This document shows positions 1 to 64,000 of a DNA stretch of 64,000 bases, piece after piece. Source of the DNA: Streptomyces sp. NBC_01216 (GTDB lineage Bacteria > Actinomycetota > Actinomycetes > Streptomycetales > Streptomycetaceae); assembly GCF_035994945.1 (NCBI RefSeq), contig NZ_CP108677.1:6696001-6760000 (forward strand). Direction: 5' to 3'. Below the pieces are notes generated by a model. The model did not search any database. It was given only the letters and a program-made list of their open reading frames with translations, and had not been told where the DNA came from. How positions within the stretch are numbered: position 1 is the first letter of the stretch; the number at the start of each line of letters is the position of its first letter. The position numbers and the translations under genes were made by a program.

Positions 1-185
1 TCGCGTTCCATCGAGAGATCCGCCTCCGCCCACTCGGTCTTCTCGAGGACCAGCCCGGGGCGGCGGCGGGCGAGCCCGAGGACGGAGGCGATCCGGGGCT
101 CCCGCTCCAGTGCCCGGACCAGACTCGTCCCGACGTTTCCGGTGGCGCCCGTGACGACCACCTTCAGTCGCTCGCTCGGGTTCAT
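1..185 (-). CDS. NAD(P)-dependent epimerase/dehydratase, N-terminal part (cut by window edge)
   Basis: Only the first ~61 codons lie in the window; the gene runs off the left edge. The translation begins MNPSERLKVVVTGATGNVG and contains the TGATGNVG glycine-rich nucleotide-binding loop of the Rossmann fold used by extended short-chain dehydrogenases (NAD-dependent epimerases/dehydratases). The ATG at 185 is the only start in this frame before upstream stops. Substrate and pathway cannot be told from this piece. The next gene is divergent, so 186-324 is a shared promoter region. Confidence 0.85.
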   Translation of the reverse strand, partial: MNPSERLKVVVTGATGNVGTSLVRALEREPRIASVLGLARRRPGLVLEKTEWAEADLSMER

Positions 186-324
186 GACATCGACCTTCCG
201 CCATCGGCCCGGCCCCCGCACCCCGACGGCACGGTCTCACGCAACGTGAACGTGCGAGTCGCGCGGCTGAACGCCTGCCCCGAACATGGAGCGAGGAGGG
301 ACAGGGGCGTGCCAGGAGGACGAG

Positions 325-567
325 ATGTTGCTGCCCGACAGAAACGCGATCGACCGGCTGCTGCGGCACTACCGGACACAGGAGAGGGGGGTCCTGGCCC
401 GGCCGTGTGACCTGTCGATCCGCCGGCGCCTCGAGGACACGGCGTACACCCTGTGCGTCCTGATGGGCGAACGCACCGCCCGGGAGGCCGTCCGCGCGGC
501 CGAGCGGTACCTCCGCCAGGGCCGTCCCGCTCCCCGCCAGGCCCTGGAGGGCGTTCCGGGCTCCTGA
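325..567 (+). CDS. Small DUF5133-like Streptomyces protein
   Basis: An 80-residue protein beginning MLLPDRNAIDRLLRHY, with the TAYTLCVLMG stretch and a closing helix (REAVRAAERYL) that I recognise from the small DUF5133-type proteins found in many copies in Streptomyces. The start at 325 is chosen over an upstream in-frame ATG at 286 because a clear AGGAGG lies 5-8 bases before it. Function is unknown; it is soluble, helical and basic, with no signal peptide. Its TGA stop (565-567) is the first three bases of the dispersed repeat that follows. Confidence 0.8.
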   Translation: MLLPDRNAIDRLLRHYRTQERGVLARPCDLSIRRRLEDTAYTLCVLMGERTAREAVRAAERYLRQGRPAPRQALEGVPGS

Positions 568-734
568 GAGCCTGTCGGGTGGCCTCTGACCGCGCGGTCA
601 CGCCCTGCCACGCACGCTGCCGGCGTTGCCGACATACCCTGGTAGCTCCGCTACAGCAACATCCCGGCGCCTTGGAATCGCACGCGCCAGACCGCGTCCG
701 CCTGTCGATCGAAGCTCACCCGACAGGCTCTGAG
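565..734. repeat. Dispersed palindromic element, full-length copy A
   Basis: A ~170-base non-coding element bounded by inverted ends: TGAGAGCCTGTCGGGTGGCC on the left and CACCCGACAGGCTCTGAG on the right. Inside is a hairpin with GTAGC-TCC-GCTAC at its tip, followed by a conserved CGCCTTGGAATCGCACGC block. Close copies lie at 22466-22626 and 37900-38070, a left-eroded copy at 33950-34091, and ends-only mini-copies elsewhere. The left end overlaps the stop codon of the upstream small gene. No transposase or long reading frame is inside. Confidence 0.9.
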
Positions 735-793
735 CCCGTCGCCCGCCGGTCGCGGCCGGTCCGTTGTCAGTGGTCAACGGCAGGATGGACGGC

Positions 794-2899
794 ATGACGA
801 CGACTCCGGTCCTTGCCGATGCCGCCGCGTACGCGCGGGCGGCCGTGGACGCCCAACAGGCTGCCGCCGCCTACTACGCGGGCGGCACGTCCCCGCTCGA
901 CGACGACGCCTATGACCGCCTGAGCCGGTCCATAGCGGCATGGGAGGCCGCTCATCCGGACCAGGTCCACGCCGACTCGCCGACCGGCAAGGTCGCCGGC
1001 GGGGCCGCCGGCGGAGACGTCCCGCACACCCGGCCGATGCTCTCCCTGGACAACGTCTTCTCCGGAGACCAGTTCACCGCCTGGGCGTCCTCCCTCGAGC
1101 GCCGGATCGGCCGGAGCGTCGAGCGGTGGAGCGTCGAGCCCAAGCTGGACGGGCTGGCCGTCGCGGCCCGGTACGAGCGCGGTCGCCTGGCCCGGATCGT
1201 CACCCGGGGCGACGGAACCGCGGGTGAGGACGTGTCGCACGCGATCGGCACCGTCGTGGGCCTTCCGGAGCGGCTGGCCGAGGAGGCCACGCTGGAGGTC
1301 CGCGGCGAAGTGCTCATGACCACTGATCAGTTCGAGGCGGCCAACCCCGTGCGGGTGGCCCACGGTGGCGAGCCCTTCGCCAATCCGCGCAACGCCGCGG
1401 CGGGCACGCTGCGGGCCAGGGACCGGGCGTACACCGTCGAGATGACCTTCTTCGCCTACGACGTGCTGCCGTCGGGTGAGGCCGGGGGGCCCGCCGGGGC
1501 CACGGCCGTCGAGCCTGCCGCCGGGGGCCTGGAGCACTGGCCCCACAGCGAACTCCTCGCGTACGCGGCGGCCCTGGGGCTGCACACCTCCGCGGCCACC
1601 GCCGTTCCGGGCCGCGTGGTCACCGGGGCGGGGGTAGTGCTGGACCGGGTCGCTGAGATAGCCGCCCTCCGAGCCGAACTGCCCTTCGGCATCGACGGCA
1701 TCGTGATCAAGGCCGACCTCGCGGCCGACCGGAGGGACGCCGGTTCCGGTTCGCGCGCGCCACGCTGGGCCGTCGCCTACAAGCTGCCCGCCGTGGAGAA
1801 GATCACCCGGCTGCTCGGCGTCGAGTGGAACGTCGGGCGCACGGGCATCATCGCGCCCCGCGCCGTCCTGGAGCCGGTGGAGATCGACGGCAGCACCGTC
1901 ACCTACGCCACGCTGCACAACCCCTCGGACATCACCCGTCGCGATCTGCGCCTGGGCGACCACGTGATGGTCTACAAGGCGGGGGACATCATTCCCAGGG
2001 TGGAGGCGCCGGTCGCCCGGCTGCGCACCGGCGAGGAGGAGCCGATCGGCTTCCCCGAGGCGTGTCCGCAGTGCGGGTCCGAGATCGACCGCAGCGAGCA
2101 GCGGTGGCGCTGTGTCCGTGGCCGCGACTGCCATCTCGTGGCGTCCCTCTCCTATGCGGTGGGCCGCGACCAGCTCGACATCGAGGGGCTGGGCGTGAGC
2201 CGGATCGTCCAGCTCGTGGACGCCGCTCTCGTCGCCGACCTGGCCGACCTGTTCACCCTCACCCGGGAGCGGCTCCTCGGCCTCGACCGGATGGGCGAGA
2301 CCAGCGCGGACAACCTCCTCGCGGCGATCGCCACGGCGCGCACCCGACCGCTCAGCCGTGTGCTGTGCGCCCTCGGCGTCCGGGGAACCGGGCGCTCCAT
2401 GTCCCGTCGCATCGCACGCCACTTCGCCACCATGGACCACATCCGGGCGGCCGACGCGGAGGCGATGCGGCAGGTCGAGGGCATCGGCGCAGAGAAGGCA
2501 CCGGTCATCGTCGCCGAACTCGCCGAACTGGCCTCCGTCGTCGACAAGCTGGTCGCCGTCGGGGTGAACATGACCGAACCCGGAGTCACTCCGCCGCCTC
2601 CGCCCGGCAGCGAGACGCAGCCCCCGGAAGGGGCCCGCGAAGCCGGACCCCTCGCCGGCCTGGCCGTGGTCGTCACCGGCGCGATGACCGGACCGCTGCA
2701 AGCGCTGAGCCGCAACCAGATGAACGAACTGATCGAACGGGCCGGAGGCAAGTCCTCCTCCAGCGTCTCCCGGCGCACCGGACTGGTGGTGGCCGGTGAG
2801 AAGGCCGGCTCCAAGCGGGACAAGGCCGAGGACCTGGGCATCCGCCTCATGGACCCGGACGAGTTCGCGGCAATGCTGGGGGACTTCCTCCCGCGCTGA
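794..2899 (+). CDS. ligA: NAD-dependent DNA ligase (LigA-type)
   Basis: A ~701-residue NAD+-dependent DNA ligase, which seals nicks during replication and repair. Domain order is classical: N-terminal Ia domain (YYAGG...LDDDAYDRL), adenylation domain with the KLDG active-site lysine near residue 117, OB fold, a four-cysteine zinc finger near 423-445 (CPQCG ... C ... C), helix-hairpin-helix repeats, and a C-terminal BRCT domain from about 620. I chose ATG 794 ([13 protein letters not shown]); in-frame ATGs at 785 and 764 would add a few residues without homology. Streptomyces often carries more than one LigA, so whether this is the essential housekeeping copy or a second one cannot be decided here. 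It has no partner genes. Confidence 0.93.
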
Positions 2900-2908
2900 C
2901 CGCCGCTC

Positions 2909-2931
2909 GGCCCCCTCCACGCACGGGGGCG
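2909..2931. terminator. Hairpin between convergent genes
   Basis: GCCCCC (2910-2915) pairs with GGGGGC (2925-2930) across a 9-base loop. It lies in the short gap between the convergent ligase and carboxypeptidase genes and could terminate both. There is no T-run, as usual in Streptomyces. Confidence 0.55.
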
Positions 2932-2976
2932 GACGTGGTCCGCCGGTCCGAGGCCACCCCACATAGAGAGCGAAGC

Positions 2977-4302
2977 TCAGGCGCCGGTCTCGTCCCGCCG
3001 CCCGGTCCGGCGCCGCCACACCCACAGGGTCAGCGCCGCGGCGAGCGCCGAGCCCACCAGAGCCGGCGGGAGTCCCGCCCACGGACCGGCGGGGGCGGCC
3101 GCGGACCACGGCGCCTCGCTCGGCGCTTCCGCGCCCGGCGCGTCGAGCGCCGCGACCCGGGCCGGCGGGGCCTCGACGCTTCCGGCCGCCGATGCCGTCG
3201 CCCCGCCGGTCGGAGACGTCGATGCCTCGGGACCGGCCGCCGCCGGAGTCGCCCCGGCCGCGGCCTTCGCCGGACGGGGCGGCAGCGGCGCGGCCTTCTT
3301 CTCCGCCTCCTTCGCCGGCGCGGGACCGAGCGAGCCCACGGGGCGTACGTGGCCGGCCGCCTCGAAGCCCCAGTCGAGCAGGGAGCGCGCCTCCTCGTAC
3401 ACGGAGAGACCGCCGCCCCGCTGCGGGTTCATCACGGAGACGACCAGCGTCCGGGCACCACGCCGGGCCGCGGCGATCAGGGTGTTTCCCGCTCCGCTGG
3501 TGTAGCCGTTCTTGACGCCGATGATCCCCGGATAGCGCTCCACCCCGTCCTCACCGGTCACCAGGCGGTTGGTGTTGCGAATGCCGTACGACCACGAGCC
3601 GGAAGGGAACTGCGCGTACCGGGTGGAGCAGTACCGGACGAACGCGGGGTCCTGGAGTCCGGCGCGGCCGAAGACCGCCAGGTCGTACGCGGAGGACACC
3701 TGTCCCGGCGCGTCGTAGCCGTCGGGGGACACGACACGGGTGTCGCGCGCGCCGAGGGCCTTCGCCTTCGCCTGCATCTGACGGGACACGGACTCCCAGC
3801 CGCCGTTCATCGCCGCGAGGACGTGGACCGCGTCGTTGCCGGAACTGAGGAAGACACCGTTCCACAGGTCGGAGACCTTGTAGGTGTAGCCGGCCTGGAC
3901 CCCGACCAGGCTGCTGCCCGCGCCGATGCCCTCCAGTTCCCGCTCGATGACGGTGTGCCGCTGTTCGTGGGGAAGGCGGGGAAGCGCGGTGACCGCGAAG
4001 AGCGTCTTGAGCGTACTGGCCGGCGGCAGCCGCCGGTGCGCGTCGTGCGCCGCCAGCACCTCGCCCGAACCGGCGTCGGCCACCACCCACGAGAGGGCCG
4101 AGACCGAGGACGGCACGTCGGGCGCGTCCGACAGTGGCTGCACCTGCGTTCCGCTCCGGTACAGGCGCGTGGGATCGACGAAGCGTTTCGCGGGGGGCGT
4201 GGGCTCGGCAACGGACGAAGCCGAGGCCACCGGGGCGGGCAGGGCGAGCAGCAGCGCCGTGGCGCCGACGACGGCGTGACGGACAGCGGACGTGACGATC
4301 AT
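2977..4302 (-). CDS. D-alanyl-D-alanine carboxypeptidase (serine type, S11/PBP5 family)
   Basis: A 441-residue exported penicillin-binding protein that trims the terminal D-Ala of peptidoglycan stem peptides. Visible parts: signal peptide (first ~30 residues, ALLLALPAPVASA), catalytic SxxK motif STLK near residue 94, SxN motif SGN near 154, and a third motif reading KNG rather than the usual KTG near 262. After the catalytic domain comes a long Ala/Pro-rich linker and a C-terminal membrane helix (ALVGSALAAALTLWVW) followed by arginines, so the enzyme is probably membrane-tethered with its active site outside. The KNG variant may alter beta-lactam or substrate handling. Monocistronic. Confidence 0.92.
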   Translation of the reverse strand: MIVTSAVRHAVVGATALLLALPAPVASASSVAEPTPPAKRFVDPTRLYRSGTQVQPLSDAPDVPSSVSALSWVVADAGSGEVLAAHDAHRRLPPASTLKTLFAVTALPRLPHEQRHTVIERELEGIGAGSSLVGVQAGYTYKVSDLWNGVFLSSGNDAVHVLAAMNGGWESVSRQMQAKAKALGARDTRVVSPDGYDAPGQVSSAYDLAVFGRAGLQDPAFVRYCSTRYAQFPSGSWSYGIRNTNRLVTGEDGVERYPGIIGVKNGYTSGAGNTLIAAARRGARTLVVSVMNPQRGGGLSVYEEARSLLDWGFEAAGHVRPVGSLGPAPAKEAEKKAAPLPPRPAKAAAGATPAAAGPEASTSPTGGATASAAGSVEAPPARVAALDAPGAEAPSEAPWSAAAPAGPWAGLPPALVGSALAAALTLWVWRRRTGRRDETGA

Positions 4303-5039
4303 TCAGCTACCGTAGAGAGCGGTCGTACAATCCGCCGATCAGACTGCGCCGGGCGGCGTACGGAAAAGGGCCCCTACGGGGGACGTCCCCCCGCCGAACG
4401 GCCCTCTCCGCCCCCTTGTCTCCCGGCCCTCCCGGCCCTCCCGGCCCTCCCGTCGCTCCGCACGGCCCGTGCGACCGGACGCGGGTGACGGCGCGTCGGG
4501 AGAAGAGGTGAGGCGGTCTCGTCCCCCCTATCCCGGGTTCGTACCTCCCTCGCGCTCGCACCCCAGGCCGCGCGCCTGCGGGCACGGGTCGGCGGCGACG
4601 TGTCGCGCACCGCGGAAAGGGCGCCGGAGTCCTTCCGCGCCTGCCGCCTGCCCGCCCGCGGAGACGGGAGGTCCGGGCGCACCGGGTGGCGCGGGAGCCC
4701 CGCGCCGTGTACGCCCCCCGGGAGCCCCCCCGGCGGAACCGCCTTCACGCTCCGTCGTCCGGGGGGCGGAGGTCCGTTCGCGCCGCCGAGGACCGCGGGC
4801 GGGGCGGCGTGCCGGTCCGGACGCGGGGAGGGGGCCGGGGCACGGGTGAGCAGCCGGAGCAGTGCGGCCGCCGCGAGCCGCAGGATGGCGACGGCCGCCA
4901 GAAGGACCGGGGCCGGTGCCCCTGCCGCCGGCCCCGTCAGCCCGGCGCCGACGGACGCCGCCGAGCTCTTGCGGCCCGCCCCGAGCGTGAACACCTGGGT
5001 GCGCGGTCCGGGCCGGTATGGCGGCGCTGCTCGCCCGCC
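4303..5039. other. 737-base divergent intergenic region, no convincing gene
   Basis: The region separates the divergent carboxypeptidase and CGNR genes. It holds a strong hairpin at about 4367-4404 built around the palindrome GGGGGACGTCCCCC with flanking GGGCC/GGCCC, then three tandem copies of a CCCTCCCGG unit near 4425-4452. Open frames exist on both strands but look random. The least unlikely is 4374-4994 on the minus strand: its first ~65 codons have good third-position GC and one hydrophobic stretch (VLLAAVAILRLAAAALL), but the rest is low-complexity and it ends inside the hairpin. I do not call it a gene. Confidence 0.5.
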
Positions 5040-5498
5040 ATGGTGAGGACCCCCGAGACCTCACCGAGGCGGCCGTTCTCCGAACGGGACGCCGACGCCT
5101 TGCGCACGGCCGTCGCGCGGATCACCGAGGTGCTCACCACGGACGACACCGACCGCGTCGCGGCGTCGCTCAACGCGCTCCTCGCCGCGCACGCCGCCGC
5201 ACCCCGGCTCTCCCGTCACGACGGCCACCCCTGGTACCTGCACGTCGACCGCGGCGAGGACGCGGGCTGGGCCGACTGGTTCCTCGCCGCGAGCGCCCTC
5301 GCGCAGATCCTCACCGCATACGGCCGCGTCACCTGGGGTGCCTGCGCCGCCGACGGCTGTTCCACGCTCTACCTGGGCACCGGGCCCGGCAGCGCCCGGC
5401 GCTACCGCTCCGCGGCCTGCGCCTCCCGCGCCCGCCGTCGCCGCCCACCGGCGACGACGGCGGGCATGAGCAACCCACTGCCCGGACAGGTTCGTTGA
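5040..5498 (+). CDS. CGNR-type zinc finger protein (ABATE family)
   Basis: About 152 residues. An N-terminal helical region (RTAVARITEVL...) resembles the ABATE stress-response domain. The C-terminus has the zinc-finger pattern CAADGC ... RRYRSAACASR, where CASR stands in place of the family's CGNR signature. Such proteins are thought to bind DNA or RNA and act as stress-response regulators. The start is uncertain: ATG 5040 fits the domain boundary but its ribosome binding site is weak. It lies 60 bases upstream of a P450 gene on the same strand, so co-transcription is likely. Confidence 0.7.
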   Translation: MVRTPETSPRRPFSERDADALRTAVARITEVLTTDDTDRVAASLNALLAAHAAAPRLSRHDGHPWYLHVDRGEDAGWADWFLAASALAQILTAYGRVTWGACAADGCSTLYLGTGPGSARRYRSAACASRARRRRPPATTAGMSNPLPGQVR

Positions 5499-5558
5499 CC
5501 GTAGGATCTGACCGTTCCCGCGATCAGTCCGGCCCGCTTCCGCCGTCAGGAGTGCCCG

Positions 5559-6782
5559 TTGAACGCAACGCCCCACCGCCTCGACCCCGCCGGCGGCTGC
5601 CCGCACGCGGCCAACGCCCGGCTGCTGGCGCAGGGGGCCGTGGCCCCGGTGGTGCTGCCCGGTGAGGTCGAGGGCATGGCCGTCCTCGGACACGACGCGC
5701 TGCGCGACTTCCTCGCCCATCCCGACGTCGCCAAGGGGGCCCACCACTTCACCGCGCTCGCCGAGGGGCGCATCCCCGACGGCTGGCCCCTTCGGACCTT
5801 CGCCACCGTCCAGAGCATGACCACCGCCGACGACGGCGACCACCGCAGACTGCGCTCGCTGGTGAGCCGGGCCTTCACACCCCGTCGCGTCGAGGAACTC
5901 CGGCCGCGGGTCGAGACGGTGACCGCCACCCTCCTGGACGGCCTCGCCGAGACGGCCCGCGCCGGCGGTGGCGTGGTGGACCTGAGGCACCACTACGCCC
6001 TGCCGCTGCCGCTGGGGGTCATCTGCGAACTCCTCGGCGTGGACGCCGCGTACCAGGAACGTCTGCACCGCCTGAGCAGCCAGGTCGTCGCCACCGACAT
6101 CGGTCCCGAAGAGGCCGTAGCCGCCAACCGGGAACTGGTCGAGGTCCTCGCCGCCATCGCCGCCGAGCGCGGCCGCAGCCCGGGTGGCGACCTCACCAGC
6201 GCGCTGATCGCCGTACGTGACGAGGGCGGCGACAGGCTCAGTCAGGCCGAGCTGATCGGCACCCTGGTCCTGATGATCATCGCCGGGCACGAGACCACGC
6301 TCAACCTCATCACCAACGCCGTCCGTGCCCTGTGCGCCCACCGCGATCAACTGGCCCTGCTCACCGAGGGCGCGGCCGACTGGTCCGCCGTGGTCGAGGA
6401 GACCCTGCGCTGGGACAGTCCGGTCAGCTACTTCCCCTTCCGCTATCCCACCCGAGACCTCACAGTGGGCGGCACGCTGGTGCCCCGGGGCACCCCGGTG
6501 CTCGCCGGATACTCGGCAGCCGGACGGGACACCCGGGCGCACGGCCCGGATGCCGACCGCTTCGACATCACCCGTGCCCCCGTCTCCAAGCACCTCTCCC
6601 TCGGCCACGGCGCCCACTACTGCCTGGGTGCCCCGCTCGCCCGTATGGAGGCGGCCCTCGCCCTGGAAGGACTCTTCACCCGCTTCCCGGACCTGCGCCT
6701 CGCCGTTCCCGAGGAAGAGCTGGTCCGCCACGCCGGTTTCGTCGGAAACAGCGTCCGTGCCCTCCCGGTGGTCCTCGGCTGA
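5559..6782 (+). CDS. Cytochrome P450
   Basis: A 407-residue soluble bacterial P450 monooxygenase. The I-helix oxygen-binding motif AGHETT is near residue 240, the ExxR pair (EETLR) near 280, and the heme-ligand loop GHGAHYCLG has its cysteine near 355. The size and the lack of a membrane anchor fit class I P450s that use a separate ferredoxin and reductase, neither of which is adjacent. The start is TTG 5559, supported by AGGAG about 8 bases upstream; no ATG fits. No biosynthetic cluster surrounds it, so the substrate is unknown. It probably shares a transcript with the CGNR-type gene. Confidence 0.93.
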   Translation: MNATPHRLDPAGGCPHAANARLLAQGAVAPVVLPGEVEGMAVLGHDALRDFLAHPDVAKGAHHFTALAEGRIPDGWPLRTFATVQSMTTADDGDHRRLRSLVSRAFTPRRVEELRPRVETVTATLLDGLAETARAGGGVVDLRHHYALPLPLGVICELLGVDAAYQERLHRLSSQVVATDIGPEEAVAANRELVEVLAAIAAERGRSPGGDLTSALIAVRDEGGDRLSQAELIGTLVLMIIAGHETTLNLITNAVRALCAHRDQLALLTEGAADWSAVVEETLRWDSPVSYFPFRYPTRDLTVGGTLVPRGTPVLAGYSAAGRDTRAHGPDADRFDITRAPVSKHLSLGHGAHYCLGAPLARMEAALALEGLFTRFPDLRLAVPEEELVRHAGFVGNSVRALPVVLG

Positions 6783-6786
6783 CCGC

Positions 6787-7032
6787 TCACCCCGCCCTGC
6801 CGCGTTCCCCCGTGGGCGCGGCACGCAGGGTGGAGACCAGATGAAGGAGGTGGGCCTCGTTGCCCTCCAGCCCGGCGGCACGCAGCGCCGCGTCGGCCTC
6901 GGCCATGGGGTTCGTGAGCATCGCTCCGGCGTAGGGGGCCAGGTGTGGATCGGTCAGGACCGCCTGCGTGGACTCCAGCAGACGAAGGTACGCCTGGGCG
7001 GCGGCGCGCTCATGGTCGGTGATCGTGGTCAT
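6787..7032 (-). CDS. Small conserved-looking hypothetical protein
   Basis: An 81-residue, largely helical acidic protein starting MTTITDHERAAAQAYLRLLE. GAGGGAG lies about 8 bases before the ATG at 7032. There is no signal peptide, membrane helix or recognisable motif. It ends 4 bases from the convergent P450 stop and lies 41 bases downstream of the altered NUDIX gene on the same strand. I do not recognise the family; coding is supported by codon bias and the ribosome binding site. Confidence 0.65.
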   Translation of the reverse strand: MTTITDHERAAAQAYLRLLESTQAVLTDPHLAPYAGAMLTNPMAEADAALRAAGLEGNEAHLLHLVSTLRAAPTGERGRAG

Positions 7033-7073
7033 GTCGGGCTCCCTCTCGACGGGTTGGCGCCTCCCACCCTCTC

Positions 7074-7703
7074 CTACGGGTCTGACAAGGACGGTCCGCC
7101 CCGCTCGGCCTGGTGTCTGACCAGGCGTTCGAGGAAGACCCGCTGGCCCGCCACGAGACGGGAAGCGGCCTCCTCCGGGGTGAACCAGCCGATCCGGTCG
7201 ATCTCCGGGAACTCCCGCAGGACGCCCGAGCCGCGCGGCCACTCCAGGGTGAACGTCCCCGGCACGATCCGGGCCGGATCGAGATCGCCCTCCACGGCCC
7301 AGACCGTGACGGTCTTTCCGTTCGCCTGCCGCGCCTCCCCGAGCGGGATCCGCTCGCCCTCCGGCGCCGGCAGGCCGAGCTCCTCCTCGAACTCCCGGCG
7401 GGCCGCGGCCTCCGCGGTCTCCCCGGAGTCGTACTCGCCCTTCGGGACGGACCAGCCGGCGGCGTCCCGGGCCGCCCAGAAGGGGCCGCCCATCCTGTCT
7501 TCGCAGGGAATCCCGGCCTTTAGGCCGGGCGGGAATGCGATCCTCTTCCTTCCGGTACCGGCCGGCAGCACCCCGGTCAGAGCGGCTGTCAGCCCCGTAC
7601 GGTCTGCCAGCCGTCGCAGCAGCACCGCCCCCGCGTGCCCGACCAGTCCTCTGCCATCGGCCCGGACCACCAGGCCACGGCCCCACCCTGTAGTGTCACT
7701 CAC
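7074..7703 (-). CDS. NUDIX hydrolase with 5' end replaced by insertion-sequence debris (probably broken)
   Basis: The 209-codon frame is a mosaic. The C-terminal ~140 residues are a NUDIX domain with the full signature (Gx5Ex7REUxEExGU, read as GEYDSGE...RREFEEELGL), matching the MutT-like family that hydrolyses nucleoside-diphosphate-linked compounds. It enters at MGGPFWAARDAAGWSVPKG, so the usual first beta-strand is missing. The first ~48 residues (RGLVVRADGRGLVGHAGAVL, LLRRLADRTGLTAAL) look like the start of an IS1380-family transposase. Between the two lies an IS200/IS605-like terminal hairpin (7512-7529). A GTG or ATG near 7494 could still produce a truncated NUDIX. I infer loss or change of function. 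Confidence 0.75.
   Translation of the reverse strand: MSDTTGWGRGLVVRADGRGLVGHAGAVLLRRLADRTGLTAALTGVLPAGTGRKRIAFPPGLKAGIPCEDRMGGPFWAARDAAGWSVPKGEYDSGETAEAAARREFEEELGLPAPEGERIPLGEARQANGKTVTVWAVEGDLDPARIVPGTFTLEWPRGSGVLREFPEIDRIGWFTPEEAASRLVAGQRVFLERLVRHQAERGGPSLSDP
7503..7556 (-). mobile_element. IS200/IS605-type right-end remnant
   Basis: A perfect 7-base hairpin CCCGGCC-TTTA-GGCCGGG (7512-7529), followed on the minus strand by GATTCCCTGCG, has the look of the structured right end of IS200/IS605 (TnpB) elements. No tnpA or tnpB remains. It separates the IS1380-like codons from the NUDIX codons. Assignment is by pattern only. Confidence 0.5.
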
Positions 7704-7825
7704 CAGAAAGGTGCCTTGCTCTCTGCTCCGGATACGACCTCAACACTCGCATCCTTGCAGGTCAAGGCGCCTTTTCTGCTAGCAGTCCGTCAGATGGACC
7801 AAATCCGTCGAAACCCCGGGGTTGG
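7557..7825 (-). mobile_element. IS1380-family 5' fragment
   Basis: Minus-strand codons from 7703 to about 7557 encode the N-terminus of an IS1380-type transposase. Upstream, about 7706-7782, an inverted pair (AGAAAGGTGCCTTG with CAAGGCGCCTTTTCT) sits just before the start, where I expect the element's control region. The outer end probably lies near 7800-7825. More than nine tenths of the transposase is gone. Confidence 0.55.
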
Positions 7826-7872
7826 CTGCGGCCACCAGGCGCACGCGGAACGGTGGGCGCTCTGAACGTACT

Positions 7873-7948
7873 ACGGGCCGGGCCGGCCCGTCGCGACGCC
7901 AACCAGGCATAGCGAGAAGCCACCCCGCTTACGGTGTGGAGGAGTCAC
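7873..7948 (+). mobile_element. Palindrome and second IS200/IS605-like end
   Basis: 7873-7891 is a perfect 9-base inverted repeat around a single G (ACGGGCCGG-G-CCGGCCCGT). At 7916-7948, GAAGCCACCCCGCTTACGG, then TGTGGAGGAGTCAC, folds into a near-perfect stem and resembles the terminal structure of IS200/IS605 elements, here pointing rightward, opposite to the end at 7503-7556. It is followed by a 22-codon frame (GTG 7949 to TGA 8017, VADEYLDATVRRPAEE) with a good ribosome binding site, probably a leftover gene start. Low-certainty pattern calls. Confidence 0.4.
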
Positions 7949-8048
7949 GTGGCCGATGAGTACCTCGACGCCACCGTCCGCCGTCCCGCGGAAGAGAAGG
8001 AGCCCGGCGCTGCGTGAATGCCGCATGCGGTCAGTGTGGCTGACGGGG

Positions 8049-8783
8049 TCAGATCCCGCAGCTGCTCGCCGACCAGTACCGGGACGACCGGGTGTCGACG
8101 TGCGCGTGGTCGCCGTGCCCCGGGTAGCCGGGGCCCAGGATGCCGTTGAAGCCGTGGTTGCGGGCCTGCCTGGCGAGGGTACACAGGGACGGCGAGCCGG
8201 TCAGGTCGACGCCGTCCCCGTACAGGTGCCGGCTGTTCGAGGCGCCCCCGACGGCGGAGTTGCAGGCGTAGGAGCGGAAGCCGCTGCTGACCCTGATCGG
8301 CACGTCGCCGAGGGCGTGGCGCAGTGCCTCCAGCTTCCACATCGCGCGCAGCGCGTGCGATTTCGCGGTGGCCGCGCTGACCGCGCCGCCGGAGAAGTCG
8401 CCGTTGCAGCGGTTCAGCTCGGCGTAGGTGAAGTGCGCGGGAGTGCAGTCGGCGTCCTGGAGGGCGTAGAGCTTGGAGAAGGTGGCCGGTCCCGCGACCC
8501 CGTCGGCGGCGAGCCCGTAGGCCCGCTGGAAGCGGGTCACCGCCGCCTTGGTGGCCGGGCCGTAGTCGCCGTCGAGGGCGAGCACCGCGCCGTAGCCGGG
8601 GTATCCGGCCACCCGGACCTGCAGCTGGGTGACGTCCGAGCCGGACATCCCGGAGGACAGGGTCCGGCCCCAGGTGTAGCACCCGTCGGCGTGCGCGGTA
8701 CCGGCGGTGGCGGCTGTTCCCGCGAGGGCGGTGACGGTCAACAGGACGAGGCCGAGCAGGGTTCTGACCGTACGCCGGATCAT
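8049..8783 (-). CDS. Secreted zinc D,D-peptidase (M15 family) with peptidoglycan-binding domain
   Basis: A 244-residue exported enzyme. A signal peptide (~31 residues, LVLLTVTALAGTAATAGTAHA) is followed by a peptidoglycan-binding type 1 domain (LDGDYGPATKAAVTRFQ) and an M15-type zinc domain with SRHLYGDGVDL near residue 187 and HGDHAHVD near 226, which supply the zinc ligands and catalytic residues. This is the architecture of the Streptomyces albus G zinc D-Ala-D-Ala carboxypeptidase: it cuts wall peptides outside the cell. It stands alone; the IS debris lies just downstream of its stop. Confidence 0.9.
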   Translation of the reverse strand: MIRRTVRTLLGLVLLTVTALAGTAATAGTAHADGCYTWGRTLSSGMSGSDVTQLQVRVAGYPGYGAVLALDGDYGPATKAAVTRFQRAYGLAADGVAGPATFSKLYALQDADCTPAHFTYAELNRCNGDFSGGAVSAATAKSHALRAMWKLEALRHALGDVPIRVSSGFRSYACNSAVGGASNSRHLYGDGVDLTGSPSLCTLARQARNHGFNGILGPGYPGHGDHAHVDTRSSRYWSASSCGI

Positions 8784-9006
8784 GACACCTCCGTGGAGTG
8801 GACGAGTGATCTGTCATGAGCATGACGCCGCGGCGAGGTGTCGGTCAACAGCCGGGTAACCCGCCACCGGACCGGGCCACTGGCGGCCCCGGCGGCTCCG
8901 CGCGCCCGCCCCGGCGCTCCGGCCCTGTTCTCGTAGGGCTGCGGCGAACAGGCATGTAGCGATCCGTGAACCACGCGCACCCCGCGGGGGGAGGCGGCGA
9001 GCACCA

Positions 9007-9027
9007 CGGCTCCGGGCCTGGCCGGAG
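9007..9027 (-). terminator. Hairpin after the response-regulator gene
   Basis: CTCCGG-GCCTGG-CCGGAG hairpin lying 15-35 bases beyond the stop of the response regulator; a candidate terminator for the two-component operon. Confidence 0.5.
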
Positions 9028-9040
9028 CAGTGGTGTTTGC

Positions 9041-9703
9041 TCAGGCGGGCAGGGTGACGAGCCCTGTCTCATAGGCGGTGATTACGAGCTGGACCCGGTC
9101 CCGGGCGTCCAGTTTGGTGAGCAGGCGTGACACGTGCGACTTGGCGGTGGCCACCGTGATGAAGAGGTCCTCCGCGATCTCGGTGTTCGTCCGGCCGTGC
9201 CCGATGAGGGTCAGGACTTCCCGTTCCCGCTCGGTGATGCCCGCGACCGGCCGCGGGGAGCGCCGCAGGGGGTGCCCGACGAAGTCGGCGATCAGCCGGC
9301 GCGTGACCCCCGGCGCGATCAGTGCGTCGCCGGCGGCGACCACGCGGATGGCCGCGAGGATGTCGTGCAACGCCATGTCCTTGACCGCGAAGCCGCTCGC
9401 TCCGGCCCGCAGCGTGCCGTAGACGTAGTCGTCCTCGTCGAACGTGGTCAGGACGAGGACGCGCGTTGCGGTCGGGCCGGTGGTGATCTGGCGAGTGGCC
9501 TCGATCCCGTCCATGCCGGGCATCCGGATGTCCATCACCACGACGTCGGGACGGGTTTCGCTGACCAGTTGGACCGCCTCGGCGCCGGTGGAGGCTTCGC
9601 CGACGACCTCCAGGTCGGGGTGATCGGCCATGACCAGGCGCAGGCCGGACCGCACCAGTGGCTGGTCGTCGGCGAGTACGACGCGTACAGGACCGGCGGT
9701 CAT
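9041..9703 (-). CDS. Two-component response regulator, NarL/LuxR family
   Basis: A 220-residue DNA-binding response regulator. The receiver domain has the acidic pair DD (residues 12-13), phospho-acceptor Asp 58 in VVVMDIRMPGMDG, and the LTTF and K switch residues. The C-terminal LuxR helix-turn-helix reads TEREREVLTLIGHGRTNTEI. The start ATG overlaps the stop of the upstream histidine kinase by 4 bases, so the two are translated together. The pair is divergent from an ABC-2 transporter (11086-12857), the usual target in this arrangement; that link is inferred. Confidence 0.95.
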   Translation of the reverse strand: MTAGPVRVVLADDQPLVRSGLRLVMADHPDLEVVGEASTGAEAVQLVSETRPDVVVMDIRMPGMDGIEATRQITTGPTATRVLVLTTFDEDDYVYGTLRAGASGFAVKDMALHDILAAIRVVAAGDALIAPGVTRRLIADFVGHPLRRSPRPVAGITEREREVLTLIGHGRTNTEIAEDLFITVATAKSHVSRLLTKLDARDRVQLVITAYETGLVTLPA

Positions 9704-10878
9704 CGGGCCTCCACCGGGACCTTGACGGGGTCGGGCAGCGGCAGCCGGGCCGTCACCCGGAAACCGCCCTCGGGGCGCGGCCCGGCGCTGAGCTCGCCGG
9801 ACAGCAGGGCGACCCGCTCCCGCATGCCCAGGAGGCCGAAGCCGTGGGCCGAGCTGTTCTCGGTGGCACCGCGCCCCTCGTCGACGACCTCCACGGTCAG
9901 CTCCTCGTCCCCGTAGCCGATGAGCACCCGGCAGTGTCCGGTGCCCGCGTGGCGGACCACGTTGGTCAGCGCCTCCTGAACGATACGGAAGGCGGACAGG
10001 TCGATGTCGGCCGGCAGGGAACGCTCTTCCCCACTGCGGCGCACATCGACATGTACCCCCGCGTCGGCCGTGGCCGCCGCCAGCCGGTCGATGTCCGCCA
10101 GACCCGGCGAGGGCGCGAGGGCTGCCTGGTTCCCCGAGGCCGCCGTGCCCGGGTCTGCCTGACGGAGTGCCACCAATGTGCGCCGAAGGCCCGACAGGGT
10201 CTCCCTGCTGGTGACCTCGATGGCCCGCAGTGCCTCACCGGCCTCCGTGGGCCGGGTCCGGATGACCTGGCTCGCCGCCCCGGCCTGGATGGCGATGATG
10301 CCGATGCTGTGCGCGACCATGTCGTGCAACTCCCTTGCGATCCTTAGCCGTTCGGCGATCACGGCCTCGGCCGCCTCCTGTGAACGCAGCGCCACCGTGT
10401 GTTCGCGGCGCTCGCGGTGCAGCAGTCCACCCGTGCAGGCCGCGGCCATCGCCAGGAGGGCGATCACGAGGTTGACGGTCAGGTTGTCCCCGTGCGAGAA
10501 GCCGCCGATGACCAGGAGCCGGACGGTGAGGGATCCAGCCAGGGCGACGATCGAGGCTCGTCGCTCGCGGGTGGCGACGATGAGGCCCAGGACGAGGTCC
10601 ACCGCCAGAAACGACAGGAACTGGCCTTGATACGAAACAGACAGGCCCGCACGCGCGGAGCCCGGGGGGCCCACCACCACGGCGGTGGACCCGAACAGCG
10701 CCAGGGACAGAGCCAGGAGCGGCATGCGTCGCAGCACACCGACGAGCAGACTCGCCGCGAGCAGTGCCCCAAAACCGTGCACCGCGCCCGAAGCCCGCGG
10801 CGCACCTCCCACGAGCAGACCCACCGCGAGGAGATACAGGGCACCTCCGGCCCAGGCGGTGGTCTTCGTTCTCGTCAT
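9700..10878 (-). CDS. Sensor histidine kinase (HisKA_3 type)
   Basis: A 392-residue membrane sensor kinase. The N-terminal ~150 residues form several membrane helices with short loops (no large extracellular sensor). They are followed by the dimerisation/phospho-acceptor box ARELHDMVAHSIGIIAIQAG and an ATP-binding domain with N-box ALTNVVRHA and G-box HGFGLLGMRERV. It phosphorylates the overlapping response regulator. Kinases with minimal sensor regions next to ABC transporters often respond to membrane or cell-wall stress; that specific role is inferred. Confidence 0.94.
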   Translation of the reverse strand: MTRTKTTAWAGGALYLLAVGLLVGGAPRASGAVHGFGALLAASLLVGVLRRMPLLALSLALFGSTAVVVGPPGSARAGLSVSYQGQFLSFLAVDLVLGLIVATRERRASIVALAGSLTVRLLVIGGFSHGDNLTVNLVIALLAMAAACTGGLLHRERREHTVALRSQEAAEAVIAERLRIARELHDMVAHSIGIIAIQAGAASQVIRTRPTEAGEALRAIEVTSRETLSGLRRTLVALRQADPGTAASGNQAALAPSPGLADIDRLAAATADAGVHVDVRRSGEERSLPADIDLSAFRIVQEALTNVVRHAGTGHCRVLIGYGDEELTVEVVDEGRGATENSSAHGFGLLGMRERVALLSGELSAGPRPEGGFRVTARLPLPDPVKVPVEAR

Positions 10879-11085
10879 CGCTGGTGTGGCCTCTCAGGAG
10901 GGAGACCGCGCTGCGCGACGCGCACGGGCAACGAGGTGGTCGATCGGGCATCCATGGCGCGAGACTATCCAGCCGCCACCCCGGCGGGATCGGCCCGCGG
11001 ACGTACGCCCACGGGCGAACCCAGCCGCGCGACTGCCGCCCACGGCCCCATGACCGGACGGAGCCCTCCCGGCAGGGTTGTCCCT

Positions 11086-12006
11086 GTGATCGAAGTCAAC
11101 GAACTCACCAAACGCTACGGCGACAAGACCGCCGTCGACCAGCTGTCCTTCACTGTCCGACCGGGCCAGGTCACCGGATTCCTCGGTCCCAACGGAGCAG
11201 GCAAGACCACCACCCTGCGGATGATCCTCGGCCTGGACGCGCCCACCAGCGGCGGGGCCACCGTCAGCGGCGTCCCCTTCCGCAGCCACCCGCGCGGACT
11301 GCGGCACGTCGGCGCCCTCCTCGACGCCGACCAGGTCCACGGCGGCCGCAGCGCCGCGGCCCACCTGTCCGCCCTGGCCCACAGCAACGGGATCTCCCCG
11401 CGCCGGGTGGACGAAGTGCTGCACGAGGTGGGCCTCGCCGAGGCCGCGCCCCGCCGCGTCGGCGGCTTCTCGCTCGGCATGAGGCAGCGGCTCGGGATCG
11501 CCACCGCGCTGCTCGGCGACCCGCCGGTGCTGATGTTCGACGAACCGGTCAACGGCATGGACCCGGAAGGCGTGCTCTGGATGCGCCGCCTCTTCCGGCG
11601 CCTCGCGGCCGAGGGCCGTACGGTCTTCCTCTCCAGCCACCTCATGTCGGAGATGGAGAACACCGCCGACCAGCTCGTCGTCATCGGCCGGGGCCGGCTC
11701 ATCGCCGCCGAGCCGGTCAGGGACTTCGCGGCACGCAGCACCCGCCTCGGTGTCGTGGTGGGCACGCGGCAGGTCACCGAGCTGACGGCGGCGCTGACCG
11801 CCGCGGGGGCGTCGGTCGAGCCGGAAGGATCGGCGGACGCCGAAAAGCTCGCCGTGACCGGGCTGTCGGCGGACCGGATCGCAGCGCTCGCCTTCGAGAA
11901 CCGGATCCTGCTGAACGAGCTGACCACCCGAACCGCCTCACTGGAGGAGGCATTCATGGAACTCACCGTCGGCAGCGTCGAATACCAGGCAGGACAACCC
12001 CGATGA
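11086..12006 (+). CDS. ABC transporter ATP-binding protein (ABC-2 exporter)
   Basis: A ~306-residue ATPase with Walker A GPNGAGKTT, signature SLGMRQRLGIA, Walker B VLMFDEP and the switch histidine in FLSSHLMSEME. The C-terminal ~80 residues are the extension typical of drug/bacteriocin-type ABC-2 exporters. The GTG at 11086 fits the family start (VIEVNELTKRYGDK); an in-frame ATG at 11050 would add 12 residues. The stop overlaps the permease start (ATGA). The divergent two-component genes probably control it. Confidence 0.92.
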   Translation: MIEVNELTKRYGDKTAVDQLSFTVRPGQVTGFLGPNGAGKTTTLRMILGLDAPTSGGATVSGVPFRSHPRGLRHVGALLDADQVHGGRSAAAHLSALAHSNGISPRRVDEVLHEVGLAEAAPRRVGGFSLGMRQRLGIATALLGDPPVLMFDEPVNGMDPEGVLWMRRLFRRLAAEGRTVFLSSHLMSEMENTADQLVVIGRGRLIAAEPVRDFAARSTRLGVVVGTRQVTELTAALTAAGASVEPEGSADAEKLAVTGLSADRIAALAFENRILLNELTTRTASLEEAFMELTVGSVEYQAGQPR

Positions 12007-12857
12007 CCACACTCTCCCCGGCTTCCCCGGCCACCTCAGCCGTGGCTGTCGCCGAGCCCCCCGCCCGTTTCCGCAACCTGCTCTTCTCGGAATGGATCAA
12101 GGTTCGGTCCCTGCGCTCCACCCCATGGACCCTCGCACTCACCACCCTGTTCGTCATCGGGTCCGCCGCTGTCGCGGCACTGGCGGAAATCGACGATCTC
12201 CGGACGATGAGCCCGGCCGCGAGGCCCGAACAGGGATTCCTTGTGTTCGTCGCGTTCCCCGCGGCCGGCTACTGGACACTGATACTCGTCGCCGGCAGCG
12301 TCGGCGCCCTCACCGTCGTCAGCGAGTACAGCAGCGGCCTGATCCGCACCACCACCATGGCCGTCCCCGCCCGTGCTGCGGTGGTGCTGGCCAAGGCGGT
12401 CGTCACCGCCGCGCTCTGGACCGCAGTCGGTACGGTCATCTCAAGCGGTTGCTTCCTGGTATCCCAAGGCATCCTGAACGCACGACAGGCCGGGGTTCCT
12501 CTCACCCATCCCGGAGTGCTCCGGGCGCTGGTGGCGTCCGCCCTGCTGGCACCGGTCTGCGCACTGATCGGCCTCGGCCTCGGGGCTCTGATCAGGCACA
12601 GCGCCACCACCATGGTCACCACCGCCTTCACCCTGGTGATGCTGCCGCCGATCTTCTCGCAGAGCGCACGCTGGTCCGCCGCCGTGAGCCACGCGATGCC
12701 GGTCACGGCATGGAAGCGCCTGGTCCAGAACTGGGCACCAGACCCCCATGCGCTCGCCTACAGCGCCACCGTCCCCGGCTCATGGGCCGTGTACGCGCTC
12801 TGGCCGCTGATCGCGGTCGTACTCGCTGCGGTCGTCGTGCGGCGGCGCGACGTGTGA
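12003..12857 (+). CDS. ABC-2 transporter permease
   Basis: A 284-residue permease with six predicted membrane helices and an N-terminal cytosolic stretch (FRNLLFSEWIKVRSLRSTPW) typical of ABC-2 membrane subunits. It overlaps the ATPase gene by 4 bases and completes the exporter. Homologues move antibiotics, lantibiotics or lipids; no substrate clue is present beyond the adjacent two-component system. Confidence 0.9.
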   Translation: MTTLSPASPATSAVAVAEPPARFRNLLFSEWIKVRSLRSTPWTLALTTLFVIGSAAVAALAEIDDLRTMSPAARPEQGFLVFVAFPAAGYWTLILVAGSVGALTVVSEYSSGLIRTTTMAVPARAAVVLAKAVVTAALWTAVGTVISSGCFLVSQGILNARQAGVPLTHPGVLRALVASALLAPVCALIGLGLGALIRHSATTMVTTAFTLVMLPPIFSQSARWSAAVSHAMPVTAWKRLVQNWAPDPHALAYSATVPGSWAVYALWPLIAVVLAAVVVRRRDV

Positions 12858-13055
12858 AGCACAAGGGACAGAACCCGTCCGTCGCCGGCGTCTACCGGGC
12901 CCTCGCCGAGCACGAGAGGACCCAGGAGTACCCGGAGGCTGTCGAGACGGCACACGCCGACATCGCCGCCCTTCAGCAGCGCGACCGCGGCCCCGTGCAG
13001 TCACTCGGCGCCACACGGCCGTTCGTCGTAGCCTCCCTCGCGGCCCGCGGGCTCG
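12854..13055 (+). pseudogene. Truncated gene start run into a repeat element
   Basis: Directly after the permease, GTG 12854 (overlapping its stop) opens a frame with convincing codon bias, VKHKGQNPSVAGVYRALAEH onward, about 65 codons. It then runs without a stop into the mini-repeat at 13056-13100 and on through the antisense of the next gene. The coding-like part stops at the repeat, so I read it as a gene start whose 3' part was lost when the repeat or a deletion arose. I do not recognise the family. Confidence 0.45.
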
Positions 13056-13100
13056 GAGCCTGTCGTGGCGGCCCGGCCGGAGTTCATCCGACAGGCTCTC
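13056..13100. repeat. Mini-copy E of the dispersed palindromic element
   Basis: The two ends of the dispersed element (GGAGCCTGTCG on the left, CGACAGGCTCTCC-type on the right) with only ~20 bases between. The right arm provides the last codons and the stop of the minus-strand flavoprotein gene ending at 13084. Confidence 0.75.
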
Positions 13101-14316
13101 CGTCCCCGGCCCGCACCACCACCGGCCCGCCCGCCGGATCGACCGCCCGCGCCCAGTCCGGGGCCAGCCGGACGGAACGCCACGGCTGGGCCACGCCCCG
13201 CACCGTCCGGCGGCACAGCACCCTGCCTTCCTGTTCCACCGTCACCACCGGGTGGCTCAGTGGCCGTGCCGCCCGGAGCAGGAACGGGCGGCCGTGCCCG
13301 CCGCGGGAGATCCGGTTCGGCGACACCCACCGCAACGGGTCCTCGACCACCACCGGCGCCGCCGTGACATCGCCCTCCCCGCCGGCGAGGAGCCGGAGGA
13401 CGGACTCCGCGGCGGCGTGCCCCTCGGCCGCGGCCCAGACCGCCGGCTCGACACCGCGCAGCACGTTGCCGACGGCGAAGACACCGGGCGAGGCCGTACG
13501 GAACGCGCCGTCGACCGCGGGCCCCCGGGTCCCGCCGTCCAGGAGCACCCCACCGGAGCGGGCCAGTTCGTGATCGGGCATCCAGTCCCCGGTGAAGACC
13601 ACCGTGTCGCAACGGAGCAGCCCCGGGCGACCGTCGCCGTGCCGCACCCGGACGCCGGTCAGCCGCCCGCGGCCCACCAGTTCCGTCACCGCGGCATCCG
13701 TGAGCAGCGGCGGCCGGTGCACGGTCCCCGGCCGCTCCGCCCCGCGCGGCAGGTCCGTCACGAGCGCGGCGACGTGGAGCCCCGCGTGCCGCAGCGTCGC
13801 GACCGCGTGCCGGGCCACCGGCTCCGCGCCGACCACGACCGCCCGTCTTCCAAGCCGCTCCCGCCGCATCCCGTGGAGATGGACGGACTGCAGGAGTTCG
13901 CCGGTCGTCAGCACTCCGGACGGCCGGGAGCCGGGCACCAGGCGTGCGCTGCGCGGGCGTTCCCGGGCGCCGGTCGCCAGGATCACCGCGCGCGCGGTGA
14001 TCCGTTCACGTCCGGCCGGGCCGGTGATCTCCAGCGTCAGCGGCCCGGCCCAGTCGGTCGCCGAGACCCCGGTGCGGAGGGTGGCACCGGCCCGCACCGC
14101 CCAGGCGACCGCGCGTCGCGCGTAGGCGGGTCCGTCCGCCGCCCCGCCGAAGCCGCCGTGGGCACTGTACCGGGGCGCCCCACCCGCGGTCCGTTCCCGT
14201 TCGAGTACCTCGACGCGCCCCGCTCCCGCCGTGGCGAGCCGGGCGGCGGCGGACAGCCCCGCCGGTCCGGCCCCCACCACCAGGACGTCCACCGCGCGGT
14301 ACCGCACCCGGACCAT
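13084..14316 (-). CDS. Pyridine nucleotide-disulfide-type FAD oxidoreductase of a polyol operon
   Basis: A 410-residue flavoprotein beginning [20 protein letters not shown], with the FAD dinucleotide fold at the start, a second nucleotide-binding region near the middle (RRAVVVGAEPVARHA), and the FAD-closing VFAVGNVLRG motif. It resembles the FAD/NAD subunit that pairs with glycerol-3-phosphate-dehydrogenase-like proteins in three-gene catabolic operons, probably passing electrons between FAD and NAD or quinone. The ATG at 14316 overlaps the upstream stop (TGATG). Its final residues, GEPVG, and the stop are encoded by the mini-repeat, so the native C-terminus may have been altered. Confidence 0.85.
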   Translation of the reverse strand: MVRVRYRAVDVLVVGAGPAGLSAAARLATAGAGRVEVLERERTAGGAPRYSAHGGFGGAADGPAYARRAVAWAVRAGATLRTGVSATDWAGPLTLEITGPAGRERITARAVILATGARERPRSARLVPGSRPSGVLTTGELLQSVHLHGMRRERLGRRAVVVGAEPVARHAVATLRHAGLHVAALVTDLPRGAERPGTVHRPPLLTDAAVTELVGRGRLTGVRVRHGDGRPGLLRCDTVVFTGDWMPDHELARSGGVLLDGGTRGPAVDGAFRTASPGVFAVGNVLRGVEPAVWAAAEGHAAAESVLRLLAGGEGDVTAAPVVVEDPLRWVSPNRISRGGHGRPFLLRAARPLSHPVVTVEQEGRVLCRRTVRGVAQPWRSVRLAPDWARAVDPAGGPVVVRAGDGEPVG

Positions 14317-15800
14317 CAGGGACCCGCCTCCTCGAACATCGCCCGGACCGCGGCCCCGCAGGAGAATCCCTGGCAGCGCCCGCCGCGGGCCCGGGTGCGG
14401 CGACGTAGTCCGTCCAGGGACGACGGCGCGATCGTCGAAGCGAGCGCGTCGCGGATCTCGCCGCGGGTCACCCGCTCGCAGTGGCACACGACACTCCCGT
14501 AGGCGGGATCGCCCGCGATCCGCTCGGCGTCCCGGTACGGACGCGGCCCGGCCTCGCCCAGGTTCGGCATGCGCACGGGCGCCCGTGGACGCGGCGGGCC
14601 CGTGCCGAGTCCGATGTCCCTGAGCAGGTCCAGCACGTGCGCGGCGATCGCGAGCGAGGCGGTCAGCCCGGTGGACCGGATGCCGCCCACCGTGACGTAG
14701 CGCAGGGCGGGGTGGGCCGTCACCCGGTAGTCGTCCGTCCCGGTGGCGGCCCGCAGCCCGGCGTAGACCGCCGTGACCTCCTCGTCGAGCAGCGCGGGCA
14801 GGATGCGACGGCCCCGCTCCCGCAGCGCCGCAAGCCCCGCCGCGGTCGACCCGGTGTCGGTCTTGTCGTCCAGGTCCTCGGCGGTCGGCCCGAGCATCAC
14901 GTTGCCGTACACCGTCGGGGTGACCAGGACCCCCTTGCCGAGAGTGCCGGGTACCGGCAGCAGGATGTGCCGCACCAGACCGCGCGCGAACGCGTCGAAC
15001 ACGATCAGTTGTCCGCGTCGCGGGGTCACCGTGAAGTCATGTCGGCCGAAGAGCGCGTCGAAGGCGTCGGCGTGGAGCCCGCAGGCGTTGACCACGAACC
15101 GGGCGCGCAGCACCCCCCGCCGGGTGACCAGCCGGTGCGGTACGCCCGGATCGGCCCGCTCCACCCGGCAGTTCAGATGCAGGTCGACCCCGGAACGCAC
15201 GGCCTGGGTGGCGTACGCGAGCGTCGTCGTCCAGGGGCAGACGACCGACTCGCCGGGTACCTCCAGCGCGCCGAGCGCCCCGGGCCCCAACCGAGGCTCC
15301 CGCGCGCGCAGCTCGGCGGCGCCCACCGGCCGGGTGGCGCGGTAGCCGTTGCGTGCCGCCTTGTCGGCGAGCCGGGGGAGCGCGGCCGACTGCTCCCGGT
15401 CCCAGGCGACGAGGAGCGCGCCGAGAGGTTCCACCGGGATACCGGCCTCCTCCGCGTACGCCGCGAGCCGCCGGCCGCCTTCCCGGACCAGCGCGGACTC
15501 CAGCGAGCCGGGCACGGCGTCGAATCCGGTGTGCAGGATCGCGGTGTTGGCCTTCGACGTGCCGTCCCCGACGTCCCCCGAAGCCTCCACGAGCGCGACG
15601 CGCAGCGTGTGGCCGGCGAGTTCGCGGGCCACGGCGCAGCCGACCACCCCGGCGCCGACGACCACGACGTCGTACGCGCCGCCGGGCGCGGAGGTGTCCG
15701 GCAGCGGACCCGTCCTGCTGACGAGCCCGCAGTCCGTGCCCGGCTCCTTCGTGCGCCGGGTCCCTTCCGTGCGCCGTGCGGTGGCGCGCCGCGCCCTCAC
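14316..15800 (-). CDS. Glycerol-3-phosphate dehydrogenase-like FAD oxidoreductase with [2Fe-2S] domain
   Basis: A ~494-residue FAD enzyme of the DAO/GlpA type: VVVVGAGVVGCAVAREL near the start, substrate domain, then a C-terminal BFD-like [2Fe-2S] domain with four cysteines (VCHCERVTRGEI ... GGRCQGFSCG). It should oxidise glycerol-3-phosphate or a related polyol phosphate. The start is GTG 15800, which overlaps the kinase stop (GTGA); no ATG lies upstream of the Rossmann motif, so the first ~35 residues are a poorly conserved lead. It sits between the FGGY kinase and the second flavoprotein in one overlapping operon. Confidence 0.85.
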   Translation of the reverse strand: MRARRATARRTEGTRRTKEPGTDCGLVSRTGPLPDTSAPGGAYDVVVVGAGVVGCAVARELAGHTLRVALVEASGDVGDGTSKANTAILHTGFDAVPGSLESALVREGGRRLAAYAEEAGIPVEPLGALLVAWDREQSAALPRLADKAARNGYRATRPVGAAELRAREPRLGPGALGALEVPGESVVCPWTTTLAYATQAVRSGVDLHLNCRVERADPGVPHRLVTRRGVLRARFVVNACGLHADAFDALFGRHDFTVTPRRGQLIVFDAFARGLVRHILLPVPGTLGKGVLVTPTVYGNVMLGPTAEDLDDKTDTGSTAAGLAALRERGRRILPALLDEEVTAVYAGLRAATGTDDYRVTAHPALRYVTVGGIRSTGLTASLAIAAHVLDLLRDIGLGTGPPRPRAPVRMPNLGEAGPRPYRDAERIAGDPAYGSVVCHCERVTRGEIRDALASTIAPSSLDGLRRRTRARGGRCQGFSCGAAVRAMFEEAGP

Positions 15801-17251
15801 GCGGGCGGGACTTCCGTGCCGCCGCGGTCGAGGAGGGCGGCCACGGCCGTGCGGAAGAGGTCCATTCGCTCGCCCGCCTGCGCCGCCGTGCCCCGCGGTT
15901 CGTATACGGCCGAGGGTTTCCACCGGGGCACGGCCTCGTGGACCGGGAGATCGGGTTCGAGACCGAGCCGGGCGACCGCCGCCGCGCCCAGCGCGGTCGC
16001 GTCCGGCAGGGCCGAGACCTCGACGGGAAGCCGGAGGAGGTCCGCCTGGGTCTGCATCAGCAGCGCCGACCGGGTCAGACCGCCGTCCACCCGCAGCGAG
16101 GTGAGCGATGCGCCGAGGTCCCTGCCCGCCGCCTCCGCCAGTTCCACCACCTGGGCGGCGACGCCCTCGCAGAGGGCTCGGACCAGATGGCCGCCGGTGG
16201 TGTCGAGGCCGAGGCCGGTCAGCGAGCCGCGGACGTCGCCGCGCCACCAGGGCGCGGCGAGGCCGGCCAGCGCGGGGACGAAGGTGACGCCCCCGCTGTC
16301 CGGTACGGAGGCGCCCACCGCGTCGAGGGCGTCGGCCCCGGGGATCACGCCGAGGTCGGTGAGCCACCGCACGGCCGAGGCGGCCGTGTAGACCTGACCG
16401 TCCAGGCAGTAGCTCGTCCGTCCGCCGAGGCGCCAGGCGACACAGCTCACCAGCCCCGTGTCGCTACGGCGGGGGACCGGTCCGGTCTGGGCGAGGAGGA
16501 AGGCACCGGTGCCGTAGGTGCACTTGGCCGACCCCGGCTCGGTCACGCTCTGCGCGAGCAGCGCGGCCTGCTGGTCCACGAGCAGCCCGGTGAGCGGCAG
16601 CGGAGGGCCGAACGCGGTCGTGACGCCGACGCGGGTGTCCGCGTCCACGACCCGCGGCAGCCGTTCTCCGCCCAGTCCGTAGACGTCGAGCGCCTCGGCG
16701 GACCAGGACACGGTGTCGAGGTCGAGCAGCCCGGTGCGGCCGGCGGTCGCCGCGTCGGTGACGAAGGCCCCGGTGAGGCGGTGGACCAGCCAGGCGTCGC
16801 TCGTGGTCACCACACCCGCGCCGGTGAGGTGACGGCGGATCCAGGCCATCTTGGGAGCGGCGAAGTACGGATCCAGCGGTAACCCGGTCCGCCGCCGCAG
16901 CGCGTCGGCGTGCTCGACGAGTCCGGCGCACACCGCGGCGGCGCGGCGGTCCTGCCAGACGAGCGCGTCGGTGAGCGGATCGCCCGTCGACGGGTCCCAG
17001 GCCAGCACGGTCTCGCCCTGGTTCGCCAGGCCCACGGCCACCACCGGCGTGCCGGCCTCGGCGAGCGCGGCGCGTCCGGCGGCCACCACGGACTCGTGGA
17101 GCCGACGCGGATCGACCTCGACCAGCCCGCCGGGAAGGTAGCGGGGGCGCACGGGCGCCGATCCGCTGCCGAGTACCCCGCGCGAGGGGCAGACCACGAA
17201 CGCCTTGGTCCCCGAAGTGCCCTGGTCCACGGCGAGTACCGGGCCCGTCAT
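15797..17251 (-). CDS. FGGY-family carbohydrate kinase (glycerol kinase-like)
   Basis: A 484-residue sugar/polyol kinase of the FGGY family. The N-terminal phosphate loop reads LAVDQGTSGTKAFVV; DALVWQDRR and the later GxGxF stretch (YGTGAFLLAQTG) fit glycerol kinase-like members. It is first in a three-gene operon with a GlpA-like dehydrogenase, so it probably phosphorylates glycerol or a similar polyol. Codon 124 is TTA (16882-16880), extremely rare in Streptomyces, where it needs the bldA tRNA-Leu. This predicts that the operon is translated efficiently only late in development. Confidence 0.9.
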   Translation of the reverse strand: MTGPVLAVDQGTSGTKAFVVCPSRGVLGSGSAPVRPRYLPGGLVEVDPRRLHESVVAAGRAALAEAGTPVVAVGLANQGETVLAWDPSTGDPLTDALVWQDRRAAAVCAGLVEHADALRRRTGLPLDPYFAAPKMAWIRRHLTGAGVVTTSDAWLVHRLTGAFVTDAATAGRTGLLDLDTVSWSAEALDVYGLGGERLPRVVDADTRVGVTTAFGPPLPLTGLLVDQQAALLAQSVTEPGSAKCTYGTGAFLLAQTGPVPRRSDTGLVSCVAWRLGGRTSYCLDGQVYTAASAVRWLTDLGVIPGADALDAVGASVPDSGGVTFVPALAGLAAPWWRGDVRGSLTGLGLDTTGGHLVRALCEGVAAQVVELAEAAGRDLGASLTSLRVDGGLTRSALLMQTQADLLRLPVEVSALPDATALGAAAVARLGLEPDLPVHEAVPRWKPSAVYEPRGTAAQAGERMDLFRTAVAALLDRGGTEVPPA

Positions 17252-17554
17252 CCTCGTGTCTCCCGTCCTGGAACGCCGCCTGCCGTGATCATCGAAGCGG
17301 AAAGCTTCCTGGAACCGGCCCCGCTCGTCAAGCCGGGCGGCAAGGACTCGTCAAGTCGCCACACGTGACTGATGGACAGTCAAAAACAGTCTCTGGCCGG
17401 ATACTTGTCATCAGCGATGAAACCCCGCGGCGGGCGCCCGGAGCCCTCTATAGTGATCGCCGATCAACGGCCGGGACGCCCCACCCGGGGGGACTGACCA
17501 CCCCCTCCACCCCACCGAGGACCTCATGTCTCCCATCGCACGCCCGACGACCTG
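17252..17554. other. Divergent promoter region of the polyol operon
   Basis: 303 bases between the FGGY kinase (minus) and the unknown plus-strand gene. Visible: a short palindrome GGAAAGCTTCC near 17301, and a lower-GC patch at 17380-17460 with TATAGT at about 17448. No gene and no clear paired -35/-10 boxes. Confidence 0.5.
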
Positions 17555-18529
17555 ATGGCCGGGAACGGCTTCCGGCCCGTCTACCACCCGGCGGGCCACG
17601 ACCACGCCCTGCGCAACGCCGTACAGGACGTGCGGACCGGACGCTGGGTGTCGATGGCCCGATTACTGGACGAGACGGGCGACTGGGCCTGCTGGACCCA
17701 GCGCACCCAGGTACTCGCGGCGGTGGCCGCCGGCACCGACGTCGTCCAGGCGTGGCGGGCCGAGGAACCGGACAGTGTCGCCGCCACCGTCATGCACACC
17801 CGGGTCGTGGTGGAGCGCGCCGTCCGCGCACACCGGGCCGGACACCCCCGCACCCGCGAGCTGTGGCAGGAGGCGTGGACCGCTTGCCGGTACGCCGCCG
17901 AGGTGACGCCCGCCGACCCCGTGCCGTGGGTCTGCCGGCTCGCCCTCGCCGTACTCGACGAGCGGCAGCGGATGGAGGAACACCGTCTGCGTCCGCCCGC
18001 GCCGATGCTCCCACCCGGACCCTGGGGGCTCCTCACCGAGGTGGAGAAGCGCGACCCGCACAACCGCGAGGCGCACCACCGGATGCTCCAGTTCCTGTAC
18101 GCCCGGCGCTCCGGACCGCTGGCCGAGGCCGTCAACTACGTGCAGTGGGCCGCGGCGTCGGCTCCTCCGGGCTCCGCCCTGCACGCCCTTCCGCTCTACG
18201 TCCGGGTCGAACGCTACCGGCGCGAGCGCGGTCACGAGCGGGCCCTGGACCTGCACTGGGTCGCCGAGGACGCCGTGCGCGACGCCCAGCGGGCGCTGGA
18301 CGCCTGGTTCCTCTTCTGCGCCACCGACGAGGCGTCCCTCCTCGATCTCAACCACCTGGCGCACGCCCTCTTCGGCGCCCTGCGTTTCGCCGACGCGGCC
18401 CGGGTCTTCGAGGCGCTCGGTCCCTACTACACCGTGCTGCCCTGGGCGTACCGGACGCCCCGCCCCGACGACCGGGAGCTCGCCGAGGAAGTCTTCCTGA
18501 GAGCCCGCGGCCGCTGCCTCGACGACTGA
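17555..18529 (+). CDS. Conserved Streptomyces hypothetical protein (TPR-like), TTA codon
   Basis: A 324-residue soluble protein starting MAGNGFRPVYHPAGHDHALR. It is all-helical and rich in W/R, with repeated helix pairs suggesting a tetratricopeptide-like scaffold (ELWQEAWTACRYAAEV, PVPWVCRLALAVLDE, NREAHHRMLQFLYARR). I recognise it as a widespread Streptomyces protein without known function. Codon 37 is TTA (17663-17665), making it a candidate bldA-dependent gene. It lies 63 bases upstream of an APC permease and may share its transcript. Confidence 0.8.
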   Translation: MAGNGFRPVYHPAGHDHALRNAVQDVRTGRWVSMARLLDETGDWACWTQRTQVLAAVAAGTDVVQAWRAEEPDSVAATVMHTRVVVERAVRAHRAGHPRTRELWQEAWTACRYAAEVTPADPVPWVCRLALAVLDERQRMEEHRLRPPAPMLPPGPWGLLTEVEKRDPHNREAHHRMLQFLYARRSGPLAEAVNYVQWAAASAPPGSALHALPLYVRVERYRRERGHERALDLHWVAEDAVRDAQRALDAWFLFCATDEASLLDLNHLAHALFGALRFADAARVFEALGPYYTVLPWAYRTPRPDDRELAEEVFLRARGRCLDD

Positions 18530-18592
18530 ACCGCCCCCGCTCCGCCCTCGATTTCCGCCCCCTTCCCCGCTCCCGCCCCCGGAGGTATTGGC

Positions 18593-20122
18593 ATGTCCCG
18601 CACCGTCCCCGTCGACGCGATACCAGGGGCCGCCGCGGTCCAGGACGAGGAGGCTCGGCTCAGAGAGCTCGGCTACCAGCCCGTCCTCGCCCGCCGGATG
18701 GGCGGCTTCGGCAACTTCGCCATCAGCTTCTCCGTCATCTCGGTCCTCTCCGGCTGCATGACGCTCTACGGCTTCGGCCTCGGCACCGGCGGCCCCGCCG
18801 TCATGATGTGGGGCTGGGCCGGCGTCGGCCTCTTCGTCCTCTGCGTCGGCCTCGCCCTCGCCGAGGTCACCAGCGCCTACCCCACGTCCGGCGCGCTCTA
18901 CTACATGGCCGACCGGCTCGGAGGCCGACGCTGGGGCTGGTACACCGGCTGGCTCAATCTGCTCGGCCTGCTCGGTGCCATCGCGGGAATCGACTACGGC
19001 GCCGCGCTCTTCACCGGAGCCTTCCTCAACCTCCAGTGGGGCATCGTGCCCACAGCGGGTTCCACCTTCGTGATCTTCCTGGTGATCCTGCTGCTGCACG
19101 CCGTGCTCAACCTCTTCGGCGTCCGCCTGGTCAGCGTGCTCAACTCGGTCAGCGTCTGGTGGCACCTCGGCGGCGTCACCGTCATCGTCGGAGCCCTCGC
19201 CTTCATCCCCGACCGTCACCAGTCGGTCGAGTTCGTCTTCACCGAGTTCGTCAACGACACAGGCTGGCACAACCCGTTCTACGTCGCGGCCGTCGGTCTG
19301 CTGCTCGCCCAGTACACCTTCTCCGGCTACGACGCCTCAGCCCACCTCTCCGAGGAGACCTCCAACGCCTCGGTCAGCGCGGCCAAGGGCATCGTCCGCG
19401 CCATCTGGGTCTCCTGGATCGCCGGCTTCGCGCTCCTCGCCGGGCTGACCTTCGCCATCCAGGACTACGCGGGCACGCAGAACAGCGCCACCGGTGTCCC
19501 GCCCGCCCAGATCCTGCTGGATGCGCTCGGCTCCGGCGGCGCCACGGCCCTGCTGCTCGTGGTGATCGTGGCGCAGCTGTTCTGCGGCAACGCCGAGGTC
19601 GCAGCGGCCAGCCGGATGGTGTTCGCCTTCAGCCGGGACAACGCCCTGCCCGGCTCCACCCTCTGGCGCAAGGTCAGCAGTCGGACCCAGACACCGGTGC
19701 CCGCCGTGTGGCTCTCGGTCGGCGTCGCCGCTCTGCTCGCCGTCCCCTCCCTGTACTCCGCCACCGCCTACGGCGCCGTGACGGCGATCAACGTCATCGG
19801 CATCACCCCGGCCTACGCCATCCCGATCTACCTGCGCCTGCGGGCGGGTGAGCGGTTCACCCCCGGACCGTGGAGTCTGGGCCGCTGGAGCAGGCCGATC
19901 GGCTGGACCGCGGTGGGCTGGGTGGCCGTCGTCACCGTGCTCTTCTGCCTCCCGCAGGCGTACCCGGTGACCATCGACTCGATGAACTACGCGGTGATCG
20001 CCCTCGCCGTGGTGCTGATCCTCTCCAGTGTCTGGTGGTACGTCGCCCGCCGCTCGTACGGCACGCCGTCGGCGTACGGCAGCGCGCGCGAGGAGGCGGA
20101 GATCGCCGAGGGGATCGTCTGA
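18593..20122 (+). CDS. APC-superfamily amino acid permease
   Basis: A 509-residue integral membrane transporter with about twelve hydrophobic helices. The N-terminal RMGGFGNFAISFSVISVLSG stretch is typical of the APC amino acid/GABA permease branch, which imports amino acids or amines with protons. GGAGG lies 9 bases before the ATG. It follows the unknown TTA gene and ends at a strong bidirectional hairpin. The substrate is not deducible from sequence. Confidence 0.92.
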   Translation: MSRTVPVDAIPGAAAVQDEEARLRELGYQPVLARRMGGFGNFAISFSVISVLSGCMTLYGFGLGTGGPAVMMWGWAGVGLFVLCVGLALAEVTSAYPTSGALYYMADRLGGRRWGWYTGWLNLLGLLGAIAGIDYGAALFTGAFLNLQWGIVPTAGSTFVIFLVILLLHAVLNLFGVRLVSVLNSVSVWWHLGGVTVIVGALAFIPDRHQSVEFVFTEFVNDTGWHNPFYVAAVGLLLAQYTFSGYDASAHLSEETSNASVSAAKGIVRAIWVSWIAGFALLAGLTFAIQDYAGTQNSATGVPPAQILLDALGSGGATALLLVVIVAQLFCGNAEVAAASRMVFAFSRDNALPGSTLWRKVSSRTQTPVPAVWLSVGVAALLAVPSLYSATAYGAVTAINVIGITPAYAIPIYLRLRAGERFTPGPWSLGRWSRPIGWTAVGWVAVVTVLFCLPQAYPVTIDSMNYAVIALAVVLILSSVWWYVARRSYGTPSAYGSAREEAEIAEGIV

Positions 20123-20163
20123 CGACCGGGGCCCGGGCCCACGGAGGGGCCGGGCGCCCGGCC

Positions 20164-20201
20164 GAGAGCCTGTCGGGTGGCCTTCGGCCGACAGGCTCTC
20201 A
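20164..20201. terminator. Hairpin mini-copy F of the dispersed element, bidirectional terminator
   Basis: GAGAGCCTGTCGG and CCGACAGGCTCTC form a perfect 13-base stem around a GGCC-TTC-GGCC tip. It sits between the convergent permease and GntR genes. On the minus strand its first bases, TGA, are the GntR stop codon. Both the sequence and the overlap match the ends of the dispersed ~170-base element. Confidence 0.8.
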
Positions 20202-20951
20202 GGCCGAGAACTCGTAGGTCCAGGCCGCGGCGTGCGCCGCGAAGTCGATGTCCGTGATCTCCAGGGCATGCCCGTGCTGGTCGCTCACCACCCGGTGGAC
20301 GACCAGTCGAACAGCGCCGGGACCCACGCCGGTGGAGGGTCCCGGGGGTACCGCGATCGACTCCCGCCGGGTCAGCCGGAGACCCGCCTCGTGCATCCAG
20401 TGGTAGAGGAGCCGCAGGTCGGGCTGTTGCGTGGCGCCGGTGACCCGCCGGTACCGGCCGAGCTGGGGGATCTCCTTGAGGGCCGCACGGGAGAACCACG
20501 AGACCGAGCGCTGCAGTGGTGCCCCGTTCCGGCCGAGCACCACATGGCGGTGGACGAGGGTGGCTTCGCCCGGGGCCAGCCCCAGCCGGCTCGCGGGCGC
20601 GCCCGGCGGGACCTCCCAGGCGAGCGTGGCCCGCACCAGGGCGTGGGCCGCCTCCGTCCCGCCCGGAAAGCTCTGTCGACGCGCCGTCAGAACCGGTGTG
20701 GAAGAGGGGCTTTCCGCCCCCGCCGCGAAGGTGCCCCGGCGGTCGGTCACCACGAGCCCCTCCTCGCGCAGCAGCTGCAGGGCGCTGCGCACGGTCTGCC
20801 GGTTCACGCGGTAGCGATGGGCGAGGGAACGCTCGGACGGCAGACGGCCGCCGGGGGGAACGTGCCGCCCCGCGAGGTCGTCGCGCAAGGCGGCGGCGAC
20901 CCGGAGGTAGAGCGGAACCGTCGCCATCGGGGCGGGATCGGGTTCGGCCAT
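20199..20951 (-). CDS. GntR-family (UTRA-type) transcriptional regulator
   Basis: A 250-residue repressor-type regulator. The N-terminal winged helix (LPSERSLAHRYRVNRQTVRSALQLLREEGLV) is of the GntR type and is followed by an effector-binding region of HutC/UTRA character ending ITDIDFAAHAAAWTYEF. It is divergent from the DUF2252 gene. The shared region carries TGATCA palindromes and a DasR-like site. It probably binds a sugar phosphate or similar ligand. Its stop codon is embedded in the repeat hairpin. Confidence 0.88.
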   Translation of the reverse strand: MAEPDPAPMATVPLYLRVAAALRDDLAGRHVPPGGRLPSERSLAHRYRVNRQTVRSALQLLREEGLVVTDRRGTFAAGAESPSSTPVLTARRQSFPGGTEAAHALVRATLAWEVPPGAPASRLGLAPGEATLVHRHVVLGRNGAPLQRSVSWFSRAALKEIPQLGRYRRVTGATQQPDLRLLYHWMHEAGLRLTRRESIAVPPGPSTGVGPGAVRLVVHRVVSDQHGHALEITDIDFAAHAAAWTYEFSA

Positions 20952-21005
20952 GATCAGACCCTCTCTGTTTGCTCAGCGTGATCACATGAGTCGCGGGGGT
21001 GATCA
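20951..21005. promoter_or_regulatory. Three TGATCA palindromes upstream of the GntR gene
   Basis: TGATCA occurs at 20951-20956 (at the GntR start), 20979-20984 (extended to GTGATCAC) and 21000-21005. Spacing is about 28 and 21 bases. Three palindromes so close in GC-rich DNA suggest operator half-sites, possibly for autoregulation. Confidence 0.4.
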
Positions 21006-21014
21006 ATTCCTATC

Positions 21015-21030
21015 ATTGGTCTAAACCACT
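21015..21030. promoter_or_regulatory. DasR/GntR-type operator (dre-like)
   Basis: ATTGGTCTAAACCACT closely follows the known DasR-responsive consensus ACTGGTCTAGACCACT. It lies between the divergent GntR regulator and DUF2252 genes. It may be the operator of the adjacent GntR protein or a true DasR target linking the locus to N-acetylglucosamine sensing. Confidence 0.6.
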
Positions 21031-21126
21031 CGGGAAGGGGGGTCGGCCGAGAGTGGCCGAAACCCGCGACCGAGCTTCTAATGAGTGGCGAATGGTGGCG
21101 GCGACGACGGAGGCGGGTGATACCGG

Positions 21127-22464
21127 ATGACCACACCGTCGGAGCGGGCCGCGATCGGCCGGGAGGCCCGCAAGAGCGTGCCCCGCTCCTCACACGGCCG
21201 CTGGATACCGTCCTCGCAGCGCCCCGACCCGCTGACCGTCCTGGAGCGGCAGTACGTCGACCGTCTGGCCGAACTCGCACCCGTCCGCTACGGCAGGTTG
21301 GCCGCGTCACCCTTCGCCTTCCTCCGCGGCGCCGCCGCCGTCATGGCCGCGGACCTCGCCGCGCAGCCCCACACCGCCCTGACCGTGCAACTCTGCGGAG
21401 ACGCGCACCTGCTCAACTTCGGCATTCACGCCTCACCCGAACGGACCCTCCTCTTCGATGTGGAGGACTTCGACGAGACGCTCCCCGGGCCCTTCGAATG
21501 GGACGTCAAACGACTCGCCGCGAGCGCCGCCGTCGCCACCCTCCACAGCGGCGGCACGAAGGCCAAGGCACACCTCGCCGCGCTGGCCGCCGCCTCCTCG
21601 TACCGCACCGCCATGCGCCGGCTGGCCGGACTCGGCGAACTCGCCGCCTGGTACGAGCGCATCGACGCCGGGAACCTCGCACCGTTCACCCACGACGGCG
21701 GCGCCCACGCCCGGCGCCGCCACGTCCACGCCCGCCGCCGCACCGGCCTCCGGACTCTCGCCGAACTCACCACGACGGACGAGTCCGGTGCCCGGCACCT
21801 CGTCGACGATCCGCCGCTCCTCGAACGGACCGGTGACCTCGACCGGGTCACCCTCGGCAAGGTCTTCAGCGACTACCGCAGCTCCCTCGCCGAGGAACGC
21901 CGGGTGCTGCTCGACCGCTACCGCTTCCTCGACGCGGCCCGCGAGGCCGTGGGCGTGGGCCACGTCGGCACCCGCCGTTATGTCCTGCTGCTCCAGGGTC
22001 GTGACCGGGACGATCCGCTGATCCTCCAGGTCAGGGAGGCCGGCCGGTCCGTCCTGGAGGCGTACCTGCCGCCGAGCGCCCACGCGCACCACGGACGCCG
22101 CGTCGTCGCGGGACAGCGGCTCGTCCAGGCAGCCGGTGACATCTTCCTGGGCTGGATGACCGGTCCGGAACAGCGCCACTTCTACTGGCGCCGACTGCGT
22201 GACACGAAGAACCCAGTGGACGTCGAGGCCCTGTCCCCGTCCCGACTGCGCGCCTACGCGCGGCTGTGCGGCCACGCTCTGGCGCGTGCCCACGCGCGCT
22301 CCGGCGACCGGATAGCCATCGCCGGCTACCTCGGCTCCTCGGACGTCTTCGACCGGGCGGTCGCCGAGTTCGCGATCCGGTACGCCGGCCAGAACGCCGA
22401 CGACCACGCCGAGTTGAGCGCCGCGATCGCGGCCGGGGTGATCGTGGCGGCGCCGGGTGTCTGA
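21127..22464 (+). CDS. DUF2252 family protein
   Basis: A 445-residue soluble protein of the DUF2252 family, which has a kinase/aminoglycoside-phosphotransferase-like fold. Characteristic pieces are CGDAHLLNFGIHASPERTLL followed by FDVEDFDETLPGPFEWDVKR, and the C-terminal RLCGHALARAHARSGD. The biochemical role is unknown. The ATG at 21127 follows GCGGGTG-type weak spacing. A DasR-like site 100 bases upstream suggests control by the divergent GntR regulator. Its stop is followed at once by repeat copy B. Confidence 0.88.
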   Translation: MTTPSERAAIGREARKSVPRSSHGRWIPSSQRPDPLTVLERQYVDRLAELAPVRYGRLAASPFAFLRGAAAVMAADLAAQPHTALTVQLCGDAHLLNFGIHASPERTLLFDVEDFDETLPGPFEWDVKRLAASAAVATLHSGGTKAKAHLAALAAASSYRTAMRRLAGLGELAAWYERIDAGNLAPFTHDGGAHARRRHVHARRRTGLRTLAELTTTDESGARHLVDDPPLLERTGDLDRVTLGKVFSDYRSSLAEERRVLLDRYRFLDAAREAVGVGHVGTRRYVLLLQGRDRDDPLILQVREAGRSVLEAYLPPSAHAHHGRRVVAGQRLVQAAGDIFLGWMTGPEQRHFYWRRLRDTKNPVDVEALSPSRLRAYARLCGHALARAHARSGDRIAIAGYLGSSDVFDRAVAEFAIRYAGQNADDHAELSAAIAAGVIVAAPGV

Positions 22465-22465
22465 C

Positions 22466-22648
22466 GAGCCTGTCGGGTGGCCTCTGACCGGGCGGTCACG
22501 CCCTGGCACGCACGCTGCCGGTGTTGCCGGGATGCCCCGGCAGCTCCGCTACGGTGACCTCCCGGCGCCTTGGAGTCGCACGCACCAGGCCGCGTCCGCC
22601 TGTCGGTCGAAGGCCACCCGACAGGCCCGCAGCGCCTGTCGGGTGGCC
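22466..22648. repeat. Dispersed palindromic element, copy B plus an extra left end
   Basis: A full copy (GAGCCTGTCGGGTGGCC ... GGCCACCCGACAGGC, 22466-22626) with the internal hairpin retained though its bases differ from copies A and D. A second left end (GCGCCTGTCGGGTGGCC) follows at 22632-22648. It starts two bases after the DUF2252 stop. Confidence 0.88.
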
Positions 22649-22702
22649 GGCGGGGCGAGGCGGGATCTCGCGGCAGGGCGGGTGCGGAGCGGGGATCGGC
22701 TC

Positions 22703-22750
22703 GGGTACGTGGCGGGGCGGCCGGGTACGTGGCGGGGCGGCCGGGTACGC
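22703..22750. repeat. Tandem 20-base repeat
   Basis: GGGTACGTGGCGGGGCGGCC is present twice back to back (22703-22722, 22723-22742) and starts a third time. It lies between repeat copy B and the end of the FAD oxidoreductase gene. There are no spacers, so it is not a CRISPR. Confidence 0.8.
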
Positions 22751-22775
22751 GCGGACCCGGTCCCGGTCAGCGCGC

Positions 22776-24167
22776 CTACGGCTCCTCGCGCCGCAGCGGC
22801 GGCTCCGCCGGTGTCCGCCCCACCGGGCCGAACAGCACGGCCCGCGCCACGGCGGGGGCGAACAGCGACGACATCGGTGCCGTGAGGGTGAGGACGGAAC
22901 GGAAGGCCGATCCGACCACCGGGTCTCCCGGGTACCGCTGCTGAAGGCGGCGCAGATACCAGCCCACGGGCCTGTCCACCGCGCGCGAGCCGGCGGCGTT
23001 GCCGGTCGCCCCCGGCATCTTCCGGTCCGCGCCCGCGGAGATGTCCCAAGCCTGTCGCGACGCGGCGAGCAGTGCCTTCTGGACGGTCCGGGTGGTCGCC
23101 GTGCGGCGCCGGTCGCCGAGCGCGCGGCGCAGCGCGACGGCGCACAGCGCGGCCACCGTCATGCCCTGACCGTAGATCGGATTGAAGGCGCAGAGCGCGT
23201 CACCGGTGGCGAGGAATCCCGCTGGGCGCCGGCCGGGCAGGTCGTACCGGCGGCGTACGTTGGAGGTCCGGCGGAAGCCGAAGACGGCGGAGTCCGGCTG
23301 GGCCTTCGCCATCCACTCGCTGACCAGCGGATGCGGAAGCCGCTTCGCGAACTCCTCGAAACCGGCCTCGTCCGAGGGCGGCACGTCCTCGCGTAGCCCG
23401 GACAGGGTCACCAGATGGCGACCTTCGCCGACGGGAGTGACGACGGCGCCGTAGATCTGCCGGGGATGGGGCACGATGTTGACGCCGAGCGCGTCCGTCG
23501 TGCCGTCCGCCGCGCCTCGGTAGACGCGGGTCGCGTAGCCGAGACCGGTGTCGATGGTCTCCTCGTGCGGTGCCTCCGCGCCGATCGCGGCGAGCCAGTC
23601 CGGGGCACGGGTGCCGCGCCCGGCGGCGTCGACCACCAGGTCGGCCTCCAGGCGCCGGGGCTCCCGGGCGGCGTCGGCACCCCGCTCGCGCCAGAGCACT
23701 CCGCGCACGCGCGCGGAGTCGCCGATCAGACCGACCGTCTCGGCGCCCTCGACCATCTCGATGCGCGGATCGGCGAGCACCCGGCGGCGCACCAGCCATT
23801 CGAGCTGTGCGCGGGGGCCGGTGTACAGCGAGGTCGAGGACGCGGTGCGGCGGAACCACCGGCCGTCCTGGAGCTGAAGCATGTCCTCGGGCATGCCCAC
23901 CTGAGGGCTGCCGAGGCCGGCCAGTTCGGTGGTGAATCCCGGCAGCAGCTCGTCCAGTGCCCGCTGTCCGCCCGCCAGCAGGACGTGGGTGTGACGGCCC
24001 TGCGGAACGCCCGGCCGCGGGTCCGGGCCCTCCGGGAGGCGGTCGCGCTCGACGACCGTGACCCTCTCCGCGTGTTCGCTCAGCACCCGCGCGGCCAGCA
24101 GGCCCGCGAGACTTCCCCCGATCACCACCGCGTGACGCGTCGCACGATGCCCCAAGTCGTCGGCCAT
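22776..24167 (-). CDS. FAD-dependent monooxygenase/oxidoreductase
   Basis: A ~463-residue flavoprotein with the N-terminal FAD fold HAVVIGGSLAGLLAARVL, a middle DG-type motif (LVVDAAGRGTRAPDWL) and the FAD-ribityl motif ATGDALCAFNPIYGQG, as in aromatic hydroxylases and halogenase-like oxidoreductases. The GD and DG motifs place it with group A flavin monooxygenases of secondary metabolism or detoxification. Start ATG 24167 is preceded by GAAAGGG; an upstream ATG at 24212 lacks support. The PadR gene lies 100 bases upstream on the same strand and may regulate it. Confidence 0.88.
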   Translation of the reverse strand: MADDLGHRATRHAVVIGGSLAGLLAARVLSEHAERVTVVERDRLPEGPDPRPGVPQGRHTHVLLAGGQRALDELLPGFTTELAGLGSPQVGMPEDMLQLQDGRWFRRTASSTSLYTGPRAQLEWLVRRRVLADPRIEMVEGAETVGLIGDSARVRGVLWRERGADAAREPRRLEADLVVDAAGRGTRAPDWLAAIGAEAPHEETIDTGLGYATRVYRGAADGTTDALGVNIVPHPRQIYGAVVTPVGEGRHLVTLSGLREDVPPSDEAGFEEFAKRLPHPLVSEWMAKAQPDSAVFGFRRTSNVRRRYDLPGRRPAGFLATGDALCAFNPIYGQGMTVAALCAVALRRALGDRRRTATTRTVQKALLAASRQAWDISAGADRKMPGATGNAAGSRAVDRPVGWYLRRLQQRYPGDPVVGSAFRSVLTLTAPMSSLFAPAVARAVLFGPVGRTPAEPPLRREEP

Positions 24168-24266
24168 GCCCGCCCTTTCCTGTCGTGGATCTCCTCGTCG
24201 TCCAGTATCCACACCCGGCCCCGCGCGGGCCTCGGGATCGCGCCGGGCGGCGGGTCCGCGCGCGCC

Positions 24267-24800
24267 CTACGCGGGCAGCTCGTCCAGGGCGTGTGTCAGC
24301 CATTCGACCCAGAACCGCTCCAGGTCGATCCCGCCCCGCAGCACGAGGTGTCGCAGCCGGTCCGGCGCGCTCTCCCGGCGCGACGCCGGGAAGTCCCGCT
24401 CCTCGATGTCCCGGTACTCCGCCAACTGGCGGCGGTGCAGTTCGAGATGGCGCTCCAGCTCGGCCCGCATGCCGGTCGCGCCCACCACGCCCGCCGCCCG
24501 CATACGCAGCAGCAGCGCCGACCGCAGCGGTTTCGGGTCCTCGGTCCGGGCCACCCAGGCCGTCAGTTCGTCCCGCCCGGCGGGCAGGACCTCGTACTCC
24601 TTCTTCTGCCCCCGCGCCGGCACCGGGGACGGCAGGGCGCGGATGTGGCCCGCCTGTTCCAGCCGGCCCAGCTCGCGGTAGATCTGCTGGTGCGTGGCCG
24701 ACCAGAAGTAGCCGATCGACTTGTCGAAACGGCGCGTCAGTTCGAGTCCCGAGGAGGGCTTCTCGAGCAGCGCGGTCAGGATCGCGTGCGGGAGGGACAT
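24267..24800 (-). CDS. PadR-family transcriptional regulator
   Basis: A 177-residue regulator. The N-terminal PadR winged helix reads LPHAILTALLEKPSSGLELT with TRRFDKSIGYFWSATHQQIY and LEQAGHI. The C-terminal Vir/AsIR-like helical domain handles dimerisation. PadR proteins usually repress phenolic or multidrug-response genes and release on ligand binding. Its position just upstream of the flavin monooxygenase on the same strand suggests a detoxification pair. Confidence 0.92.
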   Translation of the reverse strand: MSLPHAILTALLEKPSSGLELTRRFDKSIGYFWSATHQQIYRELGRLEQAGHIRALPSPVPARGQKKEYEVLPAGRDELTAWVARTEDPKPLRSALLLRMRAAGVVGATGMRAELERHLELHRRQLAEYRDIEERDFPASRRESAPDRLRHLVLRGGIDLERFWVEWLTHALDELPA

Positions 24801-24909
24801 GGGCGCATCCTAGGTTCGCGGGCCGGCCGCGGTGGTGCGGGGGCGGGGCGGCCGGCCGCCCGGTGGGCGAGGGGCCGGACCGCCCAGCGCGGGCGGCCCG
24901 GTCCGCGCG

Positions 24910-27243
<2,334 letters not shown>

Positions 27244-28092
27244 CTACGCCCGCCCCGGCACCTCCGACCAGATGTCCAGCTCCTCAGCCGTCCGGGGGCC
27301 TTCCACGCCCGGTGGGAGCAGGCCGTGGCCGCGCAGCAGCCGGGTCACCGCCATTCCCCAGGGCCGGCGCAGCCGGGCCGCGGCGAGCAGGGCGTCGTCC
27401 GCGAGCAGCTCGGCGATCGGCCCGGTGCGCAGGCCCTGGGGCGCGAGTACCGCGGCGTCGTCCGCCCAGCGCAGGGCCAGGTCCACGTCGTGCGTCGCCA
27501 TCACCACCGTCGTGCCGGAGTCCCGCAGCCTGGCCAGCACCTCCAGCAGACGCTCCTGGCCGTGCGGATCGAGCCCGGCCGTCGGCTCGTCCATGATCAG
27601 TACGCGCGGTCGCATCGCGACGGCTCCCGCGATGGCCGCCCGCTTGCGCTGGCCGTAGGACAGCAGGTGGGTCGGCCGGTCCTCCAGGGAGACGATGTCC
27701 AGGGCCTCCAGCGCCTCGCGGGTGCGGAGCCGTACCTCCTCCTCCGGCAGGCCCAGGTTCATCGGCCCGAAGGACACGTCCTGCCCGACCGAGGCCGCGA
27801 AGAGCTGGTCGTCCGGGTCCTGGACGACCAGCTGTACGGTCGTCCGCAGCCGGGTGAGGCCCTTGCGGTCGTACGTCACCTCCGTCCCGTCCAGCAGCAG
27901 CCTGCCGCTGCCGGGCCGCAGCCCGCCGCTCAGCAGCCTCATCAGGGTGGTCTTGCCGCTTCCGTTGCGGCCCAGAAGCGCGGTGGCCCGGCCCTCGGGC
28001 ACCGCGAAGCGGATACCGTCGAGCACGGCGGGCCCGTCCTGGTAGGCGAAACCCGCCTCCACCAGCTCGACGACAGTGGACCGAGTACTCAC
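27244..28092 (-). CDS. cbiO: Cobalt ECF transporter ATPase CbiO
   Basis: A ~282-residue ATP-binding subunit of a cobalt energy-coupling transporter. Walker A is GRNGSGKTT, the Q-loop region QLVVQDPDDQLFAASV is typical of ECF ATPases, the signature is LSYGQRKRAAIA and Walker B VLIMDEP. Start GTG 28092 overlaps the cbiQ stop (GTGA). It is last in the cbiM-cbiN-cbiQ-cbiO operon read leftward and so falls under the cobalamin riboswitch at 29950-30125. Confidence 0.94.
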   Translation of the reverse strand: MSTRSTVVELVEAGFAYQDGPAVLDGIRFAVPEGRATALLGRNGSGKTTLMRLLSGGLRPGSGRLLLDGTEVTYDRKGLTRLRTTVQLVVQDPDDQLFAASVGQDVSFGPMNLGLPEEEVRLRTREALEALDIVSLEDRPTHLLSYGQRKRAAIAGAVAMRPRVLIMDEPTAGLDPHGQERLLEVLARLRDSGTTVVMATHDVDLALRWADDAAVLAPQGLRTGPIAELLADDALLAAARLRRPWGMAVTRLLRGHGLLPPGVEGPRTAEELDIWSEVPGRA

Positions 28093-28838
28093 GGCAGGTA
28101 CCTTTCGAGGACGAGGGTGAGCGCGACGAGTCCGGCGAGCACGCCCGCCGTCGCCGCGAGGAAACGGCGGGAGACCGCGGCCTCGGGCACCAGCACCCGC
28201 AGCGTGCCGTCGTAGCCCCGCCCGGCGAGTCCGCTCTGGAGGCGCTGCGCCCGGTCGAAGGCGCGGACGAACGCCGTGGCGCCGAGACCGGCCAGCGAGC
28301 GCCAGGTCGCCGCCCGTGTGGTCAGCCCGAGCCGGGACGCCTGCGCCTGCCGGATCTTCGACATCGCGTCCAGGAGCAGGAAGCTGATCCGGTACATGAC
28401 CAGCGCGACATCCACCACGGGCGCCGGCACCCCCGCCCGCACCAGCCGGGGCAGCACGTCCGAGACGGGTGTGGTGAACGCGAACAGCAGCACCCCCAGG
28501 GAGGCGGCCGAGGTCCGCAGCAGCAGCTGGCCGGCCTGTGCCGGTCCGTCCGGCGCGAGCGCGACCAGGCCGCGGGACCCGCCGACCTCGAACAGCAGCG
28601 GGACCGCGCCCGTCACGCAGAACCCCAGAGGGATGCGGAACGCCCGCCACAGCTGACGCCGCGGCACTCCGGCCGGTCCGAGCAGCACGCCCAGCGTGGC
28701 GGCGGCGACCAGCACCGCCCCCGGCCACGGCGGCAGGGACACCGCGCACAGGGTCAGACCGAAACCGAGCAGGGCCTTCTCGCCCGGATGCCGGCGGCGC
28801 CAGCGACTGCTGTGTGCCGCCGCGTCGATGGGCAGCAT
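28089..28838 (-). CDS. cbiQ: Cobalt ECF transporter membrane subunit CbiQ
   Basis: A 249-residue integral membrane T component with about five or six helices. The cytoplasmic coupling motifs expected of the family appear as SKIRQAQASRLG and RAQRLQSGLAGRGYDG. It couples ATP hydrolysis by CbiO to cobalt import by CbiMN. It begins 6 bases after the cbiN stop and overlaps cbiO. Confidence 0.94.
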   Translation of the reverse strand: MLPIDAAAHSSRWRRRHPGEKALLGFGLTLCAVSLPPWPGAVLVAAATLGVLLGPAGVPRRQLWRAFRIPLGFCVTGAVPLLFEVGGSRGLVALAPDGPAQAGQLLLRTSAASLGVLLFAFTTPVSDVLPRLVRAGVPAPVVDVALVMYRISFLLLDAMSKIRQAQASRLGLTTRAATWRSLAGLGATAFVRAFDRAQRLQSGLAGRGYDGTLRVLVPEAAVSRRFLAATAGVLAGLVALTLVLERYLP

Positions 28839-28844
28839 CCCCGG

Positions 28845-29207
28845 CTACTCTTCACCGGCGGTCGTCGGCCCTGGCACCGGGGCCGACGACGCGGTACCCG
28901 CCACCGCGCGGGCCGCGCCCTGCCTGCGGCCCTTGCGCAGGCCGAAGTAGTACGCGAGGACACCCGCTCCGAGCGCCGCCTGGAGCGAGAACAGGGCCGA
29001 CTCGACCTCTCCGGACGGCGGCTCGTACAGCGGGCTGAACCACGGCTCGTAGTCCGGCCGGATCTCGGTGATCGCCGACTCCGCCTCACCGTCGGCCCCC
29101 GTGAACGGCTCCTCCTTGTGGTCCCCGAGCCCCAGCAGCAGGGGCAGCACGGCCAGCGCCGCGACCACCAGGAGCAGCAGAGTGTTGATCTTCGCGTTCC
29201 GGCTCAT
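28845..29207 (-). CDS. cbiN: Cobalt transporter small subunit CbiN
   Basis: A 120-residue protein with two membrane helices ([19 protein letters not shown] and [20 protein letters not shown]) and the extracellular loop [20 protein letters not shown] that is diagnostic of CbiN, which helps load metal into CbiM. The ATG overlaps the cbiM stop (ATGA). Confidence 0.94.
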
Positions 29208-29905
29208 CGGGCGACCGCCTCCGTGGTCTCGCTCTTGCGGGCGGCGGGCAGCAGCACGCCGAGGCGGCTCAGCTCCCCCTTGCTGGACTGCGCGAGCAGC
29301 CGCATCACGAGGACCGTCAGCAGCCCCTCGCTGACCGCGAGCGGCAGCTGGGTGACGGCGAAGATGCCGCCGAACTTCGCGAGCGAACCCAGGACACCGC
29401 TGACCGGGTCCGGGAAGGCCAGTGACAGCTGCACGCTGGTGACGCAGTACGTCGAGAGGTCGGCGACGAAGGCTCCGAAGAAGACGCTCACCATCAGCGG
29501 GGCGTCGAACCGCCGCAGCAGCCGGTACGTCCCGTACCCGGCCCAGGGGCCGACGATCGCCATCGAGAAGACGTTGGCGCCGAGGGTGGTGAGTCCGCCG
29601 TGTGCCAGGAGTAGCGCCTGGAACAGCAGGGTGATGGTGCCCAGGACCGCCATCACGGGCGGCCGGAACAGGATCGCCCCCAGTCCCGTACCGGTGGGAT
29701 GCGAGCAACTGCCCGTCACCGAGGGGATCTTGAGGGCGGACAAGACGAAGGTGAAGGCGCCCGAGGCGCCGAGCAGCAGGGTGGACTCGGGATGAGCCTT
29801 TACTTCACGGGACAGCGCGCGGACACCGTGGACGACGAACGGGGCGGACGCGACGCCCCAGGCGGCCGCGTGCACAGGGGGCAGATACCCCTCGGCGATA
29901 TGCAT
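29204..29905 (-). CDS. cbiM: Cobalt-binding ECF substrate subunit CbiM
   Basis: A 233-residue membrane protein starting [10 protein letters not shown]; the Met-His-Ile N-terminus is itself a cobalt ligand in this family. The [19 protein letters not shown] segment is the second conserved metal site. It is the S component that binds Co2+ (or Ni2+) and heads the cbiMNQO operon. Together with the cobalamin riboswitch just upstream, this indicates cobalt import for B12 synthesis. GGAGAGGG upstream of ATG 29905 serves as ribosome binding site. Confidence 0.95.
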
Positions 29906-29949
29906 GGTTGGGAGACCCTCTCCAGCACCTCGTGGATGGACAACGCACC

Positions 29950-30125
29950 TTGGCCGGTCTCCTGGCTGACGGTCATGCCGCCCGGACTCCGCCTTCCCAC
30001 ACCGGCCGCGGTCACCCGCGGTGGTGCAGTGGCTTCCCTGGGGTCCTCCCAGGGCGTGGAGCCGGACCTCCCGATCACAGTGGCGAGGGCCGCACCGGTA
30101 CTGCACCGGTTTCCCGTACACCAAG
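29950..30125 (-). promoter_or_regulatory. Cobalamin riboswitch
   Basis: Read on the minus strand, the leader of cbiM contains the hallmarks of an adenosylcobalamin riboswitch in order: GGGAAACCGGTG, a paired ACCGGTGCGG, GCCCTCGCCACTGTGATCGG, GGAAGCCACTGC, and the B12 box GCCAGGAGACCGGCC near 29951-29966. The downstream sequence can sequester the region before cbiM. When B12 is plentiful the switch should shut off cobalt import. Confidence 0.95.
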
Positions 30126-30133
30126 GCCCTGTG

Positions 30134-30163
30134 ACATTAGTGGGTTGACCAGGCACATCACAA
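30134..30163 (-). promoter_or_regulatory. Promoter of the cbi operon
   Basis: On the minus strand TTGTGA (30163-30158) and TAATGT (30139-30134) are separated by 18 bases and lie just upstream of the riboswitch, fitting a vegetative -35/-10 pair. Confidence 0.6.
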
Positions 30164-30191
30164 CACGGTGGGGTGCCGGGACTCCCCGTGA

Positions 30192-30220
30192 CGGGGCGGC
30201 CGGGCCGACCGGCCGCCCCG
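30192..30220 (-). terminator. Terminator of the dhaKLM operon
   Basis: A perfect 12-base stem, CGGGGCGGCCGG (30192-30203) with CCGGCCGCCCCG (30209-30220), and a 5-base loop, starting 8 bases past the dhaM stop. Confidence 0.8.
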
Positions 30221-30227
30221 CCGGCCC

Positions 30228-30632
30228 TCACGCCTTCCGGTAGGCGTACGCCTCGGCGGCCGCCGCTTCCACGGCGTCCAGGTCCCCACCGGCACTCGCC
30301 GTCACGAGAGCGGCGACCGCTCCCTCGACGAACGGCGCGTCGATCAGCCGCGCCCCCTCGGGCAGCTCGTCCCCCTCGGCGAGCAGGGCCTTGACGGTCA
30401 GCACGGCACTGCCCAGATCGACGAGCAGGGCCACCCCGGCTCCCTCGTCGGCCGCGTCGGCGGCCTTCGCGATCAGCTCGGCGCTGGTACCCAGCCCCCC
30501 GTCGGGGGTTCCGCCCGCAGGGAGGATCGGGGCGGAGGGGCCGCCCCCCGAGAGACCCCGGGCGAGCTCCGCCACGGCTCCGGCCACGGAAGCGCTGTGC
30601 GACACCAGCACGATGCCGACCCGCCCGCTCAT
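30228..30632 (-). CDS. dhaM: PTS-type phosphocarrier subunit DhaM of dihydroxyacetone kinase
   Basis: A 134-residue EIIA-mannose-like protein; His 12 in VLVSHSASVAGA is the phosphorylated residue. DhaM takes phosphate from PTS phosphocarrier HPr and passes it to ADP held on DhaL. It is the single-domain version, without the fused HPr/EI domains of E. coli DhaM. It overlaps dhaL by 4 bases and ends the operon before a strong terminator. Confidence 0.93.
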   Translation of the reverse strand: MSGRVGIVLVSHSASVAGAVAELARGLSGGGPSAPILPAGGTPDGGLGTSAELIAKAADAADEGAGVALLVDLGSAVLTVKALLAEGDELPEGARLIDAPFVEGAVAALVTASAGGDLDAVEAAAAEAYAYRKA

Positions 30633-31357
30633 CGGGACACCTCCGCCAGCGCGGCGACCAGCAGCGCCGACGAGGTGGCGCCCGGATCCTGGTGCCCGAC
30701 GGAACGCTCTCCCAGGTAGCTGGCCCGCCCCTTGCGCGCCCGCAGGGGTACGGTCGCCAGCGCGCCCCGCTCGGCCGCCTCCCGGGCCGCGTCGAAGGAC
30801 TCGCCCAGCGCCTCGGCCGCCGGTACCAGCGCGTCCAGCATGGTCTTGTCGCCCGGCCGCGCCCCGCCGAGCCCGGAGACGGCCGCGACCCCGGCGGCCA
30901 GCGCCTCGGCGAGCCGCTCGCGGCTCACGGCCGCTTCGTCGCCCAGAGCCTTGCCGGTGCGCCGCAGCAGCGTTCCGTACAGCGGCCCGGAGGCACCTCC
31001 GACCGTGGAGATCAGCTGCCGCCCGGCCGCGCGGAGCACGGCCCCCGGTGTCGGCGGCGGCTCCTTCTCCAGTACGGCCGTGACGGCGGCGAAACCCCGT
31101 CGCATGTTGGCGCCGTGATCGGCGTCCCCGATCGCGGAGTCCAGCTCCGTGAGGCGGTCCGCCTCGCGGTCGACGGCCGCGGCGGCGGCGCTGAGCCAGC
31201 GGACGAAGAACGCCGTGTCGAGCGCGCCGGGAACCGGCCCCGGCGCGGGGGGCCCCTCGGGCGTGCCGGGGGTGGTCGGCTCGGTCACTTCTGTCACCTC
31301 GGTCGTGTCGGGGCGTGCGGGGACTGCGGGGCCGCGCGTGCGTGCGGGTTCTCTCAC
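30629..31357 (-). CDS. dhaL: Dihydroxyacetone kinase ADP-binding subunit DhaL
   Basis: The nucleotide subunit; the DSAIGDADHGANMRRGF stretch holds the Mg-binding aspartates, and GGASGPLYGT and GDKTMLDAL contact ADP. The core is about 200 residues. Start is uncertain: GTG 31357 overlaps the dhaK stop (GTGA), giving 242 residues with a Thr/Pro-rich lead, while GTG 31297 or 31288 would trim most of that lead. I list the coupled start. It transfers phosphate from DhaM to dihydroxyacetone bound on DhaK. Confidence 0.9.
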   Translation of the reverse strand: MREPARTRGPAVPARPDTTEVTEVTEPTTPGTPEGPPAPGPVPGALDTAFFVRWLSAAAAAVDREADRLTELDSAIGDADHGANMRRGFAAVTAVLEKEPPPTPGAVLRAAGRQLISTVGGASGPLYGTLLRRTGKALGDEAAVSRERLAEALAAGVAAVSGLGGARPGDKTMLDALVPAAEALGESFDAAREAAERGALATVPLRARKGRASYLGERSVGHQDPGATSSALLVAALAEVSR

Positions 31358-32346
31358 CGGCCCCACCGCAGGGCGGGCGTCCGCACCGGTGCGTCCCACA
31401 GGCGCAGCAGCTCCTCGTCGGCCGCGCACAGGGTCACCGAACAGCCGGCCATGTCGAGCGAGGTCACGTAGTTCCCGACCAGCGTGCGCGCGACCGGGAC
31501 CCGCCGCTCGGACAGGACCCGCTGGACCTCGGCGTTGAACCCGTACAGTTCGAGCAGCGGCGTCGCGCCCATGCCGTTCACCAGGGCCAGTACCGGTCCC
31601 GTCGGCCTCAGATCCTCCAGGACGGCGTCCACCGCGAAGTCTGCGATCTCCCGGGAGGTCATCATCGGGCGCCGTTCCCGGCCCGGCTCCCCGTGGATAC
31701 CGACACCCAACTCCAGTTCCCCGTCCGGCAGGTCGAAGGTGGGACCGCCCTTCGCGGGCGTGCTGCAGGCGCTCAGCGCCACCCCGAACGACCGCGACCT
31801 CTCGTTCACCCGCCGGGCGATCGCCTCGACCCGCTCCAACGGCGCGCCCTCCTCCGCGGCGGCCCCCGCGATCTTCTCCACGAACAGGGTGCCGCCGGTT
31901 CCCCGCCGGCCGGCGGTGTAGAGGCTGTCGGTCACCGCCACGTCGTCGTCGACGAGCACCTGGGCGACCTGCACGCCCTCGTCCTCGGCCAGCTCGGCGG
32001 CCATCTCGAAGTTGAGGACGTCCCCGGTGTAGTTCTTGACGACGAACAGCACCCCCGCCCCGCTGTCGACCGCGGCGGCGGCCCGCACCATCTGGTCCGG
32101 AACGGGCGAGGTGAACACCTCGCCGGCGCAGGCCGCCGCCAGCATCCCGGGCCCGACGAACCCGGCGTGCAGCGGCTCGTGCCCCGAGCCGCCGCCGGAT
32201 ATCAGGCCCACCTTCCCCGCCATGGGCGCGTCCCGCCGCAGGACGACCCGGTTCTCGACGTCGACGGTCAACTCGGGATGTGCCGCGGCCATGCCCCGTA
32301 GCGCGTCGGCGACGACGGTCTCCGGAACGTTGATCAGCATCCGCAC
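31354..32346 (-). CDS. dhaK: Dihydroxyacetone kinase substrate-binding subunit DhaK
   Basis: A ~330-residue protein beginning RMLINVPETVVADALRGM. GLISGGGSGHEPLHAGFVG forms the substrate pocket. The later histidine in GVGIHGEPGRER is the residue that covalently holds dihydroxyacetone. GTG 32346 sits 5 bases after AGGAGG; ATG 32340 is the alternative. It heads dhaKLM, so dihydroxyacetone is phosphorylated at PTS expense and enters glycolysis. Confidence 0.94.
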   Translation of the reverse strand: MRMLINVPETVVADALRGMAAAHPELTVDVENRVVLRRDAPMAGKVGLISGGGSGHEPLHAGFVGPGMLAAACAGEVFTSPVPDQMVRAAAAVDSGAGVLFVVKNYTGDVLNFEMAAELAEDEGVQVAQVLVDDDVAVTDSLYTAGRRGTGGTLFVEKIAGAAAEEGAPLERVEAIARRVNERSRSFGVALSACSTPAKGGPTFDLPDGELELGVGIHGEPGRERRPMMTSREIADFAVDAVLEDLRPTGPVLALVNGMGATPLLELYGFNAEVQRVLSERRVPVARTLVGNYVTSLDMAGCSVTLCAADEELLRLWDAPVRTPALRWGR

Positions 32347-32821
32347 GATGTCCTCCTGATGAGTGGAACGGGCGAGTCGTTCGGCACGGCCCTCACGGCC
32401 CGGTGAGCGGGCCGTGGAAGGACCGTGATGCTTCCCGGCGCCCGCGGCGACCTCACACGCGGTCCCGGCACCGGTCGGCCGCCGGCGGTGCTGAGGGGAC
32501 ATCACCACGGGGAGGGCGGGCGGGCTGTGCTTCGCCGGTGCGCATCACCCGGCAATTATCGGCGGAGGACCGCCGGCCCGCACGGGTACGGCCGAATGAC
32601 ACCGGCCGCGGGCGGGGACCAGGCATCCCCACCGGCTGCCCCGGCGGCCACCGGCACGCGCCGACGGCTGCGCCCCGGGGCGACGCTTCCCCGGCTGCCG
32701 CGACGCCAGGTTTCACCCGCCGTTCACCCCCACGGCGCGTGAAACCCGCGGACGTGGAAACACGGGCCGTCAGAGGTGCGCCGCGAGGGGCACCGCGATC
32801 CTCGCGAGGGAGGTGGCGACG
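32347..32821. other. 475-base divergent region with a hairpin and direct repeats
   Basis: The region separates dhaK (minus) from the SsgA-like gene (plus). At 32709-32746, GGTTTCAC and GTGAAACC pair perfectly, followed after one mismatch by CGCCG/CGGCG. Within its left part TTTCACCCGCC and GTTCACCCCCA (32711-32732) are adjacent 11-base units resembling weak PHO-box repeats. No gene is evident. Confidence 0.45.
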
Positions 32822-33280
32822 ATGTCCGGCACAGAGGGACGGGAGAACCCGCACGAGAGGACCAGCCCCCGGGTCAGGCCGTGGCGGACCACGGCCCGCC
32901 AGGTCCAGGAGGGAGGCGACCTCACCCTGGAGGCGACCTTCGGGTACGACCCCGACGACCCCTGGGCGATCCGGGCGCACTTCAGGGACGCACGGGGCGG
33001 GTCGGTCGTGTGGGAGCTCTCCCGTGAGCTGCTGCGCTCCGGCACCCACATGCCGAGCGGCCGGGGGGACGTCCGGCTGTGGCCGCTGTACCAGGGTCGG
33101 CGCGGAGGGCGGGTACGGATGCTGCTCGGCCCGCCCGGTGCCCGTGCCCTGGTCGACGTCGACCGGGCCGCGCTGCGGAGGTGGCTGGGCGAGACCTACG
33201 CCGCCGTCCCGGACGGCGGCGAGGCGGGCCGGATCGACTGGAAGGCGGAGACGACACTGCTCCTCGGCCAGGGAGGCTGA
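32822..33280 (+). CDS. SsgA-like sporulation and cell division regulator
   Basis: A 152-residue protein of the SsgA-like (SALP) family, unique to sporulating actinomycetes, which steer septum placement and spore maturation. Family landmarks: LTLEATFGYDPDDPWAIR near the start, VVWELSRELLRSG, GDVRLWP, and the C-terminal helix DWKAETTLLLG. ATG 32822 follows GGGAGG at 7 bases; an in-frame GTG at 32813 is the alternative. The hairpin region upstream may regulate it. Which paralogue it is cannot be told here. Confidence 0.9.
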   Translation: MSGTEGRENPHERTSPRVRPWRTTARQVQEGGDLTLEATFGYDPDDPWAIRAHFRDARGGSVVWELSRELLRSGTHMPSGRGDVRLWPLYQGRRGGRVRMLLGPPGARALVDVDRAALRRWLGETYAAVPDGGEAGRIDWKAETTLLLGQGG

Positions 33281-33453
33281 CCAGGCCCTCCGGTACGGCT
33301 CCCGGGCCTCCCGCGCTCCGCCGTGCCGCGGTGTCGGGCACCGTCGGCGTGCGTCGGCCGGGTGGTCTCCCGCGGTCGCGCGCCGCGCCGCGCCGCCCCG
33401 CGCCCGACCGCGGACCAGGATGACCCGACACCCCTTCACAGGCGGGAGCCCCC

Positions 33454-33729
33454 ATGCTCGAACGCAAGACGCGCAAGAACCGAGCCGAGATCACCTTCGT
33501 CCTGCCGGCCGACCAGCCGCCCGGCCCCGTGAGCGTGGTCGGCGACTTCAACGACTGGCGGCCCGGTGTCCACACGCTCCGGCCGCGCAAGGACGGCCGC
33601 CGCGCCGTCACCGTGGGCCTGCCGCTCAAGAGCGTCCAGTCCTTCCGCTATCTCGCCGCCGGCGACTACTGGTTCGACGACGAGGCGGCGGACGCCCACG
33701 ACGGAGCCAACGGCCGGATCCACACCTGA
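33454..33729 (+). CDS. Isoamylase N-terminal (CBM48-like) domain protein
   Basis: A 91-residue single-domain protein. VSVVGDFNDWRPGVHTLRP and SFRYLAAGDYWFDDEAAD match the early-set beta-sandwich found at the N-terminus of branching enzyme, isoamylase and AMP-kinase beta subunits, which binds alpha-glucan. No catalytic domain is attached. It may act as a glycogen-binding adaptor. GGGAG precedes ATG 33454. Confidence 0.88.
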   Translation: MLERKTRKNRAEITFVLPADQPPGPVSVVGDFNDWRPGVHTLRPRKDGRRAVTVGLPLKSVQSFRYLAAGDYWFDDEAADAHDGANGRIHT

Positions 33730-33803
33730 CGCGCACCGCACCCGAGCCGGTACGAAGCGACCCGGCTTCGGGGCGGCACCGGGCAGGAAGCACGGGACGC
33801 GAC

Positions 33804-33840
33804 GGCATCCGGCCCTCCGGAAGCCCGGGGGGCCGGTGCC
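33804..33840 (+). terminator. Hairpin downstream of the CBM48-like gene
   Basis: GGCATCCGGCCC (33804-33815) pairs with GGGCCGGTGCC (33830-33840) with one mismatch, about 75 bases after the stop. Confidence 0.5.
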
Positions 33841-33949
33841 GGCCGATGCGGTCGCCTGAGAGCCGCGGAGGTCGTTGCCCCATACGATACGCAGGTGGTG
33901 ACCACGGCACGGCCGAGCATCTGGTGCCGCGTCAGGCGACCCTCGCCCC

Positions 33950-34091
33950 GTGCGCGACGCCCGGCACGGCGACTCGCGGCGTTGCCGGGATACCGCCGCT
34001 AGCTCCGCTGCAGCGGCATCCCGGCGCCTTGGAACCGCACGCACCAGACCGCGTCCGCCTGTCGGCCGAAGGCCACCCGGCAGGCTCTCGG
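33950..34091. repeat. Dispersed element, copy C with eroded left end
   Basis: The right two thirds match copies A, B and D closely, ending CACCCGGCAGGCTCTC. The left terminus is diverged. In the internal hairpin this copy pairs GCCGCT with AGCGGC. The rest of the 33730-34150 gap holds only the terminator noted above and a lower-GC patch near 33885 (CATACGATAC) that could be promoter-like. Confidence 0.8.
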
Positions 34092-34150
34092 AGTCAGGGC
34101 AACCGCATGGGCCGGTGGCGGCCCCCGCCGGACCGTCCGTCGCCCCCGGG

Positions 34151-35239
34151 TCAGTGCGCGGGACTGCGCACCCCGTTGCCGAGGGTCTCGGCCGGCAGGG
34201 CGGTCCGCTCCGCCGGTGCGGTGGCGACGCGCGGCAGGGCGTACGGATGCTGACGCGCGAGCCAGGCGACGAGCTGCTCGCGTACGAAGCACCGGGTGGT
34301 CCACAGATCGCCCGAGTCCTTGGCGGTGACGACCGCGCGGACCGTGATGCCGGTGGGGCTGGTGTCCGTGACGGCCAGATCCCAGCCCCGTCCGTCCCAG
34401 GTCGGGCAGGTGTCGAGCGTCTCGCGCAGGTGCGCGCGCATCAGCGGCACGGGCGTGGAGTGGTCGCAGTGGATCAGGACGGTGCCGGTGATCTCCACGC
34501 CACCCCGGGACCAGTTCTCGAAGGGCCGGGACGTGAAGTAGGACACCGGCATGGTGACGCGCCGCTCGTCCCAGGTCCGGACGGTGAGGAAGGTCAGCGT
34601 GATCTCCTCGATCGTTCCCCAGGCGCCGTCGACGACCACGGTGTCCCCCATGCGGACCATGTCGCCGAAGGCGATCTGGAAACCGGCGAAGAGGTTGCCG
34701 AGGGTCGACTGCGCGGCCACGCCCGCCACCACGCCGATGATGCCCGCCGACGCCAGCAGGGAAGTGCCCAGTGTCCGGAAACTCGGGAAGGTGAGGAGCA
34801 TGATCGCTCCGGCCACGACACCCACGGCGACGGTCACGACGCGCATGATCAGCGTGATCTGGGTGCGGACGCGGCGCACTCTGGCCGCCTCCCGGCTCCC
34901 CGAGGCATAACTCTCGTACGTGGATTCGACCACGGCGGCCACGATGCGGACCGACAGCCAGGCACCCGCGCCGATCAGGACCAGCAGCAGCGCGTGACCT
35001 ATCGGTCCCTGCCGGTCGCGCACCGCCGGCCAGGTGATCGCGTGGTACGACCCGCGCAGCAGCGCCGCGAGCAGCACGATCTGGAAGGCCGTCCGGCAGC
35101 GGCGCAGCAGGCCCCACAAAGGGGTCTCCGGATGCCGGAGATCCGCGCGGCGCAGCAGGAAGTCGGCGAGCAGGCCGCTGGAGACGGTCAGGAGGACCGA
35201 TCCCCCCACGACGATCGTCAAACGAAGAACGCTGTCCAT
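34151..35239 (-). CDS. MscS-family mechanosensitive ion channel
   Basis: A 362-residue membrane protein with four or five helices. The pore-lining region AGVAAQSTLGNLFAGFQIAF and the beta-domain start GDMVRMGDTVVVDGAWGTIE with EEITLTFLTVRTWD are classical MscS features. It opens under membrane tension to relieve osmotic down-shock. The C-terminal alpha/beta domain is followed by a short disordered tail. Monocistronic. Confidence 0.94.
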   Translation of the reverse strand: MDSVLRLTIVVGGSVLLTVSSGLLADFLLRRADLRHPETPLWGLLRRCRTAFQIVLLAALLRGSYHAITWPAVRDRQGPIGHALLLVLIGAGAWLSVRIVAAVVESTYESYASGSREAARVRRVRTQITLIMRVVTVAVGVVAGAIMLLTFPSFRTLGTSLLASAGIIGVVAGVAAQSTLGNLFAGFQIAFGDMVRMGDTVVVDGAWGTIEEITLTFLTVRTWDERRVTMPVSYFTSRPFENWSRGGVEITGTVLIHCDHSTPVPLMRAHLRETLDTCPTWDGRGWDLAVTDTSPTGITVRAVVTAKDSGDLWTTRCFVREQLVAWLARQHPYALPRVATAPAERTALPAETLGNGVRSPAH

Positions 35240-35616
35240 GTCTCCTCAGTAAGGCTGTGGGCCGGTGTGCACCATCCTCGCCTGCCCCACTTCGCTGAGC
35301 GAAACCGGACGTTCCGCGGCCACCGGGCACCTTCCGGCCGTCGGCGGCCCCCGCTCCGGGCCCGGACGGCCACGGCACGGCCCCGCCCGACGGGAGCCCG
35401 CCGCGGAGATCGCACACCGGAGCGTCCCGGGCCATACTGGCGACGTTCCGGGCGCACCGGGACGGAACGGGTGCGAACCCGCCGCCCGTCCACCGCGGCG
35501 CCCACCGCTCCCGGAGGCGCCCAGGCCCGCCGCGGAACACGGAACCCGCCGCCCGGAACGCCGGGACGCGCGCCGCGGCCGGGCGCCCCGCGACCCGCGA
35601 GTGAGGACGGTCACGC
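35240..35616. other. 377-base divergent intergenic region
   Basis: This lies between the mscS-type gene and the alpha/beta hydrolase gene. I see a small hairpin TTCGC-TGA-GCGAA near 35290 but no coding potential and no convincing promoter boxes. Confidence 0.5.
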
Positions 35617-36573
35617 ATGACGGAGACGACGCCCCCCGCCCCCACGGCCCTCGCAACCGCCGGTGACCCGGACGTACCACGGGTCCGCCGGATCACTCTC
35701 GACGCGGCCGGAATCCCCCTGTCCGCGCTGCTCAGCGAGCCCGTGGACGGCGAACCGCCCCGTGCCACCGTCGTGGCGCTGCACGGCGGCGGCATGAGCG
35801 CCGGGTACTTCCACGGCCGGGCCCATCCCGACGTCTCCCTGCTGACGCTCGGCGCCCGCCTCGGCTGCGCCGTCCTCGCCCCGGACCGGCCCGGCTACGG
35901 AGCCTCCGCGCCCTACCTGCCCGACGGGCAGCCGCTCTCCGGCCAGATCGCCATGGTCCGGGCCGCCCTCGACGACGCCGGGGCCCGCTTCACCACCGGC
36001 CCCCTCTTCCTCCTCGCTCACTCCTTCGGGGGAAAACTCGCCCTCGGTCTCGCCGCCGGCGCGCCGGACGGCCTGTTCCTCGGCCTGGACGTGTCCGGAT
36101 GCGGACACCGCCCGGCCGTCGACGCGGTCCGCCTGCTGCGCGAGCCCGACGGCGCCGCCCTGCGCCGGCTGAACTGGGGCCCGCTCCCTCTGTACCCCCC
36201 GGGCACCTTCCGGTCCGGTCTCGGCCTGGTCGCCCCGATGCCCCCGCGTGAGCGTGACACGCTGGCCACGTGGACCGCGCTCGCCCCCCGGCTGCTTCCC
36301 CGGGTGCGCGTTCCCGTCCGGTTCACCTTCGCCGAGCACGAGGGTTGGTGGCGCCACACCGACGCAGACCTCGCCGCACTCACCGCGCTGCTCCCCGGTG
36401 CGCCCCGGGTGCTCGTCGACCGCCTCGCCGGCGCGGGCCACAACATCAGCCTGGGATACGCCGCCCGCGCGTACCATCTGCGCGCCCTCGCCTTCCTCGA
36501 CGAGTGCCTCGCGGCCGGGCACGGTCCGGCCGCGGCCGGACGGGGCGTCGGCCGGGCCGCCGTCGCGCCGTGA
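35617..36573 (+). CDS. Alpha/beta hydrolase
   Basis: A 318-residue hydrolase. The oxyanion loop ALHGGGMSAGYF is followed by the nucleophile elbow LLAHSFGGKLAL and a late catalytic histidine in LAGAGHNISLGYAARAYH. No signal peptide is visible. It overlaps the MFS exporter gene by 4 bases, suggesting a shared job such as processing and then exporting a metabolite. Substrate unknown. Confidence 0.88.
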   Translation: MTETTPPAPTALATAGDPDVPRVRRITLDAAGIPLSALLSEPVDGEPPRATVVALHGGGMSAGYFHGRAHPDVSLLTLGARLGCAVLAPDRPGYGASAPYLPDGQPLSGQIAMVRAALDDAGARFTTGPLFLLAHSFGGKLALGLAAGAPDGLFLGLDVSGCGHRPAVDAVRLLREPDGAALRRLNWGPLPLYPPGTFRSGLGLVAPMPPRERDTLATWTALAPRLLPRVRVPVRFTFAEHEGWWRHTDADLAALTALLPGAPRVLVDRLAGAGHNISLGYAARAYHLRALAFLDECLAAGHGPAAAGRGVGRAAVAP

Positions 36574-37874
36574 CCCGGGCCGGCGCGCACCCCTTCCGCG
36601 CCCTGCGCGTCCGGAACTTCCGCCTCTTCGCCGCCGGGCAGACCGTCTCCGTCGCCGGCACCTGGATGTCGGTCGTCGCGCAGGACTGGCTGGTCCTGGA
36701 ACTGACCGACGACTCGGCCGCAGCCCTCGGCGCCGTCACGGCCCTGCAGTTCACCCCGCTGCTGCTGTTCACGCTGTACGGCGGACGGCTGGCCGACCGC
36801 CACGACAAGCGGACCCTGCTCGTCGTCACGAACGTCGTGTCAGGGCTGCTCGCCCTGCTGCTCGCCGCCCTCGTCCTCACCGGCGTCGTGACCCTCGTTC
36901 GGCTCGGTGTGCTCGCGTTCGCCCTCGGACTGGTCAACTCCGTCGAGGTACCCACCCGGATGGCCTTCGTCGGAGAGCTGGTGGGCAACGAACTGCTGCC
37001 CAACGCCTCGGCCTTGAGCGCCGCCTACTTCAGCGTGGCGCGGGTTGCGGGGCCCGCGGTCGCCGGCCTGGTCATCTCCCTCGCCGGCGCGGGGTGGGTC
37101 CTGCTGGTCAACGGTGCGAGCTACGCCGCGACCGTGCTCACCCTGCGCCGGGTACGCCCGGACGAACTGCACCGTGCCACCGGCGCGCCGGGCCGGGCGC
37201 GGGTCACCGACGGCCTGCGTCACGTGTTCGGCCGCCCCGATCTGCTGCTGCCGCTCGCGCTGGTCGCGGGGGTGGGGCTGTGCGGCCTGAACTTCCAGCT
37301 GACGCTTCCGCTCCTCGCCAAGACCGTCTTCCACGCCGACGCCGCCTCGTTCGGGCTGCTCACCACGGCGTTCGCGGCGGGTTCGCTCAGCGCCGCGTTC
37401 CTCACCACCGCGCGCAGGGCCAGGCCCTCGGCGCGCCTGGTCACCACCGCGGCCCTCGTCTTCGCCGTGCTGGAGACGGCGACCGGAGGGGCGCCCGGCT
37501 ACGCCGGCGCCGCCGTCCTGCTCTTCCTCACCGGCGGTGCCTCGATCTACTTCGCGCAGGCCGTCAACCACCGTGTCCAGCTCGGCAGTGCCCCGCGCTT
37601 CCGCGGCCGTGTCCTCGCCCTCTACACGCTGATCCTCCAGGGATCCACCCCGGTCGGCGCGCTCCTGATGGCGTGGGTCGGAGCGGAGTGGGGGGCGCGC
37701 GCCTGCTTTGTCGCGGGTGGCCTCGGCTCGCTCGCGGCCGGTCTCGCCGCCCTCTGCGCCCGCGCCGGCCGCACGGGCCCCGAGCCGCACGGGCCCGCCG
37801 TCCCGGCGGACCGTCCCGCCGCGGAGGCGGGGGCGGCCGCCTGGAACACGCGTCCGTGGACGCCCCCGCCGTGA
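36570..37874 (+). CDS. MFS transporter (EntS-like exporter type)
   Basis: A ~434-residue, 12-helix major facilitator protein. It opens FRALRVRNFRLFAAGQTVSV AGTWM-style, then has the loop motif GGRLADRHDKRTLLV, both typical of the enterobactin-exporter-like branch. Start GTG 36570 overlaps the hydrolase stop (GTGA). It probably exports a small molecule. Repeat copy D begins 26 bases after its stop. Confidence 0.9.
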   Translation: MTRAGAHPFRALRVRNFRLFAAGQTVSVAGTWMSVVAQDWLVLELTDDSAAALGAVTALQFTPLLLFTLYGGRLADRHDKRTLLVVTNVVSGLLALLLAALVLTGVVTLVRLGVLAFALGLVNSVEVPTRMAFVGELVGNELLPNASALSAAYFSVARVAGPAVAGLVISLAGAGWVLLVNGASYAATVLTLRRVRPDELHRATGAPGRARVTDGLRHVFGRPDLLLPLALVAGVGLCGLNFQLTLPLLAKTVFHADAASFGLLTTAFAAGSLSAAFLTTARRARPSARLVTTAALVFAVLETATGGAPGYAGAAVLLFLTGGASIYFAQAVNHRVQLGSAPRFRGRVLALYTLILQGSTPVGALLMAWVGAEWGARACFVAGGLGSLAAGLAALCARAGRTGPEPHGPAVPADRPAAEAGAAAWNTRPWTPPP

Positions 37875-37899
37875 GCGGCGCGACGGCGCGTGCGGGGGC

Positions 37900-38070
37900 T
37901 GAGAGCCTGCCGGGTGGCCTCTGACCGGGCGGTCACGCCCTGGCACGCACGCTGCCGGCGTTGCCGGGATACCCCGGTAGCTCCGCTACAGCGGCATCCC
38001 GGCGCCTTGGAATCGCACGCACCAGACCGCGCCCGCCTGTCGATCGAAGGTCACCCGGCAGGCTCCGAGA
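37900..38070. repeat. Dispersed palindromic element, full-length copy D
   Basis: Starts TGAGAGCCTGCCGGGTGGCC and ends GGTCACCCGGCAGGCTCCGAG. Both ends carry the same change relative to copy A (TGCCGG/CCGGCA instead of TGTCGG/CCGACA), a compensatory pair supporting selection for base pairing between the ends. The internal hairpin, GCCGGGAT ... ATCCCGGC around GTAGC-TCC-GCTAC, is perfect. Confidence 0.9.
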
Positions 38071-38172
38071 GCGCACCACCCGCCGGTTCCGGGCGGGCGC
38101 GCCGCCTGCCCGGACCGCGTCCGCCGGAGGTCCATGAGGTCCCGCACCGGGAGGAGACCTCTCCCCGGTCCC

Positions 38173-38207
38173 GCTCGACGGCCGTGAACATCGCCCGGCC
38201 GTCGAGC
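38173..38207. promoter_or_regulatory. 11-base inverted repeat upstream of the GH8 gene
   Basis: GCTCGACGGCC (38173-38183) and GGCCGTCGAGC (38197-38207) are perfect inverted copies with a 13-base spacer, ending 53 bases before the GH8 start. Either an operator or a leader hairpin. Confidence 0.5.
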
Positions 38208-38260
38208 TCGGCTCGGCGGCCAGTCCCGGATGACGCGTCACGAAAGGAACCATCACCGTC

Positions 38261-39553
38261 ATGGGTCGACGAGGCATCACCCTTCTGGTACTCGCCGGGT
38301 TGCTGATCCCGCCGCTCGCCGGTCCGCCCGCGGCGACCGCGGCCGACACCCTCGTGCCGGGCGGCCGCCCGGACGTCGGCGCCGCGGTCGCTCGCGGGGC
38401 GGCCCCCGCGGTGCCCTTCGGAAGCCGGCCCAGGCCGTACGCGGAAGGCGTGATCACGCCGTCCGGCTCCCCGGCGGCCCTCGATCGCCGGGTCGTCGCC
38501 CACTACGAGGACTGGAAGTCCGCCTTCGTCCGGCGCGACTGCGGCAACGGCTGGTACCAGATCCTCTCGCCCGACGCCGACCATCCGTACGTCGCGGAGG
38601 CTCAGGGGTACGGCATGGTCATCGCCGCGACCATGGCCGGTGCCGACCCCGACGCGAGGAGGATCTTCGACGGCCTGGTGAAGTGGACGATCGACCACCC
38701 CTCCTCCGTCGACCCGGACCTGCTCGCGGCGGAACAGGACGCCGACTGCCGCAGCGTCGACGGGGGAGACAGCGCCACAGACGGGGACATGGACGTGGCG
38801 TACGGTCTTCTCCTCGCCGACCGGCAGTGGGGCAGCGAGGGTACCTACGACTACCGGGACCTCGCCGTCAGGCACATCGCGGCGATCAAGCGGGGCGAGG
38901 TCGACCCGGATACGCACCTGCTCAGGCTCGGGGACTGGAGCGGCTCCGGCGACCGCTACCGGCAGGTCTCACGGACATCGGACTGGATGGCCGGCCACTT
39001 CCGTGCCTTCCGTGGGGCGACCGGCGACCCCGCCTGGGACATCGTTCGCGACGCGCACCAGACGCTGATCGCCGTCCTCCAGTCCACGTACGCCCCCGGC
39101 ACCGGCCTGCTGCCCGACTTCGTCGTCGACACCCACACCACCCCCAGGCCGGCGCCCGGGGAGATCCTGGAGGGCCCCGACGACGGTGCCTACGGGTGGA
39201 ACGCCTGCCGCACGCCGTGGCGCATCGGTGACGACGCCGTGACCGGCGGCGACGTCCGATCGCTCGCGGCGGCCCGGAAGCTCGATGCCTGGATCAGGGA
39301 GAAGACGGGCGGGGACCCGGCGATGATCGGCACCGGCTACCGGCTCGACGGAACGCGGATCTCCGCGGGCGAGTCGGCCGCGTACGTCGCCCCGTTCGCC
39401 GTGGCGGCGATGACGAACCCGGGGAGCCAGGGCTGGCTGGACGCCCTGTGGAGGAGGATGTCGGCCACCCCGGTCGACCCGAGCGGCTACTTCTCGGCGA
39501 GCATCCAGCTCCAGGTCATGATCACGGTGTCCGGAAACCGCTGGGTCCCGTGA
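38261..39553 (+). CDS. Secreted glycoside hydrolase family 8 (endoglucanase/chitosanase type)
   Basis: A 430-residue exported enzyme. The signal peptide covers the first ~28 residues (LLVLAGLLIPPLAGPPAATA). VAEAQGYGMVIAATMAG holds the general-acid glutamate, and ATDGDMDVAYGLLLA is the family 8 signature with the second acidic residue. GH8 enzymes cut beta-1,4 links in cellulose, chitosan, xylan or lichenan. No binding module is attached. GAAAGGA lies before ATG 38261. Monocistronic, with repeat D and an inverted repeat upstream. Confidence 0.9.
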   Translation: MGRRGITLLVLAGLLIPPLAGPPAATAADTLVPGGRPDVGAAVARGAAPAVPFGSRPRPYAEGVITPSGSPAALDRRVVAHYEDWKSAFVRRDCGNGWYQILSPDADHPYVAEAQGYGMVIAATMAGADPDARRIFDGLVKWTIDHPSSVDPDLLAAEQDADCRSVDGGDSATDGDMDVAYGLLLADRQWGSEGTYDYRDLAVRHIAAIKRGEVDPDTHLLRLGDWSGSGDRYRQVSRTSDWMAGHFRAFRGATGDPAWDIVRDAHQTLIAVLQSTYAPGTGLLPDFVVDTHTTPRPAPGEILEGPDDGAYGWNACRTPWRIGDDAVTGGDVRSLAAARKLDAWIREKTGGDPAMIGTGYRLDGTRISAGESAAYVAPFAVAAMTNPGSQGWLDALWRRMSATPVDPSGYFSASIQLQVMITVSGNRWVP

Positions 39554-39643
39554 GGTTCAGGACCGCCCCGGAGCGCTGAGGAGCCGTACGCGGACACGAG
39601 GGCGCCCGGCCGGCGCCCGGCACACCGCCCTCCCGCCTTGGCC

Positions 39644-39679
39644 GCGGAGTCTGTCGGTCGAAGGCCACCCGACATGCTC
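39644..39679. repeat. Right-half fragment of the dispersed element
   Basis: GTCTGTCGGTCGAAGGCCAC followed by CCGACATGCTCGCAG matches the right end of the dispersed element with one change. It lies between the convergent GH8 and phosphatase genes, where it could act as terminator. Confidence 0.65.
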
Positions 39680-39698
39680 GCAGGCGGGGCGCGCGGGT

Positions 39699-40826
39699 TC
39701 AGCCCGCGGGGGCGCGGCGCTCCACCACGACGATCGCGGCGTCGTCGCCCAGGTGCCCGCCGACGTACGCCCGGAGATCGTCGCGCAGGCGGTCGAGGAG
39801 GGTCTCCGCGTCCTCGCCGGCCCAGGTCGCGAGCCGTTCCGCCAGCGGATAGAACGCCCGGGAGCCGTCGCGGGCCTCGACCACGCCGTCCGTGCACAGC
39901 AGCAGGACGTCGCCCTCGCCGAAGGGGAAGGTCTCGACCGTGGCCTCCCGGGACAGCAGGTCCGTCATGCCCAGGGGCGGGCTGGGGTCACGTGCGTCGA
40001 GGGTGACCACCCGGCCGTCGCGCAGCAACAGCGGCGACGTGTGACCGCAGTTGACGAGATGGAGGACCGGGGTGTCGTCGGGGATGTCCATGACCATTGC
40101 CGTGACGAACGCCTCCCGGGCGGAGTCCTCCCGAGGCGTGTCCTCCGGTGCCTCGGCCGCTCCGACGCCCGCCTCCAGCAGGCCGACCAGCTCGGGCAGT
40201 CCGCGCTCCCGGCCGGCGGCGACGCGGAAGGCGCCCAGCACCAGCGAGGCCTCGTTGATCGCGTCGAAGCCCTTGCCGCGGGCGTCCCCGATGAGCAGCC
40301 GGGTGCCCTCGGCCGTACGGGTGGCCGCGTAGAGATCGCCGCCCATCTGGGCCTCCTCCTCGGCCGCCAGGTACGCGGAGGCGATGCGCAGCGGACCGGC
40401 GCGCCGGGGGAGGGGGCGCTGGACCACGTTCTGTGCGGCCTCGGCGATCGTGCGGAGCCGCGTGACCTTGTTCTCCTCGCGCTCGCGCAAGCGGGCGAAG
40501 AAGGTGACGATCACGGAGATCAGGACCAGCGTCGCGATCTGGTACATGTGGTTCAGGTCGATGACGCTGGTGCGCACCCCGGCCACGAGCACCTGCGCGA
40601 GGACCGCGACGGCTCCGACGAAGGCCGTCATGCGGGGGCCGGCGAACGACGCGGTGACCGCCGGCGCGGCCACCAGGAAGGGCCCCAGGTGCACTTCCGG
40701 CGGCACCGAGACGTCGACCGCCGTGACGGCGGCGATGATCGCGAACGGCACGGCCATCAGCAGTCGCCTGCCGTGTTGTGACGGGCGCGGTGTGCCCTGT
40801 ACGCCATCCCGGCCCTGTGCGTCCAT
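39699..40826 (-). CDS. Membrane-anchored SpoIIE-type PP2C phosphatase
   Basis: A ~375-residue protein with three or four N-terminal membrane helices (residues ~18-110), a short coiled linker (ARLREREENKVTRLRTIAEA) and a C-terminal PP2C/SpoIIE domain with metal-binding aspartates in QMGGDLYAA, GDARGKGFDA and TDGVVEARDG. Such Streptomyces proteins dephosphorylate anti-anti-sigma factors and so tune sigma factor release. No partner is adjacent; an anti-sigma-type ATPase starts at 64000. ATG 40826 is the best start in the frame though its ribosome binding site is weak. Confidence 0.9.
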   Translation of the reverse strand: MDAQGRDGVQGTPRPSQHGRRLLMAVPFAIIAAVTAVDVSVPPEVHLGPFLVAAPAVTASFAGPRMTAFVGAVAVLAQVLVAGVRTSVIDLNHMYQIATLVLISVIVTFFARLREREENKVTRLRTIAEAAQNVVQRPLPRRAGPLRIASAYLAAEEEAQMGGDLYAATRTAEGTRLLIGDARGKGFDAINEASLVLGAFRVAAGRERGLPELVGLLEAGVGAAEAPEDTPREDSAREAFVTAMVMDIPDDTPVLHLVNCGHTSPLLLRDGRVVTLDARDPSPPLGMTDLLSREATVETFPFGEGDVLLLCTDGVVEARDGSRAFYPLAERLATWAGEDAETLLDRLRDDLRAYVGGHLGDDAAIVVVERRAPAG

Positions 40827-40909
40827 GCGCCATGCATACAGCAGTTGTGACGATATGTCCCTTTTGGTCGTATCGTGGTGCGCCCCTTGGTGTCGGAGGG
40901 TCGGGGCGG

Positions 40910-41662
40910 TCAGCTCAACAGGGCTCCGGCGTGCCGTTCCAGGGGGGCGGTCCCCACCGAGTTGCTGACGTTGAAGGTGATGCTGCCCGCCCGGTAGCGG
41001 TCGTCGGTCCACTCGATGGGGCGCCCGGAGGAGTTGCTGGTCAGGTGGCGCTGGCGCAGGAGCGGGCTGCCGCGCCGAACCCCGAGCAGACGCGCGTCCT
41101 CGGTGCCCGCGGGCAGGGCGTCGATCAGGTGTTCGCCGTAGTGGGCGACGATGTCCGCGTCCCTCGCCATCGCGTTCATGATCGACACGCAGTCGTCGGG
41201 GAGGGCCTCGACGGCGGCGGCGACCCAGTCGGCGTAGGCCGTGCGTTCCACCATCACCGGTTCGTCGTCGAGGAGGCGCAGCCGCAGCACGTCCAGGATC
41301 TCGGCACCCGGGGGAAGGGTGAGTCGTCCCGCCTCCTCCACGGTGGCCGGGCGCCGGACCCGGTGCAGGAAGCGGCTGGTGACCCGGTACCCCATGGTCC
41401 TGGCCCACTGGGCGAAGCTGTGCAGGTCGGCGAAACTGTGCGGGCGCGCCTGTCGGAGCACGATGCGGCGCGCTCCCTGCCGCGAGCCGATCAGGCCCTC
41501 CGACGCCAGCAGGGTGACGGCCTGGCGCACGGTCCCCCGGGAGGCGGACCAGCGGGCCGCGAGGTCGCTCTCCGAAGGCAGTTGGGCGCCGACGGGATAT
41601 TCGCCGCCGAGAATCGACTGGCGGAGCCCCGCCGCGATCTCCAGGTAGCGTGCCGCTCCCAT
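40910..41662 (-). CDS. GntR/UTRA-family regulator of the adjacent ABC import operon
   Basis: A 250-residue regulator with a GntR winged helix (LPSESDLAARWSASRGTVRQ) and a HutC/UTRA effector domain (ILDVLRLRLLDDEPVMVERT). It is divergent from the five-gene ABC operon at 41927. The palindrome CTTGTTCAGACAAG just before that operon is a typical GntR operator. UTRA regulators of phosphonate uptake (PhnF type) have this layout. GGGGG precedes ATG 41662. Confidence 0.9.
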   Translation of the reverse strand: MGAARYLEIAAGLRQSILGGEYPVGAQLPSESDLAARWSASRGTVRQAVTLLASEGLIGSRQGARRIVLRQARPHSFADLHSFAQWARTMGYRVTSRFLHRVRRPATVEEAGRLTLPPGAEILDVLRLRLLDDEPVMVERTAYADWVAAAVEALPDDCVSIMNAMARDADIVAHYGEHLIDALPAGTEDARLLGVRRGSPLLRQRHLTSNSSGRPIEWTDDRYRAGSITFNVSNSVGTAPLERHAGALLS

Positions 41663-41783
41663 GTGATCCCCCTTCGGCGCATGTCCTGTGTGCGATCGGT
41701 CGTGGACGGTGGTCGTCCCCGCGTTCACCCTAACCCGCCCGCCGGCCTGCGTCCGCAGCATGGTCGGACGTCAAGTGCAGCCC

Positions 41784-41805
41784 GTTCACCTGCAGTTCAC
41801 CACCT
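41784..41805 (+). promoter_or_regulatory. PHO box (two 11-base direct repeats)
   Basis: GTTCACCTGCA and GTTCACCACCT are adjacent 11-base units, each starting with GTTCACC, the core of Streptomyces PhoP binding sites. A further GTTCACCCTAA lies at about 41722 and GTTCATGTCGC at about 41845. The box is 122 bases upstream of the ABC operon start. Confidence 0.75.
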
Positions 41806-41885
41806 CCGGCTCTTCCCGGAGCTGTGTCCTCCCTGTCATTCCCCGTTCATGTCGCGGACAGGGGCCGCAGGCGAACTGAGGGCGT

Positions 41886-41899
41886 CTTGTTCAGACAAG
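41886..41899. promoter_or_regulatory. GntR-type operator
   Basis: CTTGT-TCAG-ACAAG is a perfect 5-base inverted repeat 28 bases upstream of the lipoprotein start, close to the TTGTCTAGACAA-style operators of UTRA-domain GntR regulators. It is the likely site of the divergent regulator. Confidence 0.65.
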
Positions 41900-41926
41900 T
41901 TCCACCACTCGCCTCTGGGAGAACCC

Positions 41927-43078
41927 GTGCACAGAACCTCCGGACGCCGTGCGGCCGTCCTGCTGGGCGCCGCCGTCCTCAGCACCGTCACCGCCTGCGG
42001 TGCCGCCCCCGACGACGCGGCCGGTCCGGCCGGCGGCGGCGCCAAGTCCGCCACCGCCACCTCGGCCGCGGACTTCGGGGGGATGGACGCCCTGGTCGAG
42101 GCGGCGCAGAAGGAAGGCGCGCTCCACGTGATCGCGCTGCCCCCGGACTGGGCCAACTACGGCGAGCTGATCAAGGCGTTCGAGACGAAGTACAAGATCA
42201 AGGTCGAGAGCGAGAACCCGGACGCGTCCAGCGCCGACGAGATCGCCGCCGTCAAGTCCCGCAAGGGCCAGAAGCGCGCCCCGGACGTCCTGGACCTGGG
42301 CATCGCCTTTGCGCGCAGCGGAGCCGCGGAGGGCCTGTTCGCCCCTTACCGGGTCGAGGTCTGGGACAAGATCCCCGCCGCCCAGAAGGACGAAGCGGGC
42401 CGCTGGTACAACGACTACGGCGGCTACGTCTCCATCGGCTGCGACGCCCGCCGCATCGCCCACTGCCCGCAGACCTTCGCCGACCTCCTCAAGCCCGAGT
42501 ACAAGGGCAAGGTCGCGCTCAACGGCAACCCGACCAAGTCCGGTTCGGCGTTCGCCGGCGTCTACGCCGCCGCCCTCGCCAACCAGGGTTCCTTCGCGGA
42601 CATCCAGCCCGGCATCGACTTCTTCGGCAAGCTGAAGCAGAGCGGGAACTTCATCCCCGTCGAGTCGACCCCGGCCACCGTCGAGAAGGGCGAGACGCCC
42701 ATCAGCATCGACTGGGACTACCTCAACGCCGGCTACGCCGACCAGTTCAAGGACAAGGGCGTCGACTGGAAGGTCGCCGTCCCCACCGACGGCGTCTACG
42801 CCCAGTACTACTCCCAGGCCGTCAACAAGGAGGCCCCGCACCCGGCGGCGGCCCGCCTGTGGATGGAGTTCCTCTACAGCCCCGAGGGGCAGAACCTCTG
42901 GCTCAAGGGCTACGCACGCCCCGTCCTGCTGCCGGCCATGACCGCCGACGGCACCGTGGACAAGACCTTCACGGCCAAGCTGCCGCAGGTCCCCGGCACC
43001 CCCTCCTTCCCCGCCTCCGCCGAACTCGACAAGGCCAAGGCCACCCTCGCCGAGAAGTGGGACAAGGCCGTCTCCTGA
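41927..43078 (+). CDS. ABC transporter substrate-binding lipoprotein (phosphonate/organophosphate candidate)
   Basis: A 383-residue extracellular solute-binding lipoprotein; the signal ends in the lipobox VTAC with Cys 24 lipidated. The mature part resembles iron/putrescine/2-aminoethylphosphonate-type binding proteins (family 1/PhnS-like): LVEAAQKEGALHVIALPPDW, NPTKSGSAFAGVYAAAL. Start GTG 41927. It heads a tight five-gene operon. The upstream PHO box suggests a phosphorus-containing ligand; that is inference from regulation, not from the binding site. Confidence 0.88.
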   Translation: MHRTSGRRAAVLLGAAVLSTVTACGAAPDDAAGPAGGGAKSATATSAADFGGMDALVEAAQKEGALHVIALPPDWANYGELIKAFETKYKIKVESENPDASSADEIAAVKSRKGQKRAPDVLDLGIAFARSGAAEGLFAPYRVEVWDKIPAAQKDEAGRWYNDYGGYVSIGCDARRIAHCPQTFADLLKPEYKGKVALNGNPTKSGSAFAGVYAAALANQGSFADIQPGIDFFGKLKQSGNFIPVESTPATVEKGETPISIDWDYLNAGYADQFKDKGVDWKVAVPTDGVYAQYYSQAVNKEAPHPAAARLWMEFLYSPEGQNLWLKGYARPVLLPAMTADGTVDKTFTAKLPQVPGTPSFPASAELDKAKATLAEKWDKAVS

Positions 43079-43977
43079 TGTCCTCCGCATCCCCCACCCC
43101 CACGACGGGAACCGCCGGCGGCACCCGCCGCCGGCGGCGCGGCCCCCGCACCTGGCTCGCCGCCCTCCCCCTGCTCGGCTTCACCGGACTGTGCTTCGGA
43201 CTGCCGCTCGGCGCGCTGCTGTTCGGCGCCGTGACCCGTACCGACCCGGACACCGGCGCCACCGCCCTCACCGGAGAACACCTCAGCCGCTCACTCCAGG
43301 GCCCCTACCTGGGGTCCCTGGTCGGCAGCGTCCAGCTCTCCACGCTCACCGCGCTCCTCGCCACGATCCTCGGGGTCTTCTTCGCCCAGGCCGTCGCGAC
43401 CTCGCGGTCCCGGGCGCTGCGCGATGCCGTCCTCACCGCCTCCGGGGTCCTCGCCAACTTCGGCGGTGTCCCCCTGGCGTTCGCTTTCATCGCCACCCTC
43501 GGCATCTCCGGCGTGGTCACCCAGCTCGCCGACCTCACCGACCTCGGCTGGAACCTGTACTCGTTCGGCGGCCTCACCGTCGTCTACCTGTACTTCCTCG
43601 TGCCGCTCATGGTCCTGGTGATCCTCCCGGCGATCGACGGCCTGCGGCCCCAGTGGCGCGAGGCGGCGGAGAACGCCGGAGCCGGCGGATGGCAGTACTG
43701 GCGCCACGTCGGCATACCCGTCCTCGCCCCCTCGCTGCTGGGCGGCTTCGTCCTCCTCTTCGGCAGCGCCTTCGCCGCCCATGCCACCGCCGCCGCGCTC
43801 GTCGGCGGGTCCGTCCCCCTGGTGACCCTCAAGATCGCCGACGCGCTCTCCGGCAACGTCCTCGTCGGCCAGGAGAACGTGGCCCTCGCCCTCGGCCTCG
43901 ACATGATCCTGATCGCCGGCCTGGTGATGGCGGTCTACCTCCCCCTCCAGCGCAGGAGCGCCCGATGGCTGCGATGA
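43078..43977 (+). CDS. ABC import permease 1
   Basis: A 299-residue permease with six membrane helices and the cytoplasmic EAA loop REAAENAGAGGWQYWRHVGIP that contacts the ATPase. The ATG overlaps the lipoprotein stop by one base (TGATG) and the gene overlaps permease 2 by 13 bases. It pairs with permease 2 to form the channel. Confidence 0.92.
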   Translation: MSSASPTPTTGTAGGTRRRRRGPRTWLAALPLLGFTGLCFGLPLGALLFGAVTRTDPDTGATALTGEHLSRSLQGPYLGSLVGSVQLSTLTALLATILGVFFAQAVATSRSRALRDAVLTASGVLANFGGVPLAFAFIATLGISGVVTQLADLTDLGWNLYSFGGLTVVYLYFLVPLMVLVILPAIDGLRPQWREAAENAGAGGWQYWRHVGIPVLAPSLLGGFVLLFGSAFAAHATAAALVGGSVPLVTLKIADALSGNVLVGQENVALALGLDMILIAGLVMAVYLPLQRRSARWLR

Positions 43978-44969
43978 CCCCGACCGCACCGGGCTCCGAG
44001 GCGGGCGCCACGGCGGGACCCGCCGCACAGGACCCGCCCGACGGCCACCTGCCCGGCCCCCGCCGGACCAGGTCCCGCCGGCCCCGCGCCGCGCTCCGCG
44101 TCCGTCGCGGACTCGTCCTGGGGCTCGGGGCCGCCTACTTCCTCGTCCCGCTCGTCGCGTCCTTCGTCTTCACGGTGCACACCCCCGGACAGGGCGTCTC
44201 CTTCGACGCGTACACCGCGCTGCTGTCCGCGGACGGATTCGCCGAGAGCCTGCTGCTCTCTCTCGGGCTTGCCGCCGCCACCATCACCCTGGCCCTGCTG
44301 CTCGCCGTGCCCGCGCTCGTCGCCGTACGGCTCGGCCCGCCACGCCTGCGCCCCGTCGTCGAGGTGATGTGCACGCTGCCGCTGGTGGTTCCGCCGATCG
44401 CGCTGGTCACCGGGATCAGCACCGTGCTGCGATGGGGCCCCGACCATCTGTCGCGCACCCCGCTCTACCAGACCTTCCTGGCGGTCCAGAACGAGGACTT
44501 CCCCTTCGTCCTGGTCCTCGCCTACACGGTCATGGCCCTCCCGTTCGTGTACCGCTCCCTGGACGCGGGACTGCGCGCCATCGACGTGCCGACGCTCGTG
44601 GAGGCCGCCCGCGGCTGCGGTGCGAGCGTGACGTACGCGCTCCTCCGCGTCATACTGCCGAATCTCCGGTCCTCGCTGGCCGGCGCCGGCTTCCTCACCC
44701 TCGCCCTCGTCCTGGGCGAGTTCACCATCGCCTCGATCCTCGGATTCCGGCCGTTCGCGGTGTGGATCGTCTCCATCTCCGGGGCTCATGCCCGGATGTC
44801 GGTCGCGGTCTCCCTGCTCAGCCTGGTCATCACCTGGCTCCTCCTGCTCGTGCTGTCCCGGGCGGGCACCGCACCGGCCGGGGCACCCGTCGCAGCCCGC
44901 GCGGACCGTCCCGCCCGCCTCCTCCGAGGGTCCTCCCTCGCCTCCCGCACCACCCGCAAGGAGCCCTGA
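43965..44969 (+). CDS. ABC import permease 2
   Basis: A 334-residue permease with a ~45-residue disordered N-terminal lead and six helices. The EAA loop reads TLVEAARGCGASVTYALLRVILP. ATG 43965 follows AGGAG by 7 bases, inside the end of permease 1; ATG 43974 is an alternative. It forms the second half of the membrane channel. Confidence 0.91.
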   Translation: MAAMTPTAPGSEAGATAGPAAQDPPDGHLPGPRRTRSRRPRAALRVRRGLVLGLGAAYFLVPLVASFVFTVHTPGQGVSFDAYTALLSADGFAESLLLSLGLAAATITLALLLAVPALVAVRLGPPRLRPVVEVMCTLPLVVPPIALVTGISTVLRWGPDHLSRTPLYQTFLAVQNEDFPFVLVLAYTVMALPFVYRSLDAGLRAIDVPTLVEAARGCGASVTYALLRVILPNLRSSLAGAGFLTLALVLGEFTIASILGFRPFAVWIVSISGAHARMSVAVSLLSLVITWLLLLVLSRAGTAPAGAPVAARADRPARLLRGSSLASRTTRKEP

Positions 44970-44971
44970 CC

Positions 44972-46057
44972 ATGTCCTCCTCAGCCACGGCGGAACGGAC
45001 GACCGCCACCACCGCCGGCGCCCGCGTCGAATTCCGCGGCCTGCGCCGCGCGTTCGGCGACGCCGTCGCCCTCGACGGGCTCGACCTCACCGTCGAGCCG
45101 GGCGAACTCCTGGCCCTGCTGGGCCCGTCCGGCTGTGGCAAGACCACGGCCCTCCGGGTGCTCGCCGGATTCGAACGACCCGACGCGGGCGACGTCCTCG
45201 TCGACGGCGCGGACATCACGCACGTGCCCGCCAACCGACGCGACGCGGGCATGGTGTTCCAGTCGTACAGCCTCTTCCCGAACCTCACCGTGCGCGACAA
45301 CGTCGCCTTCGGCCTGCGGGTCCGCAAGGTCCCGGCCGCCGAGCGTCGCGCACGCGCCGCGGAGCTCCTCGACCTCGTCGGCCTGCCCGAGCACGGCGAC
45401 CGCTACCCCCACCAGATGTCCGGCGGTCAGCAGCAGCGTGTCGCACTGGCCCGGGCGCTCGCCCTGCGTCCCCGTGTCCTGCTGCTCGACGAGCCGCTGT
45501 CCGCGCTCGACGCCAAGGTGCGGCTCAGCCTGCGGGAGGAGATCAGGCGGCTCCAGCTCTCCCTCGGCATCACCACCGTCTTCGTCACCCACGACCAAGA
45601 GGAGGCGCTCTCCATGGCGGACCGGGTGGCCGTCCTCAACGCGGGACGGCTGGAGCAGTGCGCCGCCCCGGCCGACCTCTACCGGCGTCCGGCCACGGCC
45701 TTCGTCGCCGAATTCGTCGGCACCATGAACCGGCTGCCCGGCAGCGCCGACGGCCCCGCCCACGTGAACGTCCTCGGCGCCCGGCTGCCGGTCGACGGCA
45801 CCCTGCCGGACACCCCCGACATCGACGTCCTCGTCCGGCCGGAGAACCTCACCGTGACCGAGGACCCGGACGGCGAGGCCGTGGTCGTCTCCCTCTCCTT
45901 CTTCGGCGCCGTCAGCCGGGTCCACCTCGACCTGCGCGGCACCGACGTCAAGGCCGACCTCCCCTCCCTGGACGCGGCCGCCCTGCGCCCCGGCGCGCGC
46001 GCCGCCGTCACTCCGGCAGCGCAAGCCGTCCTCGCCGTGCCCCGGACGCGGGCGTGA
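44972..46057 (+). CDS. ABC import ATPase (PotA/FbpC type)
   Basis: A 361-residue ATPase with Walker A GPSGCGKTT, signature MSGGQQQRVALARALA, Walker B VLLLDEP and the switch VTHDQEEA. After the catalytic domain is a C-terminal TOBE-like barrel (VLVRPENLTVTEDP), as in sulfate/polyamine/iron/phosphonate importers. AAGGAG is 11 bases before ATG 44972. The stop overlaps the HAD gene (GTGA). Confidence 0.93.
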   Translation: MSSSATAERTTATTAGARVEFRGLRRAFGDAVALDGLDLTVEPGELLALLGPSGCGKTTALRVLAGFERPDAGDVLVDGADITHVPANRRDAGMVFQSYSLFPNLTVRDNVAFGLRVRKVPAAERRARAAELLDLVGLPEHGDRYPHQMSGGQQQRVALARALALRPRVLLLDEPLSALDAKVRLSLREEIRRLQLSLGITTVFVTHDQEEALSMADRVAVLNAGRLEQCAAPADLYRRPATAFVAEFVGTMNRLPGSADGPAHVNVLGARLPVDGTLPDTPDIDVLVRPENLTVTEDPDGEAVVVSLSFFGAVSRVHLDLRGTDVKADLPSLDAAALRPGARAAVTPAAQAVLAVPRTRA

Positions 46058-46848
46058 CGGCCCCGGCCGCCGTCCTCTTCGACATGGACGGCACACTCGT
46101 GGACACCGAGGTCCTGTGGTGGCAGGCCACCGAGGAGATCGCCGCCGCACTCGGCCACCGCCTCACCGACGCCGACGCACCCGAGGTCGTGGGCAGGGCG
46201 GTAGAGGACACCGCCGCCCACCTGGTCCGCGTCCGTACCCGTGCCGCCGGACCCGGCGGGGCCACCCCGCCGGACACCGGGCGCGCCCCGGGGCCGTCGA
46301 CCGCGCCCGCCACGGAGCCCGAGACCGCGCGCGTCGCCGCCGCACTGACCTCGGCCTTCCACGAGCGGGTCGCCCAAGGCGCCCCGCTGCGCCCCGGTGC
46401 CGCCCGCCTGCTGGCCGAACTGCGACGGGAGAACATACCGTTCGCGTTGGTGAGCGCCTCGCCCCGGCTGGTCGTGGACACGGTCGTCGACGGCGCGCTC
46501 GGCCGGGCCGGGTTCGCCTTCACCCTCTCGGCCGACGACACCGTCCGTACCAAGCCGCACCCCGACCCCTACCTCGCCGCCGCCGCCCGGCTCGGGGTCC
46601 CCGCGGCGGCGTGCGTCGCGGTCGAGGACTCCCCGGACGGAGCCGCCTCGGCCGCCTCGGCCGGCTGCGCCGTACTGGTCGTCCCGTCACTGCTGCCCGT
46701 GCCCGAGGGGCCGGGACGGCTCTTCGCGGAGAGCCTGACGGACGTCACCCTCGCCGTGCTGCGCCGCCACTCCGAGAGGCCCGCGACGGCGCGTCCGGAC
46801 GACGGCGCACCGCCCTGTCCGGACGCGCCGCCGCCGGCGGGCGGCTGA
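46054..46848 (+). CDS. HAD-family phosphatase of the ABC import operon
   Basis: A 264-residue HAD hydrolase. The nucleophile motif LFDMDGTLVDTE has Asp 10 and Asp 12, motif II is ALVSASPR, and motif III/IV is TKPHPDPYLAAA with VEDSPDGAASA. The motif is the ordinary HAD form, not that of phosphonoacetaldehyde hydrolase. A ~35-residue Ala/Pro/Thr-rich stretch interrupts the cap region (GPGGATPPDTGRAPGPST), unusual for the family. Being last in a PHO-box operon, it probably releases phosphate from the imported ester. Start GTG 46054. Confidence 0.88.
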   Translation: MTAPAAVLFDMDGTLVDTEVLWWQATEEIAAALGHRLTDADAPEVVGRAVEDTAAHLVRVRTRAAGPGGATPPDTGRAPGPSTAPATEPETARVAAALTSAFHERVAQGAPLRPGAARLLAELRRENIPFALVSASPRLVVDTVVDGALGRAGFAFTLSADDTVRTKPHPDPYLAAAARLGVPAAACVAVEDSPDGAASAASAGCAVLVVPSLLPVPEGPGRLFAESLTDVTLAVLRRHSERPATARPDDGAPPCPDAPPPAGG

Positions 46849-46894
46849 ACGCAGCGGCGCCCCGCCCTGCGGGCCCGTGATCCGGGTGCGCCCC

Positions 46895-46910
46895 GCCCGG
46901 TGGGCCGGGC
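46895..46910. terminator. Hairpin between convergent genes
   Basis: GCCCGG-TGGG-CCGGGC between the HAD phosphatase and the membrane protein gene, which converge here. Confidence 0.5.
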
Positions 46911-46942
46911 AGGGAAGGACGGCCGTCGGAGCGCCCGTCCGG

Positions 46943-48280
46943 TCAGCCCGTCGGGCGCGACGACGCCTCCCGCTCCTGAGCGGGCGGGGCCTCGGCCGCC
47001 TCGTCGGCCTCGTCCAGGAACTCGACGACGGCGAGGAGCCCGAGCGCCCCCAGGGCCAGCCAGAACGTGACCATGCCCGTCGGGTACGTCCACAAGGCGA
47101 ACGCCACGGCGGCGAGGAGGACGACGCCCCCGTTCAGCCCGTTCTTGTGACGGTGTACCCAGCCGCCGACGGGTCCTGTGGACAGGCCCGCCGCGCCGCG
47201 GACGGCGCCGATCCCGGACCGCCACATCTCCCGCGCCCTGACGGCCCACTTCGACGGTCCGCTCAGCCAGGCGCCGAGGGCGACGATCGCGCCCAGCGTG
47301 ACGACGGTACGCACACCGGCCCGGAGGAAGCGGATCAGCGCGTCGTACACCGATTCCGCGGCGGCCGGGTCGACCGAGGCGGGCAGGGCGTCCAGATAGA
47401 AGGTGCGCCCCACGGTGAGCGCGATGCCGAGCATGCCCACGGCGACCGCGACGGCGAGTGCGGTGGTGACGACCGCGCGGCGCCGGCGGGCCGCGAGCCA
47501 GACGCCACCGGCGGCGAGCAGGACGGTGGCGACGGGCAGCCAGACTCCCAGGACGTCCAGCAGCCGGGCAGCGGTCTTGATCGTCCCGACCTGGTCGGAC
47601 GTCATCACCGTGAACTCCGTGTGCACTTCGGGGATCTTGGACGCCACCGTCAGGCCGCTGTCGACGAGCCGTTGCTTGACCTGGTCCACGACCGGGCCGA
47701 GGTCGATGACGACCTTGTCGCCCTGCAGCTGCACCGCGCCGTCCCCGCTGCCTGTGAGGGCCTTGTCGATCGCCTGATGGGCGCGGCGGTTCACATCGGT
47801 CCACACCGTGGCGAAGGCGTCGCTGGAGACGAACCTGGACGTGACGGACTCCACCAGGCCCCGCAGCGCACTGGTCAGGGGTCCTTGGAGCGTGCCCAGC
47901 AGGGCGTCCAGCCGGGGCCGGTCCGCCGGGGCCACCTCTTCGAGCAGGAGGGACACGTCCACGTGCTCCATGACGACGTCGGTGACACGGTTCGTGAGGG
48001 CCGCCTGCACGTCGGGGTCCGAGGCGAGCGGCGCCACCGTGGCGACGTAACGGTCGGTGTCACCCACGATGCTGTTGGTCCACACGGCGACGACGCTCAG
48101 CGGGGCCAGGATCACCGCCAGCGTGATGAGGACGGCCGACAAGGCCGAGCGCACCCGGTGTCGCCGCCTCGGAGCGGCGGAATCCACCTCGAGCGCCGCG
48201 ATCCGGTCCCGCAGCTCCGTCAGTTCCGCTCTCTCGGAGGGAGACAGCGGACCGTTCCCCGTCCCGTCGGCTTGGCTCAT
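46943..48280 (-). CDS. Conserved Streptomyces membrane protein of unknown function
   Basis: A 445-residue protein. A short cytosolic coiled segment (AELTELRDRIAALEV) is followed by a first helix near 45-70, then a ~170-residue outside domain with many short helices (DPDVQAALTNRVTDVVMEHV), then five more helices and an acidic C-terminal tail (EFLDEADEAAEAPPAQE). The layout suggests a surface-exposed sensing or structural domain held between membrane segments. I recognise it as common in Streptomyces but know no function. Monocistronic, transcribed toward the HAD gene. Confidence 0.8.
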   Translation of the reverse strand: MSQADGTGNGPLSPSERAELTELRDRIAALEVDSAAPRRRHRVRSALSAVLITLAVILAPLSVVAVWTNSIVGDTDRYVATVAPLASDPDVQAALTNRVTDVVMEHVDVSLLLEEVAPADRPRLDALLGTLQGPLTSALRGLVESVTSRFVSSDAFATVWTDVNRRAHQAIDKALTGSGDGAVQLQGDKVVIDLGPVVDQVKQRLVDSGLTVASKIPEVHTEFTVMTSDQVGTIKTAARLLDVLGVWLPVATVLLAAGGVWLAARRRRAVVTTALAVAVAVGMLGIALTVGRTFYLDALPASVDPAAAESVYDALIRFLRAGVRTVVTLGAIVALGAWLSGPSKWAVRAREMWRSGIGAVRGAAGLSTGPVGGWVHRHKNGLNGGVVLLAAVAFALWTYPTGMVTFWLALGALGLLAVVEFLDEADEAAEAPPAQEREASSRPTG

Positions 48281-48478
48281 GTGGTGTCCCTACGTGTCCC
48301 GGGAGCGCCCGGATGCAGTGGAACCAGCTAAAGCCCGCCGTCCCGCCCCCGCCATTCGGCATGGTGCGTCTCGGGGACGGCCGTACGGGGGCCGCGGTCC
48401 GCCGGGGTGCGCGCCCCCGGGTTCCCGCTCGTGGGGAGGGCGCGCGGGGGCGACGTGGACCAGGCCGCGGGCTGCGGC

Positions 48479-48520
48479 GGCCCGCCAGGCTCTGAGGCTG
48501 AGCCGAGAGCCTGCCGGGCC
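48479..48520 (-). terminator. Repeat-derived hairpin G behind the EF-hand gene
   Basis: GGCCCGCCAGGCTCT (48479-48493) and AGAGCCTGCCGGGCC (48506-48520) pair with one mismatch around a 12-base loop. The arms match the ends of the dispersed element. It begins immediately after the EF-hand stop codon and so should terminate that transcript. Confidence 0.75.
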
Positions 48521-49066
48521 TCAGCGGACGCCGAGGAAGATGCCGCCGGGGGTGTCCAGGTTGTCGTTGTTGATGTGGAACGCCCGCAGCGAGCGGGCGA
48601 TCTCGCGCTGCGAGAGGAAGGTGTCGCGGTCCAGGTCGAGCCGGCGGAAGGCGGGCGGTCCGAGCTCGTCGGAGACGTCCCACAGCGCGAGGTACGCGGC
48701 GAACTCGGCCTCGTCGACGCGTTGGTCGCCGTCGGTGTCCAGGATGCGGAAGATCGCTTTCGCGAGACGGTCCAGGACGTTCGGCCCGTCCTCCGCGTAG
48801 CCGGCCGACCGGTGCGCCGCGACGAACTCCCCCTCCGAGAGACGGTCGCCGCCGGGCCGGCCCCGGGCCAGCAGCCCGAGCCACAGCTCCCAGTACGCCC
48901 GCTCCAGTGCCTCGATCCGGGCGTCCGTGGCCGCCAGCCCGTAGCCCGCCGCGTAACGGGCCACGATCGTCAGATGGTCGGACCAGGTGACGAAACCGTC
49001 CCGGTCACCGTCCAGAGCGTCGAAGAGCCGTCGGAGCCTACGGGAGATCGGATCGGGTCCTGCCAT
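48521..49066 (-). CDS. EF-hand calcium-binding protein
   Basis: A 181-residue soluble protein with EF-hand loops DGDRDGFVTWSD near residue 20, DTDGDQRVDEAE near 123 and DLDRDTFLSQRE near 157; a fourth, degenerate one may lie near 80 (RLSEGEF). This resembles calerythrin-like sarcoplasmic calcium-binding proteins of actinomycetes, which buffer or sense calcium. Start ATG 49066 follows AAGGA. It is divergent from the DUF1876-like gene, with a long inverted repeat between. Confidence 0.9.
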   Translation of the reverse strand: MAGPDPISRRLRRLFDALDGDRDGFVTWSDHLTIVARYAAGYGLAATDARIEALERAYWELWLGLLARGRPGGDRLSEGEFVAAHRSAGYAEDGPNVLDRLAKAIFRILDTDGDQRVDEAEFAAYLALWDVSDELGPPAFRRLDLDRDTFLSQREIARSLRAFHINNDNLDTPGGIFLGVR

Positions 49067-49242
49067 GCTGCCCTGGTCCTTCCGCGGAGACGGCCGTGTG
49101 CGTGGCGCGGCCCCGCCCCCCGGCATCGGGGCCGTGGCCGCTTCGGCCTGTGAGACGCGAGGCCGCTCCCCGGGGTTCACTCGCCCCGCCGATCAGGTCC
49201 GCACGGCACCCGGCCCGTGCGCCCCTGGCCGTGCCGGCGGGG

Positions 49243-49320
49243 CGTGACCCTGCTCCTTCGAGCATCCGTCGCCGCGCGCCCACGGGCCCGGAGACGGATG
49301 CTTGAAGGAGCAGGGTCACG
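49243..49320. repeat. Long near-perfect inverted repeat (28-base stem)
   Basis: Arms 49243-49270 and 49293-49320 are inverted copies with a single mismatch and a 22-base loop. The arms contain GACCCTGCTCCTTC and GAAGGAGCAGGGTC. It lies between the divergent EF-hand and DUF1876-like genes, 41 bases before the latter's start. It is unrelated to the dispersed element. Confidence 0.9.
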
Positions 49321-49360
49321 TCGCGGTTCTGCGTGGCCCGACGGTGCGAGGAGGCAGACC

Positions 49361-49660
49361 ATGACACGGAACCTCGAGTGGAAGGTCGGCCTGGAACTGA
49401 CCGAGGACAACGGCAGGACGAAGGCCGAGGCCCACCTGGACACCGGCACGGCCCACCTGACCGGCCGCGGCAGCGCCCGTTGCAACCCCTCGGACGTGGA
49501 CGTCCCGGCGATCGGCGACGAACTCGCCGCGGGCCGCGCCATGAAGGACCTGGCCGGCAAGCTCATGCGCGAGGCCGACCGCGAGATGGAGGCCGCGGGC
49601 GCCGGGACGGTCCCGCAGCACACGGGGCCCGGATACGGCTGGCCCGAGGCTGTCTCGTAG
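49361..49660 (+). CDS. DUF1876-like small protein
   Basis: A 99-residue protein: MTRNLEWKVGLELTEDNGRT, then KAEAHLDTGTAHLTGRGSAR, a central beta-sheet and a C-terminal helix (AAGRAMKDLAGKLMREADRE), matching the small dsRBD-like DUF1876 proteins common in actinomycetes. Function unknown, often linked to stress response. AGGAGG is 7 bases upstream. A 28-base-stem hairpin lies in its leader. Confidence 0.8.
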   Translation: MTRNLEWKVGLELTEDNGRTKAEAHLDTGTAHLTGRGSARCNPSDVDVPAIGDELAAGRAMKDLAGKLMREADREMEAAGAGTVPQHTGPGYGWPEAVS

Positions 49661-49746
49661 ATCCGATGGCTCCCTCCTTTCCGGCGCTGCCCGCGCGGCA
49701 CCGCCCGGGAGCCCCCGTGACGCGGCGGGCCGGGACGCGGGAACCG

Positions 49747-50418
49747 TCAGGACGGGGCCGGGTGCACCGGGCCGGAACCGGCGAGCGGCCCTGTTCCCGG
49801 CCGCTCCCCGGACCCGCTCGCGGGCGCCGCCGCGTCCTCGTACGTCAGGCGGTCGACGACCTCCACCACCCCGTCCACGCTCTCGCAGAGCCGCACGAAG
49901 ACCGGAGCCGCGCCGGCCCGTTCCAGGGTCCCGCTCAGTGTGACCCGTCCCTCGTCGACGTCGACGTGGAGCGACGCGGGGGACAGCCCGAGGATGCGGG
50001 TGACCACATCCTCCAGGATCTCCTCCTGGATCGCGCGGTCACGCCGAAGGAACAGCTGGAGCAGGTCGCTCCGGCTGAGCACCCCGATCAGCTGTCCGCC
50101 GGAGTCCACCACCGGCAGTCGCTTGACGCGGTGCCGCTCCATGAGCCGCACGGCCTCGACCGCAGTCCACGAGGGCCTGGCCACCACCACGGGGCTACTC
50201 ATCATCGCCTCCGCCGTACTGGGGCCCTCCTTCGCGGTGTGCCGGCGCAGCAGATCGGCCTCGGAGACCACCCCCACGGGCCGATTGGCCTCGTCCACCA
50301 CCGGTACGGCGGTGATCCCGTACTCGTCGAGCAGCCGCGCGATCTCCTTGAAGGACGTCCCGGGCTGCACGGCCACCGCGGTGGGAGTCATCAGATCGGC
50401 CACACTGCGGTTCCTCAT
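49747..50418 (-). CDS. CBS-pair and BON domain protein
   Basis: A 223-residue protein. Two CBS motifs (residues ~8-60 and 75-130; MTPTAVAVQPGTSFKEIARL and MMSSPVVVARPSWTAVEAVR) form a nucleotide-sensing pair, followed by a BON domain (~140-195, SLHVDVDEGRVTLSGTLERA). Such proteins in Streptomyces are thought to be stress or energy sensors. The Ser/Gly/Pro tail is disordered. Monocistronic. Confidence 0.9.
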   Translation of the reverse strand: MRNRSVADLMTPTAVAVQPGTSFKEIARLLDEYGITAVPVVDEANRPVGVVSEADLLRRHTAKEGPSTAEAMMSSPVVVARPSWTAVEAVRLMERHRVKRLPVVDSGGQLIGVLSRSDLLQLFLRRDRAIQEEILEDVVTRILGLSPASLHVDVDEGRVTLSGTLERAGAAPVFVRLCESVDGVVEVVDRLTYEDAAAPASGSGERPGTGPLAGSGPVHPAPS

Positions 50419-50544
50419 GCGCTGTCACGTCCCTTCTCGGCTCTTTTGCCCATGATCCCTCACGTGGAGCTCGGCACCCGCGCGACGGGCGGGTGCCGGA
50501 CCGGGGCGTCTCCGGGACCGGTGGCGGCGCGGGGGAGCACGGCG

Positions 50545-50580
50545 CGCCCGGACGCGGTCGCGGGTCGCCGCGTCCGGGCG
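50545..50580 (-). terminator. Terminator of the GH64 gene
   Basis: A perfect 13-base stem, CGCCCGGACGCGG (50545-50557) with CCGCGTCCGGGCG (50568-50580), and a 10-base loop, starting 6 bases beyond the GH64 stop. Confidence 0.8.
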
Positions 50581-50585
50581 GCCCG

Positions 50586-51830
50586 TCAGTCGAACGGGTC
50601 GAGCGTGAGGTACGCGCGCTGCGGAGCCCCGTCGTGGACCAGCGACTCGTGTGCGCCGACGTCGTCGAAGGCGAAGCCGTACGCCTTGCCGTCGGCCATC
50701 CGCGCGTGGATCTCCTTCGCGTACTGGTTGGTCACGGCGTCCTGGTAGAAGCCGGCCGCAGAAGAGTCCGGCTGCCGGGGGTTGGTCAGCAGCGTGGAAC
50801 GGTTGAAGCCCGCGCACAGCGTGCGCGAGAGCGGGCCGCGCACCTGGTCGTTGGGTGCGTCGAGCAGCTTGTAGCAGCCGAAGACACTGTCCGAGTCCGG
50901 CTTCCGGAAGGAGGTGACGACGGCGCCCGAGCCGTCGGTGAAGTTCATGACGCCGCCGGAGACCCGGCCGTAGTACTTCACGGCCGGCCGGTCCTTGAAG
51001 GGGGTCACGGTCAGCGTCGTGCCCGCGTACCGGGCCCAGACGCGGTCGATGTAGTCGTCCATCACGTTCGGCGGGAGCGCTCCGGCCTCGATGCCGTGGC
51101 CCGGCGCCAGGGCCCGCAGGACCGTGCCGTCGGCGCGGGTCTGGACGAGGCCGGCCCAGCCGCCGGGCCGGGCGCGCAGCGCGTCGAAGAACCCGCGGTA
51201 GCCGCCGGGCCGGAGCCGTCCGGTGGTGGCCACGCTGCCGTCGGGGCGTCGGACGCCCACGGCGTACGGGGCGGAGAACATGTCGACCTGGGTGCTGTTG
51301 ATCCACAGGCCGGCGTCGTTGAGGGTGTACTCCGACCAGTTGAAGAGGATGGAGCGGTTGGGGTCGCTCGGGTTCTGTATCGCCGGCTGCACCAGGCCGC
51401 CGGTCGCGACCTTGAGGGCGAGCTTCTGTCCGTAACTGAAGTAGATCCGGCCGGAGAACTTCGGCATGCGGATCGTCACGGACCGGCCTCGGGCGGGCCC
51501 GGGGAGGGCGGCGTCGGGTGCGGGTACGGGTACGGAGCCGCCGGCGGGCCAGGGGTGGAAGGTGCCGTCCGCGTCCGCCCAGCCCTGTCGGCCGGTCGAG
51601 AGCTCGGTACCCAGGTTGTACACGTAGACCTGGTCGTCGCGGCCGGAGTCGTTCGTGATGGTGAGCGGGATCGAGGCGGGAACCGCGGTGGCGGCGTCGG
51701 CGGCCCCGGGCTCCACGGTGCCTGCCTGGACGGTGGGGGACGGCCCGGCGACGGTCAGCGTGACACCGGTGACCGCGGCCAGGGCGAGCGGGACGACGAG
51801 CGTGAGCCTGCGGCGGTGGGGGGAGGGCAT
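50586..51830 (-). CDS. Secreted glycoside hydrolase family 64 (beta-1,3-glucanase)
   Basis: A 414-residue exported enzyme with a ~36-residue signal peptide. The GH64 fold is recognisable from PLTITNDSGRDDQVYVYNLG at the start, SILFNWSEYTLNDAGLWIN, and the C-terminal YAFDD-like stretch KAYGFAFDDVGAHESLV. GH64 enzymes release laminari-pentaose from fungal beta-1,3-glucan. No binding domain is attached. A LacI-type palindrome 70 bases upstream suggests sugar-responsive repression. Confidence 0.9.
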   Translation of the reverse strand: MPSPHRRRLTLVVPLALAAVTGVTLTVAGPSPTVQAGTVEPGAADAATAVPASIPLTITNDSGRDDQVYVYNLGTELSTGRQGWADADGTFHPWPAGGSVPVPAPDAALPGPARGRSVTIRMPKFSGRIYFSYGQKLALKVATGGLVQPAIQNPSDPNRSILFNWSEYTLNDAGLWINSTQVDMFSAPYAVGVRRPDGSVATTGRLRPGGYRGFFDALRARPGGWAGLVQTRADGTVLRALAPGHGIEAGALPPNVMDDYIDRVWARYAGTTLTVTPFKDRPAVKYYGRVSGGVMNFTDGSGAVVTSFRKPDSDSVFGCYKLLDAPNDQVRGPLSRTLCAGFNRSTLLTNPRQPDSSAAGFYQDAVTNQYAKEIHARMADGKAYGFAFDDVGAHESLVHDGAPQRAYLTLDPFD

Positions 51831-51899
51831 GAGGGCTCCTCGGAGTGGGGAATCCGTGCGGGAGGGTCGTGTTTCGGGCAGGGCGGCCCAGAAACCCTC

Positions 51900-51913
51900 T
51901 GAGAGCGCTCTCA
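51900..51913. promoter_or_regulatory. LacI-family operator upstream of the GH64 gene
   Basis: TGAGAGCGCTCTCA is a perfect 14-base palindrome with the CG centre typical of LacI/CebR-type sites (CebR consensus TGGGAGCGCTCCCA). It lies 70-83 bases upstream of the GH64 start. No LacI gene is in the window. Confidence 0.75.
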
Positions 51914-51977
51914 GGATGGGGAGAGGGGAATGCGCCTGTCAATGGTTCGGGAGCCTTCCGCGTTCCTGCGGCGCTCG

Positions 51978-52005
51978 GCCGTGACGGCGCAACAGCCGTC
52001 ACGGC
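51978..52005. repeat. Inverted repeat between GH64 and FBP genes
   Basis: GCCGTGACGGC (51978-51988) and GCCGTCACGGC (51995-52005) form a perfect 11-base stem with a 6-base loop. It may terminate the FBP-domain transcript, 230 bases further right, or regulate the GH64 gene. The rest of 51831-52237 shows only the LacI-type site. Confidence 0.6.
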
Positions 52006-52237
52006 GCGGCGACTCGGACGAGGCACGGCGACGTCGGACAGCGCGCGGGAGCGGCCGCCCGTTTCCGCCCTGCCCGTTCCCGTGCCGCCCGTCCGGTGGC
52101 CGGCCCGGCCGGTCCGTCGCCTCGGCCTTCCACGATCCCTGGCGGGCCCGGTGGCCCCCCCGTGATCCGGTCCCGTCGGCGGGGCGGAGTGACCGGCCCG
52201 GGTGCGGTATCCGGAAGGTCCGGGCGATGCCGGGACC

Positions 52238-52741
52238 TCAGCCCGCCGCCACCTTGTCCACGAAGGCGTTGAGGTGGGTCGTCGTGCGGGCGATCCGCTC
52301 GTCGACGGTGAGGGACTCCTCCTGGCGCCCCGCGCGCAGTCTGGGCTGCCGCTTGCCCCGGATGTAGAGGGAACAGGCCAGATCGGCGCAGATATACGTG
52401 CCGACGGTGTTCCCCTCGCGGCCCCGCGCGCCCGCCAGCGGCGCCGCCAGGAGGGTCACTCCCGAGGAAGCGTGGCCTGTCAGGCATATCTGGCAGAGGC
52501 TGGACTTCACCGCGCTGGTGCGCCCGGCGGCCGGTACCCGCAGGCTGATCCCGAGGGGGCCGTCCTCACGCGGCAGCACCAGGTGGGCGCGCAGAGGCGC
52601 CCCCGGATCGACCCAGCCGAGGAAGTCCAGGTCCTGCCAGGGAAGCGTGGCGAAGTCCAGAGGGAGTCGGAGTCTGCTCGCCTCGCCCTTCGTGCAGTTC
52701 ACGAACGACGAGCGGATCTGTTGGTCGGAGAGAGGTTCCAC
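52238..52741 (-). CDS. FBP-domain zinc-finger protein
   Basis: A ~167-residue protein starting VEPLSDQQIRSSFVNCTKGE, which matches the elongation-factor-G-binding FBP domain family. The C-terminal treble-clef zinc finger has CQIC and CADLAC, completing four cysteines. FusB-type relatives bind EF-G on the ribosome. The start is GTG 52741 (or GTG 52750); upstream codons in the frame are low-complexity. Monocistronic. Confidence 0.85.
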   Translation of the reverse strand: MEPLSDQQIRSSFVNCTKGEASRLRLPLDFATLPWQDLDFLGWVDPGAPLRAHLVLPREDGPLGISLRVPAAGRTSAVKSSLCQICLTGHASSGVTLLAAPLAGARGREGNTVGTYICADLACSLYIRGKRQPRLRAGRQEESLTVDERIARTTTHLNAFVDKVAAG

Positions 52742-52983
52742 TCGCTGCACCGTACACACGGCCCCCGGCGACGGCACCCGGATATTCCCGGCGTCGTCCT
52801 GCGCCTGTGGGAGCACCGGCCGACGGCGCGTCGCGGCGGCCGGACCGCGCACGGCCACCCGCGCCCGTGTGTGCGTCCGCCGTCGCACGCGTGTCCGCTC
52901 CGTCGCGGCGCCCGGGGGCCGGGCGTCGGCCGCACCGGCTGCCGGGCCGCGACGCCCCGGTGCGGCACACCGTCAGGGCGCGC

Positions 52984-54402
52984 TCACAGCACCGGCCGGG
53001 GGCCCGGCGGGAACCCGGCCTCCGTCGGCGCTTCCGCGCCGAGGGTGCCCGGGGAACTGCCGCCCTGCCGCGTGCCGCCGCCCGAGGCGGACCCGCCCGT
53101 CGTGCCGTCCGTGACGGTTCCCTCGGTCCCCGGCAGCGACTGCGGCGCGGGCGACGCGGGGGAATCCGAGTCCGGTGGCGGCTGCGGCGGTTCCGGTGAG
53201 ACCGGCGAGGCGGGTGAGACGGGAGAGCGCGGAGTGCTGGGCGAGGAGGTGGATTTCGACGGGCAGGGGGTCGGGGTGACCGTGCCCCGGGGCTTCGGGG
53301 TCTCCGTGCCGGTGATCGTCACGCACGGCACCGGAGAGGACGGGGAGGTCGAACCGGAGTCCGACACGGAGGGCGACGGCGGTGCCGTCGGGGGAGTGGT
53401 GTGCTTGTCCTTGCCGCCCGTGTCACCCGGCTCGCGGGTGAACCAGTCGCCGTCGGAGGGGTCGAACACGACGAACACGTTCACCACCGTCACCGACGGT
53501 GCCACCACGACGACCTGCGCGGGCTGGTATCCGGGCCAGGCCGCTCCGGTGGTCTTCGGCGACTTCTGGGCGACGGGCGGGGTCAGCGGGTTCCCGCAGG
53601 CGCAGCGGACCCGGGGCACCCCGCGGTCGTCGACGAGCACCGCCGTACCGGCCTGGAGCACGGACTGGTACGCGGTGGCGGTGCCGTCCCGGAAGCCGTG
53701 GTTCGTCACCCGGGTGTCGACCCGGAGCTGGAGCGGCGTCAAGGAACGCAGATATCCCGGCACCTCGTTCGCGGAGATGCCGAGGACCGAGGCGAAGGAC
53801 GCGTTCTGCGCGGGCGCGGCGGTCAGGAAGCGCACCTGCTGTTCCACGTCACAGCTCGCGGCGTTCCTGGTACCGCCGTACAGTCCCGGCGCCGCACCGG
53901 AGACGCTGCGCGTCGCGTTGGCGTCCGCCGACCCGGTGGGGCTGGGCAGCGTGGCCGCCGAGGGGGAGGCGTCGGGCGCGCGGGCCGTCGAGGGGGTGAA
54001 CGGGTCGGGGCCGGTGGCGGAGGCGTTCTGGAGGAACACCTCGCCGCCGCCGGAGGCACTGCCGCCGCCCCCGTTGCCGTCCGGACGGGTCAGTACGACG
54101 ACCAAGGCGACGGCGGCGACCAGCGCGGCCGCGATCGAGGCGACCTTCGGGACGGAGCGCCACCAGGGCCGCCCGCCTCCTCCGTCCCCGGAACCACCCG
54201 CGCCCGCACCGGGGCCACTCGCCCCGCCGGACGAGCCGTCCCCGCCGCCGGGCCCTCCTCCCCCGCCGGACCCGCCGCCCGGCCGGTCCGGCGGGGGAGG
54301 AGGGCCGGCCGAGCCCGGCGACGTGCTCGGGCCCGAGAGGGGGCCGGAGGGAGGGCCTGCGGGGGGAACCGAGGGGCGGCCGGACGGCGGGTGGGAAGTC
54401 AC
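52984..54402 (-). CDS. Proline-rich single-pass membrane protein (DUF6777-like)
   Basis: A ~472-residue protein. A ~80-residue Pro/Gly/Ser cytosolic lead is followed by one membrane helix (VASIAAALVAAVALVVVLT, residues ~84-102). An extracellular domain follows (~110-330) with single cysteines in ASCDVEQQV and RCACGNPL, then a long Ser/Pro/Thr-rich tail. I recall this type as DUF6777 in Streptomyces, usually beside FHA/kinase genes; function unknown. GTG 54402 is the start, after GAAAGGG. It is divergent from the streptophobe-like gene. Confidence 0.75.
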   Translation of the reverse strand: MTSHPPSGRPSVPPAGPPSGPLSGPSTSPGSAGPPPPPDRPGGGSGGGGGPGGGDGSSGGASGPGAGAGGSGDGGGGRPWWRSVPKVASIAAALVAAVALVVVLTRPDGNGGGGSASGGGEVFLQNASATGPDPFTPSTARAPDASPSAATLPSPTGSADANATRSVSGAAPGLYGGTRNAASCDVEQQVRFLTAAPAQNASFASVLGISANEVPGYLRSLTPLQLRVDTRVTNHGFRDGTATAYQSVLQAGTAVLVDDRGVPRVRCACGNPLTPPVAQKSPKTTGAAWPGYQPAQVVVVAPSVTVVNVFVVFDPSDGDWFTREPGDTGGKDKHTTPPTAPPSPSVSDSGSTSPSSPVPCVTITGTETPKPRGTVTPTPCPSKSTSSPSTPRSPVSPASPVSPEPPQPPPDSDSPASPAPQSLPGTEGTVTDGTTGGSASGGGTRQGGSSPGTLGAEAPTEAGFPPGPRPVL

Positions 54403-54496
54403 GTTTTTTCCCTTTCTTCCGTACCCGGCCCATTGTGTGCGCGGGACGGGTGCCGCCCGCAAGCGGACCGCGGCCGTCGGCATTAGCGTGAGCCGG

Positions 54497-55825
54497 GTGA
54501 ACCGTCAGGTCCCCACCCCGCCCCGCCCGCCGGGCGGCGCGCACCTGGCCCGCCCGGCGGCCCAGGTGCTGGCCGCGGTCCTCGCGGGCTTCCTCGCCAT
54601 GGCCGTCGTCGCCGCGCTCGGTCTGTGGGCCGCCGGAGCCGCCGATCTGCCCGGCGGCTTCGTCAACGTGGTCGCCGCCGTCGTCGTCATGGCGGTCGGC
54701 GGCCAGGTCGAACTCTCCGGGGACGCCGGCGCGCTCGCCGGCACCGACGTGGAGATCACCGCGATGCCGCTCACCGTCACCCTGGTGGGCGCACTCGTCA
54801 CGGGATACTGCTTCCTGCGCCCCCTGCGGCACCACGCCGTCGCCCGCCCCGGCGAACTCCTCGGCCGTGCCGCCGCCGTGGTGGTGCTCTGGCTGGCCGC
54901 GCTCGCCGGACTGTCCGCCCTGGCCGGTCACGACTTCCCCCTCACCTTCTCCGGCGGTGACCGGATCGAGGGGCTGCCCGACATCTTCGGCCTTCTTCTC
55001 GACGCGGCGAACCCGACCGTGGGCTTCCGTACCGCACTCGGCCCGACCCTCCTCTTCGGCCTCCTGTGGATCCTCGGCGTCCTGCTCATCGCGCTGCTGG
55101 TCTCCCGCCGGACGCCTCTGCCACCGCGGTTCCTGCGGTACCGGGAACCGGTGCGCCCGGCGGCCTCGGCCATGCTGCTGCTGGTCCTCGGCTACGTCGT
55201 CATCGGCCTCGGTACCGGCGTGGTCGTCGCGGCCACCCAGGGGCACGCGGCGGAGACCCTCGCCGTGTTGCTGCTCGGGCTGCCCAACGTCGTCTGGCTC
55301 GCCCTCGGCGTCGGCATCGGGGGCGCCTGGGACGGCCGGGTGGACGGCCCGTTCGGACTGCCCATGCCCCCGATCCTCGACGCTGTGCTGCGAGGCCCGG
55401 ACACCTCCGAACTGTCCACCGTGGACCTCTCCTCGCTCACCTCGTACGACGCCCGGGCCTGGTGGCTCCTCCCCGTCGCCGCGGTGCTCGTCCTCGTCGC
55501 GGCCTTCGTCGCGGCCGTACGTTCCCCGGCACGCTTCCGGCCCTGGCAGCACGCCGTGCACTTCGCGATCGCCTTCGCCCTCACCATGCTGGTCGTCACG
55601 CCGATCACGCTCGTGGAGGCGAAGGTCGGCCTCTCCGTCCTCGGGATCGGGGACCTCGGCGGCCTCGGAGGTGAGGTCGTACTCCGCCCGCGGGTGTGGC
55701 GCACCGCCGGTCTGGCCCTGCTCTGGGGCGCTGTCGCCGGATTCCTCGGCGGCCTGCTCGCCACCGGCGTCGACCGCCACGGCGAGGTCGGGGCGGGGCC
55801 CCCTCCGCCCGGCCGGCGACGCTGA
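54497..55825 (+). CDS. Streptophobe-like polytopic membrane protein
   Basis: A ~442-residue integral membrane protein with about eight to ten helices and almost no soluble domain. Its start (RPAAQVLAAVLAGFLAMAVV) and repeated Ala/Leu/Val helices fit the streptophobe family, found in Streptomyces without known function. GTG 54497 or GTG 54488 are possible starts. It sits between the proline-rich protein (divergent) and the kinase (convergent), and so is probably part of the same functional neighbourhood. Confidence 0.75.
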   Translation: MNRQVPTPPRPPGGAHLARPAAQVLAAVLAGFLAMAVVAALGLWAAGAADLPGGFVNVVAAVVVMAVGGQVELSGDAGALAGTDVEITAMPLTVTLVGALVTGYCFLRPLRHHAVARPGELLGRAAAVVVLWLAALAGLSALAGHDFPLTFSGGDRIEGLPDIFGLLLDAANPTVGFRTALGPTLLFGLLWILGVLLIALLVSRRTPLPPRFLRYREPVRPAASAMLLLVLGYVVIGLGTGVVVAATQGHAAETLAVLLLGLPNVVWLALGVGIGGAWDGRVDGPFGLPMPPILDAVLRGPDTSELSTVDLSSLTSYDARAWWLLPVAAVLVLVAAFVAAVRSPARFRPWQHAVHFAIAFALTMLVVTPITLVEAKVGLSVLGIGDLGGLGGEVVLRPRVWRTAGLALLWGAVAGFLGGLLATGVDRHGEVGAGPPPPGRRR

Positions 55826-55851
55826 GCGCGCCGCCTGCCGGTCCGGCTCAG
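55822..55851. terminator. Short hairpin between convergent genes
   Basis: CTGAGC (55822-55827) pairs with GCTCAG (55846-55851), overlapping the ends of both the streptophobe-like and kinase genes; a weak bidirectional terminator candidate. Confidence 0.45.
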
Positions 55852-56837
55852 GGCACCTGCCGGAACACCGGCAGGGCCCACCGCGGCGGCGCCGGCGGCG
55901 GACCCGGCGGCCGGGGCCCGGCGCCCTCCGGCGGCACCGGACCCGGGGCGGCCCCCTCCAGTGCGGCCCGCAGATCGGCCACGAACTCCAGGCACGTGTC
56001 GTAACGCTCCTCCGGCGCCTTCGCCAGTGCCTTCGCGAGCACCGCGTCGGCCGCCTCGGGCAGCCCTGGGCACTCCGCCGACAGCCGGGGCGCGGGATCG
56101 TACTGATGGGCCCAGAGCAGCGCCATGTCGTCGTCGCGGCGGAACGGCGGCACACCGGTCAACGTCTCGAACACCACGCACCCGAAGCCGTAGACGTCGC
56201 ACCGGCCGTCCACCGGCTTCCCCGAGATCTGTTCCGGGGCGACGTAGTCCAGGGTGCCCACGAACTGACCCACCGTCGTCAGGCCCGTCAGCGACAGCGA
56301 CTTCTTCGTGAGACCGAAGTCCGTGAGGTACACGTGCTCCGGATGGTCGCGGTCCGTACCCTCCGCGACCAGGATGTTGCCCGGTTTGACGTCCCGGTGC
56401 ACGAGGTCGTGCGCGTGCGCCGCGTCCAGCGCCGAGGCGACCTGGACGGCGATCCGGCCGGCCTTCGCCGCCGGCAGCCGCCCCTCCCGGTCCAGCAGCG
56501 CGCGCAGGTCCTGCCCGGCGACGTACCGCATCGCGATGTACAGCACGCCCTCCGTCTCCCCCGCCTCGAACACGGGCACGATGTGCGGATGGTCGATCGC
56601 CGCGGCCACCCGTGACTCGTGCGCGAAGCGTTTGCGGAAGGTGTCGTTGCGGGCCAGTTCGGGGGCCAGCAGCTTCAGTGCGACCGTGCGGTCCAGCCGC
56701 AGGTCGTGGGCGCGGTACACGACGGCCATCCCGCCGCGTCCGATCTCGGCCTCCACGACGTAGCCCGCGATCTGCTTGCCGACGAGCCCCGAGGGCCGGC
56801 CGGCCGGGAGGTCCGCGCCCCGGGTGGCCCCGGCCAT
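55848..56837 (-). CDS. Soluble serine/threonine protein kinase (Pkn type)
   Basis: A 329-residue Hanks-type kinase. The glycine loop IGRGGMAVVYRAHD, catalytic Lys near 52, HRDVKPGN near 147, DFG near 173 and an activation loop rich in Ser/Thr (KKSLSLTGLTTVGQFVGT) are all present. Unlike PknB it has no membrane helix or PASTA domain; the chain ends in a Pro-rich tail. It is third in the leftward operon after the FHA-ABC exporter and SH3-like genes, with a one-base overlap upstream (TGATG), so these proteins are likely substrates. Confidence 0.93.
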   Translation of the reverse strand: MAGATRGADLPAGRPSGLVGKQIAGYVVEAEIGRGGMAVVYRAHDLRLDRTVALKLLAPELARNDTFRKRFAHESRVAAAIDHPHIVPVFEAGETEGVLYIAMRYVAGQDLRALLDREGRLPAAKAGRIAVQVASALDAAHAHDLVHRDVKPGNILVAEGTDRDHPEHVYLTDFGLTKKSLSLTGLTTVGQFVGTLDYVAPEQISGKPVDGRCDVYGFGCVVFETLTGVPPFRRDDDMALLWAHQYDPAPRLSAECPGLPEAADAVLAKALAKAPEERYDTCLEFVADLRAALEGAAPGPVPPEGAGPRPPGPPPAPPRWALPVFRQVP

Positions 56838-57523
56838 CAGTCCTCACCCGTCGGGTGCGGACCGTTCACGACCTGGGTGGGCGGCGGCCCGGCGGGCGCG
56901 GCCGGTGGCCCCCCGGCCTCATCGAGCCCCTCCACGATCCGCGTCGGTTCGTGGCCCGGGACTTCCCTCCTGTCCGTACCGTCTGTCTCATTCGCCCTGT
57001 CCGTCTTGTCCGGCGCGGCCGAGACCGCGTACGTACCGAGCACCGTCCCGTCGCAGAACACCCAGCGTTCGTGCTCGGCGTCGTACAGCCACAGAGCCTC
57101 GCCGTCGACGACCATCCCCACCCGCAGCCCCCGGGTACGCCGGTGGAAGGCGTCGGCGTCGGCGCGTCCGGCCGCCAGCTCCTCCGCCGCGCGACGGTAA
57201 CGGCCCAGCGACTCCTCGGCGCGCGCGATCAGCTGCCGCGGATCGGCCGTCCGGGCGAGCGGCTTGCGGGCCGCGGGCGGGTCCACCGGGACGGAGACGA
57301 GGAGTCGGGCGTCGACCCAGGCCGACCAGCCGTTGGAGCACAGGACCCGTCCCCAGTCGCCGACCCGCTCCATCAGTTCCACCGGCAGGAACGCGTCGAG
57401 CGGCTCGGCCGGAAGGCCCGGGTCGGGAGCCTCCCATGTCGACAGACCGTCCCGGGGCACGACGTGCGTCGGCCGGAACTCGGGCATCTCGTCCGGGACG
57501 GGGGGAGTGACGGGGATGGCCAT
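56837..57523 (-). CDS. SH3-like adaptor with candidate phospho-threonine tail
   Basis: A 228-residue protein of unknown family. The N-terminal half has an SH3-like strand pattern (MERVGDWGRVLCSNGWSAWV). A helical middle (IARAEESLGRYRRAAEEL) leads to a small beta region (GMVVDGEALWLYDAEHERWV), then an acidic tail. The tail holds threonines with V, V and D at position +3 (PTRIV near 194, PTQVV near 216, PTGED near 225), contexts FHA domains favour. Encoded between an FHA-ABC exporter and a kinase, it looks like a link between them. AGGAGG precedes ATG 57523. Confidence 0.75.
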   Translation of the reverse strand: MAIPVTPPVPDEMPEFRPTHVVPRDGLSTWEAPDPGLPAEPLDAFLPVELMERVGDWGRVLCSNGWSAWVDARLLVSVPVDPPAARKPLARTADPRQLIARAEESLGRYRRAAEELAAGRADADAFHRRTRGLRVGMVVDGEALWLYDAEHERWVFCDGTVLGTYAVSAAPDKTDRANETDGTDRREVPGHEPTRIVEGLDEAGGPPAAPAGPPPTQVVNGPHPTGED

Positions 57524-57584
57524 GGGCCTCCTGTCTTCGCTGCGCGCGGCACGTCGGACGACGCCGGACGGGCGGGGAGCCGGG

Positions 57585-60011
57585 CTACTTCCGCATGATC
57601 GCGGGCTCGTGGCGCCGCAACAGCCGGGCGACCGCATAGCCCAGCACCAGGCAGAGCACGACCAGCATCCCCATGTCGAACAACCAGGCCTCCAGCGTGT
57701 GGTGCATCAGCGGATCCGCGGTCTTGTCGCTCGGCGCGACAGCGCCGATGTCGATCGTCGCGCCCATCGCGGCGAACGCCCACCGCGACGGCACGAGCCA
57801 GGCCAGCTGCTCCAGGACCGGCGCGCCGCGCACGGTCAGCAGCGCCCCGCAGAACACCACCTGCACGATGGCGAGGAGGACCAGCAGCGGCATGGTCACC
57901 TCCTCCTTGCGCACCAGGGCGGAGACGAACAAGCCCAGCATCATCGCCGTGAAGGCGAGCAGGGCGACGGCGAGCGTGAGTTCCACCAGCGGCGGGAAGA
58001 GCACACCCTTGCCGCCCGGCACGTTGAGCGGTACCCCGATGAGCGCGACCAGGGTCAGCACCACCGCCTGCACCACGGTGATCGTGCCGAGCACGACGAT
58101 CTTCGACATCAGGTAGGCGGAACGCGAGAGCCCGACGGCTCTCTCCCGTCGGTAGATCGTCCGTTCCTTGACCAGCTCGCGCACCGCGTTTGCGGCTCCC
58201 GTCAGCACCCCGCCCACACACAGGATGAGCAGGACGTTCAGCGTCGACTCGGGGTTCAGACTGCCCTCGGAGAGCGCCCGCGCCATCGCCCCCATCACGA
58301 ACGGCAACGCGACCATGATGACCAGGAACGTCCGGTCGGCGGCCAGGGCGGTGGTGTAGCGCCGGACGAGGGTGCGCAGCTGGGAACCCCAGCTCTGCGC
58401 CTTCGGCGGCGGTCCGGGCTCCGGGGCCGACACCGGTCCGGCGGCGGCCGGTCCGGGCCGCCGCATGGCGTCGGCGATGTACTGCCGGTGGAACCGGGAG
58501 GCACGGTACTGCCCCGCCCAGTCCCGGTCCCGGTCGTTCTCGAACGCCTCGAACGCCTCCGGCCACTGGCCGAACCGGAAGAAGCCCAGGGTGTCGTCGG
58601 GCGGACCGTAGTACGCGATCCGTCCGCCCGGCGCGAGCACCAGGAGACGGTCGCAGACGTCCAGGCTGAGCACGCTGTGCGTGACCACGATGACGGTACG
58701 GCCGTCGTCGGCGAGTCCCCGCAGCATGTGCATCACCGAACGGTCCATCCCGGGGTCGAGTCCGGAGGTCGGTTCGTCGAGAAAGAGCAACGACGGTTTG
58801 GTGAGCAGTTCCAGGGCCACGCTGACCCGCTTGCGCTGCCCGCCGGACAGGCTGTGGATGGGTTGGTCGACCCGCTCGCCCAGACCCAGTTCGCGGATCA
58901 CCTCGTCGACCCGCGCCCGGCGCTCGGACGCCTCGGTGTCCTCGGGGAAACGGAGTTCGGCCGCGTAGCCGAGCGCCCGCCGCACGGTCAGCTGGAGGTG
59001 CAGGATGTCGTCCTGCGGGACGAGCCCGATGCGCTGGCGCAGCTCCGCGTAGTCGCGGTAGAGGTCCCGGCCGTCGTACAGCACCGAGCCCCGCTCCGCC
59101 GGCCGTTGTCCGGTGAGCGCGCCGAGCAGGGTCGACTTGCCGGCACCGGACGGGCCGACCACGGCGAGCAGGCACTTCTGCCCTACGGGGAAGGACACGT
59201 CCTCCAGCAGCGTCTTCCTCCCGTGGTCCACGGTCACGGCGAGATCCTGCACGTCCAGTGACACCTCTCCGGTGTCGGTGAACTCGACGAGATTGTCGCC
59301 CAGCAGGCAGAAGGCCGCGTGCCCGATGCCGACGATGTCGTCCGCCGTGACCCGGGATCGCTCGACGCGACGGCCGTTGAGATAGGTGCCGTTGTGACTG
59401 CCGAGGTCGTGGATCCAGTACGTCCCGTCGGGGTGGGCCAGGAGTTCGGCGTGGCGTCGCGAGACCACCAGATCGTCGACGACCAGGTCGTTGTCGGGGG
59501 CGCGCCCGATGCGCACGGTCCTGGTGGGCAGCGGCCGCACGGACGTCGGCTGCCGGAAGGTGCCGGTCGCCGCCGGATGCGCGACGGACGAGGGGCGGGG
59601 CGGTGTGCGGGGCGGGGCGGGGGCGGGCGGACGCGGCTCCGGATTCGGCGGCGGTACGGGCGTCGGTGGCTCCGGCTCACGCGGAGGCGCCGTGCGGGAG
59701 AGGACGGCGAGCGGTCCGTCCCAGGGGTGCCCGAAGCGGATGACCGAGCCCGGTCCCACCTCCTGGTCCGCCTGGACGCGATGACTGTCCGCGTAGGTGC
59801 CGTTCGTGCTGTGCTCGTCCTCCAGTGCCCAGTGGTCGCCCTCGACGTGCAGCACCGCGTGGTGCCACGACGTCCGGGCGTCGGCGAGCACGATGTCACT
59901 GGTGGGGTCGCGCCCGATGCGATAGACGCGGCCCGGACTCATCAGGGTCGCGTCCCCGTCGATCTCGAGGACCAGTTCGGGCGCGGCGGGCGCGCCGGGC
60001 CGCTCTCCCAT
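57585..60011 (-). CDS. ABC exporter with two FHA domains (Rv1747-like)
   Basis: An 808-residue fused exporter. The first FHA domain spans residues ~20-100 (RIGRDPTSDIVLAD, STNGTYAD), then a Pro-rich linker, and the second FHA spans ~165-250 (RIGRAPDNDLVVDD, SHNGTYLNG). The ATPase has Walker A GPSGAGKST near 287 and signature LSGGQRKRVSV near 389. The C-terminal ABC-2 membrane domain has about six helices. This is the architecture of Mycobacterium tuberculosis Rv1747, which is phosphorylated by PknF and exports cell-envelope material. It heads the operon with the SH3-like protein and kinase. Confidence 0.93.
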   Translation of the reverse strand: MGERPGAPAAPELVLEIDGDATLMSPGRVYRIGRDPTSDIVLADARTSWHHAVLHVEGDHWALEDEHSTNGTYADSHRVQADQEVGPGSVIRFGHPWDGPLAVLSRTAPPREPEPPTPVPPPNPEPRPPAPAPPRTPPRPSSVAHPAATGTFRQPTSVRPLPTRTVRIGRAPDNDLVVDDLVVSRRHAELLAHPDGTYWIHDLGSHNGTYLNGRRVERSRVTADDIVGIGHAAFCLLGDNLVEFTDTGEVSLDVQDLAVTVDHGRKTLLEDVSFPVGQKCLLAVVGPSGAGKSTLLGALTGQRPAERGSVLYDGRDLYRDYAELRQRIGLVPQDDILHLQLTVRRALGYAAELRFPEDTEASERRARVDEVIRELGLGERVDQPIHSLSGGQRKRVSVALELLTKPSLLFLDEPTSGLDPGMDRSVMHMLRGLADDGRTVIVVTHSVLSLDVCDRLLVLAPGGRIAYYGPPDDTLGFFRFGQWPEAFEAFENDRDRDWAGQYRASRFHRQYIADAMRRPGPAAAGPVSAPEPGPPPKAQSWGSQLRTLVRRYTTALAADRTFLVIMVALPFVMGAMARALSEGSLNPESTLNVLLILCVGGVLTGAANAVRELVKERTIYRRERAVGLSRSAYLMSKIVVLGTITVVQAVVLTLVALIGVPLNVPGGKGVLFPPLVELTLAVALLAFTAMMLGLFVSALVRKEEVTMPLLVLLAIVQVVFCGALLTVRGAPVLEQLAWLVPSRWAFAAMGATIDIGAVAPSDKTADPLMHHTLEAWLFDMGMLVVLCLVLGYAVARLLRRHEPAIMRK

Positions 60012-60099
60012 GCGTGAATTTTATCTTCCGGTGCCCATCCGTGCCTGCGAGAGCCGCGGGTATCGTGAGGCGCCCGGAACCGGACCAAGGAGCCCACCC

Positions 60100-60828
60100 G
60101 TGCCGAGAGGTGTCACCAAGGGCCGGCCCCGCACCCGGGCGGCCTTGCTCAAGGCGGCTCTGGAGACCTTCGCCGAGCACGGTTTCCACGCCGCCACCAT
60201 CGAGCAGGTCTGCGAACGGGCCGGCTACACCAGGGGTGCCTACTACTCGAACTTCGCGGGCAAGGAAGAGCTCTTCCTCGCCCTCTTCGACGAGCACAGC
60301 GAGCGCACCGTGGTCCGCCTCGCCGAAGCGATCGACGGGCTGCCGGCCGAGGAGTACACCCTCGGCCGGCTCGCGGAACTGGCCTCCCGCGTCGAGCCGG
60401 ACGAACGGGACTGGTACCTCGTCACCACCGAGTTCACCCTGCACGCCATCCGCGACCCGCAGGCGGCCTGGGTCCTCGCCCGCCACGACGCCCGGCTGCG
60501 CGCCGAGATAGCCCGCGGCCTGACGGCCGTGTTGCGCCGGGCGGGGCGTGAGCTGACCGTGGACGCGGACCGGTTCGCGCGGCTGATGATCGCCCTGCGG
60601 GAGGGCGGCCTGGCGCAGAGCTACGTCGAACCGGAGGAACTCCCCCCGGGCGCGCTCGAGCGGGATTTCCTGGCCGGACTGGTCGGGGCGTTCACCCGCC
60701 CCGCCGAAGGGCCCTCGCCGGCCGGAGCGGGTGAGGCGGCCCGGCCGGGGGAGACGTCCGGCGCGGGCGGGCCGGGGGTGCCGCGGGCGGACCAGTCGAG
60801 GAGACCGGGGTCGGAGACCGCGATCTGA
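60100..60828 (+). CDS. TetR-family transcriptional regulator
   Basis: A ~242-residue regulator. The N-terminal TetR helix-turn-helix reads LKAALETFAEHGFHAATIEQ VCERAG, then YTRGAYYSNFAGKEELF. The helical ligand domain runs to about residue 205. The remaining ~38 residues (Pro/Gly/Ala-rich) are low-complexity and overlap an antisense coding-like fragment, so the native stop may have been lost. GTG 60100 follows AAGGAG by 8 bases. It is divergent from the FHA-ABC exporter and may repress it. Confidence 0.88.
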   Translation: MPRGVTKGRPRTRAALLKAALETFAEHGFHAATIEQVCERAGYTRGAYYSNFAGKEELFLALFDEHSERTVVRLAEAIDGLPAEEYTLGRLAELASRVEPDERDWYLVTTEFTLHAIRDPQAAWVLARHDARLRAEIARGLTAVLRRAGRELTVDADRFARLMIALREGGLAQSYVEPEELPPGALERDFLAGLVGAFTRPAEGPSPAGAGEAARPGETSGAGGPGVPRADQSRRPGSETAI

Positions 60829-60960
60829 CCGCGGAGCGGACGGGCCTGGAACCATCCGGCCAGGTGGGTACCGACCTGACCGCGGGTGATCAGCGACGTC
60901 TCGCGGTCGATGAGCCGCGGTATGCCGACGGCCAGCCGGTCCGTGGCGGACCGGGGCTCG
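60775..60960 (-). pseudogene. Antisense gene fragment of unknown family
   Basis: The minus strand reads TDRLAVGIPRLIDRETSLIT, RGQVGTHLAGWFQARPLRGQ, then IAVSDPGLLDW, with nearly every third codon position G or C and natural composition, unlike the shadow frames around it. No start codon precedes it and no stop follows at a sensible place. It overlaps the tail of the TetR gene. I read it as a leftover of a deleted gene; I do not recognise the family. The rest of the 314-base gap before the dehydrogenase is featureless. Confidence 0.45.
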
Positions 60961-61142
60961 GGGACGGCGGGTCGCGCGGCGGGGCAGGGCGCGGGAAGGA
61001 GGCGGGGGAGGCGCCCGGCTCCACGCCGCCCGGCGCGCACGGCCGTCCGGGTGCTCCCGTCACCCGCGCGCCTCCTCCGATTGCGTGTGCGCCCGGGGCG
61101 CGGGAGGGTTCCGTTGGAGTGGACGTCAGGAGGAGACGAGAC

Positions 61143-62534
61143 ATGGGCATCGCCACCGTGAATCCAGCGACCGGCGAGACGCTGCGCACCTACGACGCCC
61201 ACGGGCCCGAGGAGATCGAACGCCGCGTCGCCGCCGCGCACGACACCTTCCGGGTCTACCGCACCACCACGTTCGCCGAGCGGGCCCGGCTCATGCGCCG
61301 CGCCGCCGACCTCCTCGACGAGGACACCGACGACATCGCCCGCACCATGACCACCGAGATGGGCAAGCCCATCGTGGCCGCCCGCGCGGAGGCCGCCAAG
61401 TGCGCCAAGACGATGCGCTGGTACGCCGACAACGCCGTGACGCTCCTCGCCGACGAGCACCCCGCCGAGTCCGACGTACGCGACTCCGGCGCCGCCTCCG
61501 CCCGCGTCCACTACCGCCCGCTCGGTACCGTCCTCGCGGTCATGCCCTGGAACTTTCCCCTCTGGCAGGTCATCCGCTTCGCGGCGCCCGCGCTGATGGC
61601 CGGCAACACCGGACTTCTCAAGCACGCCTCCAACGTCCCCCGGACCGCGCTGTACCTCGGTGACCTCTTCCGTCGCGCCGGTTTTCCCGAGGGGTGCTTC
61701 CAGACCCTCCTCATCGGGTCCGGCGCCGTCGAAGGCGTCCTGCGTGACCGCCGGGTCGCCGCCGCGACGCTGACCGGCAGCGAGCCCGCGGGGCGCTCGG
61801 TCGCCTCGATCGCGGGCGACGAGGTGAAGAAGACCGTGCTGGAACTCGGCGGCAGCGACCCGTACATCGTGATGCCCTCCGCCGACCTGACCCGGGCCGT
61901 CAAGACCGCCGTCACCGCCCGCGTGCAGAACAACGGTCAGTCGTGCATCGCCGCCAAGCGGTTCATCGTGCACCAGGACGTCTTCGACCACTTCGCCGAG
62001 CGGTTCACCGCCGCCATGAGCGCCCTCACCGTCGGCGACCCGCTGGAGGAGTCCACCGACATCGGTCCGATCGCCACCGAGCAGGGCCGCGCCGACCTGG
62101 AGGAACTCGTCGACGACGCCGTGGCCAAGGGCGCCACGGTCCTGTGCGGCGGAGGTCGCCCCGCCGATCGCCCGCGCGGCTGGTTCTACGAGCCCACGGT
62201 CCTCACCGGCATCACGCCCGAGATGCGCATCCACCTGGAGGAGACCTTCGGACCGGTCGCCACGCTCTACTCCGTGATGGACATCGAGGAAGCGGTGACC
62301 GTCGCCAACAACACCCCGTTCGGACTCAGTTCGAACGTCTGGACGCGAGACGACGGGGATATCGCGTTCTTCGTGCGCGACCTCGAGGCCGGCGGCGTCT
62401 TCGTCAACGGCATGACCGCTTCCCACCCCGCGCTCCCGTTCGGCGGAGTGAAACGCTCGGGCTACGGACGCGAACTGTCCGGCCACGGCATCCGTGAGTT
62501 CTGCAACGTGACGACGGTCTGGCAGCAGGCGTGA
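61143..62534 (+). CDS. NAD(P)-dependent succinate-semialdehyde dehydrogenase family
   Basis: A 463-residue aldehyde dehydrogenase. Cofactor region PLGTVLAVMPWNFPLW, general-base glutamate in LELGGSDP, catalytic cysteine in NNGQSCIAAKR near residue 267, and C-terminal PFGGVKRSGYGRELS are all intact. It starts at the compact GIATVNPATGETL, typical of SSADH-type enzymes of GABA catabolism; substrate range is uncertain. AGGAGG precedes ATG 61143. Monocistronic. Confidence 0.92.
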   Translation: MGIATVNPATGETLRTYDAHGPEEIERRVAAAHDTFRVYRTTTFAERARLMRRAADLLDEDTDDIARTMTTEMGKPIVAARAEAAKCAKTMRWYADNAVTLLADEHPAESDVRDSGAASARVHYRPLGTVLAVMPWNFPLWQVIRFAAPALMAGNTGLLKHASNVPRTALYLGDLFRRAGFPEGCFQTLLIGSGAVEGVLRDRRVAAATLTGSEPAGRSVASIAGDEVKKTVLELGGSDPYIVMPSADLTRAVKTAVTARVQNNGQSCIAAKRFIVHQDVFDHFAERFTAAMSALTVGDPLEESTDIGPIATEQGRADLEELVDDAVAKGATVLCGGGRPADRPRGWFYEPTVLTGITPEMRIHLEETFGPVATLYSVMDIEEAVTVANNTPFGLSSNVWTRDDGDIAFFVRDLEAGGVFVNGMTASHPALPFGGVKRSGYGRELSGHGIREFCNVTTVWQQA

Positions 62535-62554
62535 CGCCCGCCGCCCCACCCCGC

Positions 62555-62585
62555 CCGCCGCGACGGCGGCGACCCGCCACGGGTC
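62555..62585. terminator. Paired hairpins between convergent genes
   Basis: CCGCCG-CGA-CGGCGG (62555-62569) and GACCC-GCCAC-GGGTC (62571-62585) lie between the dehydrogenase and PHP genes, which converge. Confidence 0.55.
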
Positions 62586-62609
62586 ACTCCACCCCCTGTC
62601 CGGCCACGG

Positions 62610-63623
62610 TCACTCCCCCCGCGTCCAGGCCAGCAGCCGTTCCGCCGGCCAGGTATTGATCACTCGCTCCGGTGGCACCCCGCACTCCTCCGCCCGTGCA
62701 CAGCCGAAGATCTGCCACTCCAGCTGGCCCGGTGCGTGCGCGTCGGTGTCCACGGCGAAGTGGGCACCCGCCGCAACCGCCCGCCGCAGCAGCCGACGAG
62801 GTGGGTCCAGCCGCTCCGGACGGCTGTTGATCTCCACCGCCGTCCCTGACTCCGCGCACGCGGCGAACACCCGGTCCGCGTCGAACACGGACTCGGGCCG
62901 CAGCCGGCCGCCACTCACCAGACGGCCCGTGCAGTGCCCCAGGACGTCCACCCGCGGATCACGCACCGCCCGCACCAGACGCCTGGTCATCGCGGGAGCG
63001 GCCATCCGGAGTGTGGAGTGGACGGAAGCGACGACCACGTCAAGCCGCTCCAGCAGCTCCGGCTCCTGATCGAGCGAACCGTCGTCGAGGATGTCGCACT
63101 CGATGCCCGTCAGCATCCGGAACGGCGCCCACTCCTCGTTCAGCCGCTCCACCAGGTCGAGTTGCTCGCGCAGTCGCTCCGGCGACAGCCCGCGGGCCAC
63201 CCTCAGACGCGGGGAGTGGTCGGTCAGGACCGCCCACTCGTGGCCGATGCCCGCCGCCGTGCGCCCCATGTCCTCGATCGTGCTGCCGCCGTCCGACCAG
63301 TCGGAGTGCAGATGGCAGTCGCCGCGCAGCAGCGCCCGCAGCGCCTCGCCTCCGCGGGCCTCCGGCACCGGGACCTCCCGCTCCAGCCGTGCCAGGTACT
63401 CGGGCACCCGCCCGGCCAGTGCCTCCCGCACGACCGTCGCCGTCTTCGGCCCGAGCCCCTTGACCGACTCCAGGGTCCCCGCGGCGGCACGGCTCGCCGC
63501 CTCGCCTTCCGCCATGGCCGCCACGACGGCGGACGCGTGACGGAAGGCCCGGACCCGGTAGGTGGGGGCCTGGGAGCGTTCCAGCAGGAACGCGATCCGG
63601 TCCAGCGCGGCCACGGGATCCAT
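62610..63623 (-). CDS. PHP-domain metal-dependent phosphoesterase (PolX C-terminal type)
   Basis: A 337-residue protein. The N-terminal helix-hairpin-helix region resembles the DNA-binding start of family X polymerases (LESVKGLGPKTATVVREALA). The PHP domain has metal ligands in GDCHLHSDWSDG, VLTDHSPR, GIECDIL, VVASVHS, LGHCTGR and VDTDAHAPG. No polymerase palm domain lies between them, so this is not full PolX. It may be a nuclease or phosphatase in DNA repair, or a histidinol-phosphatase-like enzyme. AAAGGGG precedes ATG 63623. Confidence 0.88.
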   Translation of the reverse strand: MDPVAALDRIAFLLERSQAPTYRVRAFRHASAVVAAMAEGEAASRAAAGTLESVKGLGPKTATVVREALAGRVPEYLARLEREVPVPEARGGEALRALLRGDCHLHSDWSDGGSTIEDMGRTAAGIGHEWAVLTDHSPRLRVARGLSPERLREQLDLVERLNEEWAPFRMLTGIECDILDDGSLDQEPELLERLDVVVASVHSTLRMAAPAMTRRLVRAVRDPRVDVLGHCTGRLVSGGRLRPESVFDADRVFAACAESGTAVEINSRPERLDPPRRLLRRAVAAGAHFAVDTDAHAPGQLEWQIFGCARAEECGVPPERVINTWPAERLLAWTRGE

Positions 63624-63723
63624 CAGACGCCCCTTTCTTCCGCTGGTCGCCCCCTTCGTTCCGACGACGGCCGCTGCGCCGCCGGCCCGGCGCACGGCAC
63701 CGGCACGCGGAGCGGCCCGTCGC

Positions 63724-64000
63724 TCAGGTGGGAGCCCGGCCCGACGGCGCCGCGCCCGCGCCCGCCCGCGCGTGGACCGGGCCGATCTCGCACCACACCG
63801 CCTTGCCTTCGCCCCGGGGCTCGACGCCCCACCGTGAGGCCAGCGCGTCGAGCAGCAGCAGCCCGCGTCCCGAGGTCGCCGCCTCACCCGGCGTGCGCCG
63901 CCGGGGCCACGCGCTGGAACGGTCCTGAACCGACAGCCTCACCCGCCGCACCGGCTCCGGCAGCACCTCCAGGGTCAGCACGGCGCCGCCCTCGGTGTGC
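63724..64000 (-). CDS. Anti-sigma-type ATP-binding protein (C-terminal part, cut by window edge)
   Basis: The C-terminal ~91 residues of a GHKL-type ATPase; the 5' end lies beyond the window. RVRLSVQDRSSAWPRRRT with SGRGLLLLDALASRWGV form the ATP-lid and final strands of the small HATPase proteins that act as anti-sigma factor kinases in Streptomyces. SpoIIE-type phosphatases such as the one at 39699-40826 oppose this class. The partner is not visible. Confidence 0.85.
   Translation of the reverse strand, partial: HTEGGAVLTLEVLPEPVRRVRLSVQDRSSAWPRRRTPGEAATSGRGLLLLDALASRWGVEPRGEGKAVWCEIGPVHARAGAGAAPSGRAPT

Follow-up and report, generated by a model that had tools for sequence, protein, structure and literature searches.

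An operon of Streptomyces sp. NBC_01216 encodes an ABC exporter with two FHA domains, a Ser/Thr kinase and, between them, a small protein (here called the adaptor), which raises the question of what this protein does for the exporter. The answer towards which we lean, with modest confidence, is that the kinase phosphorylates threonines in the adaptor tail and that the phosphorylated tail docks on the FHA domains, thereby clustering and activating the predicted exporter. The operon lies in a window of 64,000 nucleotides, the whole stretch of DNA analyzed here. We found no published description of the exporter-adaptor-kinase trio in the open-access literature searched.

The FHA-ABC exporter (808 aa; 57585..60011, minus strand) matches the Pfam families FHA (twice), ABC_tran and ABC2_membrane. 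It is followed by the adaptor (228 aa; 56837..57523, minus strand), which comprises an SH3-type domain, a helical hairpin, a small beta unit and a disordered-looking tail, and by a Hanks-type Ser/Thr kinase (329 aa; 55848..56837, minus strand; PF00069, 158.7 bits) with a proline-rich C-terminus. The three genes form one tight leftward operon, as a sequence-only reading of the window had proposed and as we confirmed in the sequence. The kinase keeps the HRDVKPGN, DFG and APE motifs; a simple hydropathy scan finds a TM-like stretch in two of 73 kinases and none in that of the window. Two further genes adjoin the operon. One encodes a streptophobe-family membrane protein (445 aa, 10 TM-like stretches; 54488..55825, plus strand), which passes the curated cut-off of NF038391 with 478.7 against 60 bits. 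The other encodes a DUF6777 protein (499 aa in the longest ORF; 52984..54483, minus strand; PF20568, 252.2 bits against a curated cut-off of 27), organized as a proline-rich N-terminus, a TM-like stretch and the DUF6777 domain. A GTG at 54402 may be its alternative, possibly true, start.

The trio stays together across Streptomyces. In 77 fetched adaptor loci (the window and three divergent or broken adaptor relatives, L085, L086 and L087, excluded), the exporter gene lies directly upstream of the adaptor in 75 and a kinase gene lies downstream in 71, close to the exporter gene as a cognate kinase gene would be, but separated from it by that of the adaptor. All of the 80 named loci contain the exporter and 75 the kinase, and in four of the five kinase-less loci the contig stops no more than about 0.6 kb away. 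We should note that the main locus sets (L025-L104 and L121-L200) overlap in species, so that the counts are not independent. In a set of 61 genomes, an exporter orthologue (at least 60% identity in the FHA half) is present in 23/23 adaptor-positive genomes and in one of the remaining 38, in which the contig ends within the gene. The co-conservation of adaptor and kinase with the exporter, on which the sequence-only reading had made its proposal depend, is thus borne out. The streptophobe gene (68/77 loci) and the DUF6777 gene (64/77 loci) travel with the operon as well, and their products might be outer parts of the same machine, as that reading had proposed. A reading of the locus as a defense system was rejected: PADLOC assigned the kinase to kinase models, for the most part PD-T4-6, gave weak ATPase hits for the exporter and returned nothing for the adaptor.

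The exporter chain runs from FHA1 over a linker to FHA2, the ABC ATPase and an ABC-2 membrane domain with six TM-like stretches, which is the composition of Rv1747-type FHA-ABC chains. Its FHA stretches match the Rv1747 PDB chains 6ccd (1.8e-5) and 6cah (2.8e-13), the latter being the closest PDB chain for FHA2. Domain order and chain matches together confirm the earlier recognition of the two-FHA layout of M. tuberculosis Rv1747. FHA1 (about residues 18-95; 59727..59960, minus strand) carries R34, S48, H51 and N70, which we take to be the phospho-Thr site from the FHA consensus; the corresponding residues of FHA2 (about residues 160-234; 59310..59534, minus strand) are R170, S184, R185, H187 and N207. 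Compared with the consensus, the site is intact in both domains. Over 61 motif-bearing (see below), 12 motif-lacking and 22 other-genus exporters, the FHA1 site is near-invariant, with exceptions in a few rows that have gaps and in one or two that deviate, and that of FHA2 is kept throughout, one gapped row excepted.

The N-terminal half of the adaptor is predicted to adopt an SH3-type fold (residues 14-82; 57278..57484, minus strand), based on profile matches and on fold comparison of a model. Adaptor cores match SH3_4 in 37/76 and SH3_3 in 7/76 cases at E-values up to 1 (best 3.9e-4 and 5.6e-6, respectively). The window adaptor itself matches neither profile and reaches TIGR04211 at E 0.06, under the cut-off of that model; a PDB sequence search with the adaptor profile gave no match. 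A shallow model (mean pLDDT 61.2) was replaced with a deeper core model; the rows of the fold comparison span model residues 1-69 only, and the fold assignment is confined to the N-terminal half. The SH3-type domain would anchor the adaptor to a proline-rich partner, for which the candidates are the tail of the kinase, the linker of the exporter and the N-terminal part of the DUF6777 protein.

The adaptor tails cannot be aligned with each other; they share a short motif, [PA]T[RQK][VIL][VIL], which occurs in up to 14 copies and in 126 of 141 distinct Streptomyces tails (identical sequences were merged, from 178 to 164). The strict form is absent from the other 15, seven of which lack even a loose form; L145, counted as motif-lacking, has a tail that includes a masked stretch. 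The window adaptor has two copies, EPTRIV (T194; 56933..56950, minus strand) and PTQVV (T216; 56867..56881, minus strand). The sequence-only reading had singled out three tail threonines for their +3 residues. The two with Val at +3 fit the conserved motif, whereas the third, T225 (56849..56851, minus strand), with Asp at +3, lies outside it and is not conserved, as judged from the tails of L121-L123. An N-terminal look-alike, PTHVV (residues 18-22), was rejected as a docking site since it lies inside the modeled SH3-type domain and is largely kept in adaptors with motif-less tails.

The composition of the motif points to an FHA client. Val occupies +3 in 337/371 cases, which makes the case for an FHA-preferred context more strongly than a single sequence could, and Glu occupies -2 in 235/354. 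Across 350 motif frames in Streptomyces tails, the phospho-acceptor position holds Thr 340 times and Ser once, against a near-equal 615 Thr and 602 Ser in the rest of the tails. FHA domains bind phospho-Thr only, and this exclusion of Ser is therefore expected of a motif read by them. Pro, Ala and Gly also abound in the tails, tail length varies greatly, and the arrays in L055 and L062 look recently duplicated, with near-identical codons, so one might regard the tail as a low-complexity spacer and the motif as a side effect of slippage at repeats in GC-rich DNA, without any phospho-dependent function. We consider this very improbable. Motif threonines are retained in 238/322 cases against 150/554 for other tail threonines, yet synonymous change is about equal inside and outside the motif (0.38 versus 0.40); of the 1329 aliphatic residues in the 141 tails, 853 occupy T+2 or T+3, sites that make up 1875 of 13309 positions; and slippage leaves the near-absence of Ser from the frame unaccounted for. 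Motif-bearing tails number 63/78 against a shuffled mean of 0.17, and motif-bearing named loci 76/80 against 0.24. From these patterns of substitution and recurrence, the motif has been maintained as protein sequence, and its copies have multiplied in several lineages; the conservation of the tail threonines that the earlier reading called for is found in this form. In the neighboring proteins, T[RQK][VIL][VIL] is rare (4/77 exporters, 1/73 kinases, 1/70 streptophobes and 5/65 DUF6777 proteins), and the idea that it moved to another of these genes in motif-lacking lineages was dropped, as no such case was found among them. The C-terminal tail of the L050 kinase carries one HAPTQVV.

From these observations we infer phosphorylation by the operon kinase, reading by the exporter FHA domains, promotion of export and bridging by copy number. 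The kinase likely phosphorylates threonines of the predicted disordered tail; the phosphorylated tail would dock on the FHA domains of the exporter encoded in the same operon; docking would cluster and activate the exporter; and the number of motif copies would determine the number of exporters that a single adaptor connects. The sign of the effect could be the reverse, with docking inhibiting export, because docking of Rv2623 on Rv1747 has been reported as a negative regulation of growth (PMC5549992). A joint loss of kinase and motif was seen once (L043/L193, S. wuyuanensis); as a general pattern it is contradicted by four loci in which the motif persists although no kinase gene adjoins (L051, L082, L096 and L102); in the first of these a related kinase is encoded on the opposite strand, at a distance of about 8 kb. 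The loci of S. gardneri (L147), S. filamentosus (L149) and S. noursei (L192) are examples with both motif and kinase.

The reader of the tail could also be another FHA protein of the cell, and the motif would fit all FHA domains with a preference for an aliphatic residue at +3. The genome encodes a second FHA-ABC exporter (L105; 48% identity in the FHA stretch and 56% over query residues 153-808), of a paralogous family with the same key FHA residues. That such a protein, and not the exporter of the operon, is the reader seems to us improbable: the adaptor is found only alongside the orthologous exporter (all 23 adaptor-positive genomes) and nearly always directly downstream of it, and in the 14 paralogue loci fetched, nothing scores above 60 bits as an adaptor or a kinase.

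The linker provides another candidate target. Directly N-terminal to FHA2 lies a conserved stretch, TGTFRQPTSVRPL (residues 149-161; 59529..59567, minus strand), a candidate cis phospho-site judging from the exporter alignment. Across 95 orthologous exporters it keeps T149 in 91, R153 in 94, P155 in 93 and V158 in 86, and T156 is Thr in 80. The kinase might act mainly on this RxP[TS]xV element, in cis as in Rv1747, with the adaptor as a kinase scaffold and its tail as a secondary or competing FHA ligand. In line with this, the linker is kept where the tail motif is confined to one clade, the adaptor core is conserved also where the motif is absent, Rv1747 is reported as a substrate of PknF (PMC3908365), and phosphorylation by PknF is described as favoring condensation of its FHA-linker region (PMC9312465). 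We nevertheless hold this to be unlikely, if somewhat less so than a foreign reader, since T156 is replaced (mostly by Ser) in 15/95 exporters, including six of the 12 Streptomyces exporters paired with a motif-lacking adaptor, and since it does not explain the 340:1 preference for Thr over Ser, Val at +3 or the tail expansions.

The preferred reading, docking of the phosphorylated tail on the exporter, has a limited range. Twenty loci of sister genera contain the exporter in 19 and the kinase in 18 cases, with the strict motif in one (L227); it is absent from all three loci of another family. The strict motif marks one large Streptomyces clade, in which it was probably gained upon an older trio that works motif-free elsewhere. 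As the motif is derived, and nearly absent from sister genera that have the trio, tail docking may not have been the original function of the trio, and the sister genera speak against it as a universal mechanism. The key FHA residues are identical in the motif-lacking exporters of sister genera, so FHA conservation alone does not point to the tail.

A tentative extension, which we rate below even chances, sees the adaptor as an expandable array of phospho-Thr stickers, in which PTRVV/PTQVV repeats (one to 14, depending on the species) would tune exporter clustering or condensation in the membrane. Mycobacterial Rv1747 is reported to carry stickers in its own FHA-linker region (PMC9312465); such cis stickers would here have been moved into trans, onto an evolvable scaffold. 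If tail docking is correct, the operon would offer a soil-bacterium model for the FHA-ABC exporter family, with a dedicated multivalent phospho-ligand, and the natural repeat numbers across species would make FHA control of ABC exporters, and the dependence of clustering on ligand valency, testable. Among bacteria, the tail would then stand as a clear example of a short linear motif that depends on phosphorylation and evolves by copy number, and DUF6777 and streptophobe, two families without known role, would receive functional hypotheses.

The Rv1747-PknF system of M. tuberculosis resembles the Streptomyces operon in uniting two FHA domains (homologous by sequence), a disordered linker, the ATPase and the membrane domains in one chain, with a Ser/Thr kinase gene next to the exporter. 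PknF is a membrane-anchored Hanks kinase, whereas the Streptomyces kinase has the kinase domain without a TM-like stretch and is encoded downstream, with the adaptor gene in between. PknF is reported as a positive modulator of Rv1747 (PMC3908365). A second mycobacterial parallel is Rv2623, of which T237, within pTRVV, is reported to bind FHA I of Rv1747, binding being weakened by T237A (PMC5549992). As in the operon, the Thr belongs to a separate protein, and both the tetrapeptide, TRVV, and the type of exporter are the same; the Thr of Rv2623 is reported to be phosphorylated. Rv2623 is a folded universal stress protein with one copy of the motif, in contrast to the SH3-type adaptor, whose disordered-looking tail holds up to 14, and we saw no homology between the two. 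In the type VI secretion system of Agrobacterium, PpkA is reported to phosphorylate a Thr of TssL, which is bound by Fha, activating secretion (PMC3953482). The logic is alike, as a kinase marks a Thr of a partner and an FHA protein reads the mark; the secretion machine is unrelated, though, there is a single site, and the FHA domain resides in the separate Fha protein, not in a transporter chain. GarA and OdhI, of which the chains are related by sequence to FHA2 of the exporter, combine phospho-Thr and FHA domain within one small protein, whereas the proposed ligand and its FHA reader are different proteins in the Streptomyces operon.

The FHA-ABC exporter (57585-60011), the adaptor (56837-57523) and the Ser/Thr kinase (55848-56837) are encoded on the minus strand, with a streptophobe gene (54488-55825, plus strand) and a DUF6777 gene (52984-54483, minus strand) beside them; all five are present as the sequence-only reading described. 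As claimed, the adaptor and kinase genes overlap, in the window by 1 base; of the 71 loci where this was measured, 58 show an overlap of 1 to 11 bases. The adaptor starts -25 to +50 bases from the exporter stop in 68 of 75 loci (start codons picked by a simple rule in both cases). The convergent orientation of the streptophobe and kinase genes places the former outside the operon. A TetR regulator gene (60010-60828), divergent from the exporter, has matches among the fetched loci only in near relatives (L026-L032). At lower coordinates than the module lie a GH64 beta-1,3-glucanase gene (50586-51830; PF16483, 345.8 bits) and one for a CBS-BON protein (49747-50418).

The module is real and conserved. 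We fetched 80 adaptor loci, set L085-L087 aside and counted 77: the exporter lies directly upstream of the adaptor in 75 (exceptions L051 and L093), the kinase downstream in 71, and streptophobe and DUF6777 genes occur in 68 and 64, respectively. Of these, 67 streptophobe genes lie downstream on the opposite strand and 63 DUF6777 genes downstream on the adaptor's strand; several of the stretches fetched are short. The kinase is not always adjacent; the six loci without a downstream kinase are L035 (where the sequence ends), L043, L051, L082, L096 and L102. In a second set, the closest 80 of 382 named loci, the counts are 80 (exporter), 75 (kinase), 67 (streptophobe) and 51 (DUF6777). Among 61 genomes compared, an exporter orthologue (at least 60% identity in the FHA half) occurs in all 23 adaptor-positive genomes and, of the 38 adaptor-negative ones, only in G017, where the gene runs off the contig; DUF6777 is found anywhere in the genome in 23/23 versus 9/38. 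Of the 17 adaptor-negative genomes of the same genus in this set, ten have only a paralogous FHA-ABC exporter and six have none (E <= 1e-30). The adaptor was found in 105 of 200 same-genus genomes, in 58 of 121 genomes and six of 17 genera of the family, in three genomes from a second family within the order, and in a class-wide sample of 246 genomes (at most 11 candidate places scored per genome) in 15 matches, all Streptomyces.

A few loci deviate. In genome G171 the module is seemingly split between two contigs: L051 on the first has a motif-bearing adaptor and DUF6777 and lacks the exporter, and L087 on the second has an exporter and streptophobe with a poor, perhaps degraded, adaptor match. 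L093 has all genes except an exporter match in its 17-kb stretch. L085 and L086 encode shorter adaptor relatives (33-34% identity) with no tail motif and no matching exporter nearby. A Streptomyces-type module is also found in L156 (JOFO01000087.1), a record under the title Microtetraspora glauca, whose public name may be wrong.

In the adaptor core (residues 14-168), an SH3-type domain is joined by a helical hairpin and a small beta unit. The window's adaptor matched no Pfam or NCBIfam family above its cut-off, and a PDB sequence search with the adaptor profile gave no match. Many bacterial SH3 proteins act outside the membrane; in contrast, no transmembrane-like stretch was found in the 78 adaptors scanned.

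Beyond residue ~168 the adaptor is disordered-looking and very variable in length. At least one [PA]T[RQK][VIL][VIL] motif occurs in 63 of 78 tails (75 Streptomyces, window included, and three of another family), against a mean of 0.17 on shuffling each tail, and in 76 of 80 tails of the closest 80 of 382 named loci (shuffled 0.24). Merging both sets gives 141 distinct Streptomyces tails, 126 with the strict motif, 84 with two or more copies, 30 with four or more and a maximum of 14 (L186); a looser T[RQK]-hydrophobic form occurs in eight of the other 15. After thinning to cores below 80% identity, 31 of 38 Streptomyces representatives keep the strict motif. T[RQK][VIL][VIL] is rare in the module's other four gene families. 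Across the 7.7-Mb genome, a DNA pattern for PT[RQH]VV matches 31 times and its reversed control 23 times; no gene in that list but the adaptor's has two sites within 1 kb, and one of its two encodes the PTHVV of the SH3 region. Seven of the 31 sites share an identical 14-mer and probably belong to copies of a repeated gene, for example rRNA.

Because shuffles take no account of kinship, we added two tests. The first compared relatives in 65 disjoint pairs (mean core identity 0.87): conservation was 238/322 for motif threonines and 150/554 for other tail threonines, though the alignment somewhat favours pairing of motifs. Synonymous change among identical residues was equal (0.38 and 0.40), which argues for constraint on the protein and not for slow DNA. 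The second test looked at X in the frame [PA]X[RQK][VIL][VIL]: Thr fills it in 340 cases (tandem copies are not independent, so this overstates the number of events), Ala in five, Ser in one and others in four. Outside the frame the two are equally frequent (615 Thr, 602 Ser). Serine is clearly excluded from the motif site. FHA domains take phospho-Thr, not phospho-Ser. At +1, 205 of 353 frames have Arg; Val predominates at +2 and +3 (337 of 371 at +3), TRVV being the commonest type in the Streptomyces repeat. The +3 residue is read by FHA domains, according to PMC5549992. Two of the three tail threonines put forward as FHA contexts fit; the third does not.

A quick tree was built from 101 adaptor cores by a short search that left most branches unstarred. 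In it, 73 of 74 rows of the main Streptomyces clade, itself unstarred with a support of 89, have the strict or looser motif. Outside this clade no row has the strict motif, although L227, represented in the tree by its near neighbour L223, carries it. The strict-motif label requires at least seven changes. High copy numbers are scattered over subclades (L062, nine; L053, eight; L033, seven; L066 and L074, five each), some beside rows with one or two copies (L045 and L038 by L062; L035 by L053), so arrays grew several times. Of 20 loci from five sister genera, 19 have the exporter, 18 the kinase and one the strict motif (L227); L223 and L224 have KTRVV, a lone PTR closes several tails (L222, L228, L232 and L234 among them) and others have no such motif. 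The trio therefore looks older than the motif.

The phospho-Thr pocket residues Arg, Ser, His and Asn are kept in both FHA domains, gapped or deviant rows aside, of motif-bearing, motif-lacking, other-genus and paralogous exporters, a conservation that indicates competence, not tail specificity. A conserved linker stretch just before FHA2, TGTFRQPTSVRPL (59529-59567), is also present in lineages without the tail motif and is a possible cis site of the Rv1747 kind; 95 orthologues keep T149 (91), R153 (94), P155 (93) and T156 (80). The 14 paralogue loci fetched (L105, in the window's own genome at G000:C1 about 5820000-5822600, and L106-L118; 45-56% identity) represent a second FHA-ABC exporter family and have no match above 60 bits to either the adaptor or the kinase. 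In six of them (L105, L108, L112, L113, L116, L117) a streptophobe-family gene sits next to the paralogue on the opposite strand, which raises the possibility that FHA-ABC exporters have streptophobe as a general partner.

Comparative evidence gives good support to the proposed docking of the phosphorylated tail on the FHA domains for the main Streptomyces clade, to which the idea needs narrowing as a derived trait. For Mycobacterium tuberculosis, PMC5549992 reports that the stress protein Rv2623 binds FHA I of Rv1747, not FHA II, that its T237 is phosphorylated in vitro, that T237A weakens binding without abolishing it, and that growth regulation by Rv2623 is negative; the motif modelled for docking, itself computed, is pTRVV, the same tetrapeptide as the commonest Streptomyces repeat. 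This lends independent experimental support to the idea that exporters of Rv1747 type can read TRVV, although the docking is computed. For PknF, PMC3908365 states a positive effect on Rv1747, and phosphorylation by PknF makes the Rv1747 FHA-linker region condense more readily (PMC9312465). Since Rv2623 is reported as negative and PknF as positive, the docking effect here could go either way; activation of the exporter is the reading we favour, with low certainty. Searches of an open-access collection of papers found no published description of the adaptor. We class the module as a variant of the Rv1747-PknF exporter in which this protein is a new trans component.
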